Virus record (IMG/VR): IMGVR_UViG_3300044647_000898
Coordinates: 1-36,183 of that record
Length of the DNA: 36,183 nucleotides
Origin: a virus
Strand: one strand, 5' to 3'
Position 1 is the first letter of the stretch. Every line of letters begins with the position of its first letter. Position numbers and translations under genes: made by a program. The notes under the pieces were generated by a model. The model was not told the origin of the DNA. It did no database searches and saw nothing but the letters and a program-made list of their open reading frames with translations. Positions 1 through 36,183 of the stretch are shown piece by piece.

Positions 1-87
1 GGCTTGTTTGGAATCGGTATGGGGCTAGCTGGCTTGCCCGGCGCAGGCGGCTCAATTATCAAGGGCGCTAGGGGGTTGTTCGGATGA
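1..87 (+). CDS. 3' end of Q-rich internal virion protein (partial copy)
   Basis: The last 28 codons of the protein encoded in full at 35191-36117, present again because the contig ends overlap. The frame is open from base 1 and ends with TGA at 85-87, overlapping the ATG of the next gene as ATGA. It is not a separate gene. Confidence 0.9.
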   Translation, partial: GLFGIGMGLAGLPGAGGSIIKGARGLFG

Positions 88-153
88 TTGACCAACAGCA
101 AATCCTGGCCGACCAACTGCGCCGCTATCAAGCGCAGGCACAGACGCAGGCCC
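1..153. repeat. Contig-end overlap, left copy
   Basis: This stretch repeats at 36031-36183 in direct orientation. All 153 positions match except position 27 (A here, G at 36057), which is the third base of a Leu codon and therefore silent. It covers the 3' end of one internal virion gene and the first 70 nt of the next. The simplest reading is assembly overlap of a circular or circularly permuted genome with a unit length of 36,030 bp. A true short terminal repeat is possible but cannot be separated from overlap by sequence alone. Confidence 0.93.
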
Positions 154-1454
154 CACAGGGCCGCATGGCGGGGCGGGTGTACGTTGCCCCTAACGCGCTG
201 GAATATCTCGCTGCAGGGCTTCGTGGCGTGGGCGGCATGCGTGGCGAACAGCAGACGCAGCAGGCCATGACCGACTTACAGGCAAAACGTCAGAAAGAAA
301 TGGCCGAACTGCTCGCCGGGTTTTCCAAGGACATGGCAGGCACTCCGTACAACCCCGGAACGCAGGGTCTGGAGGAGTTTGGCCGCGCATCGATTCCGGA
401 ACAGGCGGCAGTTCCCGGTAGCATGGAAAAGGGTTTTGAGCGCTTGGCTACGAGCCAGTTCCCCGAGTTCCAGAAGATGGGCATGCAGGGCATGGCGGCG
501 ATGCCTGAGATGCAGGCGCGGCAGCAGGAGCGCGTAGCAGATCGCACATTCCGCGCAGACCAAGCGGCGGCAGAACGTCAAGCGCGTGCGGAGCAATTGG
601 CAGCGACCAATCAAGCACGGGCCGACCAACTGGCGGCGGCGGCACAAGCACGGGCAGAGCAAGCGCAGATGGCGCACCAGTTGCGCATGGATCAGATGGC
701 GGCTCAAAACGCTAGTGCTGCAGAACGTGCGGCGGCTGATCGGGAGTTCCGTGCGGCACAGTTGCAACTGCAGCAGGACTTTCAGCGCGAAATGAAGAAG
801 ATCGGCGGCGCGGCGGCAAGTTCGCAGCCGTATTTCCAACCCGTACAGACGGCGCAAGGCGTGTTTGCATTCAACGCACGCACAGGCAGGGTGGAGCCTG
901 TTACCGGGCCGGGCGGCGCTCCGATTGTGGGCGCTGCGGCTGATCCGGCATTGCAAGGCAGTATTGCAGGGGCAAAGGCTGGCGCAGCAGAAACGGCTAA
1001 GGGCAGGGCTGCGGCTGCGATGGATGCGCCAAATGCCATCGCACAAGGTGACGAGGCCATCAAGTTGGTGGACGACCTCCTGAAGGCTCCTGGCATGAAG
1101 CAGGCTGTTGGCGCAAGTCGCCTGCTTGGCATTCAGAAAGTTCCCGGCACAGCGGCGAAAGACTTTGATATCCGGCTTGACCAGCTCAAAGGAAAGCAAT
1201 TCCTGCAGGCATTTGAATCGCTCAAGGGTGGCGGCGCTATTACTGAGATGGAAGGCAAAAAGGCCACGGACGCCATTGCCCGCATGGATGCAGCGGGGTC
1301 TGAGGAAGAGTTTGTTAAGGCGGCGCGTGAGTTCCAAGCCGTTATCCGGCGCGGCGTTGAAGTTGCCAAAACTCGCGCAGGCAATGCGGCTCCTGCGGCA
1401 CCCGCCGCACCGAAACGCATTCGCCTAGACGCTCAAGGGAACGTAATCCCATGA
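84..1454 (+). CDS. Q/A-rich coiled-coil internal virion protein
   Basis: A 456-residue protein dominated by Ala, Gln, Arg and Glu. Residues about 145-245 form a long predicted helix with repeating ARAEQLAA / ARADQLAA units and no Pro or Gly breaks, as expected of a coiled coil. A Gly/Ala-rich stretch (about 265-310) separates this from a second helical domain (about 320-430). No enzyme motif is visible. It lies between two other low-complexity proteins (ending at 87, starting at 1451) downstream of the tail-hub genes, which is where podoviruses encode proteins packed inside the capsid and ejected with the DNA. The start overlaps the upstream stop (ATGA at 84-87) and the end overlaps the next start by 4 nt. 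The role as an internal/ejection protein is inferred from composition and position. Confidence 0.8.
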   Translation: MIDQQQILADQLRRYQAQAQTQAPQGRMAGRVYVAPNALEYLAAGLRGVGGMRGEQQTQQAMTDLQAKRQKEMAELLAGFSKDMAGTPYNPGTQGLEEFGRASIPEQAAVPGSMEKGFERLATSQFPEFQKMGMQGMAAMPEMQARQQERVADRTFRADQAAAERQARAEQLAATNQARADQLAAAAQARAEQAQMAHQLRMDQMAAQNASAAERAAADREFRAAQLQLQQDFQREMKKIGGAAASSQPYFQPVQTAQGVFAFNARTGRVEPVTGPGGAPIVGAAADPALQGSIAGAKAGAAETAKGRAAAAMDAPNAIAQGDEAIKLVDDLLKAPGMKQAVGASRLLGIQKVPGTAAKDFDIRLDQLKGKQFLQAFESLKGGGAITEMEGKKATDAIARMDAAGSEEEFVKAAREFQAVIRRGVEVAKTRAGNAAPAAPAAPKRIRLDAQGNVIP

Positions 1455-3916
1455 TTGAAGCAGAACTGCCTGACGGCACCATCCTAGAGTTTCCTGACGG
1501 AACAACGCCCGATGTGATGCGGGCGGCAGTGCAGCGCATGCAAAAGCCACAGGGCGCGACCTTTGGCAGCATGATGAAGGATGAGCTACTGCGCCCGGTG
1601 CGTGCTGTGCGCGACCTTGCTGCGGGCGCTGTGCGTGGTGCTGGCTCTATCGGGGCGACCCTGCTTGCCCCAAGAGACGCAGCCGAATCGTTCATTGCGC
1701 GGCAGATGGGCGCACCTGAATTGCAAGCGCCTGAACGGCGTAATGCCATGACGGACGCATTGCGAAGCATGGGTGCTGACACTGATTCGATGGCGTTTGG
1801 CGCGGGAAAGATCGGCGCGGAGATTGCCGGGACTGCTGGTGTGGGCGGCGCTCTCGCTGGCGGCGCTCAGGGCATGGGCGCTGCGCCTGCTGTCGTGAAT
1901 GCTCTGCGAACGGGCGGCATGACTACGGGCGGGCGTGGTGCGGCTGATCTTGCTTTGCGTGCGGGCGCTGGCGCAGCGGTGGGCGGCGCATCTGCTGGGC
2001 TGGTTGACCCGTCGCAGGCTGGAACGGGCGCGCTAATCGGCGGCGCTTTGCCTGGGGCAATCTCTGGAGCCGGGAAAGTTGGGGCGGCGGTCGGCGGGGC
2101 CATTTATAGAGCCATGACGCCAGAGATGCAAAAGCAGGCTGTCGCACTCGCGCAGGCCACCGGGCGCACGATTGACGAAGTTGCAAGCGCATTGCAGCAG
2201 CGGGGGCCGACGATGATCCCCGGAAGCGCCAAGACAACCCCGCAGATTCTGCAAAACGAGACTGTCAGCCAAGTCGCTCGAAACCTGCAAAACAAAGGCA
2301 ATTTCGGGCTTGTCGAGGCAGAGAGGGCAAACGCGGCAGCGCGGATTGCCGCACTTGAACGCGTAGCCCCGACTGCCGGGACTATCAACGAGGCGCGGGC
2401 TAATGCGGGCAATGCCATAGAGCGTTTTGCGCGTCCAGCCGAGGCGGCACAAAGCCTGAAGGTTCGTAATCTGTTTGATGCTGTGCCGGATGATGAAGTG
2501 GCAATGCACCTCCCGCTAGATCAAATGCAGGATGCGATGGCTAAGTATTTGGGGCGCGGCACATTTGGCAAAGGTGGCGCAACTGCGGAGCAAGCGATTC
2601 AAACTGCTCGCGGCATCGGAACTGAAGCGCTCGATGCCGTCAAGGCTGCTCCTGTGCAAAAACAGCAATCGCTATATGACGCGGTTTTGTCTGCTGGTGG
2701 AATTCACAAAAACAGCCCGTCAGGTCGGCAATTGTTGGGCGAATTAAAAGACCTTGCGGCAAGCAAGCAGGGTTCGGCAGTGCGGGCGAATTCTGGAAAG
2801 TCTGCTGATTTGCTGGCGCAGGAGATGTACGCCCGTGGGTTCATTCCAGATGAAGACCCGGCAACACTGATTCAGTATCTCAAAGATGCGGGCCGGGACA
2901 CGTTTGCAGCCGATGCCAGCGTCGCGGGGCAATATGCGCGACGGGCGGAGTCAGCAATGGGCGATTTGCCACAGGCAAAGGTAATTTCAAAAATTGTGCC
3001 TTTTAGCGAGATTCAGAATTTACGATCTTCAATTGGCGAAGCTATTGCGGACGCTAAAAAGAACGAACGCACACAAGCAGCGGCGGCACTAACGGCAATG
3101 AAAAAATCCATTGATGAAAAGGTGGATTTGGTATCTCGCGGCGGCGGTCAACCTGATGAAATGTTTTCTCCCGAAGCCATAAAAATTTGGCGCAAGGCGC
3201 TGGATGCTCACGCAGCAAAAAAAGCGCAATTTAATATCGGGCCACAGGCGTCAATGTTTCGCATGGGGCAGGATGGTTTGCCGGTAAAAGAGGGCGCGGA
3301 AGTCGCTCCGCTGTTCTGGAATTCTGGCAACGCGCAGATTGAGAACATGCAGGCATTCAAGCGCCTGACAAAAGAGGATCAAGGGCTTGTCAGGCTGATG
3401 AAGTCCAACGCCACGACTGAGGCGCTGCAGTCGTCTGCGAAAGGCCCGCAGGGCGCTATGACGTTTGACGCCTTCAACAAGTGGATGAAAACCCACGCTG
3501 GCGCGGCGAAGGAACTGTTTAGCGATCAGGAACTAGCCACGCTCAAGGCTATTGGCGACGAACTGCGCACAGCGACGAAGGCGGAAAACCTCGGGCGTGC
3601 CACCGGGTCGAACACTGCTCAGAACATTATGAGCGGCGGCATTTTGGGCAATCCGCGTGCACAAGCAATTGCACAAAGCCTGCCGATGGGGGTTGGAAAT
3701 TTTGTTACCGGCCCGCTGTTCAACTATGCGCGAACGTCAGGTGAAACAGCGCGTAATGCTGCGCTTGCTCAGTTGCTGGCAGACCCCGAATTGATGGGGC
3801 AGCAGTTGCGCATGTACTCGCAGGGGCGTGCGCCTAGCGCATTGATTGAAACCCTAAAAAACCCGCAACTTCAGCAGATGCTGCAGCGGTCGGCCCCCGT
3901 CATTTCCGCCCAGTGA
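1451..3916 (+). CDS. Large internal/DNA-ejection protein
   Basis: An 821-residue protein and the largest in the genome. The N-terminus has a duplicated ELPDGTILEF-PDGT-like motif followed by a helix (residues 3-32); short elements of this kind begin many podovirus ejection proteins. Residues about 115-215 are extremely Gly/Ala-rich with hydrophobic runs, suggesting membrane insertion. The remainder (about 220-800) is helical and rich in Ala, Gln and Lys. No lysozyme or transglycosylase catalytic motif is evident. It overlaps the preceding gene by 4 nt and closes the three-gene internal-protein block. By analogy with podovirus ejection proteins it is probably stored in the head and forms part of the channel through which DNA crosses the envelope. 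That role is inference. Confidence 0.8.
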   Translation: MIEAELPDGTILEFPDGTTPDVMRAAVQRMQKPQGATFGSMMKDELLRPVRAVRDLAAGAVRGAGSIGATLLAPRDAAESFIARQMGAPELQAPERRNAMTDALRSMGADTDSMAFGAGKIGAEIAGTAGVGGALAGGAQGMGAAPAVVNALRTGGMTTGGRGAADLALRAGAGAAVGGASAGLVDPSQAGTGALIGGALPGAISGAGKVGAAVGGAIYRAMTPEMQKQAVALAQATGRTIDEVASALQQRGPTMIPGSAKTTPQILQNETVSQVARNLQNKGNFGLVEAERANAAARIAALERVAPTAGTINEARANAGNAIERFARPAEAAQSLKVRNLFDAVPDDEVAMHLPLDQMQDAMAKYLGRGTFGKGGATAEQAIQTARGIGTEALDAVKAAPVQKQQSLYDAVLSAGGIHKNSPSGRQLLGELKDLAASKQGSAVRANSGKSADLLAQEMYARGFIPDEDPATLIQYLKDAGRDTFAADASVAGQYARRAESAMGDLPQAKVISKIVPFSEIQNLRSSIGEAIADAKKNERTQAAAALTAMKKSIDEKVDLVSRGGGQPDEMFSPEAIKIWRKALDAHAAKKAQFNIGPQASMFRMGQDGLPVKEGAEVAPLFWNSGNAQIENMQAFKRLTKEDQGLVRLMKSNATTEALQSSAKGPQGAMTFDAFNKWMKTHAGAAKELFSDQELATLKAIGDELRTATKAENLGRATGSNTAQNIMSGGILGNPRAQAIAQSLPMGVGNFVTGPLFNYARTSGETARNAALAQLLADPELMGQQLRMYSQGRAPSALIETLKNPQLQQMLQRSAPVISAQ

Positions 3917-3995
3917 ACGCCATCCAGAAGTTCCAAGCAAATGCCGCGACACACAGCACGATCAGCTTGATCCACATCCAGTCAGTGAATTCCAT
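3900..3995 (-). CDS. 31-residue membrane microprotein, antisense to late operon
   Basis: A minus-strand ORF of 31 codons, too short for usual gene callers. It reads MEFTDWMWIK, then a hydrophobic helix LIVLCVAAFAWNFW, then MAFTGRK: one transmembrane span with an acidic N-terminus and a basic C-terminus. A good Shine-Dalgarno (AGGGAG, on the minus strand at about 4000-4005) lies about 5 nt before the ATG. It fills the only gap between two plus-strand genes and overlaps the last 17 nt of the upstream gene. Hydrophobicity, aromatic content and ribosome site argue for a real gene. Function is unknown; neighbouring lysis genes make a lysis or superinfection role conceivable. A plus-strand GTG ORF in the same space lacks such features. 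Confidence 0.6.
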   Translation of the reverse strand: MEFTDWMWIKLIVLCVAAFAWNFWMAFTGRK

Positions 3996-4019
3996 GAATC
4001 TCCCTAAGAGGTAACACCA

Positions 4020-5150
4020 ATGGCACGAAATGGCAGCGGGGCGTACAGCCTTCCAGTAAACACATGGAACCCGGCAGTCAATGCGGTTTCCGCTTCTGCC
4101 GCCGATTGGCAGACGCTAATCAACGATGTTGCCACAGCCCTGACGGCATCCCTTGCGGCTGATGGGCAAACCCCCATGACCGGCAATCTGGCGATGGGCG
4201 GCAACAAACTGACGGGGCTATCGGCAGGCACGGCGGCGGGTAATTCGCTTCGGTGGGAACAGTTGTTTAGCCAAGGCGTCGAGGCGGATATTGCTTCCGC
4301 GACAACGACCGACATTGGCGCACAGAATACCAACTTCCTGCGCATTACCGGCACGACGACTATAGACAGTTTTGGCACAAACTACAACGGCCCGAGATTC
4401 ATGCGGTTTGCTGATGTTTTGACGCTGACTCACAACGCAACCACGTTGATTCTTCCGGGCGGCGCAAACATTACCTCCGCAGCGGGCGATCAGTTGGTAG
4501 CGTACCCAAAAGGCAATGCCGGAGTGCTTAACGGGTGGCGCGTTTTTTATCAGCGTGCATCAGGGCTTCCGGTGGTGACGACCGGGCTTGTGCCTACCGG
4601 GGCCGTTACGACTTCTGGCCTGACGCAAGCGACTGCGCGGATGCTAGGACGCACTACGGCGGGCGCTGGAGCGATTGAGGAACTGACGGGGGCAAACGTA
4701 TCTGCTTTTGCTTCTGCCGCCACCGACACGGCGCAGGGGGTGGCCGAACTAGCCACGACCGCAGAGACTGAGACGGGGACGGACACGGGCCGGGTGGTGA
4801 CGCCTGCAGGGCTCAAGGGTGCGCTGCTGTTCTCTAACGGCTTTGAATCCACCGGCCAGACGGTAACGCCAAACTCGACGCTAAACGTGGCTCACGGGCT
4901 GGGAGCGCGTCCCAAGATGTTTGACGTTGTGCTGCGTTGCGTTACCGGAGAGGCTGGCTTCTCCGCGAATGACGAGGCATCAATCATTCAAACGGTGCCG
5001 GGGACTAGCGTTATTAACATCTCGGCAGATGCCACCAACGTCATCATCGGCTACACGGGCGCGAGTACCCAGGTGCTGCACAAGACGACACAGGTGGCGA
5101 CCACGATCACCTCTGGCAATTGGGCTTTTGTCGTGAGGGCGTGGGCATGA
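4020..5150 (+). CDS. Tail fibre / receptor-binding protein
   Basis: A 376-residue protein. The N-terminal about 75 residues have the typical phage-fibre opening: MARNGSGAYSLP, then a short helix, then DGQTPMTGNLAMGGNKLTGL, which normally docks the fibre to the virion. The middle is Thr/Ala/Gly-rich beta structure. Around 235-270 lies an ELATTAETETGTDTGRVVTPAGLKG segment of the collar/fibre repeat type. The C-terminal about 100 residues are a beta-rich tip likely to contact the host. A ribosome site (AAGAGGT) precedes the ATG. It sits between ejection and lysis genes, a common place for podovirus fibres. The receptor cannot be inferred. Confidence 0.85.
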   Translation: MARNGSGAYSLPVNTWNPAVNAVSASAADWQTLINDVATALTASLAADGQTPMTGNLAMGGNKLTGLSAGTAAGNSLRWEQLFSQGVEADIASATTTDIGAQNTNFLRITGTTTIDSFGTNYNGPRFMRFADVLTLTHNATTLILPGGANITSAAGDQLVAYPKGNAGVLNGWRVFYQRASGLPVVTTGLVPTGAVTTSGLTQATARMLGRTTAGAGAIEELTGANVSAFASAATDTAQGVAELATTAETETGTDTGRVVTPAGLKGALLFSNGFESTGQTVTPNSTLNVAHGLGARPKMFDVVLRCVTGEAGFSANDEASIIQTVPGTSVINISADATNVIIGYTGASTQVLHKTTQVATTITSGNWAFVVRAWA

Positions 5151-5380
5151 GCCTAGAACAATTCGTAATCGCAATGATCGGCGCTGCTTGTGCGGTGTTG
5201 GGCTGGTTCGCTCGCGAGCTGTACTCAGCAGTGAATCGATTGCGCGACGACCTGCAAAAGCTCGAAGTGAAGCTCTCCACAGATTATGTAAGGTACGACA
5301 GGCTACAGGACGCATTCAAACCGATCATGCAAAGCCTGGAAGAGATCAAGCAGGCGCTTTCGCATAAGGTAGACAAGTGA
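5147..5380 (+). CDS. Small TM + coiled-coil lysis-cassette protein
   Basis: A 77-residue protein that starts inside the last codons of the fibre gene (ATGA overlap). Residues about 5-22 form one transmembrane helix. Residues about 24-72 are a charged amphipathic helix likely to form a coiled coil, ending in a Lys-rich tail. This arrangement is frequent just upstream of holins in proteobacterial phages, where such proteins are annotated as holin-like or antiholin. There is no direct evidence for either. The next gene begins with GTG overlapping its stop codon (GTGA at 5377-5380). Confidence 0.75.
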   Translation: MSLEQFVIAMIGAACAVLGWFARELYSAVNRLRDDLQKLEVKLSTDYVRYDRLQDAFKPIMQSLEEIKQALSHKVDK

Positions 5381-5589
5381 AGATTATCCCCAACTGGCGC
5401 TCACGACTGCGGGACTATTCCACCATCGCACTAGGCGCAGGCGCTGCCATCGTGGCGGCATGGATAGCACTCCCCGAAGACCTGAAGGCGCATCTCCCGG
5501 TGGACATCGTGGCGCAGATCGTGGGCGGGCTGAATGCTTTGGGTTTGGCGGGGAAGTTTGTTGTCCAGAAGCCGAAGGATGAAGCATGA
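5377..5589 (+). CDS. Putative holin
   Basis: A 70-residue protein with a basic N-terminus (MKIIPNWRSRLRDY) and two predicted membrane helices (about 14-32 and 44-63) separated by an acidic/Pro hinge, ending in a charged tail. Size, two-span topology and position directly before the endolysin fit a class II-type holin. Holins form inner-membrane lesions that release endolysin and time lysis. The GTG start is coupled to the upstream stop. The stop overlaps the endolysin ATG by 4 nt. I do not recognise a specific holin family. Confidence 0.75.
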   Translation: MKIIPNWRSRLRDYSTIALGAGAAIVAAWIALPEDLKAHLPVDIVAQIVGGLNALGLAGKFVVQKPKDEA

Positions 5590-6035
5590 AAGCATCTGAG
5601 AAGTGCCTAGAACTAATCCGCAGGTTTGAGGGATTTCGCTCCAAGCCATACAAGTGCCCTGCCGGTGTCTGGACTATCGGCTACGGCTCTACCCGCTACG
5701 CTGACGGCACTCGCGTACACCCGAACGACCCGCCGATAAACGAAGCGCAGGCCGACGACATCATGCGGGCAACCCTCGGAGAGTACGAGCGGGCGGTGGA
5801 CAGGTACGTAACCGTCCACCTGAATCAAAACGAGTTCGACGCTCTGGTGGACTTCGCCTACAACGCCGGGGCGAAAAACCTGCTCAATTCCACGCTGCTC
5901 AAAAAGTTGAACGCAGGCGACAGGAAGGGTGCGGCCAAAGAGTTTGAGCGATGGGTGTACGCAGACGGGCAGATTCTTGGCGGGCTTGTCCGTCGCCGGA
6001 TGGCAGAACGGGTGCTGTTTGAGACTGTGCCGTGA
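5586..6035 (+). CDS. Endolysin, GH24 lysozyme-type muramidase
   Basis: A 149-residue T4/P1-type lysozyme that cleaves the MurNAc-GlcNAc bond of peptidoglycan. The catalytic block starts at residue 15: RFEGFRSKPYKCPAGVW followed by TIGYGST. The expected Glu (E15) and Thr (T30) are present, but the position normally occupied by Asp in T4 lysozyme (Glu+9) is Cys24. An E-C-T triad is known from P1 Lyz. There is no N-terminal membrane or signal-anchor segment, so export should depend on the upstream holin. The full GH24 length is present, including the DALVDFAYNAG helix and the C-terminal RRMAE region. It overlaps the holin and Rz genes. Confidence 0.95.
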   Translation: MKASEKCLELIRRFEGFRSKPYKCPAGVWTIGYGSTRYADGTRVHPNDPPINEAQADDIMRATLGEYERAVDRYVTVHLNQNEFDALVDFAYNAGAKNLLNSTLLKKLNAGDRKGAAKEFERWVYADGQILGGLVRRRMAERVLFETVP

Positions 6036-6505
6036 TGTTTTCTCTGTACGCCCGCATAGCTGCCGCCGCCCTGGTGGCGGTGTTCCTCGCGGGGACGCAC
6101 TGGAAAGCCTACAAAACGGGCCAGGACGCGATTACGGCAGAGTGGCAGGCAGACATAGCCCAACGTACCGCGCAGGCGCTGGAAGCCTCAGAAGCGGCGA
6201 GGAAGGTGGAGCAGGAGCTAACCCGGCAAGTCGAAACCGAAAGGGGCAAATATGCGCAGCAACTTAAAAATACTCGCACTGTCGCTGCTGCTGCTGGCGT
6301 CGGGATGCGCGAGCTACAAGCCGCCCTTGCAGGCCCCGCTGCCGCCGCAAGTGCCAGCGCCACCGCCCGAGCTGATGACGCCGCCAGAGCAAGAGTCGTG
6401 GTCGGCGCATGCGCTAGAGAAGTTCAAGCTATGGCTGCGCTACTTGACGAACGAAACCAACAGCTTATAGGGCTGCAGGCTTACGTAAAAGCCATCAAGC
6501 CCTAA
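6032..6505 (+). CDS. Rz: Rz-like inner-membrane spanin
   Basis: A 157-residue protein with an N-terminal membrane anchor (about 5-22) followed by a long Ala/Glu/Gln/Arg-rich periplasmic helix, as in i-spanins. The start is either GTG 6032 (GTGA overlap with the endolysin stop) or ATG 6035. With the nested lipoprotein Rz1 it would span the periplasm and fuse inner and outer membranes as the last step of lysis in Gram-negative hosts. It is the last plus-strand gene of the lysis cassette and ends only 11 nt from the convergent early operon. Confidence 0.9.
   Translation: MMFSLYARIAAAALVAVFLAGTHWKAYKTGQDAITAEWQADIAQRTAQALEASEAARKVEQELTRQVETERGKYAQQLKNTRTVAAAAGVGMRELQAALAGPAAAASASATARADDAARARVVVGACAREVQAMAALLDERNQQLIGLQAYVKAIKP
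6252..6470 (+). CDS. Rz1: Rz1-like outer-membrane spanin lipoprotein, nested in Rz
   Basis: A 72-codon ORF lying wholly inside Rz in the +1 frame. It starts MRSNLKILALSLLLLASGC, a lipoprotein signal peptide with a lipobox (ASG-C19). A very Pro-rich stretch follows (about 23-43), then an amphipathic C-terminus. Full nesting of a Pro-rich lipoprotein in a spanin gene is the lambda Rz/Rz1 arrangement. Mature Rz1 sits in the outer membrane and binds the C-terminus of Rz. Because both frames are selected, base changes here are constrained twice. Confidence 0.92.
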   Translation: MRSNLKILALSLLLLASGCASYKPPLQAPLPPQVPAPPPELMTPPEQESWSAHALEKFKLWLRYLTNETNSL

Positions 6506-6516
6506 CAATCGATTGC

Positions 6517-6708
6517 TCATGCCTCCCCCTCTAGCGCAGCAGCTACGAATAGCAGGAACACCCTCGACTGGTCGCTGAGTTCGTAGCGCAAGTCATTCAA
6601 GGTTCGCATGCCGGACTGCGCGTAGTAGGCTTCGTTGCTGAGTACCCAGTACGGTAGGCCACGCTGGGCAACTACGCGAAGCTCTGTGATAATTTCGGAG
6701 CGGGTCAT
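6517..6708 (-). CDS. Hypothetical early protein, 63 aa
   Basis: The last gene of the leftward operon. Starting at ATG 6708 it overlaps the upstream stop as ATGA, which favours this start over an upstream in-frame ATG at 6735. The sequence (MTRSEIITELRVVAQ, with a later LRYELSDQS) is mostly helical with no recognised domain. It ends 11 nt from the oppositely directed Rz gene, with no hairpin or T-run visible between them. Function unknown. Confidence 0.65.
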   Translation of the reverse strand: MTRSEIITELRVVAQRGLPYWVLSNEAYYAQSGMRTLNDLRYELSDQSRVFLLFVAAALEGEA

Positions 6709-7190
6709 GCATCCCCCTTGAGTGCTGCGTGGCATTTCGCATATTCATCGGGCGTTAGCGCGGGTGCCCACTTGAGCGCAGTCTGGAGCGCCTCCTCCAG
6801 CGCCTTCACCCGCTCCCGCAGCTTCTCCGCCCCCTCCACCAGCCCCGCCACCTGAGCAGACCTCACGGACTCGGCAAGCGCCAGTTGCTCCCGCAGTGCC
6901 ACGATCATCTGCTGATGCTCTGCGAGGCTCTCTCGCGTTGCAACAAGCATCGACCAGTCGGGGTGGAATTCGCTTTCTTGGTGCTTGGCAAGCTCGGCAC
7001 GCGGCCGCGCATTCTCGGCAGCACTGACAGCAGCGGCGTGGGCGTGAAGTTGGTTCTTCGTGTAGATCGGCACGGCCTCCGTGGGGGGCATGCCGTTGTA
7101 CTTATTCGCGCTGAAAGACAGATGTCGGCTTGTCTCGGTCTCGAACGTGTAGCAGTAACTCCAAGGCTCTGGCAGCGGTACGTTACTCAT
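6705..7190 (-). CDS. Hypothetical early protein with coiled coil, 161 aa
   Basis: Begins MSNVPLPEPWSYCYTFET at ATG 7190. This start overlaps the preceding stop by 8 nt and is preferred over a longer frame opening at 7361 whose extra residues are shadow sequence. An N-terminal motif-like region (PEPWSYCYTFE, later PTEAVPIYTKNQLHAH) is a type I recall from many small early proteins of Burkholderiales phages. Residues about 85-155 form a Glu/Ala/Leu-rich helix, likely a coiled coil. No enzymatic motif. Function unknown. Confidence 0.75.
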   Translation of the reverse strand: MSNVPLPEPWSYCYTFETETSRHLSFSANKYNGMPPTEAVPIYTKNQLHAHAAAVSAAENARPRAELAKHQESEFHPDWSMLVATRESLAEHQQMIVALREQLALAESVRSAQVAGLVEGAEKLRERVKALEEALQTALKWAPALTPDEYAKCHAALKGDA

Positions 7191-7395
7191 GGTGCTTGAT
7201 CTTCCTCGCCGTTTTCTTGGCATCAACTGCGGCATTCCACGCGGCGATTTCTCGATCCTGCTCGGTGTCCAGCCTTGGCGGCGTGGGCCTGAATGCGCGG
7301 CTGCTGCCTTTGCGCGGTATAGGCATTGCCGATCCAAGCGCTGCAATGGATGCGGCGGCAAGCAGGCTTGAAAGTGTGATCTTTGCGTTTCTCAT
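7183..7395 (-). CDS. Small secreted or membrane-anchored early protein, 70 aa
   Basis: Begins MRNAKITLSSLLAAASIAALGSA, a basic N-region followed by a hydrophobic core and small residues, matching a signal peptide or membrane anchor. The rest is short, basic and Pro/Arg-rich, ending with a Lys/His-rich tail. The ATG overlaps the upstream stop (ATGA). An exported protein in an early operon is a candidate for envelope modification or superinfection exclusion, but nothing beyond the signal sequence supports this. Confidence 0.65.
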   Translation of the reverse strand: MRNAKITLSSLLAAASIAALGSAMPIPRKGSSRAFRPTPPRLDTEQDREIAAWNAAVDAKKTARKIKHHE

Positions 7396-7625
7396 ATATG
7401 GTGCTTGACCTCGATGTTGCGGATGGCTTCTGCCATCAGGTCGCCGTAATAAGCGCGCTCGTCGTCAATGCCAAGCCTGCGTTCACCTTCACATTTCAGC
7501 GCCGCACCCTCCAGCACCGCTTTGGCAACGGCGAGGTCACGGGCGCGGACATCATCTACGTCAATCCACTTACCGGCATGGTTCTCGTAAATCGAGGGCA
7601 GCGGCGGCAGGATGATGGTGGTCAT
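7392..7625 (-). CDS. Hypothetical early protein, 77 aa
   Basis: An acidic 77-residue protein (MTTIILPPLPSIYENHAGKW, then a helix VRARDLAVAKAVLEGAALKC). I recall small proteins with a PPLP opening followed by a VRARDLAV-type helix in Burkholderiales phage early operons, without known function. The start overlaps the upstream stop (ATGA) and the end overlaps the next start. No catalytic or binding motif seen. Confidence 0.7.
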   Translation of the reverse strand: MTTIILPPLPSIYENHAGKWIDVDDVRARDLAVAKAVLEGAALKCEGERRLGIDDERAYYGDLMAEAIRNIEVKHHI

Positions 7626-7678
7626 GGCATAGCCTTTCCGATTTCAGCGGCAGCACGGACGATGGCGCGTCGGGTGGC
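7621..7678. repeat. Inverted repeat arm, left
   Basis: The reverse complement of 7621-7678 matches 14296-14353 at 55 of 58 positions, including 34 consecutive identical bases that end in the start codon of the next gene. It encodes the identical C-termini of two paralogous early proteins on opposite strands. The arms face each other across 6.6 kb that includes the control region. Confidence 0.9.
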
Positions 7679-7900
7679 ATCCCACTCATGCGGCCCATCT
7701 AGCGACTCTGGGCAGAATTCGCCTTTGCGGTCGGCAATCACAAATGCGCCGTTAATGTTTTCTCGGTAGTACACATTGATGTTCAATGTAGCCATCAACC
7801 GCAGCGCATCGCCATCGTCGGTGAGGGGGTTCCAATGCACGCTTAAACGCGCCATTCCCGCAGCTTTGGCCGCCAGTTCAAGCAGCTCGTGGTCACTCAT
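7622..7900 (-). CDS. Hypothetical early protein, paralogue of the 14026-14352 product
   Basis: A 92-residue protein beginning MSDHELLELAAKAAG and ending ATRRAIVRAAAEIGKAMP. The N-terminal helix, a WNPLTDDGDALRL block and the 18-residue C-terminus match the product of the plus-strand gene at 14026-14352. The C-terminal 18 residues are identical and the coding DNA is nearly so (see the inverted repeat at 7621-7678). The central segment differs. Small proteins with WNPL..DGDAL motifs are frequent in proteobacterial phages; function unknown. ATGA overlaps occur at both ends. Confidence 0.8.
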   Translation of the reverse strand: MSDHELLELAAKAAGMARLSVHWNPLTDDGDALRLMATLNINVYYRENINGAFVIADRKGEFCPESLDGPHEWDATRRAIVRAAAEIGKAMP

Positions 7901-8364
7901 GGCACCTCCGGGGAGGCTGCGATGCCGTGAGCGGCTTCAATGGCGCGGGCAATATGGCGTTTTCCGATCCAGTGCTTGGTGCCGTTGATGTAGAGCGCGT
8001 CAATCTGCTCATCCGTCAGCGGCACAGGCACAGGGGCGGGCTGTGCTGCGGGGTGGGTGTAAAGCGGAATAGCCCCCGGCTCATCTGCTAGGCACCAGAC
8101 CCAAAATCCATCTTTTGGGTTCTGAGCATGCGCTACCGGCTCGGCAGGGGCGGGCTGTGCTGCCATCAAATTCAGTTCTCCGGGATTTCCGGATGACTGG
8201 TTTGATGGGGCGGGCTGTGCTGCATGCGCCTCTCCCATTTCGCGCAGTTGTTCGTGCAGGGGCTGTGCTGCCAGATGTGCGCGGATTTCTGCCAAGAAAC
8301 TCGGTGCGGGCATGCATGCATTTTCAAGATGCACAAGAGCCTGCTGCAATAGTTCTTTGCTCAT
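7897..8364 (-). CDS. Hypothetical early protein with AAQPAP linkers, 155 aa
   Basis: An N-terminal helix (MSKELLQQALVHLENA, about 1-30) is followed by a low-complexity region with repeated AAQPAP / QPAPVPVP linkers. A WVWCLADEPGAIPLYTHP segment (about 88-105) comes next, then a C-terminal helix pair (LTDEQIDALYINGTKHW...ARAIEAAHGI). The GAIPLYTHP and LTDEQI elements recur in many Burkholderia and enterobacterial phage early proteins of unknown function. The start has a good ribosome site (GGGGATAGG) and an ATGA overlap. Function unknown. Confidence 0.8.
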   Translation of the reverse strand: MSKELLQQALVHLENACMPAPSFLAEIRAHLAAQPLHEQLREMGEAHAAQPAPSNQSSGNPGELNLMAAQPAPAEPVAHAQNPKDGFWVWCLADEPGAIPLYTHPAAQPAPVPVPLTDEQIDALYINGTKHWIGKRHIARAIEAAHGIAASPEVP

Positions 8365-8564
8365 CCTATCCCCCTACTCTTGATTGCGTTAGCTTTCTCC
8401 GCCCCTTGTCGCGCCACCCTGCACACCAAATCGGGGTGGCTTGCGTCCCACTTCGCCGGGACGAATGTGCGCGGTGGCGCTTCATTTGGCAATCGTTCGC
8501 GGCGGGCATAGCGATATTCCAGACCGAGCGCATCGCGGGCGCGTTTGCTGAGTGCGTGGTTCAT
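8361..8564 (-). CDS. Hypothetical early protein, 67 aa
   Basis: Begins MNHALSKRARDALGL at ATG 8564; TTG at 8570 is an alternative because it overlaps the preceding stop. The protein is basic and Arg/Ala-rich, with a central PPRTFVPAKWDASHPDLVCR segment. It lies immediately downstream of the SSB-like protein. No recognised domain. Confidence 0.65.
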   Translation of the reverse strand: MNHALSKRARDALGLEYRYARRERLPNEAPPRTFVPAKWDASHPDLVCRVARQGAEKANAIKSRGIG

Positions 8565-8566
8565 GG

Positions 8567-8857
8567 TCAAAAAGGAATGTCCGAGTCGTCATCAGCGGTG
8601 GCACGGCGCGGCGCAGGCTTTGCGGCTTTGGCTTTCTCCAGCACGGCGGCGCTAAACTTCTCGCCAAAGTACGTATGGTTCCAGTACTTGCCAGTGTTTG
8701 CGTTCTTTGTCGCTGGCCCGCTGACAAACGGCCCTTTAGGCCCGTCAACGATGCGGCAACCCTTGACGACTAAAAACGGGTCTGCGCCTTCCTTGCCCGA
8801 CAGAGCCACGTTGAATGATGGGTACTTGCCGTCAATGTGTTCGATGGTGATGTGCAT
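8567..8857 (-). CDS. Single-stranded-DNA-binding-like protein with SSB-type C-tail
   Basis: A 96-residue protein. The N-terminal domain (about 1-75) is beta-rich with a DGPKGPFVSGPATK motif that resembles SpoVG-like or phage SSB-like small folds. A basic Lys/Ala/Pro linker (about 72-84) leads to an acidic tail ADDDSDIPF. The terminal DIPF closely matches the C-terminus of bacterial SSB, the docking peptide for RecO, RecQ, exonuclease I and other repair enzymes. The gene follows Erf with a 1-nt gap, so both are probably made together and act on the same ssDNA. The family assignment of the N-domain is tentative; the tail is plain in the sequence. Confidence 0.75.
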   Translation of the reverse strand: MHITIEHIDGKYPSFNVALSGKEGADPFLVVKGCRIVDGPKGPFVSGPATKNANTGKYWNHTYFGEKFSAAVLEKAKAAKPAPRRATADDDSDIPF

Positions 8858-8858
8858 A

Positions 8859-9488
8859 TCATGCGCGGGAGAAACCCGCTTCCTTTTTCAGTGCTTCAGA
8901 ATGCGCCTTGAGCGCGGAACGGGTCTTGCTGTCCAACAGCTTCCACAGGGCTGTGCGCTCCTCGGGGTCTGTCAGGCCGGATGCTTCCTCATACGCGCCC
9001 ACAAGATCATCCCCGGCCATGTGCTGTTTGATGCTGTCGGCAACGTCGGCAATGATTGACATGCGTGCAGGGTTTACCAGCGGCTCGCCCGTGGGTCGGT
9101 GGACGATCTTGTCTTTGCCCGTAGTCGCGTCCAGTGCGTCATGTTCGACAATCTCCAGCGCGGCCACCCACAGGTATCGACGCTGGTACGTTTCCACTGC
9201 GCCGATGTTCTGCACTTCATGGCAACCCTTGAGCGCGGCAGAACCCATAGGGCTAGTGATGGTCAGGCTGTCGTTTGTTTCGGTGTCCACGATCTGCATG
9301 GACGCCATTTCCTTGGTGAACGACACAACAGCGCACAGGTTGAATTCCTTGAACACTTTCATGGCGGGAATCAGGAAGTCGCCAAGCTCAAAATACTTGT
9401 AGCCTGCGAACTTGTTTTCGCCGGTCTTCTCCAACTTGAGCGAGTGGAACTTCTCGCGGGCGTCGTTCAGTTTGGTGTAGATGCTCAT
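8859..9488 (-). CDS. erf: ERF-family single-strand annealing protein
   Basis: A 209-residue protein. An N-terminal helix (MSIYTKLNDAREKF) is followed by an F.GYKYFELGDFL.PA block. The ERF signature GAVETYQRRYLWVAALEI occupies residues 97-114, with a short acidic/basic C-terminal region after about 120. ERF proteins form rings that anneal complementary ssDNA during phage recombination and genome circularisation, as P22 Erf does. The start has a GAGGA ribosome site. Neighbouring SSB-like, NinB and Ref genes complete a recombination module. No partner exonuclease is recognisable in the window. Confidence 0.9.
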   Translation of the reverse strand: MSIYTKLNDAREKFHSLKLEKTGENKFAGYKYFELGDFLIPAMKVFKEFNLCAVVSFTKEMASMQIVDTETNDSLTITSPMGSAALKGCHEVQNIGAVETYQRRYLWVAALEIVEHDALDATTGKDKIVHRPTGEPLVNPARMSIIADVADSIKQHMAGDDLVGAYEEASGLTDPEERTALWKLLDSKTRSALKAHSEALKKEAGFSRA

Positions 9489-9496
9489 GGTTATCC

Positions 9497-9610
9497 TCAG
9501 AATGGAAGCCCACGGAATGCAATTCCGTAAGCGATGCGGGCCGCGTACATGCGCGGGTGAACTGCGCGATACAAGCGGTACAGCGCGAAAAATTCATTAA
9601 TACGGTTCAT
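9497..9610 (-). CDS. Small basic early protein, 37 aa
   Basis: A 37-codon ORF beginning MNRINEFFALYRLYRAVHP, in an ATGA overlap with the upstream gene and ending 8 nt before Erf. It is helical, aromatic and basic. A longer open frame extends upstream to 9817 but overlaps two better-supported genes, so the coupled ATG at 9610 is preferred. Small proteins of this appearance occur near recombination genes in other Burkholderiales phages (recollection only). Function unknown. Confidence 0.6.
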   Translation of the reverse strand: MNRINEFFALYRLYRAVHPRMYAARIAYGIAFRGLPF

Positions 9611-9795
9611 TCTTCCTCCATAAAAAGCCTGGCCCTGCCCTGCGGCGACAGTTCCGGCGTTGCAAGCTCCAGCGCACGGCAGAGAATCGCAGCGGTTGCG
9701 GCGGCTTCGTCCTCCCGCTTTGCATACGCCCTTGCCCATGATTCCGCATGTTGCAGCGTCAGTCGAGCTATTGCGGTTTCCTGTTCGTCTGTCAT
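9607..9795 (-). CDS. Hypothetical early protein, 62 aa
   Basis: A 62-residue helical, Ala/Glu-rich protein (MTDEQETAIARLTLQHAESW ... LFMEEE). It is tightly packed between the Ref-type nuclease and the 37-residue protein with ATGA overlaps on both sides. No motif recognised. Confidence 0.7.
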   Translation of the reverse strand: MTDEQETAIARLTLQHAESWARAYAKREDEAAATAAILCRALELATPELSPQGRARLFMEEE

Positions 9796-10127
9796 GGCGC
9801 AATTGTCCCGTCATCACAGGGTTTTGCCATTAGGGTTTTCCCTGACAAAGCAAGCGCATCATTTAACAGTTCGCGCTGCGTGAATCCGCTAGTCAGCCCA
9901 TAGTGCAAGTCAAAGGCTTTGGTGCCCATGCCGTGAATGCCTGAAGCGCCTCGGTGATGCTCGACGCATAGCGGGATCAGCGTCATGTAGTCGCCTTTGC
10001 CCCATCCGCCAGAGCGGTAGTGATGCAGTTCGACAGGGCCGGGAACGTGCGGCCCGTGGATGCGGCGGCAGGCCATGCATCCAAGTTCCGCAAGCGCGGC
10101 TTTGTGGGCCAGTTCGGCGCGTTTCAT
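9792..10127 (-). CDS. Ref-type HNH recombination nuclease
   Basis: A 111-residue protein with the pattern of RecA-dependent nucleases related to P1 Ref: C17-x2-C20, then VELHHYRSGG with His35-His36, then LIPLCVEHHRG (C54, H57, H58), then GIHGMGTKAF. This is an HNH/beta-beta-alpha-metal fold with zinc-binding Cys residues. P1 Ref cuts displaced-loop DNA made by RecA and enhances recombination. The gene overlaps NinB upstream, placing it in the recombination block. Confident for the family; the dependence on host RecA is inferred from Ref. Confidence 0.85.
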   Translation of the reverse strand: MKRAELAHKAALAELGCMACRRIHGPHVPGPVELHHYRSGGWGKGDYMTLIPLCVEHHRGASGIHGMGTKAFDLHYGLTSGFTQRELLNDALALSGKTLMAKPCDDGTIAP

Positions 10128-10495
10128 GCCGTCGCCTCTATCCTTTCGGCGGCGAAGGCGTTCACCAGTTCCAGCAGATCAGAAAACTCGCGTTTGCTCA
10201 TCTTGCTTGTGGACAAGCCAAGAGCCACGAAGCCGGTGCCTTCAAGGTTTGGCACGACATCCATGCGCTTCAGGCTGGCGGTAAAAACGTGCTTCCAATC
10301 CTCTGGCGACAGTTTGCGGCCATGCCATACGACATGCTCCGATACTTCGCTCAGGATCGCCCACAGCGCGGCGTTTTGCTCCAAGTTGCGGCTAGGCTCT
10401 GCCACGGTCACGCAAAAGCCCTCTGGCGCGTTCCTGACGGCATCTATGGCCCTTTGCCGTGCCGTTGGGTGCGCGAGGATGAAGGTCTGCTTCAT
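10124..10495 (-). CDS. ninB: NinB (Orf)-family recombination protein
   Basis: A 123-residue protein starting MKQTFILAHPTARQRAIDA. It carries the NinB block SRNLEQNAALWAILSEV (residues about 35-51), then a WKHVFTASLKR-type segment, and ends with KMSKREFSDLLELVNAFAAE. Lambda NinB/Orf binds ssDNA and can replace RecFOR in loading RecA/Red recombination. ATG 10495 overlaps the upstream stop as ATGA and matches the family N-terminus, so the longer frame from 10558 is rejected. Confidence 0.92.
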   Translation of the reverse strand: MKQTFILAHPTARQRAIDAVRNAPEGFCVTVAEPSRNLEQNAALWAILSEVSEHVVWHGRKLSPEDWKHVFTASLKRMDVVPNLEGTGFVALGLSTSKMSKREFSDLLELVNAFAAERIEATA

Positions 10496-10866
10496 TCGCA
10501 ATCCTCCTGAATCACTTCGCTGCATTCGTAGCGGCGATCCTTGCGCACGTTGTCCCAATAGTCTTGCTCATCAGCCGCTGCGCGCTCGGTCAAATGCTCC
10601 TCGATTTCCTGCTCCAAACTCTCAAGCTGCGACTCGCTCAAGCTGTCGGTAATCGTCACCCCGCCATACGTCACGGCGTTAATCTCGACATGCGCAGGCT
10701 CTGACGGGTAGCAGAGTTCCGGCGGGCCGTAGGTGCGTCCGGGGCTGCCTTTGAAGTAGTCGTACTCCACGACAATTTCGGCATCGCCGCCGCGCAGCTC
10801 GATAGTAGTGGTGTAGGTCTTGGCGGGCTTTCGTGCCAAGTACGCCCGATCCCATTCGGTCATCAT
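10492..10866 (-). CDS. Hypothetical early protein, 124 aa
   Basis: Starts at ATG 10866 (ATGA overlap with the 56-residue membrane protein); ATG 10863 is equally possible. The protein opens MMTEWDRAYLARKPAKTY. A beta-rich middle (YTTTIELRGGDAEIVVEYDY) contains a Tyr/Pro/Gly-rich stretch, and an acidic helical tail (about 80-124) follows. Proteins of this shape occur in phage recombination/replication regions, without known function. No catalytic residues identified. Confidence 0.75.
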   Translation of the reverse strand: MMTEWDRAYLARKPAKTYTTTIELRGGDAEIVVEYDYFKGSPGRTYGPPELCYPSEPAHVEINAVTYGGVTITDSLSESQLESLEQEIEEHLTERAAADEQDYWDNVRKDRRYECSEVIQEDCE

Positions 10867-11033
10867 GCTGACCACCATGCCACAAGCGCCGCCGCCATCA
10901 TCACGCCGATAACGACAGCGAGAAAGACGCCTGCAGCGCGTTCTGTGCGCGACTGTGGGTAGTGTTCGATAGGGTCGGCGTTAAACGACCAGTGGCCGGA
11001 TTCCATCGTGCGGGGGATGGTGTAGTTTTTCAC
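10863..11033 (-). CDS. Small membrane protein with GTG start, 56 aa
   Basis: A 56-residue ORF with a GTG start at 11033 that overlaps the preceding stop (GTGA), the coupling used at several other junctions here. Residues 1-32 are polar (KNYTIPRTMESGHWSFNAD). Residues about 33-53 form a single hydrophobic span (AAGVFLAVVIGVMMAAALVA) before WWSA. The stop overlaps the next ATG. Continuous coupling on both sides and the membrane segment support it as a real gene. Function unknown. Confidence 0.6.
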   Translation of the reverse strand: MKNYTIPRTMESGHWSFNADPIEHYPQSRTERAAGVFLAVVIGVMMAAALVAWWSA

Positions 11034-11233
11034 TTGATGACCTTTCCATATGCCGTTCCGGCCTTAATGTGGGGGCGCGTGTACGTGCGCAGTTCCTCAA
11101 AGTCCAGCGCCTGCCGGACAGAATCAGCGGCTTCCTGTGCGTCGGTGTCGCTTCCGTTCATCTTGCGAAGCGCCGCCAGGACGATGGCGATAAGGGCGAT
11201 GTAGCCGATCACGGCGAGGATTGCGGTGGTCAT
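11030..11233 (-). CDS. Small single-span membrane protein, 67 aa
   Basis: Begins MTTAILAVIGYIALIAIVLA, an N-terminal membrane helix followed by a charged cytoplasmic helix (residues about 23-67) ending KVIK. ATG 11233 overlaps the upstream stop as ATGA; a longer frame from 11278 is shadow. Together with the 56-residue protein it makes two adjacent small membrane proteins in the early operon, possibly partners. Function unknown. Confidence 0.7.
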   Translation of the reverse strand: MTTAILAVIGYIALIAIVLAALRKMNGSDTDAQEAADSVRQALDFEELRTYTRPHIKAGTAYGKVIK

Positions 11234-11598
11234 GTCGCTTCCTTTGTCAAAAACGGATAAACACTCGGCGCTTCCCATGCCGCCCGTTCCTGCGCCACAT
11301 CACCGGCATTGCGCTCGATGTAGTCGGCCACAAGCACATCACGCAGCGCGTCAACAGTGCCCTTGCCCTGCAACAGTGCGACCACAGCAGCGAGAGGGGC
11401 TTTGCTGTCGATCTGGTAGCGCACGGCTTCACCAACGGATTGCAGCTGCACTTCCCAGCCTCCGAAGGTGGAGCGGCGCACCTCGGGGACTGCGTGTTCG
11501 CCAGGCTTGCCAGCAAACCAAGCGGCATAGGCGGCGCGGATGTTTTCGACCACTGCAATCTCTTGCAGGCGGATGGCTTCGGTTTCGTCTTCGTACAT
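11230..11598 (-). CDS. Hypothetical early protein, 122 aa
   Basis: Starts MYEDETEAIRLQEIAV at ATG 11598 with a strong AGGAG ribosome site. The frame remains open upstream to 11769 but those codons overlap the first gene of the operon. The protein is acidic and helical, with a STFGGWEVQLQSVG segment in the middle and LRDVLVADYIERNAGDVAQE near the end. I recognise no family. Confidence 0.75.
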   Translation of the reverse strand: MYEDETEAIRLQEIAVVENIRAAYAAWFAGKPGEHAVPEVRRSTFGGWEVQLQSVGEAVRYQIDSKAPLAAVVALLQGKGTVDALRDVLVADYIERNAGDVAQERAAWEAPSVYPFLTKEAT

Positions 11599-11620
11599 GT
11601 CTGCTCCTTGGTGTGGGTGG

Positions 11621-12034
11621 TTAGGCTGCGAGGGTGTAGGGGGCCACGCCGTACTTGGCGGCAATGGCGATGCGGGCCTGCTCGGCGGCTTGACAGGCTT
11701 CGCGGACGAACTCCATCGCGACGGTGCCGACCATGCGGATGCCGCTGTTAGCGCGGGCGTAAGCGTCACGCTCTGCGAACCGTGCGCGTTCAGCGATGTA
11801 GGCGGGATGGGCGCGGTACTCGGCGGTTGCAGCGGCGCGGATGGCGGCGGCGCGGGCGTTGATTTCGCTGGTGATAGTTGCGCGAGTCTTGCCGGTGTTG
11901 CGGAGAGCGCACACAGAACCGTAGTGGACGATTTCGCCGCTATCCAGTTCGATGATGACGGTGTGCTTTAGGTTGGACTTGCCGCAGCAATCGCATGTCG
12001 TGATGCTGTCGTCGGTTCCGTGTGCTGTTGCCAT
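11621..12034 (-). CDS. First leftward early protein, zinc-ribbon-like, 137 aa
   Basis: A 137-residue protein. Residues about 12-45 hold TTCDCCGKSNLKHT, a beta hairpin IIELDSGEIVHYG, and SVCALRNTG. The Cys pairs and following Cys suggest zinc binding, and this N-domain is widespread in phage and plasmid proteins of unknown function. The remainder is a long Ala/Arg/Glu-rich helix. It is the promoter-proximal gene of the leftward operon, with a GGAGC ribosome site 7 nt from the ATG, so it should be among the first products made after infection. Host takeover is a guess from position. Confidence 0.8.
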   Translation of the reverse strand: MATAHGTDDSITTCDCCGKSNLKHTVIIELDSGEIVHYGSVCALRNTGKTRATITSEINARAAAIRAAATAEYRAHPAYIAERARFAERDAYARANSGIRMVGTVAMEFVREACQAAEQARIAIAAKYGVAPYTLAA

Positions 12035-12070
12035 GTTTTGCTCCGGTGGGTTGTTGATGCGTTGATTAGA

Positions 12071-12099
12071 ATTATGTACCCTTTTCCGAACATGCGCAA
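12071..12099 (-). promoter_or_regulatory. Candidate leftward early promoter
   Basis: On the minus strand, -35 TTGCGC (12099-12094) and -10 CATAAT (12076-12071) are separated by 17 nt. The -10 is 5/6 consensus and the -35 is 3/6. It lies 37 nt before the first leftward ATG. A 17-bp repeat unit (12076-12092) occupies the spacer. No other promoter-like sequence is as good on this strand of the gap. Confidence 0.5.
12076..12092 (+). repeat. Operator-like direct repeat, copy 1
   Basis: GTACCCTTTTCCGAACA, matching copy 2 at 12130-12146 in 14 of 17 positions. It lies in the spacer of the candidate leftward promoter. A regulator bound here would block RNA polymerase leftward. Confidence 0.6.
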
Positions 12100-12121
12100 C
12101 ACATGACCAAAAATAAATTTG

Positions 12122-12151
12122 TTGACATGGTACGCTTGCCCGAACAACAAT
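12122..12151 (+). promoter_or_regulatory. Candidate rightward early promoter
   Basis: A perfect -35 TTGACA (12122-12127) is followed after 18 nt by AACAAT (12146-12151, 4/6 match). If correct, transcription would begin at about 12158, essentially at the ATG at 12160, giving a leaderless or nearly leaderless mRNA. No Shine-Dalgarno is present before that ATG. The spacer holds the second 17-bp repeat (12130-12146). Confidence 0.55.
12130..12146 (+). repeat. Operator-like direct repeat, copy 2
   Basis: GTACGCTTGCCCGAACA, 54 bp downstream of copy 1 in the same orientation, in the spacer of the candidate rightward promoter. Consensus GTAC-S-CTT-N2-CCGAACA. The unit is not itself palindromic. Confidence 0.6.
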
Positions 12152-12159
12152 AGCGGCCT

Positions 12160-12363
12160 ATGAACTTCAAACCTCTATTGCGTGACCTAGCCCAGGTCTA
12201 TACGCTTCAATCAATCGCGGAGATGTGCGGGTTCGCATCTCGTGGGCACGTACACGACGTGATGACAGGCAAACAAGAGGGCGTCAAATTTGAGCTAGGC
12301 ATGTCAATTGTTGATGCCCATGCAAGACTTGTAAAACAGCTAAAACGCAAAGGAAAAAAATGA
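12160..12363 (+). CDS. Small HTH regulator (Cro/repressor-like)
   Basis: A 67-residue basic protein. Residues about 14-40 (YTLQSIAEMCGF-ASRGHVHDVM) fit a helix-turn-helix, with SRGHVHDV as the likely recognition helix. The C-terminus is a Lys/Arg-rich tail (LVKQLKRKGKK). It is the first rightward gene, directly after a divergent control region with two repeat units, the usual place for a Cro- or repressor-like protein. There is no separate repressor with a peptidase domain and no integrase, so I read it as a transcriptional timer rather than a lysogeny repressor. The absence of a ribosome site suggests a leaderless message. Confidence 0.7.
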   Translation: MNFKPLLRDLAQVYTLQSIAEMCGFASRGHVHDVMTGKQEGVKFELGMSIVDAHARLVKQLKRKGKK

Positions 12364-12608
12364 TAGACGCCTTCACCCTAGCCGACTTAGAAGCCCGCGT
12401 AAAAGCGGCAGATGCTCGATACGGCACGTTTGCAAGCACGCACGAAGCACTCGGGGTCGCGCTCGAAGAGTTCCAAGAGCTTACTGAAGCTGTGCGCGCT
12501 AACGTGCTGCAGCATGTCGCATCCGAAGCGCTTGATCTTGCTGCGGTATGCATTCGGCTGGCGATGCAGATTGAAGACCCGCGACTGGCGATGAGGAGCG
12601 TGAAGTGA
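12360..12608 (+). CDS. MazG-like nucleotide pyrophosphohydrolase homologue, short
   Basis: An 82-residue all-helical protein with the paired metal-binding signature of MazG/all-alpha NTP pyrophosphatases: EExxE at residues 36-40 (LEEFQEL) and ExxD at 56-59 (SEALDLAAV). A HEALGVALEE opening precedes it. MazG-fold enzymes hydrolyse (d)NTPs, and phage versions are proposed to clear abnormal nucleotides or adjust alarmone pools. At 82 residues only the core four-helix unit is present, implying a dimer or tetramer. ATGA overlaps the regulator. Its stop overlaps a GTG (12605) that starts the interrupted small gene. Confidence 0.7.
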   Translation: MIDAFTLADLEARVKAADARYGTFASTHEALGVALEEFQELTEAVRANVLQHVASEALDLAAVCIRLAMQIEDPRLAMRSVK

Positions 12609-12649
12609 ACGATTACGACGCATTTGTCGCAAGTCATGTTAGAATGTGA
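12605..12649 (+). pseudogene. 5' part of a small gene split by the GIY-YIG gene
   Basis: GTG 12605 overlaps the MazG-like stop as GTGA, the coupling used elsewhere here, and reads 14 codons (VNDYDAFVASHVRM) to TGA 12647. If bases 12647-13265 are removed, the frame joins at ATG to VIFDATREQVGLFSEAA and ends at TGA 13317-13319, which overlaps the next gene's GTG. The restored 31-codon gene would be coupled on both sides. This is a hypothesis; neither half has a recognised domain. Confidence 0.5.
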
Positions 12650-13263
12650 ACATGATTTACATCTACGGCTTGATTGATCCGGACACCCGAAAAATTCGTT
12701 ACATTGGTAAATCCGTGCGCCCAAAAGAACGGTTGCAAAACCAAATGAATGAAGTGTCGAATTGCCATCGATCACATTGGCTACAAGAGCTTAAGAGAAA
12801 CGGCAAGCGCCCATATCAAATTACGCTACAGGAATTGGAAGATTCTGAGCCGTGGCAGGAATGGGAAAAGGCATGGATAAAGCACGGCCGAGAGTCCGGT
12901 TGGCCGTTGACAAACAATACAGATGGCGGAGATGGCGTCTGTAATTTGCCGGTGGAGACTAGGCAGCGTATGGCCCGTGTTTGGCTTGGCAGGAAACATT
13001 CTGCCGAGTCGCTTGAGCGCCTTCGTATTGCCAGAGCGCAACGCATCACAACTGATGAAACGCGCAAAAGAATCAGCGCCGCTATGGCTGGTAGGCAAAT
13101 CACATGGCGCAGCAAGATATCCGCCTCAAACAGAAAACTTAGTCAGCTTGACATTGCCTCAATACTTGATGCGCTCAACAGCGGGACAAGTGTCGTTTCG
13201 CTGTCAAATCAATACGGCGTTCACCGCACAACCATAAGCAAGGTCAAAAAGGGGAAGTATTAA
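12646..13263 (+). CDS. GIY-YIG homing endonuclease with NUMOD3-like and HTH domains
   Basis: A 205-residue protein. The N-terminal GIY-YIG domain shows YIYGLIDP (6-13), RYIGKSVRPKERL with the catalytic-type Arg, the Glu in WEKAWIKHG, and LTNNTDGGDG near its end. Residues about 105-150 contain two NUMOD3-type DNA-reading units (GRKHSAESLERLRIA; TDETRKRISAAMAGR). Residues about 163-203 form a resolvase-type HTH. Free-standing homing endonucleases of this build cut alleles lacking them and spread by repair. Two sampled 60-nt lines are 47-48% GC against 62% in a neighbouring gene, suggesting separate acquisition. GTG 12646 couples to the upstream TGA (GTGA); ATG 12652 is an alternative start. TAATG joins its stop to the downstream fragment. 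Confidence 0.9.
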   Translation: MNMIYIYGLIDPDTRKIRYIGKSVRPKERLQNQMNEVSNCHRSHWLQELKRNGKRPYQITLQELEDSEPWQEWEKAWIKHGRESGWPLTNNTDGGDGVCNLPVETRQRMARVWLGRKHSAESLERLRIARAQRITTDETRKRISAAMAGRQITWRSKISASNRKLSQLDIASILDALNSGTSVVSLSNQYGVHRTTISKVKKGKY

Positions 13264-13319
13264 TGGTCATCTTTGATGCCACCCGCGAGCAAGTGGGGCT
13301 TTTCTCGGAGGCCGCGTGA
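13263..13319 (+). pseudogene. 3' part of the small gene split by the GIY-YIG gene
   Basis: Begins with an ATG overlapping the endonuclease stop (TAATG) and encodes MVIFDATREQVGLFSEAA. The TGA at 13317-13319 overlaps the GTG of the next gene. See 12605-12649 for the matching 5' part. Both fragments may still be translated through start/stop coupling. Confidence 0.45.
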
Positions 13320-13870
13320 GTGTTTTTGACTGGAACACCGGCCAGCCGTCCATTTTTGGCAACCGGCAGCAAGTTGCCAACATCAGCAAGAAGCAAAGCC
13401 AAGGTACGCGATTCCGCCCTGATCCTGTGCCTACATTGCGCAAGAAGCCAAACCGCGACAACAGCAAGCGCACTGTGCCGCTGGTAAAGCGCATTGATTT
13501 TTTCGAAGTGCGAGCGTACCGCATGACCGGCAAGAGTTGGGCGGAGTGCGCGGAGAAGTTCAAATGTAGCGTGAAGCACATTCATGAGCGGTCTATTTCG
13601 CTCTACCCCGAACTGCGCTCAAAGCACTACGGAAAGCCTGCCGGGAACAAGCCAAAGCCACTGCCGCTGCTCGACATCATTGGCGACATCATGGCGGGAG
13701 AATCTTTGCGCAGCGTGTCGCGCAAGTACGGCATAAGCCATGTGTCGTTGCGCTACCGGCTGATGCAATTGCCGGAAGGCGTGGAAGCGGTACGGGCGGC
13801 GGCGCGTCGGTTTGCCGAGAGCAATGCCAAGCTGAAAGCGGAAGCGAAGAAGCGCCGTGAAGTGCAGTAA
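13316..13870 (+). CDS. Putative DNA-binding protein with two HTH-like motifs
   Basis: A 184-residue, very basic protein. The first about 55 residues are Lys/Arg/Gln-rich and probably disordered. Residues about 64-92 (TGKSWAECAEKFKCSVKHIH) and about 118-150 (GESLRSVSRKYGISHVSLRY) each read as a helix-turn-helix of the type that recognises DNA in transposase or sigma-like proteins. A helical, charged tail follows. The GTG start overlaps the preceding stop (GTGA). A regulatory or replication-accessory role is plausible; the family is not recognised. Confidence 0.7.
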   Translation: MSVFDWNTGQPSIFGNRQQVANISKKQSQGTRFRPDPVPTLRKKPNRDNSKRTVPLVKRIDFFEVRAYRMTGKSWAECAEKFKCSVKHIHERSISLYPELRSKHYGKPAGNKPKPLPLLDIIGDIMAGESLRSVSRKYGISHVSLRYRLMQLPEGVEAVRAAARRFAESNAKLKAEAKKRREVQ

Positions 13871-14060
13871 CTGCGGGCGCGGGATGCGAGAGCCAGCGGG
13901 CTACGTTTCCGGCGCTCCTGTGGGGCCTACGTGCCTTGCGAATCTCGTGGGCAGGGCAGAGGTGCGGCGCAGTCGGAAAACGGCTGTAGTCGCGGTGGAT
14001 CAACCTGATTTATTTGGAGACGAAGATGGAAGACAGAGAACTGTTAGAGATGGCGGCTAA
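13857..14060 (+). CDS. Zinc-ribbon protein with beta-clamp-binding-like motif
   Basis: A 67-residue protein with a GTG start overlapping the previous gene by 14 nt. It opens KCSNCGRGMRE (C3, C6) followed by GAPVGPTCLANL (C26), consistent with a zinc ribbon. After a basic stretch comes VDQPDLFGDED. QPDLF (49-53) matches four of five positions of the bacterial sliding-clamp motif QL[SD]LF. That would let a phage protein dock on host DnaN, which matters for a phage without its own polymerase. The motif is visible; clamp binding is inference. Confidence 0.7.
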   Translation: MKCSNCGRGMREPAGYVSGAPVGPTCLANLVGRAEVRRSRKTAVVAVDQPDLFGDEDGRQRTVRDGG

Positions 14061-14352
14061 GGCTGCGGGGATTGAGTGGTGCGCGTATTACCCAGACAAG
14101 GTTTCCCATTGCGACCTTTGTTTGCAACCGTCCGGACGCCTGTGGAACCCGCTGACGGGTGACGGCGATGCGCTGCGGCTGGCAGTGAAGTTGCGTATCA
14201 ATCTGCATGTCTGCGAATCCGACGCAATGACAACCGCATATGCGGAAGGTGCCATTCAAGGCGCATCCGTCGATTTCATGGACGACCCATACGCCGCAAC
14301 CCGCCGCGCCATCGTCCGCGCTGCCGCTGAAATCGGAAAGGCTATGCCATGA
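14026..14352 (+). CDS. Hypothetical early protein, paralogue of the 7622-7900 product
   Basis: A 108-residue protein starting MEDRELLEMAAKAAG at ATG 14026 with a TTGGAG ribosome site; a TTG 12 nt upstream is not needed. It shares with the minus-strand paralogue the N-terminal helix, WNPLTGDGDALRL and the last 18 residues. It differs by a roughly 20-residue insert with Cys/His residues (CAYYPDKVSHCDLC, about 19-32) that could bind zinc. It overlaps the preceding gene by 35 nt and the next by 4. Function unknown. Confidence 0.8.
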   Translation: MEDRELLEMAAKAAGIEWCAYYPDKVSHCDLCLQPSGRLWNPLTGDGDALRLAVKLRINLHVCESDAMTTAYAEGAIQGASVDFMDDPYAATRRAIVRAAAEIGKAMP

Positions 14353-14353
14353 C
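14296..14353. repeat. Inverted repeat arm, right
   Basis: Partner of 7621-7678: 55 of 58 positions match in inverted orientation, and the last 34 are identical. Two of the three differences are at codon third positions and all are silent or near-silent in the shared C-terminus. Confidence 0.9.
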
Positions 14354-14591
14354 ACAAACCCAGCGTATCGGCAAGCTCCTGCAGCGCAAGCGGGGAGCGA
14401 CATCGATGGAAATCATAACCTGCGGGCCGACTGTAAGCCCGCATAGGCGCTTGTTCGACCTGAAGGCGCAGGGTTGGATCATCACCCGCGTAAAAGTGCC
14501 TGGGGAGCGATACGGGCGGTATCACGGACAGCCGCCGGAGTCGTGCTACTTCACGGCAATGGGACAAGCGCATGCGCGGAAATTGCGGTAA
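14349..14591 (+). CDS. Winged-helix DNA-binding-like protein
   Basis: An 80-residue protein beginning MTQTQRIGKLLQRKRGATSM. Helices about 3-14, 19-26 and 31-42 (SPHRRLFDLKAQGW) are followed by an IITRVKVPGERYGRYHG wing. This is the short winged HTH common in phage early and replication regions. ATG overlaps the upstream stop (ATGA). It likely acts as a small transcription or replication accessory factor. The following 96 nt (14592-14687) contain no supported gene, only the ribosome site GGGAG of the next one. Confidence 0.7.
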   Translation: MTQTQRIGKLLQRKRGATSMEIITCGPTVSPHRRLFDLKAQGWIITRVKVPGERYGRYHGQPPESCYFTAMGQAHARKLR

Positions 14592-14687
14592 ACTTTAGCA
14601 TGAACCCGGCTAGGTGTGGATTGATCCCCGCACTGAAAAGCGAACCCGACGCCTGCCGTAAGTTCTTTTCGGGAGCATCGGACGGCT

Positions 14688-15422
14688 ATGAACTATTACG
14701 AACGCCACATCGGCGACTACCTGAAAGACACGGCGCACCTGTCTTTGCTTGAGCATGGCGTGTACGGCCGCCTGCTGGATGTCTACTACACCCGCGAAGG
14801 CCCGCTGCCTGTCAATCAGGTTGATCGGCTAATCGGTGTCCGCAGCAAAGATGAGCGGGCGGCACTCGCTGCCGTGCTGGATGAGTTTTTTGCTCTGGAC
14901 GGCGATGTGTTGCGGCATCCGCGCTGTGAACGCGAGATAGCCCGTTATCAGGACAAGCAAGAAAAGGCCAAACGCAGTGCCAATGCACGATGGGAAAACA
15001 AGTCACAGCATACCGAACGCAATGCGAACGCAATGCGAACGCATAGCGAAGGCAATGCTCTCCAGACACCAGTAACCAGTAACCAGACACCAGTAACCAT
15101 AAAGAAAGAAGGAGATAGCGGGTCAGCGCAAGCGCAGACACCGCCGCCACCATACCGAGGTGAAGCAAATGAGGCAGAAATTCATCCGAAGGCCAAAGTC
15201 ATGCTGGCGGCAGATTGGGAGCTTCCTGAGCCGTGGGGCGTAGATGCCGAAAACCTTGGATGGCCTGCCAAAAGCATCCTGCACGAAGCGGAGAAGTTCC
15301 GGCAGTTCTACACGGTCGGGAAGGGTGGAGGAACGCGCCGAGGGCTGAAAGGCTGGCGGCAATCATGGTCTAACTGGCTGTCGAACGCTGAAAAGTTCGC
15401 GCCGATTCGGAGGGTTGTATGA
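14688..15422 (+). CDS. DUF1376-type phage replication protein
   Basis: A 244-residue protein. The N-domain (about 1-95) has the DUF1376 pattern: YYERHIGDYLKDTAHLSLLE, then YGRLLDVYYTREGPLP, then a winged-helix-like region. DUF1376 occurs at the start of phage replication initiators and helicase-loader partners. A polar linker (about 96-165) contains the two DNA repeat arrays at 15014-15103. The C-domain (about 195-240) has KFRQFYTVG and RRGLKGWRQSWSNWL, resembling DnaT/initiator C-ends that contact host helicase machinery. With no polymerase or helicase in the genome, this is the best candidate initiator. A GGGAG ribosome site lies before the ATG. Confidence 0.85.
   Translation: MNYYERHIGDYLKDTAHLSLLEHGVYGRLLDVYYTREGPLPVNQVDRLIGVRSKDERAALAAVLDEFFALDGDVLRHPRCEREIARYQDKQEKAKRSANARWENKSQHTERNANAMRTHSEGNALQTPVTSNQTPVTIKKEGDSGSAQAQTPPPPYRGEANEAEIHPKAKVMLAADWELPEPWGVDAENLGWPAKSILHEAEKFRQFYTVGKGGGTRRGLKGWRQSWSNWLSNAEKFAPIRRVV
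15014..15057 (+). repeat. Tandem 11-bp repeat array (candidate origin iterons)
   Basis: Four head-to-tail 11-bp units: CGAACGCAATG (15014), CGAACGCAATG (15025), CGAACGCATAG (15036), CGAAGGCAATG (15047). Eleven is not a multiple of three, so successive units are read in different frames and encode different residues. The repeat is therefore a DNA-level feature. It lies in the linker of the replication gene, as the lambda iterons lie inside gene O. Confidence 0.8.
15062..15103 (+). repeat. Tandem 7-bp repeat array (candidate origin element)
   Basis: Six head-to-tail 7-bp units starting at 15062: CCAGACA, CCAGTAA, CCAGTAA, CCAGACA, CCAGTAA, CCATAAA. It starts 4 nt after the 11-bp array and is followed by a purine/A-rich stretch (AAAGAAAGAAGGAGATAG) that could melt. 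Again the unit is not a multiple of three. Confidence 0.8.
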
Positions 15423-15697
15423 GCTACAAAGCTAGGGCAAAATCGGATGGGTTTGAGGATTCTGGCAATTCGCTGATGTGCCGCGCTGCCGGTTGTCCGT
15501 TGAAATGGTCGGTACAAACGAACGATGTGACTGCATGCAGTTTTCATGCATGGGAGGATGTAAAGCGGTGGCCGATCATCACTGACGACATCTTAAGCGG
15601 CCGTGCCACGCTGAAATCGAGAACAGAAAGCCCGACTGTACGCGACATGAAAACGCGCCTTCGTGGGCATATTGGCAATCTCGGCTCGCAGAACTGA
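15419..15697 (+). CDS. Hypothetical Cys-containing early protein, 92 aa
   Basis: A 92-residue protein starting MSYKARAKSDGFEDSGNSL, with MCRAAGCPLKW (two Cys) and VTACSFHAWEDV (Cys and His) that could form a zinc site at residues about 21-44. I recall proteins with this SGNSLMC opening directly downstream of DUF1376 genes in other Burkholderiales phages. ATG overlaps the replication gene stop. A helper role in replication is possible from position only. Confidence 0.7.
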   Translation: MSYKARAKSDGFEDSGNSLMCRAAGCPLKWSVQTNDVTACSFHAWEDVKRWPIITDDILSGRATLKSRTESPTVRDMKTRLRGHIGNLGSQN

Positions 15698-15707
15698 GGA
15701 CAAGAGC

Positions 15708-15821
15708 ATGACCTACTACGAAGCAATAGCCATCCTCCAGCGCGTGCGTGCTGGCGACAAAAGCCCGACTGTGGCTGAGATTACGCGGGCGCTGCAACTG
15801 ACGGGAGATTTGGAATGGTGA
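15708..15821 (+). CDS. Small early protein, 37 aa
   Basis: Reads MTYYEAIAILQRVRAGD followed by KSPTVAEITRALQLTGDLEW. It is helical and acidic, with a TVAEITRALQLTG segment reminiscent of a helix-turn-helix half. A GAGGACAAGAGC ribosome site lies upstream. The next gene starts inside its last codons (ATG 15815). The compact fit between neighbours supports it. Confidence 0.6.
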   Translation: MTYYEAIAILQRVRAGDKSPTVAEITRALQLTGDLEW

Positions 15822-15961
15822 TCTTGCCGGGAAGCACCCTAGAGCAGCGCATATCCGCACGCATCCAAGAGCGCCGCGACCAGGGACACGCAGAGCATGC
15901 GGAGGCACTCAGGCGGCAGTTTTGGGCGATTTTGGGGCAGTTTTATCGGGGGGTGCAGTGA
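15815..15961 (+). CDS. Small early protein, 48 aa
   Basis: Begins at ATG 15815, 7 nt inside the previous gene, with a GGGAG ribosome site. It reads MVILPGSTLEQRISARIQER, a charged helix, then QFWAILGQFYRGVQ. The stop overlaps the GTG of the acetyltransferase gene. No recognised family. Confidence 0.6.
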   Translation: MVILPGSTLEQRISARIQERRDQGHAEHAEALRRQFWAILGQFYRGVQ

Positions 15962-16410
15962 GCCTGCATGCAATTCCGATGAAGTTAAGCGAGGCCATTG
16001 AGTTTGTGCGCAACTTCCACCGGCACAACAAGCCGCCCGCTGGTGGGCTGTTCGCTGTTGGGGTATCGGATGGGTCTAGGTGCGTCGGCGTGGCGATTGT
16101 GTCGCGTCCTGTGGCCCGCAGGCTTGACGATGGGGCGACGGTAGAGGTTACCCGATGCTGCGTCCATGACGATGCGCCGAAGGGGGCGTGTTCCTTCCTG
16201 TACTCACGGTGTTGGCAAGCTGCGCGGGCGCTGGGGTGGTCAAAACTCATCACCTACACGCTGCAAAGCGAATCGGGCGCGAGTCTGCGCGGCGCAGGCT
16301 GGAAGGTGGTTGCAGAGTTGGCCGGAAGTACAGGCAAGGCTTGGCAGACAAGGCCGGGGCGCGATTGGCAAGAAGTAACGGGGCAGGCCAAACTGAGGTG
16401 GGCAGCATGA
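15958..16410 (+). CDS. XF1762-type GNAT acetyltransferase
   Basis: A 150-residue protein starting with GTG 15958 (GTGA coupling); ATG 15979 is an alternative. It follows the XF1762-like GNAT pattern: an HRHNKPPAGGLFAVGV opening, SRCVGVAIVSRPVARRLDDG, EVTRCCV, CSFLYSRCWQAARALGWSKLITYT (acetyl-CoA-binding helix region), and LRGAGWK. Such proteins lie in the replication/rusA region of many proteobacterial phages; the substrate is unknown. GNAT enzymes transfer acetyl groups from acetyl-CoA to amines, so a host or phage protein or DNA-base target is possible. Confidence 0.8.
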   Translation: MSLHAIPMKLSEAIEFVRNFHRHNKPPAGGLFAVGVSDGSRCVGVAIVSRPVARRLDDGATVEVTRCCVHDDAPKGACSFLYSRCWQAARALGWSKLITYTLQSESGASLRGAGWKVVAELAGSTGKAWQTRPGRDWQEVTGQAKLRWAA

Positions 16411-16784
16411 TTGTCCGCCTACCTTTCCCATCCCCCGCGCTATTCCCGAACCGCAAGAACGGCCAGCACTGGGGCAAAACCGTCGCAGAGCGCACCGCAC
16501 AGCATGAGGCAGGCTATCTACTCACCAAGCAGGCAAAAGGCGACTACACGCCACCTGATGGCCCGATAGCGCTATCCCTGCTGTTCCTCACGCCTGACAA
16601 GCGCAAAAGGGATGCAGACAACATGCTTGCGGCATCCAAGGCGCTGCTAGATGGCATGGCATACGCGCTAGGCATCGATGACAGCAGGTTCCGGCCGATT
16701 CTTGTGGATTGGCAGCATGGGCCGAAAGGCGGGGCACTTGTAGCGGCGGTCGGTGTTGAAATCAGATCAGGGATGAACCTATGA
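16407..16784 (+). CDS. rusA: RusA-type Holliday junction resolvase
   Basis: A 125-residue protein starting MIVRLPFPSPALFPNRKNG, the RusA opening. The catalytic block is LTPDKRKRDADNMLAASKALLDGM, whose Asp residues (in KRDADN and LLDGM) are the metal-binding acids of RusA, followed by GIDDSRF. RusA dimers cut four-way junctions and would resolve recombination or replication branches before packaging. It works downstream of Erf/NinB. ATGA overlaps the acetyltransferase. Confidence 0.93.
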   Translation: MIVRLPFPSPALFPNRKNGQHWGKTVAERTAQHEAGYLLTKQAKGDYTPPDGPIALSLLFLTPDKRKRDADNMLAASKALLDGMAYALGIDDSRFRPILVDWQHGPKGGALVAAVGVEIRSGMNL

Positions 16785-17155
16785 AACGTGACTGCGACAC
16801 CTTAGACGACCTCCTGATTGCATGGCACCAGTGGGCAAAAGGCTACCAGTACGTAAGCGACATTCACGGCTCGCCCATGTTCAACCAAGCCAAAAGCCCG
16901 CGAGGATGGGATGCTGTACAGGACATCGTAGACCACGAAATAGACGCCCCGCGCATGGTTGCCGTCAACTTCCACATCTTTGAGCTTCCATCTGTCCAGT
17001 GCACCGCCATCCAGATCAACGCTCGAAACCTAGCTACGGGTAAAGCAGTCTGGAACAGCGCTAGGCTACCGGCAGACGTAGAGCAGCGGCAGATCATCCT
17101 GCGAGCTGCAAGGAATGCGCTACGGGATAAATTGATGGCGGCTTGCATTCTTTGA
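16781..17155 (+). CDS. Protein in the Q position, 124 aa
   Basis: A 124-residue protein (MKRDCDTLDDLLIAWHQWAK, a central VDHEIDAPRMVAVNFHIFEL, and a C-terminal NARNLATGKAVWNSARLP then helices). I recall the NARNLATG...W...LP block from proteins directly downstream of rusA in Burkholderiales phages, without a characterised function. It is the last early gene before the leader terminator at 17225-17247 and the late operon, where lambdoid phages encode antiterminator Q. No zinc finger or other Q hallmark is visible, so an antiterminator role is only positional inference. Confidence 0.75.
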   Translation: MKRDCDTLDDLLIAWHQWAKGYQYVSDIHGSPMFNQAKSPRGWDAVQDIVDHEIDAPRMVAVNFHIFELPSVQCTAIQINARNLATGKAVWNSARLPADVEQRQIILRAARNALRDKLMAACIL

Positions 17156-17182
17156 GAATCTATGGCATCATCGCCGACAGGT

Positions 17183-17228
17183 GGGCAAGTGCGCCCAAAA
17201 ATTTCTCCTGGTGTGTTGCACCTTGCCC
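17183..17228 (+). promoter_or_regulatory. Possible anti-terminator hairpin in late leader
   Basis: GGGCAAG (17183-17189) is complementary to CTTGCCC (17222-17228), with a small GGTG-TGTTG-CACC hairpin (17210-17222) at the inner end of the loop. The 3' arm shares four bases (17225-17228) with the terminator stem, so the two structures exclude each other. This is the geometry of attenuation or RNA-mediated antitermination. Based on pairing by eye only. Confidence 0.35.
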
Positions 17229-17247
17229 GATTCGTTCGGGCTTTTTT
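17225..17247 (+). terminator. Intrinsic terminator before the late operon
   Basis: Stem GCCCGA (17225-17230) / TCGGGC (17236-17241) with a 5-nt loop, followed by six T (17242-17247). It ends 17 nt before the small terminase ATG, so it must be read through or bypassed for late expression from the early promoter. Confidence 0.8.
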
Positions 17248-17264
17248 CTTCTTAGTGAGGCGAT

Positions 17265-17606
17265 ATGGGAAACCCTGCATCGTCCGCTGGTAACAGCCGT
17301 AAACAGCCGTCAGGCAAGCCATTCCCCAAAGGGGTGAGCGGCAATCCATCTGGACGGCCAAAGCTGCCAGAGGACGTTAAACACGTTCGAGAACTGGCGC
17401 GGCAATACACCAGTTCAGCCATTGAAACGCTGGCAAAGGTGATGGCGACAGGTTCGCCAAATGCTCAGGTGAGTGCTGCCAATGCGCTGATGGATCGCGG
17501 ATGGGGCAAGGCTGAACAACCTATAACCGGCGCTGACGGTAACGCCATCCGGTTTGAGGTATCGGGGCTTTCGTGGCTGTCGCAGAAGATTCAAGACAGA
17601 AACTAG
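17265..17606 (+). CDS. terS: Small terminase-like protein (TerS)
   Basis: A 113-residue protein. The basic, disordered N-terminus contains the FPKGVSGNPSGRP element found in DUF5681-type phage proteins. Helices at about 43-57 and 62-90 (ARQYTSSAIETLAKVMA; AQVSAANALMDRGWG) follow, then a short C-tail. Position immediately before the large terminase, with a 34-nt overlap, identifies it as the DNA-recognition partner. TerS selects the phage genome and stimulates TerL. The sequence it recognises is not apparent. Confidence 0.8.
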   Translation: MGNPASSAGNSRKQPSGKPFPKGVSGNPSGRPKLPEDVKHVRELARQYTSSAIETLAKVMATGSPNAQVSAANALMDRGWGKAEQPITGADGNAIRFEVSGLSWLSQKIQDRN

Positions 17607-18940
17607 GCATCAACGGCTACAAGCCCCGCCAGCCGTTTATAGACTTCCACAACCGGCCCGAGCGATGGGCTGTGCTGGTATGCCATAGGCGGGCAGGCAA
17701 GACTGTTGCTTGTGTTGCGGAGCTTGTGCTGTCGGCGCTGTTCACGCAAAAGCAGGACGCCCGATACGCTTATGTGTGTCCGCAGTTCAACCAGGCTAAA
17801 GACGTTGCATGGATATACGTCAAACGGCTGACGGCAGACATTCCGGGCGTTGAGTACAACGAGAGCGAACTCAGGGCAGACCTGCCTAACGGCTCGCGCA
17901 TCAGGCTGTATGGCGCGGACAACCCCGACAGGCTGCGGGGGCTGTATCTCGATGGCGTGGTGCTGGATGAGTTTGCGGATATGCGCTCCAGCGTGTGGGG
18001 TGAAGTGGTTCGGCCCATGCTGACAGACCGCAAAGGCTGGGCAGTGTTCATCGGTACGCCGAAAGGGCACAACGAGTTCTATGCCGCGTATCACTCTGCG
18101 CTAGAGCGTGACGACTGGTTCACCATGCTCCTGAAGGCCAGCACATCGGGGCTGATTGAAGCGTCAGAGCTTGCGGACGCAGCGCGGGGCATGACTGACG
18201 ACCAGTACGCGCAGGAGTTTGAATGTAGTTTCGAGGCGGCAATTGCTGGTGCGTACTACGCCAAAGAGTTCGACGCATACGGCCATCAGATAACGGATGT
18301 GCCTTATGACAGGGCTGCGCCGGTGTTTACAGCCTGGGACATCGGCTACAGCGACGATACGGCCATCTGGTTCTATCAGGTTGTCAGGGGCGAGATTCAT
18401 GTGATTGACTACTACGCGGCCAACGGGCACGGCGTGGAGCATTACGCGGATTTGCTGGACAGCAAGGCATACAACTACGCGAAGCTAGGCGAAAAGCCAT
18501 TTCTGTGGTTGCCGCATGACGCGAGGGCTAAGACGTTTGCCAGTGGCGGGAAGTCGTCGCAGGAGCAGTTCTTTGCCCGTGGCTATGCAAGCCGCATCGT
18601 GCCGGAATTGAGCCTGCAGGACGGCATCCAAGCCCTTCGCATGGCATTCCCGCGTATGTGGTTTGACAAGACGCAGTGCGCTGAAGGAATAGAAGCGCTC
18701 AAGCTGTACCGCAGGGAGTGGGACAGCGACAAGAAAGTATTCCGGGACAAGCCGCTGCACGATTGGACAAGCCACGCAGCAGATGCGGCCCGGTACATGG
18801 CAATTGCTTGGCAGGCAGAGCGGCCAGCAGAGACAGAGCCGGGGCCAGTGTGGGCAGCGCGAGGCTTGCCCGATGGAACGATCAGAACCGCAACGCTCGA
18901 CCAACTATGGCAGCGCAGCAAGAAACAGGAAAGGATATAG
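17573..18940 (+). CDS. terL: Large terminase subunit (TerL)
   Basis: A 455-residue packaging motor. ATPase: Walker A CHRRAGKT (37-44), Walker B GVVLDEF (D132, E133), coupling motif GTPKG (161-165). RNase-H-like nuclease: AWDIGYSDDT (D256), VIDYY (D279) and HDWTSHAADAARY (D404). All key residues are present. The GTG start lies inside the TerS gene. It cuts concatemers and pumps DNA through the portal encoded downstream. Packaging mode (headful or cos) cannot be decided from the motifs; the contig-end overlap with no obvious long repeat is compatible with headful. Confidence 0.95.
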   Translation: MAVAEDSRQKLGINGYKPRQPFIDFHNRPERWAVLVCHRRAGKTVACVAELVLSALFTQKQDARYAYVCPQFNQAKDVAWIYVKRLTADIPGVEYNESELRADLPNGSRIRLYGADNPDRLRGLYLDGVVLDEFADMRSSVWGEVVRPMLTDRKGWAVFIGTPKGHNEFYAAYHSALERDDWFTMLLKASTSGLIEASELADAARGMTDDQYAQEFECSFEAAIAGAYYAKEFDAYGHQITDVPYDRAAPVFTAWDIGYSDDTAIWFYQVVRGEIHVIDYYAANGHGVEHYADLLDSKAYNYAKLGEKPFLWLPHDARAKTFASGGKSSQEQFFARGYASRIVPELSLQDGIQALRMAFPRMWFDKTQCAEGIEALKLYRREWDSDKKVFRDKPLHDWTSHAADAARYMAIAWQAERPAETEPGPVWAARGLPDGTIRTATLDQLWQRSKKQERI

Positions 18941-18941
18941 C

Positions 18942-19217
18942 ATGGCAGGCATTACACACGAGGCATACAGCGCAGTCCCTTTGGCCGCATCTGGGCTTGC
19001 CAAGTCCGGCGCTGGTGTGCTTGGCGGCATTCTTGTCGGCACTTCGACTTCGCTCACCATCAAAGTGTGGGACAGCCTGACGGCTACCGGTACGGTAATC
19101 CTTGAGACGACTGCAGCGCTGACGGCAGGGCAGTTCCTGCGCATTCCTGCGGCGTTTGCCACGGGGTGTTTTGTCACTATCGGCGGCACTGGCACTGTCA
19201 CGGTGTTTGTCGGGTAA
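18942..19217 (+). CDS. Small structural protein between TerL and portal, 91 aa
   Basis: Starts MAGITHEAYSAVPLAASGLA with an AGGAAAGG ribosome site. It is Gly/Thr/Ala-rich and beta-stranded with no charge clusters, resembling capsid decoration or minor structural proteins of tailed phages. The longer frame from 18783 overlaps TerL and is rejected. The stop overlaps the portal ATG (TAATG). Confidence 0.7.
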   Translation: MAGITHEAYSAVPLAASGLAKSGAGVLGGILVGTSTSLTIKVWDSLTATGTVILETTAALTAGQFLRIPAAFATGCFVTIGGTGTVTVFVG

Positions 19218-21445
19218 TGGACGAGAAAGAGATTGACCGGGGCGGGTTGGCTCGCCGCTGGTCAACCGACTTAGAGCTGGCGAAGAAGACGGACAAAGAC
19301 TTTCTCGCTGCTGGCCGGAAGATCGTCAAGCGGTATCGGGACGAACGCGGGCTATCGGATAGCGCCCGCAAGTACAACATCCTGTGGAGCAACGTCCAGA
19401 CGCTTGCGCCTGCGGTGTACTCTAAGCGCCCCAAGGCAGAGGTATCGCGCAGGTTCAAGGATGCCGACCCTGTTGGCCGCACTGCATCCGAGGTGCTGGA
19501 GCGTGCGCTTCAGTTCGAGATCGACCACTATTCCGACTTCGATTCAGGGCTACGCAATTCCGTGCAAGACAGGCTTTTGCCGGGGCGTGGCGTGGTCTGG
19601 ATTCGCTTTGAGCCTGCCGAGGATGCTGGCGTTCCTGATGCTCAGGTAACCGACGACGCAGACGCCAAGAGCATGGGCGCATATGAGTGCAGTCCGGTCG
19701 ATTACGTGTTTTGGGAAGACTTCAGGACTTCGCCCGCTAGGACGTGGGAAGAGGTGTCGTGGGTGGCTCGTTTGGTGTACATGAGCCGCGACGAGGGCAT
19801 GAAACGGTTCGGCGACATCTTCAAGGATGTTCCGCTGAGCCATGAGCCTATCGGCATCGATGAGATGAAGTCGAACGGCGCTTCTGCCGACCAGCTTGAC
19901 CGCATGAAGAAGGCGAAAGTCTGGGAAATATGGGACAAGAGCGAGAAAGTCGTGTACTGGCATGCAGAGGGCGCACAAGAGATTCTGGACGTTCGCCCTG
20001 ATCCACTAGAACTGGAAGGCTTCTTCCCGTGTCCTAAGCCGCTGTACGCATCTCTTACGACGGATACGCTGATTCCCGTTGCGGACTTCCGGCAGTATCA
20101 AGACCAAGCAAAAGAGATGGACGAGATCACCGAGCGCATTTCGCTGCTGGTGCGGGCTGTCAAGGTGGTAGGGGTTTACGATTCAAGCCAGCAGGGCGTT
20201 CAGCGGATGCTTGATGAAGGCGTCGATAACCAGTTGATTCCGGTGTCCACTTGGGCGATGTTCGCCGAAAAGGGCGGGCTAAAAGGCACGGTTGATTTTC
20301 TTCCGGTTGATGCTGTTTTGCAGGCTCTTGCGGCGCTCTACCAAGCGCGGGATCAGTCGAAGCAGGTAATTTACGAGATCACCGGCCTATCGGACATCAT
20401 CCGGGGCGCATCTGTTGCGAGTGAAACAGCGACGGCGCAGCAGATCAAGTCGCAGTTCGCAAGCCTTCGCCTGAAGCATATCCAGATGGACGTTGCGCGG
20501 ATGGCGTCGGACATCTTGAGGATGAAGGCGCAGATCATGTGCAGCATGTATCGGCCTGAAGTGCTTGTAAAAATGTCGTCAATGGAGACATCAAAAGACG
20601 CCGCATTACTGCCGCAGGCCATCGAGCTACTGCGAAACGATGTCGTGAGGTCTTTTCGCATCTCTGTCGCCAGCGATTCGATGGTTGAGCTTGACGAGGC
20701 GCAGGAGAAGGCCGACCGGCTGGAGTTCCTGACGGCGGCGGGTGGGTTTATCCGCGAGGCTGTGCAGGCCCCGACAGAACTGGCCCCGTTGCTCGGTGAG
20801 ATGCTGATGTTTGGCGTTCGCTCGTTCAAGGCGGGGCAGGGCATGGAGGCGAGCCTGGAGCAGTTCATCAGCGCATCGGCTGAGAAGGCGAAAGAGACAA
20901 AGCCAGAGCCGCCGCCTGACCCTGAGATGCTGAAGCTGCAAGCACAGCAGCAAGTCGAGCAGGGCCGGATGCAGATTGAGCAGGCCAAGATGCAGGCCAC
21001 CCAACAGGCCGACCAGATGCGCCTGCAATCGGACATGCAGCTAGCTCAATTCAAGGCGCAGATTGATGCCCAGGTCGAGCAGATGAAGGCAGAGCAGGCG
21101 GCGACGGCAGAGGCGCAGCGGCTGGAGTTCGACCGCTGGAAGGCTGAACTTGACGCGGCGACAAAAATACAAGTCGCTCAGATCGGCGCGCAGACGGCTA
21201 TGGACACTGCATCGCTATCGGCGCAAACATCGGCAGCGAATCAGATAACTGAAGAGCTTGCGCCTGACACCAGTGTTTTGGATGCCATCACGGCGATAAG
21301 CGAAAAAGTTGACGCAATACACAACTACGCTACCGCACCGAAAAAGATTGTCCGCGACAATACTGGACGCGCAGTCGGTATTGATGTCGGTGGGGTGGTG
21401 AAACCAATTACTCGCGGCGTAGATGGCCGCATGGAGGGACTCTGA
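19217..21445 (+). CDS. Portal protein
   Basis: A 742-residue protein starting MDEKEIDRGGLARRWSTDL. The N-terminal part has the NILWSNVQTLAPAVYSKRPK element and DLLLPGRGVVW-like segments typical of P22-size podovirus portals. The central ITGLSDIIRGASVASETATA segment is a portal stem/wing hallmark. Residues about 575-700 are a long Gln/Ala/Met coiled coil, as in the P22 portal barrel. Twelve copies form the DNA entry/exit channel at one capsid vertex and dock TerL. It lies directly after TerL as usual, but unusually the capsid genes are 7 kb further on. Confidence 0.9.
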   Translation: MDEKEIDRGGLARRWSTDLELAKKTDKDFLAAGRKIVKRYRDERGLSDSARKYNILWSNVQTLAPAVYSKRPKAEVSRRFKDADPVGRTASEVLERALQFEIDHYSDFDSGLRNSVQDRLLPGRGVVWIRFEPAEDAGVPDAQVTDDADAKSMGAYECSPVDYVFWEDFRTSPARTWEEVSWVARLVYMSRDEGMKRFGDIFKDVPLSHEPIGIDEMKSNGASADQLDRMKKAKVWEIWDKSEKVVYWHAEGAQEILDVRPDPLELEGFFPCPKPLYASLTTDTLIPVADFRQYQDQAKEMDEITERISLLVRAVKVVGVYDSSQQGVQRMLDEGVDNQLIPVSTWAMFAEKGGLKGTVDFLPVDAVLQALAALYQARDQSKQVIYEITGLSDIIRGASVASETATAQQIKSQFASLRLKHIQMDVARMASDILRMKAQIMCSMYRPEVLVKMSSMETSKDAALLPQAIELLRNDVVRSFRISVASDSMVELDEAQEKADRLEFLTAAGGFIREAVQAPTELAPLLGEMLMFGVRSFKAGQGMEASLEQFISASAEKAKETKPEPPPDPEMLKLQAQQQVEQGRMQIEQAKMQATQQADQMRLQSDMQLAQFKAQIDAQVEQMKAEQAATAEAQRLEFDRWKAELDAATKIQVAQIGAQTAMDTASLSAQTSAANQITEELAPDTSVLDAITAISEKVDAIHNYATAPKKIVRDNTGRAVGIDVGGVVKPITRGVDGRMEGL

Positions 21446-21840
21446 TGGCACTCGCATACGACACCACAAGCATTCGAAACGCAATGCTGGACGCGATCAC
21501 GACTCGCGCAGGCGCTAACGCACTGCTGCGCATCTATGATGGCACACGCCCTGCTCGGGGCGGCACTGCGACCACGCTGCTTGCGGAGCTTACCTGCGGG
21601 GCTACGTTTGCCCCTGCGGCTTCTGCTGGGGTGCTGACGCTCAACGCTATCACGCAGGACAGCAGCGCAAACGCATCGGGCACGGCGACATGGTTTCGCA
21701 TCGTGCAGTCGGGCGGGTCTAACTTCGTGCTTGATGGCGATGTAGGCACTTCTGGTTCTGACTTGAACCTGACGACGACCACGATTGTTTCGGGTCAGCC
21801 GGTGAGTGTTACGAGCTTCGTCATCACTGAGGGCAATTGA
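21445..21840 (+). CDS. Minor structural protein, 131 aa
   Basis: Starts MALAYDTTSIRNAMLDAITT. A short N-terminal helix is followed by a Thr/Ser/Gly/Ala-rich beta region with alternating hydrophobic strands. Proteins with a RIYDGTRPA element occur in phage structural clusters next to head or tail genes. ATG overlaps the portal stop. Exact role unknown. Confidence 0.7.
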   Translation: MALAYDTTSIRNAMLDAITTRAGANALLRIYDGTRPARGGTATTLLAELTCGATFAPAASAGVLTLNAITQDSSANASGTATWFRIVQSGGSNFVLDGDVGTSGSDLNLTTTTIVSGQPVSVTSFVITEGN

Positions 21841-21842
21841 TC

Positions 21843-22148
21843 ATGGCCACATTTGCCGAACTCGTGACCGCATCGGGCAACTCCGGGCTGGTCGAGAAAA
21901 TCAAGATCGCCACGTTGGTGGCTGCCGACAACATCCGACTGGAGTCTACCGGCGCACCGAACCACCGGGCGCGAGTGCGCTGGGCGTCCAAGGTGTTCGG
22001 CGACCCGGAAGCCGAGGCCACGCGCATGATCTGGCCGGTGCTGATCCAGAACCGCAGCGCCACGCTGGCGCAGATCACCGGGGCGACTGACGCAGCCGTG
22101 CAGACTGCCGTCGATGCCGCTGTCGGTGTCGTGATCCAGGGGGAGTAA
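21843..22148 (+). CDS. Minor structural protein, 101 aa
   Basis: Starts MATFAELVTASGNSGLVEKI. It is helical, with an NHRARVRWASKVFGDPEAEA block and repeated Ala-rich helices at the end. I recall a family with this pattern (short N-terminal helix, RLxWAxxVF) in structural clusters of proteobacterial phages, with no known function. It is coupled to the next gene by TAATG at 22146-22150 with a GGGGGAG ribosome site. Confidence 0.7.
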   Translation: MATFAELVTASGNSGLVEKIKIATLVAADNIRLESTGAPNHRARVRWASKVFGDPEAEATRMIWPVLIQNRSATLAQITGATDAAVQTAVDAAVGVVIQGE

Positions 22149-22618
22149 TGGCAACCGCGACCAGGATGCTCTACGGCACCGCGCAGACGGTGATCAACAC
22201 AGCCACCGACATCGCCGCTGGCAATTTCTCGGGCGCACCATCGGCCACGTTTGACAACACGACCGACGCAGATGTGCCCTACGCACTTTTCGCCGAGGCG
22301 ATGCTGGAGGCCCCTGACTGGGCGGCGGCACCTGTTGCCGGGACTGTGGTGAGCCTGTGGGGCATTCTCAAGGACACGGATGGCACGGACGACGACACCG
22401 ACGCCCCGAGCGGCACGGCTTCAGGTGGGGCGCGGTTCTTTGGCTCGTGGGTCATGGCGGCGGTCGATGCGTTGCAGCGGCGCACGATCACGATCAACCT
22501 CAACGGGTGCCGCCTGGTGGACTTCTACATCCAGAACGGCACGGCGCAGAACATGAACAACGATGGCGGGATAAACGCTGTTGTGAAAATCAGGCCGTTT
22601 ACCGTCGGGACGCCGTAA
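22148..22618 (+). CDS. Minor structural protein, 156 aa
   Basis: Starts MATATRMLYGTAQTVINTAT. It is beta-rich with an acidic TDGTDDDTDAPSGTA loop and a long hydrophobic/Asn-rich C-half. The composition is that of an extracellular virion surface protein. It belongs to the uninterrupted adhesin module between portal and scaffold. No specific family recognised. Confidence 0.7.
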   Translation: MATATRMLYGTAQTVINTATDIAAGNFSGAPSATFDNTTDADVPYALFAEAMLEAPDWAAAPVAGTVVSLWGILKDTDGTDDDTDAPSGTASGGARFFGSWVMAAVDALQRRTITINLNGCRLVDFYIQNGTAQNMNNDGGINAVVKIRPFTVGTP

Positions 22619-23455
22619 GTGTCTGGGATCGCGCTCAATCTGCCGTGGGACTCCCAGCCGCAAGATGCGGTGGAGGTGGATTGGGGCAATCCGCTGGCAG
22701 CGTCTCTAGGTTTTTTGTACGACGGTGCATCGGGGCGTGATGTCGTCGGCGATCTGAAATTCACTGGCAATCGGGTGCAGGGAGTTAGCCGTGCTGGCCG
22801 GGGGCAATTTTCAGAAACCAACGGAACTACATCGCGGCTAGAGTCGATAAACCCGACGCGGGTTCAGTTCCAAAACATCACAGTCTTTTCCCTGTTCAAC
22901 CCGACTGCAAACCCCGGAAATGAAACCCTGTTTTTTATGCGGCGTATGGGGTCGGCCCAACCATCGTTTGGACTTGGGATTCATACTGGCAGCCTTAATG
23001 GCTATAAGTTTTCTCTAAACGGGCAGACGTCGGATTTCAACGCAAGCCCGATTGCGGACATTGGAACGGTGCCATTTCGGCCTACGTTTTTGGCGATGAC
23101 GTACAACGGCTCATCGCTGCGCTGCTACGTCGACGGCGTTGATGTGGGTGGCGGGTCTGGGTACGGGCTTATTGATTACAGCCGCACCGACGAAGGTCTG
23201 CTGGTGTTTGATGGGGGAGTTTTTCAAAGCAGCATCGGCGTATTGTTGCTGGCGGGAATTTGCTCCAAAGATTTTTCTGCGCAAGAAATTGCCCAGTTGA
23301 GCGCAAACCCTTGGCAACTCTTCGCCCCCCGGCAAATCTGGATACCCGCAACTGCGGCGGCCAGTTTCAACCCAACCCTCTCGCTCCCCACTTACGTACC
23401 CGGCTCGCTGACATCCTCGGCGTTTCGTCCGCGAGTCACAGCAACCTGGAGCTAA
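22619..23455 (+). CDS. LamG-like virion surface protein
   Basis: A 278-residue protein with GTG start directly after the previous stop. Residues about 60-225 look like a concanavalin/LamG jelly roll: NITVFSLFNP, MRRMGSAQPSFGLGI, a repeated strand pattern, YNGSSLRCYVDGVDVG, then the helix FSAQEIAQLSANPWQLFAP. The NPWQLFAP ending is common after LamG domains in phage proteins. LamG folds bind carbohydrates, so a receptor- or cell-surface-binding role on the tail or capsid is likely. Confidence 0.75.
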   Translation: MSGIALNLPWDSQPQDAVEVDWGNPLAASLGFLYDGASGRDVVGDLKFTGNRVQGVSRAGRGQFSETNGTTSRLESINPTRVQFQNITVFSLFNPTANPGNETLFFMRRMGSAQPSFGLGIHTGSLNGYKFSLNGQTSDFNASPIADIGTVPFRPTFLAMTYNGSSLRCYVDGVDVGGGSGYGLIDYSRTDEGLLVFDGGVFQSSIGVLLLAGICSKDFSAQEIAQLSANPWQLFAPRQIWIPATAAASFNPTLSLPTYVPGSLTSSAFRPRVTATWS

Positions 23456-23458
23456 CGC

Positions 23459-23875
23459 ATGGCAGACAACTTATCACTCAACTCTGGCACGGGCCCAGAC
23501 AAGGCCCGCACGCTGGATCGCGGCAGCAACGTGCACACGCAGGTCGCACAGATCGACATCGGCGGGTCGGCGGGCGAGTCGCTGGTCACCGGGTCGAACC
23601 ATATGCCGGTGGCTGACAACTACAGCAGCAACCTGCTGCTGCGAATCCTCCAGATGCTGATGGCACCGCTTGGCTACGACAAATCGCTCGGGCGGCAGCG
23701 CGGCACGGTGCTGATCGAGTCTGGCACTGTGACGACGGTCACGACCGTGACTACGTGCACGACCGTTTCCACCCTTTCAAACATTGCGGCGGTCGGCGGC
23801 TACTCCGCGCAGATGGGCGTATTCGATCAAAACCGGTCGGCGTGGGCGCAATGCGTTCGCGCTCGGATCACATAG
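23459..23875 (+). CDS. Virion structural protein, 138 aa
   Basis: Starts MADNLSLNSGTGPDKARTLD. It has a polar N-half, a helix LLLRILQMLMAPLGYDK in the middle and a Thr/Val repeat VTTVTTVTTCTTVSTL (about 90-105), consistent with a beta-solenoid-like or trimeric segment. The adjacent 538-residue protein contains related Thr-rich strands. Role unknown; structural by context. Confidence 0.7.
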   Translation: MADNLSLNSGTGPDKARTLDRGSNVHTQVAQIDIGGSAGESLVTGSNHMPVADNYSSNLLLRILQMLMAPLGYDKSLGRQRGTVLIESGTVTTVTTVTTCTTVSTLSNIAAVGGYSAQMGVFDQNRSAWAQCVRARIT

Positions 23876-23884
23876 GAGCCTCAC

Positions 23885-25501
23885 ATGGCAAACACGTTCA
23901 AGAAAGTAATCGACCAGCTGGTCTGGCGGCAAGTCAACCCGGCACCCAACGCGCACGCGGCGGCGAGTTCGATGGCAAGTGATCTGCGCTCAGACGTGAG
24001 CCGCAACCCGTTCGTATATCAAACGGTCAGCAACACCGTGCTGAACAGGTACAACATCGTCACCAAGGCGTGGCAGCCGATAACCAGCATGGCCTTGGCA
24101 GGCACGTTTGGCGCTGGTGCGGCCAGTGCGTTTGCGCCTAGTCTCGGGCTGGTGGGCACCATCGCTGCGGGTGCCACAACTACGAGCGTGGTGATATCCA
24201 CTGCGTTCCCGACTGCGGTTGGAACGAACATGCTGGCCAATCGCGGCGGGTCCGGCGAGTACGGGTTCAAGTTGCGGATCATTGACACGGTAGCGGGCAA
24301 AACTGCCGAGCGATACATCACCGGCAATACTTCGGGCACTACTCCAACGATCACCGTCCTTTCGTCCTTCGGGTTTACACCGGCGACAGGTGCCCGATAC
24401 GAGATCATTGCCGGTCGGTTGTTTTCGCTCGGTGCGGGTACGGTTGCATCGAACATCTGGCGCTCGTTTGAGGTGGCGTCGAACACCCTGTCCACCGGCC
24501 TGTCCACGACCAACCTGCCCGCTACGATCAGCACGGACAGCGACATTATGGTGCTGGATGAGCAGTACACACCCTACGACTGCTCGCCGGGTGACGGCAT
24601 GATCAAGGGCGCGTACAACTACGACACGGGCGTGGTGTCTCGCTACGCCCTGACAGCCACGGCGGCGGCATCTGGCACTATCACCGGGCAGGCCACGCTG
24701 GGCGATAGCGGCGTCCTTGCGAACGAGTACCGCAACTTCCAAATCCGGATCGTCGAGGACACGACAAACGTAACGGCTGTCGGGCAGAGGCGAATCATCG
24801 CATCGCACACGGCAGGGCCGAGCGCCGTCTACACGCTGGGCACTGCTTGGACGGTAACGCCTAGCGCGTCAGCGAAATTCGTGATTGAGTTGCCCAACCT
24901 GATGCTGGTGCGCTCCACGGCTACCACGACTGTCTACACCTACAACTACGGCGATGCGGCGGTCAACAACGGCACCAACTCCATCGCCTCTGCGGCTTGG
25001 TCAACTACGTATTTTGGCGCAGCTCCGGCGGCGCAGGCGGCGGGTGGTATGTGGATGCCAAGCTGGGGTATACAGCCGGACGCGGCCCACAACGCTCGGC
25101 ACAGCTTCTGCTATTTCTTCCGAGGTGGCGCGGTCACGCTGGACGTGCTGGACATCGCGGCGAGCATCACCGGCACATGGACGGGCGCGATTGCATACGA
25201 CGGCAACACGGTGACTATCGGCGTCGGCACATGCGGGGGTTACTCACCGTTCGAGAATGAAGGCCGGATGTTCTACATCAACGCTTACGTGGCGAGCGCG
25301 GCCAATCAGTTCTATCGCTTCGATGTGCAAAACCGGGTGCTGTCGCCATACACAAACACCGACTTCATCCAGTCAGGCACCGCAGCCCTCGGCAAGCGAA
25401 TTGCGGCCTACGCGGCCCTGGACGGCACCGACACCTACGATGTCGTTCTGCTGCAGTCGCACCTGTCGGCAATCTCGCAAGAACTGGTGGTGCTGGTATG
25501 A
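23885..25501 (+). CDS. Large virion surface protein, 538 aa
   Basis: Starts MANTFKKVIDQLVWRQVNPA with a GGAGCCTCAC ribosome site. An N-terminal helix region (about 1-70) is followed by an almost wholly beta-stranded, Thr/Ser/Gly/Ala-rich body with many aromatic residues toward the C-end. This N-terminal block occurs in structural proteins of other phages (recollection). Size and composition suit a fibre, tube or outer capsid protein. No enzymatic residues seen. It couples to the next gene by ATGA. Confidence 0.75.
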   Translation: MANTFKKVIDQLVWRQVNPAPNAHAAASSMASDLRSDVSRNPFVYQTVSNTVLNRYNIVTKAWQPITSMALAGTFGAGAASAFAPSLGLVGTIAAGATTTSVVISTAFPTAVGTNMLANRGGSGEYGFKLRIIDTVAGKTAERYITGNTSGTTPTITVLSSFGFTPATGARYEIIAGRLFSLGAGTVASNIWRSFEVASNTLSTGLSTTNLPATISTDSDIMVLDEQYTPYDCSPGDGMIKGAYNYDTGVVSRYALTATAAASGTITGQATLGDSGVLANEYRNFQIRIVEDTTNVTAVGQRRIIASHTAGPSAVYTLGTAWTVTPSASAKFVIELPNLMLVRSTATTTVYTYNYGDAAVNNGTNSIASAAWSTTYFGAAPAAQAAGGMWMPSWGIQPDAAHNARHSFCYFFRGGAVTLDVLDIAASITGTWTGAIAYDGNTVTIGVGTCGGYSPFENEGRMFYINAYVASAANQFYRFDVQNRVLSPYTNTDFIQSGTAALGKRIAAYAALDGTDTYDVVLLQSHLSAISQELVVLV

Positions 25502-25659
25502 CGATCCAACAACTCATCACGCTGGCCAGCAATAGGCTCGCGGCCCTGAATACCAGCCGAGCCAACGCCGTGGCGCTGGGAGATGTCGAACGCATCGACG
25601 CCTTGGATGCCGAGATCGCGGAAACGCAGAACACGCTTGACGCGCTGAATACGCTGTAA
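25498..25659 (+). CDS. Small helical structural-module protein, 53 aa
   Basis: A 53-codon ORF beginning MTIQQLITLASNRLAALNTS and ending LDAEIAETQNTLDALNTL. Ala/Leu/Asn-rich heptads predict a coiled coil. ATGA overlap upstream and 3-nt gap downstream fit an expressed gene. It may be a chaperone or oligomerisation partner for the surrounding surface proteins; this is inference. Confidence 0.65.
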   Translation: MTIQQLITLASNRLAALNTSRANAVALGDVERIDALDAEIAETQNTLDALNTL

Positions 25660-25662
25660 GCC

Positions 25663-26718
25663 ATGCTGCTCACGCTGCTGCAGCTCAACCTGCAGTCCTC
25701 CGCGCAATACCAGGCATACTGGATCGCGCACGCCGCCGCGAGTTGGCCGGGTGTGCCAACCGGCGCACAGATCAAGGCTGGCAACCTCTCCAACTCATCG
25801 CCCGCGAGCTACAGCGGCAGCGAGCCTGTCACCGACAGCAGCACGGGCACACGGACGATTGACGAAGCGACGGCGATCACCGGGCTGACAGCCAGCACTG
25901 CGTACACCTTGGCGTGGGTGGTATGGGACAGCGTTGCAGATACCTACAGCAATGTTGTTGTCGGTGATGTCACGACAGATGCGGCTGGTGTTACCGGGAC
26001 ACTTGCGGTAACCAACGCTAACGACACATCTGCGGCGAGTGGAACAACGACAATCGTCGGAACGCTGGCCAGGACAAACGCGAACGATGCGGTAAGCGCA
26101 AGCGGGACTACAACGGTTGTCGGAACGCTGGCGAGAACGAACGCTAATGACAGCGTAGCGGCGTCAGGCTCTGTCGGCGGCGCTGTAACGGGGACGGTTG
26201 CGTACACGAACGCAAACGACACCAGCGCGGCAAGCGGGACCACAACGGTAACGGGCACAGTCGCAAGGACAAACGCAAACGACAGCGTTGCGGCTAACGG
26301 CACAACGACGGTTATCGGCACTGTTGCCCGCACGAATGCAAACGACAGCGTTGCGGCAAGCGGCGCGGCGGGTTCTGTAACGGGAACCGTAGCGGTAACG
26401 AACGCCAATGACTCGGTAAGCGCGTCGGGCACTGCTGGCGGGCTACAGGACACGCACGACGGCTTCTGGCGCAAGCAGTGGAAAAAGATCAGGGAGCGCG
26501 AGAAGAAGAAAATTCACGCCGAACTGATCGAAGAGATTGAAGAGATCGAAGAGCAGATTGAAGAGGTCAAGGCGGTTCAAGTAGTCGCAGCAAAAGCAAT
26601 CGCTAAAGCGCAATACATGCCCGATTACTCGGAGCAGGCGCGAATCATTGCGGCACTGATAGCACGGCGGCAGGAATTGATCGAGCAAGAAGACGAAGAG
26701 CTATTGCTTCTACTCTAA
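25663..26718 (+). CDS. Repeat-bearing adhesin-like fibre protein
   Basis: A 351-residue protein. Residues about 15-105 resemble a fibronectin III-like domain (ITGLTASTAYTLAWVVWD). Residues 112-258 consist of seven imperfect units of the form GTxARTNANDSVAASGTTT, each 20-23 residues. The C-terminal about 85 residues are a highly charged helix (EREKKKIHAELIEEIEEIEE) ending in five Leu. This reads as an extended, repeat-length-variable stalk with a virion-attachment or coiled-coil end. The repeats probably pack as short beta strands. It is located in the adhesin module just before the deacetylase-like spike. Confidence 0.75.
   Translation: MLLTLLQLNLQSSAQYQAYWIAHAAASWPGVPTGAQIKAGNLSNSSPASYSGSEPVTDSSTGTRTIDEATAITGLTASTAYTLAWVVWDSVADTYSNVVVGDVTTDAAGVTGTLAVTNANDTSAASGTTTIVGTLARTNANDAVSASGTTTVVGTLARTNANDSVAASGSVGGAVTGTVAYTNANDTSAASGTTTVTGTVARTNANDSVAANGTTTVIGTVARTNANDSVAASGAAGSVTGTVAVTNANDSVSASGTAGGLQDTHDGFWRKQWKKIREREKKKIHAELIEEIEEIEEQIEEVKAVQVVAAKAIAKAQYMPDYSEQARIIAALIARRQELIEQEDEELLLLL
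25996..26436 (+). repeat. Seven-unit in-frame tandem repeat
   Basis: Encodes seven copies of a TNAND-centred unit of 60-69 nt. DNA similarity between units is high but codons vary, so the array is old enough to have drifted or is kept divergent. Unit number could change by recombination. Confidence 0.85.
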
Positions 26719-26727
26719 GGAAATATC

Positions 26728-28155
26728 ATGGCAGGATCAGTAGACATCACTGGGCGGCAGTATTACACCTTCGGCATCGGGCATGAGTCCGCGCAGCCCG
26801 TTTCGTCTGTTGGCAACGAGTCGTCGGCTGTGGCGCTGCAGACGGTGAACGGAGTTCAATCCCTGGTGAATGGGGATGGGAAATCCTTGCCTTTGACGCT
26901 GACTCAACAGTACGAGCGATGGATGGAGTTCATAACCGTTGCCAGCACTACGCCGTGGAACGATCAGGCTGGCGCAGGGCTTACCATAGCAGTCGATAGC
27001 GCCGTGCTGTTTAATGGGCAGCCAACGCTGCGCCTTGATATTCCGGCAAGTTCTAGCGGCACGTACCGGGTGGGCACCACGCTGGCAACGCTGAACATGC
27101 CCTATTTGTGGGACGGCAAGCAACTGGCTGTTGCGGTCAAGTCATCCAACATGACAGCCTGCGATGGCGTTACCGGCGTATTGCTTGGCGATGCTAGTTT
27201 CACAAACTTCTACACGTTCACGGGGCAGCGCAACGCAGCCAACGTACCGCAGGCCAATTGGGTTGCCGGTGATTGGATTATTTCACGCGGCACCGTTGCA
27301 ACGCAGACGGCGTCGGGCACATTCGTTGGGCAAAAGCGGCTGCGAATCAACTTCACCATATCAAGCGTTGGCACTGCCACGCAAATCTGGATCGGCTTTG
27401 TTGGGGCCGCTGCATCCAAGAAACCAACCGTGATTTTGTCTATTGATGACGGGTACGCCAGCGGTTATTCGTTTGTCGCGCCACTTGCCCGCTACTACAA
27501 AATCCCGGTGAGCTTTGGGATTGACCGGGCGTATGTTGGGTCTGGCAATTACTTCACCGCTGCGCAGATACAAGAATTGCATGCCGATCCTAGCAATCTG
27601 TTTGAGTTCGTCACCCACGGCTTTAACAACACCAATCTGACCGCCGCCGGTTCTGCGACGGCATATGTGCAGCAGCAGGTTGACACCAGAAATTACCTGC
27701 GGTCACTTGGCATTCGTGGCGACGGCCCAAATCACCACCCGTGGGTTCAGAGTCTTTACAGCAATGCCGCGCAGGATGCCATGAAAGCTGCCGGATTCTT
27801 GTCGGCTCGCATGGGCGCGTCGACGCCCCTTTCGATGCACGACTCGTTCATGTCAACAGGGGACGAAAAGCGTGTTTATCAGCTTGTCAATTGCTGCACG
27901 CTTACCACCGGATTGAGTCTTGGACAGGCGCAAACGGCGGTGACCACGGCTTGCACGACAGAGGGCTACGGTGTCACGCACGTTAACGCGCACGACTTTG
28001 CTGTAGCGGACGCTGCCAGCCCGCCGACATGGAGCTTCGACAAGATGACGGAGTTCATGGGGTGGCTCGACGCACAGCGCACTGCTGGCGTTTGCGACAT
28101 CAAATCGTGGGGCCAGTGGTATGCCGATCTAGCTGGCGTGCCCTACGGTAAGTAA
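26728..28155 (+). CDS. Tail spike with polysaccharide deacetylase-like (CE4) domain
   Basis: A 475-residue protein. The N-terminal about 225 residues are a beta-rich virion-binding and carbohydrate-binding-type region. A NodB/CE4-like domain follows: KPTVILSIDDGYAS (motif 1, D240-D241), FVTHGFNNTN (motif 2, H297 but Asn at position 301, where CE4 normally has the second His of HxxxH), NHHPWVQ (335-341, motif 3 region), and THVNAHDF (H418, H422). CE4 enzymes remove N- or O-acetyl groups from cell-wall or capsule sugars; phage spikes use such activity to pass capsules. The Asn substitution leaves activity uncertain: it may be a sugar-binding remnant or use altered metal ligands. It has its own AAGGAAATATC ribosome site. 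Confidence 0.85.
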   Translation: MAGSVDITGRQYYTFGIGHESAQPVSSVGNESSAVALQTVNGVQSLVNGDGKSLPLTLTQQYERWMEFITVASTTPWNDQAGAGLTIAVDSAVLFNGQPTLRLDIPASSSGTYRVGTTLATLNMPYLWDGKQLAVAVKSSNMTACDGVTGVLLGDASFTNFYTFTGQRNAANVPQANWVAGDWIISRGTVATQTASGTFVGQKRLRINFTISSVGTATQIWIGFVGAAASKKPTVILSIDDGYASGYSFVAPLARYYKIPVSFGIDRAYVGSGNYFTAAQIQELHADPSNLFEFVTHGFNNTNLTAAGSATAYVQQQVDTRNYLRSLGIRGDGPNHHPWVQSLYSNAAQDAMKAAGFLSARMGASTPLSMHDSFMSTGDEKRVYQLVNCCTLTTGLSLGQAQTAVTTACTTEGYGVTHVNAHDFAVADAASPPTWSFDKMTEFMGWLDAQRTAGVCDIKSWGQWYADLAGVPYGK

Positions 28156-28178
28156 TCCCATCCCCTGCCGGTAAACCC

Positions 28179-28466
28179 ATGAAAAAAGTCTACGTACAAG
28201 ACCCCGCAACCCTTGAGCTAATCCCCAAGGAAGAGTACCAGCGCCGCGAACCCGTAGCGCCGATGATCATGCCCGACATCAAGGGCTATCAGAGCATGCA
28301 GACGGGCGAGTGGATCAGTTCGCGCTCACAGCATCGTGAACACCTGAAGCAGCATCGGCTGATCGAAATCGGAAACGAAAAGCAGGTAAACAAGCCTCGC
28401 GGACTAGACCGCGCAGGCATCCGCAAAGCCGCAGAGCAGGCGGTTATGAGGTACTGGAAAGACTGA
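28179..28466 (+). CDS. Conserved head-region protein, 95 aa
   Basis: Starts MKKVYVQDPATLELIPKEEY. It contains DIKGYQSMQTGEWISSRSQH followed by REHLKQHRLIEIGNE, a pattern common in podovirus head clusters just upstream of scaffold and capsid genes. It is basic and helical at the C-end. It may be a capsid-assembly helper; no activity is known. A terminator follows at 28490-28510. Confidence 0.8.
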   Translation: MKKVYVQDPATLELIPKEEYQRREPVAPMIMPDIKGYQSMQTGEWISSRSQHREHLKQHRLIEIGNEKQVNKPRGLDRAGIRKAAEQAVMRYWKD

Positions 28467-28489
28467 GGCTGACAGGACGCAGCAGCAGG

Positions 28490-28510
28490 GCACCTTCGGG
28501 TGCTTTTTTT
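28490..28510 (+). terminator. Intrinsic terminator upstream of scaffold/capsid genes
   Basis: GCACC (28490-28494), UUCG loop, GGTGC (28499-28503), then seven T (28504-28510). The UUCG tetraloop makes the hairpin very stable. It ends 23 nt before the scaffold start, inside the late operon. Confidence 0.85.
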
Positions 28511-28533
28511 ACGTCCAAACAAAAGGAATGAGC

Positions 28534-29496
28534 ATGGAAGGTGACTTGGCAACCCAAGAAACCCAACAAGAACCGCAAGATTTGCGCTCGGTGTTGGAGT
28601 CGGCCCTAGACAAGCAGGAAGCGCCTGAAACGTCAGAAGCGCCCGTAGAGACAGCGGCAGAAGCCCGCGCACGCGATGAGGCAGGGCGGTTCGCTCCGAA
28701 GCCGGAAGAGGCAAAGCCTGCCGAACAACTCCCCGAAAAGCGCCCGCCGTCTTCGTGGAAAAAGGATGCGGCAGCAGAGTTCGACAAGTTGCCCGCGCAT
28801 GTGCAGGACGAGATTCTTCGCCGCGAGACTGACTTTCACAAGGGCATCGAAGGGTTCAAAACTCACGCCGATCTAGGCAAGAGCATGGAGCGTGCGATTC
28901 AGCCGTACATGCAGACGATTCAGTCTCTTGGCGTATCGCCCGACATGGCGGTTAGCAAGCTCTTGCAGGCCGATCACATCTTGCGGACGAGCGCACCGGA
29001 TCAAAAGGCCGCATACCTGTCGCAACTCGCGCAGGAGTACGGCATTGACCTAGGGCAGGCGCAGGCCATGCCGCAGAAAGACCCCTATACGTTGCAACTG
29101 GAGCAGCGCCTGGCGCAGATTCAATCTCAGCAACAGCAGTTCATGCAGTCACAGCAACAGCAGCAGCAGGAATCGCTTAACAGCGAAATCCAGCAGTTTG
29201 CAAAGGATGCTGTGCATTTTGAGGCAGTCAGAGAGGATATGGCCGCGCTTTTACAAGCGGGACGCGCCAAAGACCTCAAGGACGCCTATGATATGGCGGT
29301 GTATGCCAACCCGCAAACGCGACAAGCCCTGCTAGAACAGCAGCGGCAAGAAGCGTTGAAACAGGCGCAGTCAGCAGCCATTGCAGCCCGTGCGAAATCC
29401 GCAGCGGTCAGCGTTCGTGGCAGCTCCCCTGCTTCCGGTTCGGCAAGTGCTCCGACAAGCCTTCGCGCAGCCCTTGAGGCTGCATTCAACGGTTAA
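28534..29496 (+). CDS. Capsid scaffolding protein
   Basis: A 320-residue protein (start MEGDLATQ; ATG 28528 also possible, but AAAGGA is better spaced for 28534). The N-third is acidic and disordered, rich in Glu/Pro/Ala. A helical core follows (about 90-290), including LEQRLAQIQSQQQQ and a poly-Gln run. A basic Ala/Ser-rich C-tail ends LRAALEAAFNG. High charge, Gln-rich helices and position directly before the major capsid gene are the features of podovirus scaffolds. It would direct procapsid assembly and then leave. Confidence 0.88.
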   Translation: MEGDLATQETQQEPQDLRSVLESALDKQEAPETSEAPVETAAEARARDEAGRFAPKPEEAKPAEQLPEKRPPSSWKKDAAAEFDKLPAHVQDEILRRETDFHKGIEGFKTHADLGKSMERAIQPYMQTIQSLGVSPDMAVSKLLQADHILRTSAPDQKAAYLSQLAQEYGIDLGQAQAMPQKDPYTLQLEQRLAQIQSQQQQFMQSQQQQQQESLNSEIQQFAKDAVHFEAVREDMAALLQAGRAKDLKDAYDMAVYANPQTRQALLEQQRQEALKQAQSAAIAARAKSAAVSVRGSSPASGSASAPTSLRAALEAAFNG

Positions 29497-29513
29497 ACTT
29501 CAAAGGAATCATC

Positions 29514-30509
29514 ATGGCTTCATTTGCCAATCTCAGTGACATCATCACTGCGGGTATCCAGTCCCGTACCGGCGCTCTGGCCGATAACGTCAGCCAGAAC
29601 ACTGCTCTCCTGCTGCGTCTCAAGAAGCGCGGCAACGTCAAGACCTTCAGTGGCGGTAACGTCATCCTGCAGGAACTGGCGTACCTCGACGCAAGCACGC
29701 GCAACGCGGGTTCGTACTCTGGCTACGATGTCATCGACATCACGCCGAACAGCCCCATCTCTGCGGCTCAGTTCGACATCAAGCAGTACGCTGCCGCCGT
29801 GTCGGTCTCGGGTCTGGAGATGATCCAGAACAGCGGCAAAGAGCGCATCATCGATCTGGTCGAGGGCCGCATCATGGTCGCCGAGGCCAACCTGATGGAT
29901 CGCATCTCTGCTGGCATCTACTCCAACGGCACCGGCAACGGCGGCAAAGACATCACTGGCCTTGCGGCTGCGGTGTCCACGGCTCCGGGTTCTGGCACCT
30001 ATGGCGGTATCAACCGGCTGAATTTCGCCTTCTGGCGCAACATCAGCTTTGGTGCGGTGACCAACGGCGGCGCTGCTGCGACGGCTGCGAACATTCAGAG
30101 CTACATGAACCGCACTGCCTTGCAGTTGGTTCGCGGCACTGACTCCGCTGACCTGATCGTCGCGGACAACAACTACTACCGGCTCTATCTGGAGTCTTTG
30201 CAGGCTATCCAGCGTGTCGAGTCTGAAGAGATGGCTGGTGCTGGTTTCTCTGCGCTGAAGTACTACGGCACCGGCAAGTCTGCTGATGTCGTTCTCGACG
30301 GCGGTATCGGCGGCGCGATGACGGCTAACCAGATGTATTTCCTCAACACGAAGTACATCTTCTTCCGTCCGCATGCTGAGCGCAACTTCGTGCCAATCGG
30401 GGATGATCGTTCGGCAATCAATCAGGATGCAGTCGTGAAGCTGATCGGCTTCTCGGGCAACCTGACTTGCTCGGGCGCTCAGTTCCAGGGCGTTCTGCAC
30501 GCTGGCTAA
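29514..30509 (+). CDS. Major capsid protein
   Basis: A 331-residue protein with a strong AAAGGA ribosome site. It starts MASFANLSDIITAGIQSRTG and contains long helices and beta segments consistent with an HK97-type fold: an extended N-arm, a spine helix ERIIDLVEGRIMVAEANLMD (about 110-130) and the P-domain sheet ending in SGAQFQGVLHAG. There is no N-terminal protease-cleaved delta domain or adjacent protease gene, so assembly relies on the separate scaffold. Codons look optimised (C-ending), consistent with high expression. The 326-codon antisense ORF is a codon-bias shadow. Confidence 0.93.
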   Translation: MASFANLSDIITAGIQSRTGALADNVSQNTALLLRLKKRGNVKTFSGGNVILQELAYLDASTRNAGSYSGYDVIDITPNSPISAAQFDIKQYAAAVSVSGLEMIQNSGKERIIDLVEGRIMVAEANLMDRISAGIYSNGTGNGGKDITGLAAAVSTAPGSGTYGGINRLNFAFWRNISFGAVTNGGAAATAANIQSYMNRTALQLVRGTDSADLIVADNNYYRLYLESLQAIQRVESEEMAGAGFSALKYYGTGKSADVVLDGGIGGAMTANQMYFLNTKYIFFRPHAERNFVPIGDDRSAINQDAVVKLIGFSGNLTCSGAQFQGVLHAG

Positions 30510-30535
30510 TCAACCATTCATAGGAGCAAATCAAA

Positions 30536-30838
30536 ATGGCTGCACCTTTCACTGTCACCCCAATTCTCGGGGTTGATCTCAACACCATCACGACGGCGGC
30601 TGACATTGCTGCGAACACTGGCGCTGAAGACGCTCCCCAACTCGGGGCGCAGGTTTTCGGCTCTAACGGGCGCATCTACGTGTACGCACAGGCTAACGCC
30701 GTGATCTCTGCCAGCGATGCCGATTGCACTGTGAACGCCACCACGTTCCTTGCGACGGCTTCGGGTGGTTCGTACCTGTCGCCTGCGGTCGCAATGGCGT
30801 CGGGTGATCGCGGCTGGTTCTCTCGGGCGGGCGTGTAA
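30536..30838 (+). CDS. Capsid decoration-like protein, 100 aa
   Basis: Starts MAAPFTVTPILGVDLNTITT with an AGGAG ribosome site. It is a beta-rich, Ala/Ser/Thr/Gly-rich, uncharged small protein immediately after the major capsid protein, where decoration (cement) proteins are usually encoded. The next ATG begins 2 nt after its stop. Not assigned to a known decoration family. Confidence 0.75.
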   Translation: MAAPFTVTPILGVDLNTITTAADIAANTGAEDAPQLGAQVFGSNGRIYVYAQANAVISASDADCTVNATTFLATASGGSYLSPAVAMASGDRGWFSRAGV

Positions 30839-30840
30839 TC

Positions 30841-31209
30841 ATGGCAATCCCTACCCGACTCATGGGTGTGGGGTTGTCGGCGCAACAGGCTATCAACGTC
30901 TGCGGCGATGTGGTGAACTCCATCACTGCCGCAGGCACGACGAACGCCGACGCCACCCAACTCTCTGCCGCGATCAATCGCGTTACGACTGCCGCTGCTT
31001 CTACTGGTGTGCGACTCATGGCACCCGAGGAAGGCTCTGGCGTGGTTGTCATCAATTCCGGCGCTAACGCAGTGCTGGTCTATCCGTCTACCGGCGCACA
31101 AATCAACGCACTGACTGTCACTACTGGCGGTTTCAGCGTTGCTGCCGGTGGCCGCGCTCTTTTTGTCGGCGTGGGTTCTGCGAACTGGTTCGCCATCCTG
31201 TCGGCATAA
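30841..31209 (+). CDS. Head surface/decoration-like protein, 122 aa
   Basis: Starts MAIPTRLMGVGLSAQQAINV. An N-terminal helical region (about 10-55, with Ala/Thr/Asn) is followed by beta strands VVVINSGANAVLVYPSTGAQ and FFVGVGSANWFAIL-like ends. NSGAN..VYP..GAQIN strands are common in phage head decoration proteins. It ends the capsid block and is followed directly by a terminator. Confidence 0.75.
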   Translation: MAIPTRLMGVGLSAQQAINVCGDVVNSITAAGTTNADATQLSAAINRVTTAAASTGVRLMAPEEGSGVVVINSGANAVLVYPSTGAQINALTVTTGGFSVAAGGRALFVGVGSANWFAILSA

Positions 31210-31216
31210 AACCGAT

Positions 31217-31245
31217 GCCCCGGCGGTTCCGGGGCTTCTTTTTTT
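31217..31245 (+). terminator. Intrinsic terminator after capsid block
   Basis: GCCCCGG (31217-31223), loop CGGTT, CCGGGGC (31229-31235), then TTCTTTTTTT (31236-31245). A seven-pair GC stem. It lies 8 nt after the stop of the head surface gene and just before the next gene's ribosome site. Confidence 0.9.
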
Positions 31246-31257
31246 CAAAGGTGAACT

Positions 31258-31803
31258 GTGGACAACTCCCCAGCAAACAATCTCTACGTTGAGTTTTACG
31301 AGGACGCTCTGGAAATTCCTTTCCGCTCGGAGCAAGAAGGCAGGCCGGTTTATGAGCAGCGCGAGTTCGTTCGAATCATGGTGCCTGGTGACTCCACCAA
31401 CATCATCGAGGTGCCAGCGACTCAGCAGCACAAAGAGCAATTTCCAAAGCACTACGCTCGGTTCAAGGAAGGTCTGAAGGACGTGGTTGAAGGCACCCCG
31501 CTCAAGATGTGGCCGGTCATCAACCGCAGCCAGGTCAAAGAAGCGGAGTATTTTGAGGTTCGCTCTGTCGAGCAGCTCGCAGAACTGTCGGACAACATCT
31601 GCAAACGGATGGGCATGGGCTACATGGAACTGCGGGGCAAGGCCCGTGCGTGGCTTATGTCGGCCAAGGACTCTTCTGTTGTTACCCGTCAGGCGGCTGA
31701 AAACGACCGTCTGCAGGCGGAGATTGAACTGCTCAAGACGCAGATTGCAGAACTTGCAACCCCCAAGCGCGGCAGGCCCGCGAAAGAAGTAGCAGAGGCA
31801 TAA
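31258..31803 (+). CDS. Head-associated protein with AT-hook-like tail, 181 aa
   Basis: GTG start at 31258 preceded by AAAGGTG. An N-terminal beta-rich part (YVEFYEDALEIPF; VRIMVPGDSTNIIEVPATQQ) is followed by a helical middle and a coiled coil (about 145-168). It ends with KRGRPAK (170-176), which matches the AT-hook core GRP flanked by basic residues. Such a tail could contact packaged DNA in the minor groove. Proteins with the PGDSTNI block occur after capsid genes in related phages (recollection). Role inferred. Confidence 0.7.
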   Translation: MDNSPANNLYVEFYEDALEIPFRSEQEGRPVYEQREFVRIMVPGDSTNIIEVPATQQHKEQFPKHYARFKEGLKDVVEGTPLKMWPVINRSQVKEAEYFEVRSVEQLAELSDNICKRMGMGYMELRGKARAWLMSAKDSSVVTRQAAENDRLQAEIELLKTQIAELATPKRGRPAKEVAEA

Positions 31804-31804
31804 C

Positions 31805-32467
31805 ATGCAGAAGTTTCAGGACGTTGTTCTAGATTCGCAGGGGCGTCCTGTTCCTGGCGCTGTCATTGCGGTTCAGTCGTATCCGGGTGGGTCGCCTGCG
31901 ACGGTGTATGAGACTGACGCGGTGGGTGCGGCGTATGTCCCAACGACTGACGCATTCGGCGCGTTCTTCTTCTATGCGCCAAATGGTCGCTACAACTACA
32001 CGGTAACGGTTGGTGGGGTGCTTCGCAAAACCGTTACTGATGTAGAGATTGTGGACACTGTTTACATCGCGCAGACTTCTGGGGTTTGGACGCCTACGGA
32101 CGATTCTGGCGGTCCTGGCGTGCTGTCGGTGGCGTCTGGAGAGTACGTCAAAACTGGACAAATGGTGTTCATTGCGGGGCGCTTTAGGTTTGGTACTACC
32201 GGCGACAGCACCGCCGCGCTTTTGGGGGGTCTTCCTTTTGCCGCCAAATCTGGCACACAAAGCTACGCCATCGGCTGCGCCATTCAGGGCAACACTTTCG
32301 GGGCTACCGTTAGCTCGACAAATCTTGGCGCATTGATGTTCAGCATTGCGCCCGGAACAACTCAGTTGACGCCACGATGGGGCGACATACCGGGGCTGGT
32401 GTGCTCTAACGGGCAACTTGACATTGCAACCATAGAGTTTTCCGGTTGGTACCTGACGGACGCTTGA
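31805..32467 (+). CDS. Fibre-like protein with carboxypeptidase-regulatory-like N-domain
   Basis: A 220-residue protein. Residues about 1-75 (LDSQGRPVPGAVIAVQSYPG, TTDAFGAFFFYAPNGRY, YNYTVTVGG) form a transthyretin-like beta sandwich of the carboxypeptidase-regulatory type, common in phage fibre anchors. The C-part (about 90-220) is beta-rich and ends WYLTDA, suggesting a tip domain. The short length suggests a head fibre or tail appendage. It is the third putative adhesin locus in the genome. Confidence 0.75.
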   Translation: MQKFQDVVLDSQGRPVPGAVIAVQSYPGGSPATVYETDAVGAAYVPTTDAFGAFFFYAPNGRYNYTVTVGGVLRKTVTDVEIVDTVYIAQTSGVWTPTDDSGGPGVLSVASGEYVKTGQMVFIAGRFRFGTTGDSTAALLGGLPFAAKSGTQSYAIGCAIQGNTFGATVSSTNLGALMFSIAPGTTQLTPRWGDIPGLVCSNGQLDIATIEFSGWYLTDA

Positions 32468-32565
32468 TGTCAGTCATCATCCGATTGACTTTGTTTGAGC
32501 GGCTCAAATTACTGTTGAAGGCTTGTTATGCCCGTCATCATCTCCACAAATCCAAGCATCAATAA
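32467..32565 (+). CDS. Possible small ORF, 32 aa
   Basis: ATG 32467 overlaps the preceding stop (TGATG) and reads MSVIIRLTLFERLKLLLKAC then a basic tail. It would form an amphipathic helix. The start/stop coupling is like that of accepted genes, but it overlaps the next gene by 38 nt, has no separate ribosome site and may be chance. Low confidence. Confidence 0.25.
   Translation: MSVIIRLTLFERLKLLLKACYARHHLHKSKHQ
32494..32508. promoter_or_regulatory. Perfect 7-bp palindrome in intergenic gap
   Basis: TTTGAGC-G-GCTCAAA, a perfect inverted repeat with one central base in the only gap (about 60 nt) between fibre and tail-adaptor genes. A TTGACT at 32485-32490 just upstream could be a -35 element, but no good -10 follows. 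It could be a protein-binding site; no T-run follows, so it is not a standard terminator. Confidence 0.35.
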
Positions 32566-33277
32566 GTCGCTCTTGGAGATCATCCAAGGCGTATGCCGCA
32601 AGCTAGGATTGAATCAGCCTGCGTCGGTGATCGGATCGAACGACCGCAACATCACCCAACTGCAGGAAATTGCCAACGAGGAAGGACAGGAACTTGCCGA
32701 CTCCTACGAGTGGCAGATTCTGAACTTTGAGGTGCAGTTCTTTGCCGTGGCTACGGAGTCGCAGGGGAACCTGAACGACATCGTTGATGGGAATCTAGGC
32801 TGGATCATCAACGACACCATCTGGAACCGAACGACAAACCGCCCTTTGTTCGGCCCCCTGAATGCTGCTCAATGGCAGTTGATGAAGGCACGCGCAGCCG
32901 CTGGGCCGTTCTCCGAGTACCGCATTCGCGGGAATGAACTGCTGCTATACCCGCCTCCAGACGCTGGCGATGACTGTCATTTCGAGTGGATAAGCAAGGA
33001 CTTCTGCCAAAACGCCACGGGAACGACCAGCTATCGAGAGTGGAACGCTGACAGTGATGTAAGCATTCTGGATTCGCGTTTGATGTCGCTGGGCATTGTG
33101 TGGCGATGGAAGCAACTCAAAGGACTGGAGTATCAGAAGGACGAACAGAAATACCGCATCGCCATCGATCAGGCGAAAGGGCGGGACGGTACAAAGCCTG
33201 CGCTGTACTTGTCTAGGCGGCGCGAGACTTTCCTGCTGACGACAAACAACCTGCTCGATGGAGATTTTCCGGGATGA
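32528..33277 (+). CDS. Head-tail adaptor (tail accessory) protein
   Basis: A 249-residue protein with a GAAGG ribosome site. It starts MPVIISTNPSINKSLLEIIQ, then CRKLGLNQPASVIGSNDRNI, helices QLQEIANEEGQELADSYEWQ, and a C-terminal region with KYRIAIDQAKGRDGT. The helical N-half, the SYEW motif and position directly before the tail hub match the podovirus adaptor that connects portal to tail (functionally P22 gp4-like, without its lysozyme activity). It overlaps the next gene by 4 nt. Confidence 0.8.
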   Translation: MPVIISTNPSINKSLLEIIQGVCRKLGLNQPASVIGSNDRNITQLQEIANEEGQELADSYEWQILNFEVQFFAVATESQGNLNDIVDGNLGWIINDTIWNRTTNRPLFGPLNAAQWQLMKARAAAGPFSEYRIRGNELLLYPPPDAGDDCHFEWISKDFCQNATGTTSYREWNADSDVSILDSRLMSLGIVWRWKQLKGLEYQKDEQKYRIAIDQAKGRDGTKPALYLSRRRETFLLTTNNLLDGDFPG

Positions 33278-34788
33278 GAACCAAGACCACATCGCTACCG
33301 GCACCTGTTGGCGGTCTGAACGACCGCGACTCAATTGCCGACATGCCGATGACAGACGCTGTGGTGCTGGAGAACTGGTGGCCGTATCCGTCGTATCTTG
33401 GTGTTCGTAAAGGCTCGCAGGATCACGTAACGGGCATTACAGGCACCGTGGAGACTCTCGTAGAGTACCTGCCTACCTCGGGGGCGTCTACGCTGTTTGC
33501 AGCGGCTGGAACGGCGATCTACAACGTCACATCTCCTGGCGCTGTCGGTGCTGCGGTACAGACGGGGCTGACTAACGCTCGGTGGCAGCATGCGCAGATC
33601 ACTACGCCGGGTGGATCGTTTATCTACCTTGTAAACGGCGCTGACAAGCCTAGACTGTGGAACGGCGCTACGTGGGTAGCCGTCGATGATTTATCGACGC
33701 CGCACATAAATCATATAACGACCACGCTTCTAGTTCATGTCTGCTTGTTCAAGAATCGCCTGTTTTTTGTAGAGCGCGATTCGATGTCTGTGTGGTATTT
33801 GCCGGTTAACAGCGTGGGCGGGAATGCGGCAGAGCTTGATCTAGGCTCTATCTTCCGGCTTGGTGGGTCGATCATGGCTTGCTATACATGGACGATTGAC
33901 GCAGGCAACGGGGCAGATGACCATTTTGTCATTCTGTCCACAAATGGCGAAGTTGCGGTATATCGCGGCACCGATCCATCAACTGCGGCTGATTGGCAGA
34001 TTGTGGGCGTGTCCGTGCTTGGCAGACCTATCGGCAGGCGTTGCGGCATCAAGTTCGGCGGCGACTTGGCGATTAACTGCATGGAAGGCGTGTTCCCTCT
34101 CGGGCGAGGATTGCTGTCTGCGTCGGTAGATCGGCGTGTTGCGCTGACAGACAAAATCCAAAACAGCATAAGCGAGGCGGCGAACAACTACGCATCGACG
34201 TATGGCTGGCAGTTGTGCCTGTACTCCGACGCAAACATGCTGCTGCTGAACGTACCGGGCATGACCAAGTTTCAGTACGCACAAAACACGATTACTGGAG
34301 CGTGGACGAAGTTCACCGGGTTCGACGCTACTTGCTGGCTCACCGCTGCGTCAGGCTTGTATTACGGCATGTCGGGCAAAGTCCGTAAAGCGTGGACGGG
34401 CAACCTTGATGGGACTACGCCGATTCAGTTTGATGTGTGCGGGGCTTTCTCATACTACGGGGCGAAGTCGAGTAACAAGTATTTCACGATGATTCGTCCG
34501 TATCTTCAGGCAAGCGGCTCGCCGTCCGTCCTGTATGCACTGAACGCAGATTTTTCCTTGTCTGAGCCATCGGGCGTACTGACGACATCAACGCCAACCG
34601 GGATGGTATGGGGTTCTATGGCTTGGGGGTCTATGGTGTGGGACGGGGGTCTCAATCCTTCGGTGTCGTGGAGTACTGTCGGTAGCGTTTGCAATGCTGC
34701 GGCCATCAGGCTGAAGGGGCAGAACAACGGCGCAGAGGTCAGGTACACGAACTGTGATGTGGTGTACCAGCTTGGGGGCTTGCTGTAG
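33274..34788 (+). CDS. Tail hub / DNA stabilisation protein
   Basis: A 504-residue protein starting MRTKTTSLPAPVGGLNDRDS. The N-terminal PAPVGGLN.RD.....M....AVVLENWWP block followed by repeated beta segments (YLGVRKGSQDH, FLYLVNGADKPRLWNG-like, AVYRGTDPS, FPLGRGLLSASVDRRVALTD) suggests a beta-propeller. This class of podovirus protein closes the head beneath the adaptor and holds the packaged DNA (P22 gp10 role). It overlaps the acetyltransferase gene start by 1 nt. Confidence 0.85.
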   Translation: MRTKTTSLPAPVGGLNDRDSIADMPMTDAVVLENWWPYPSYLGVRKGSQDHVTGITGTVETLVEYLPTSGASTLFAAAGTAIYNVTSPGAVGAAVQTGLTNARWQHAQITTPGGSFIYLVNGADKPRLWNGATWVAVDDLSTPHINHITTTLLVHVCLFKNRLFFVERDSMSVWYLPVNSVGGNAAELDLGSIFRLGGSIMACYTWTIDAGNGADDHFVILSTNGEVAVYRGTDPSTAADWQIVGVSVLGRPIGRRCGIKFGGDLAINCMEGVFPLGRGLLSASVDRRVALTDKIQNSISEAANNYASTYGWQLCLYSDANMLLLNVPGMTKFQYAQNTITGAWTKFTGFDATCWLTAASGLYYGMSGKVRKAWTGNLDGTTPIQFDVCGAFSYYGAKSSNKYFTMIRPYLQASGSPSVLYALNADFSLSEPSGVLTTSTPTGMVWGSMAWGSMVWDGGLNPSVSWSTVGSVCNAAAIRLKGQNNGAEVRYTNCDVVYQLGGLL

Positions 34789-35198
34789 TGCTGTGCCTGG
34801 ACGCCGAGCGGGTAGGCCCGTGGGTGTGTCAGAGGGCAGGCGGTACGTGGATGAAGGGACGAGGAACTGCTATCGGCAAGCTGCAAGACGGCGAGCTAGT
34901 GGCGGGGGTGCTGTACGAGGATTGGAACGGGTCGCAGGTTGTTTGCCATATAGCCGGTGAGGGCAATTGGGCGACTCGTCGGTTCTTGGGGGTGATCTTT
35001 CATTACCCCTTTGTCCAACTGAAAGCGCGGCGAATAACGGTGCCGGTGTGCAGTACAAATGTGAGATGTATTGCACTGGTTACGCGAATGGGATTTACAA
35101 TGGAAGCGTGCCTAATTGGGGCAACCCCCTCTGGCGATCTTCTCCTGTTCGCAATGTTCAAGGATGAGTGTCGATTCTTAGGGGGTAGGTATGCGTAA
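34788..35198 (+). CDS. GNAT acetyltransferase in the tail-gene block
   Basis: A 136-residue protein with GTG start overlapping the tail-hub stop (TAGTG). The pattern is that of a GNAT fold: CLDAERVGPWVCQRAGGTW, IGKLQDGELVAGVLYEDWNG, VVCHIAGEGNWATRRFLGVI, FVQLKARRITVPV, ALVTRMGFTMEACL, then a final strand. Many podoviruses and siphoviruses carry such an acetyltransferase between tail hub and internal proteins, with no proven target. It would act on amines using acetyl-CoA, possibly on virion proteins during assembly or on host factors. It is the second GNAT here. Confidence 0.8.
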   Translation: MLCLDAERVGPWVCQRAGGTWMKGRGTAIGKLQDGELVAGVLYEDWNGSQVVCHIAGEGNWATRRFLGVIFHYPFVQLKARRITVPVCSTNVRCIALVTRMGFTMEACLIGATPSGDLLLFAMFKDECRFLGGRYA

Positions 35199-36117
35199 TC
35201 ACTTGTTAGACATCCACGAGTACAGCCTAGAGGCGTTTCGCCCCGAAGCTGGCCGGATGCGGCTTTACGGGAAAAGCTCCCCTCCTCCAGCCCCGGACTA
35301 CGCCAGCGCAGCAAAGGAAACCGCTGCCGGGAATCTTGAGGCTGCACGGTACGCGACCAAAGCGAACCGGATGACGCAGATTAACCCCTATGGGCAAATC
35401 GAGTACACCCAAGACGCTACCGACCCCGACCGCTGGACGCAAACGCAAACGCTGTCACCTGAAGCGCAGGACACGGTAAACCGTCAGATTGCGCTGTCTA
35501 ACGATTACGCGCAGATCGCGCAGACCGGGCTTGATAGAGCGCGGGGAACGCTGGAAAACCCGAGCCTTGATGTAAGCCAACTGCCACAGCGGGCAATCAA
35601 TGTCGGGCAGACGGCACAAGACGCCATCATGTCGCGGCTTGATCCTCGTTTTGCACAGCAAGAAGAGCAGTTGCGCACCAGGCTTGCAAATCAGGGCATT
35701 GCGCTTGGCTCCGAGGCTTATGGCCGCGAGATGAACCAGTTCGGCCAAAACCGCAACGACGCGATGATGCAAGCGGCATTGCAGGGCATCAATCTGGATC
35801 AGGCGAACCGGGGCGCGGCGTTGCAGGAACAGGCGTATCTGCAAGACAGGCCGCTGAACCTCATCAACGCACTGCGTACCGGCGCACAGGTGCAGAACCC
35901 GCAGTTCCAGCAGTTTGCCAATCAGGCGACCACGCAAGGCCCTGACATGCTTGGCGCGGCTCAGGCGAATTACGGCTCGCAGATGGACGCCTACAACGCA
36001 GACCAAGCGCAAAGCGGCGGGATGCTTGGCGGCTTGTTTGGAATCGGTATGGGGCTGGCTGGCTTGCCCGGCGCAGGCGGCTCAATTATCAAGGGCGCTA
36101 GGGGGTTGTTCGGATGA
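35191..36117 (+). CDS. Q-rich internal virion protein
   Basis: A 308-residue protein. ATG 35191 has a good GGGGGTAGG ribosome site; ATG 35257 (MRLYGKSSPPPAPDY) resembles the start I recall in homologues, so the true N-terminus is uncertain. Helical and Gln/Ala/Asn-rich with an INPYGQIEYTQD segment (about 63-75), then LDPRFAQQEEQLRTRLANQG (about 149-168). The last 35 residues are Gly-rich and hydrophobic (MLGGLFGIGMGLAGLPGAGG), suggesting membrane insertion. It is probably one of three ejection proteins with the two downstream. The end lies in the contig overlap, joining the genes at position 84. Confidence 0.8.
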   Translation: MRNHLLDIHEYSLEAFRPEAGRMRLYGKSSPPPAPDYASAAKETAAGNLEAARYATKANRMTQINPYGQIEYTQDATDPDRWTQTQTLSPEAQDTVNRQIALSNDYAQIAQTGLDRARGTLENPSLDVSQLPQRAINVGQTAQDAIMSRLDPRFAQQEEQLRTRLANQGIALGSEAYGREMNQFGQNRNDAMMQAALQGINLDQANRGAALQEQAYLQDRPLNLINALRTGAQVQNPQFQQFANQATTQGPDMLGAAQANYGSQMDAYNADQAQSGGMLGGLFGIGMGLAGLPGAGGSIIKGARGLFG

Positions 36118-36183
36118 TTGACCAACAGCAAATCCTGGCCGACCAACTGCGCCGCTATCAAGCGCAGGCACAGACGCAGGCCC
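36031..36183. repeat. Contig-end overlap, right copy
   Basis: Second copy of the 153-bp end repeat described at 1-153. Reading frames continue through the joint: the gene starting at 35191 ends in this copy, and the gene that begins at 84 begins again at 36114. This supports a closed circle rather than two independent termini. Confidence 0.93.
36114..36183 (+). CDS. 5' fragment of the internal virion gene at 84 (duplicate of contig end)
   Basis: The first 23 codons of the gene encoded in full at 84-1454, repeated because the ends overlap. The frame runs off the end of the window. Confidence 0.9.
   Translation, partial: MIDQQQILADQLRRYQAQAQTQA

Follow-up and report, generated by a model that had tools for sequence, protein, structure and literature searches.

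A GIY-YIG endonuclease gene that lies between short coding fragments, each overlapping a neighbouring gene, raises the question of which gene the endonuclease entered and what became of that gene. The window (the whole stretch of DNA analyzed, 36,183 nucleotides) is recognized as a virus record, and its identity as a phage is indicated by a terminase large subunit, a portal protein, and an amidase. The initial annotation had proposed that the endonuclease was inserted into a 31-codon gene. Comparison with near relatives points to a far longer host gene, of which the window retains the two ends.

Organization of the locus

The left neighbour of the endonuclease is an open reading frame for a MazG-like protein (12360-12608; plus strand, as for all window features given here). 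Its Pfam match to MazG is weak (E 0.023, below the curated cut-off). The protein is 95-96% identical in L006 and L007, and the DNA identity to L006 is 93%. The right neighbour (13316-13870) encodes a helix-turn-helix (HTH) protein that is 99% identical in L001 and L002. The relatives were fetched with two queries, the HTH protein and the MazG-like protein. Searches of phage and plasmid collections with the HTH protein and the endonuclease gave no close match.

The individual elements on which the initial annotation was built are all present. The endonuclease ORF starts at 12646 or 12652 and ends at 13263, the GTG-started VNDYDAFVASHVRM begins at 12605, and the segment ATGGTCATCTTTGATGCC ends at 13319. 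GTGA overlaps with the neighbouring genes are found at 12605-12608 and 13316-13319, and a TAATG junction at 13261-13265. Translational coupling is kept on both sides of the endonuclease, and the GC content is lower in its ORF (0.49) than in the flanks (0.58).

The content of the slot between the MazG-like and HTH genes differs among the relatives. In L003-L005, ParB-like and PAPS-reductase-like genes (assigned by eye) fill the slot, and the MazG-like gene is shorter by about 27 codons, in frame. L007 holds a different helicase. L001 and L002 contain two different small Cro-like ORFs (by eye) upstream of a helicase-methyltransferase gene, in place of the MazG-like gene; the L001/L002 homology begins at the helicase start codon, indicating exchange at gene boundaries. 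The slot is generally variable.

Remnants of a helicase-methyltransferase gene

L001 contains an intact 735-codon helicase-methyltransferase fusion gene, whose product begins with MKDYDAFVAS and has NIYDATREQVGLFSEAA as its last residues. In both L001 and L002, the gene ending in NIYDATREQVGLFSEAA directly precedes the HTH gene, with the same GTGA overlap as in the window. The L002 version begins with VNDYDSFVAS and ends in DATREQVGLFSEAA before the HTH gene. Pfam places an SNF2/DEAD-type helicase at residues about 33-387 of the 735-codon gene (weak matches that fall slightly short of the cut-offs) and an N6_N4_Mtase domain at residues 475-716. The L002 gene (929-3135) is frameshifted near 2510 and reads as two ORFs, a change that is either genuine or introduced by assembly. 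L006 has the same GTGAACGATTACGACGCATTTGTCGCAAG as the window after its MazG-like gene, and there the sequence runs on as helicase until the contig stops inside the gene.

The window contains counterparts of both ends of this gene. A 29-bp 5′ remnant (12605-12633; GTG AAC GAT TAC GAC GCA TTT GTC GCA AG) is identical to L006, where the reading continues into the helicase; the homology ends at 12633. A 45-bp 3′ remnant (13275-13319) encodes DATREQVGLFSEAA and a stop codon, is identical to L001 4960-5004 and to L002, and can be read within an 18-codon ORF from ATG 13263. VNDYDAFVAS and the DATREQVGLFSEAA terminus are thus the two ends of one 735-codon gene for an SNF2-type helicase and N4/N6 DNA methyltransferase, of which about 711 codons have been lost. 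The rest of the window contains no other copy of the helicase-methyltransferase.

The joints were set by alignment to endonuclease-free relatives, with L006 used for the left joint and L001 and L002 for the right joint. They fall at 12633/12634 and 13274/13275, and enclose an endonuclease cassette of 641 bp (12634-13274) that replaces 2,134 bp (L001 2826-4959). The right joint is located 45 bp inside the 3′ end of the methyltransferase gene, beyond residue 716, the end of the Pfam methyltransferase domain. The 11 bases at this joint (13264-13274) match neither the relatives nor the lost gene, and no donor with a matching 3′ flank was found. The replaced allele is carried by this contig only, and the joints rest on one assembly. 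These alignments show that the cassette occupies the place of the helicase-methyltransferase gene, and we regard the replacement as solid. Because the right flank (13275-15093, 1,819 bp) shares 96.8% DNA identity with L001, the replacement is recent on the scale of the phage group.

The endonuclease protein

The endonuclease gene (12646-13263) has its likely start at ATG 12652, with GTG 12646 as an alternative, and encodes a GIY-YIG domain followed by a C-terminal HTH. The protein matches PF01541 with 24.3 bits against a cut-off of 22.6, and its PHROG matches are homing endonuclease families. Y5, Y17, R27, and E72 are invariant in an alignment of 10 homologous sequences; by analogy to I-TevI, we take them to be the catalytic Tyr, Tyr, Arg, and Glu. 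In a fold search, the predicted model resembles the I-TevI catalytic domain 1ln0 (TM 0.66 by target length) and also matched UvrC 1yd6. A search of solved structures with the sequence profile gave no match. The domain match and the conserved catalytic residues place the protein in the GIY-YIG nuclease superfamily.

At the C terminus, the HTH and NUMOD3 matches of the window protein are sub-threshold, and the model contains HTH-like helices. In homologues, the C-terminal module scores above cut-off as HTH_38 in L102 and as NUMOD3 in L016. The gene has the attributes of a free-standing phage homing endonuclease, with a C-terminal DNA-binding module and no intron or intein. Presence and absence at the same site are also found, in the window versus L006/L001, L098 versus L047, and L097 versus L059. 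A group I intron endonuclease was considered and rejected. Almost the entire 641-bp cassette is taken up by the ORF, which leaves no room for an intron, as the initial annotation had noted. With about 711 codons missing from the coding sequence around the cassette, splicing could not restore the host gene.

The leader of the endonuclease gene

The cassette starts with an inverted repeat, TCATGTT-agaatgtg-AACATGA (12634-12655), which forms a predicted leader hairpin over the start codon ATG 12652. An extended −10-like element, TGTTAGAAT (12637-12645), lies in the loop side of the hairpin; its counterpart in L014 is TGCTAAAAT. A sigma-70 scan at the leader identified no full promoter, only the extended −10 likeness. 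The segment CATGTTAGAAT (12635-12645) belongs to the endonuclease leader, since it recurs immediately ahead of the endonuclease of L091/L097, which is 68% identical. Compared with shuffled sequences, the leader folds only mildly better in the window (z −1.9), and with z of −3.2 in L091 and −8.8 in L014. L014 contains a 17-pair stem at the same place, reaching into the coding region, and the stem of L091 is weaker than that of L014. Seven-base perfect repeats of the hairpin type occur nine times in the whole window.

A wider leader motif, CATGTTAGAATNNNNACATGA, was also considered and discarded; its other hits all represent a single unrelated sequence, in near-identical copies, at about chance level. 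In the near-identical contigs L177, L179, L180, and L181, it is found before a gene of the opposite strand that looks dNMP-kinase-like by eye, probably by chance.

The layout of hairpin and promoter in T4 I-TevI, segB, and mobE, where a hairpin prevents initiation on read-through transcripts and there is also an internal late promoter, resembles the window leader (PMC2988022). In read-through mRNA, the leader hairpin would occlude the start codon except when a ribosome is translating the stub upstream. The 14-codon stub ORF crosses the 5′ arm, and ribosomes arriving from the MazG-like gene may open the hairpin. The −10-like element in the loop, a putative promoter, could start a hairpin-free message.

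Instead of an RNA hairpin, the palindrome might be an operator through which the endonuclease represses its own synthesis. The palindrome overlaps the −10-like element, and I-TevI provides a precedent, repressing its own promoter from a site that resembles its homing site (PMC2988022). The 17-bp stem of L014, which extends into the coding sequence and folds much better than shuffled versions, favours RNA. We therefore consider a role as operator in place of a hairpin rather unlikely; the two roles are compatible with each other.

The endonuclease subfamily and helicase-methyltransferase loci

A profile search yielded a close group of homologues with 44-68% identity (L097, L098, L099 = L100, L101 = L015, L017, L102, L103, L104, and L175, the last being a bacterial MAG contig), below which there is a drop to weaker, mostly partial matches. 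No second copy of the window endonuclease above 68% identity was found. In the tree, the window endonuclease groups with L097 (support 99/97) and then with L098 (99/94).

A helicase-methyltransferase adjoins the endonuclease in 8 of the 9 non-redundant close relatives; for distant GIY-YIG loci, the figure is 1 of 70 (Fisher p 3e-9), where the distant set is somewhat redundant and the placement varies among the close loci. The endonuclease immediately follows the fused gene in L097, L098, and L102, is flanked by separate helicase and methyltransferase genes in L099, L101, L017, and L175, and follows a separate methyltransferase gene in L103. In the ninth relative, L104, the next ORF resembles an N4/N6 methyltransferase (TSPPYW motif, by eye). 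These gene contexts show that the GIY-YIG plus HTH subfamily is tied to helicase/methyltransferase loci. The endonuclease is present in only 2 of the 79 fused-gene loci fetched.

The idea that the endonuclease split the helicase from the methyltransferase in L101-type loci was rejected, as endonuclease-free L184-L206 already contain two genes. Other nucleases are seen at these loci. L183 contains an HNH-type nuclease-like ORF (1509-1994; by eye, with an AP2-like end) between its helicase and methyltransferase genes, in the gap where L182/L101 have the GIY-YIG endonuclease; the methyltransferase is 93% identical. In L102, an HNH-like ORF (720-1184) lies just upstream and the GIY-YIG endonuclease (3995-4621) just downstream of the helicase-methyltransferase, whose methyltransferase part seems enlarged or duplicated (942-aa ORF).

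Two sister cases display the site with and without the endonuclease. Downstream of the L098 endonuclease, 1.3 kb of DNA match L047 at 91%, from the final codons of the L047 methyltransferase onward. For L097, the match is to L059 (81% over 2.4 kb) and begins just after the methyltransferase stop. Thus, in both cases, the endonuclease entered at the methyltransferase 3′ end without gene loss.

Model and alternatives

The preferred reading, to which we assign a probability of roughly 0.8, is that a free-standing GIY-YIG endonuclease homed to the methyltransferase 3′ end and that the target gene was lost afterwards or in the same event. The enzyme would cut endonuclease-free helicase-methyltransferase alleles, and repair of the double-strand break would copy the cassette in, at the methyltransferase 3′ end or close to it. 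The target gene would then be lost, either through a deletion extending from its tenth codon up to the leader of the cassette or because the repair went wrong as the cassette invaded. The old gene ends keep the coupling, running from the MazG-like gene through the 14-codon stub, the endonuclease, and the 18-codon remnant to the HTH gene. The cleavage site is likely inside the helicase-methyltransferase gene. The joints do not have to mark the cut, because the reported cleavage sites of free-standing endonucleases can be far from the insertion (PMC2988022). The order of events, the cleavage site, and the activity of the endonuclease are those that we infer. More tentatively, the subfamily may be specialized on helicase-DNA methyltransferase genes to the extent that it also deletes its target, takes over the slot and couplings, removes a modification gene, and gains immunity to re-cutting; we view this extension as possible but doubtful.

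The endonuclease might instead have been acquired by passive module swapping, through illegitimate recombination at gene ends, with its own cleavage playing no role. The variability of the slot, with other genes in L003-L005 and L007 and another left neighbour in L001/L002, is in keeping with such swapping. However, the subfamily of the incoming gene is already tied to just this target gene, and in the sister phages the endonuclease is found at the methyltransferase 3′ end with the gene not lost. This course of events is accordingly somewhat improbable. An assembly chimera, in which two metagenome populations were joined at short matches, would fit the single contig and the lack of a second endonuclease copy above 68% identity, but it is very improbable, as it needs two independent joints in one gene plus the capture of a subfamily specific for that gene, and the translational overlaps are intact on both sides.

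Clean insertion into a 31-codon gene is practically untenable: removal of the insert does leave an in-frame 31-codon ORF with GTGA at both sides, but both fragments are ends of the 735-codon gene in near relatives, and none of 2.9 million viral contigs has the two flanks joined directly or up to 30 bases apart. The initial annotation was right that a GIY-YIG homing-type endonuclease interrupts one coding sequence whose fragments belong together, and that the coupled ends are real; the gene, however, has 735 codons. An uninterrupted 31-codon ORF had been expected in endonuclease-free relatives, with the cleavage site inside it, whereas L006, L001, and L002 contain the 735-codon type of gene. 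The insert limits had been placed at two AATG sequences, while the homology actually stops at 12633 and resumes at 13275. The residues HVRM, assigned to the host gene, are encoded by the endonuclease's own leader (CATGTTAGAAT), common with the nearest homologue. An in-frame fusion of 14 and 17 codons is a one-in-three coincidence. The 31-codon gene is an artefact that arose because the wrong interval was removed, and a short gene reconstructed by closing an insert can be no more than the leftover ends of a long one.

Relation to known systems and implications

The window offers a well-resolved case of a familiar type of element, the free-standing phage homing endonuclease, in an unusual state, replacing its probable target gene. 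Like the T4-type SegA-SegG of intronless homing, the endonuclease combines a GIY-YIG domain with a C-terminal DNA-binding region, has no intron, adjoins a conserved phage gene, and varies in presence among near relatives. It is only distantly related to SegA-SegG in sequence, is tied to a helicase-DNA methyltransferase gene, and its presumed target gene is gone except for two ends. I-TevI shares the catalytic domain fold and a leader hairpin with a promoter-like element, but sits in the td intron, whereas the window endonuclease has no intron and its host gene is lost. The td intron carrying I-TevI splices out, and td stays functional.

In ICP1-like phages, nucleases lie at gene-exchange boundaries and can give way to nucleases of other classes (PMC10448857), like the GIY-YIG gene of L182 and the HNH-like ORF of L183 in the same helicase/methyltransferase gap. 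The ICP1-like loci carry cargo genes along, whereas in the window a neighbour gene is displaced. As summarized in PMC2988022, which cites Sandegren et al. 2005, SegH and Hef replace mobC and mobE. On that summary, they are similar to the window endonuclease in replacing another gene at a fixed site, but the genes replaced are endonucleases rather than a helicase-methyltransferase.

SegB can drive the amplification of anti-defence loci (PMC13096335). The present case is the opposite outcome, with a DNA-modification gene lost at the endonuclease site; from its domain content, we assume that the helicase-methyltransferase probably counters host restriction. Within a near-identical set of phages, three states of the target gene are seen: before the endonuclease, alongside it, and after it. 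The usual view of homing endonucleases is that they leave their target gene intact, because its loss would be costly to the host phage. The locus raises the question of whether homing drives the loss of a DNA-modification gene, and a subfamily with a predictable target gene allows its cleavage sites to be sought directly.
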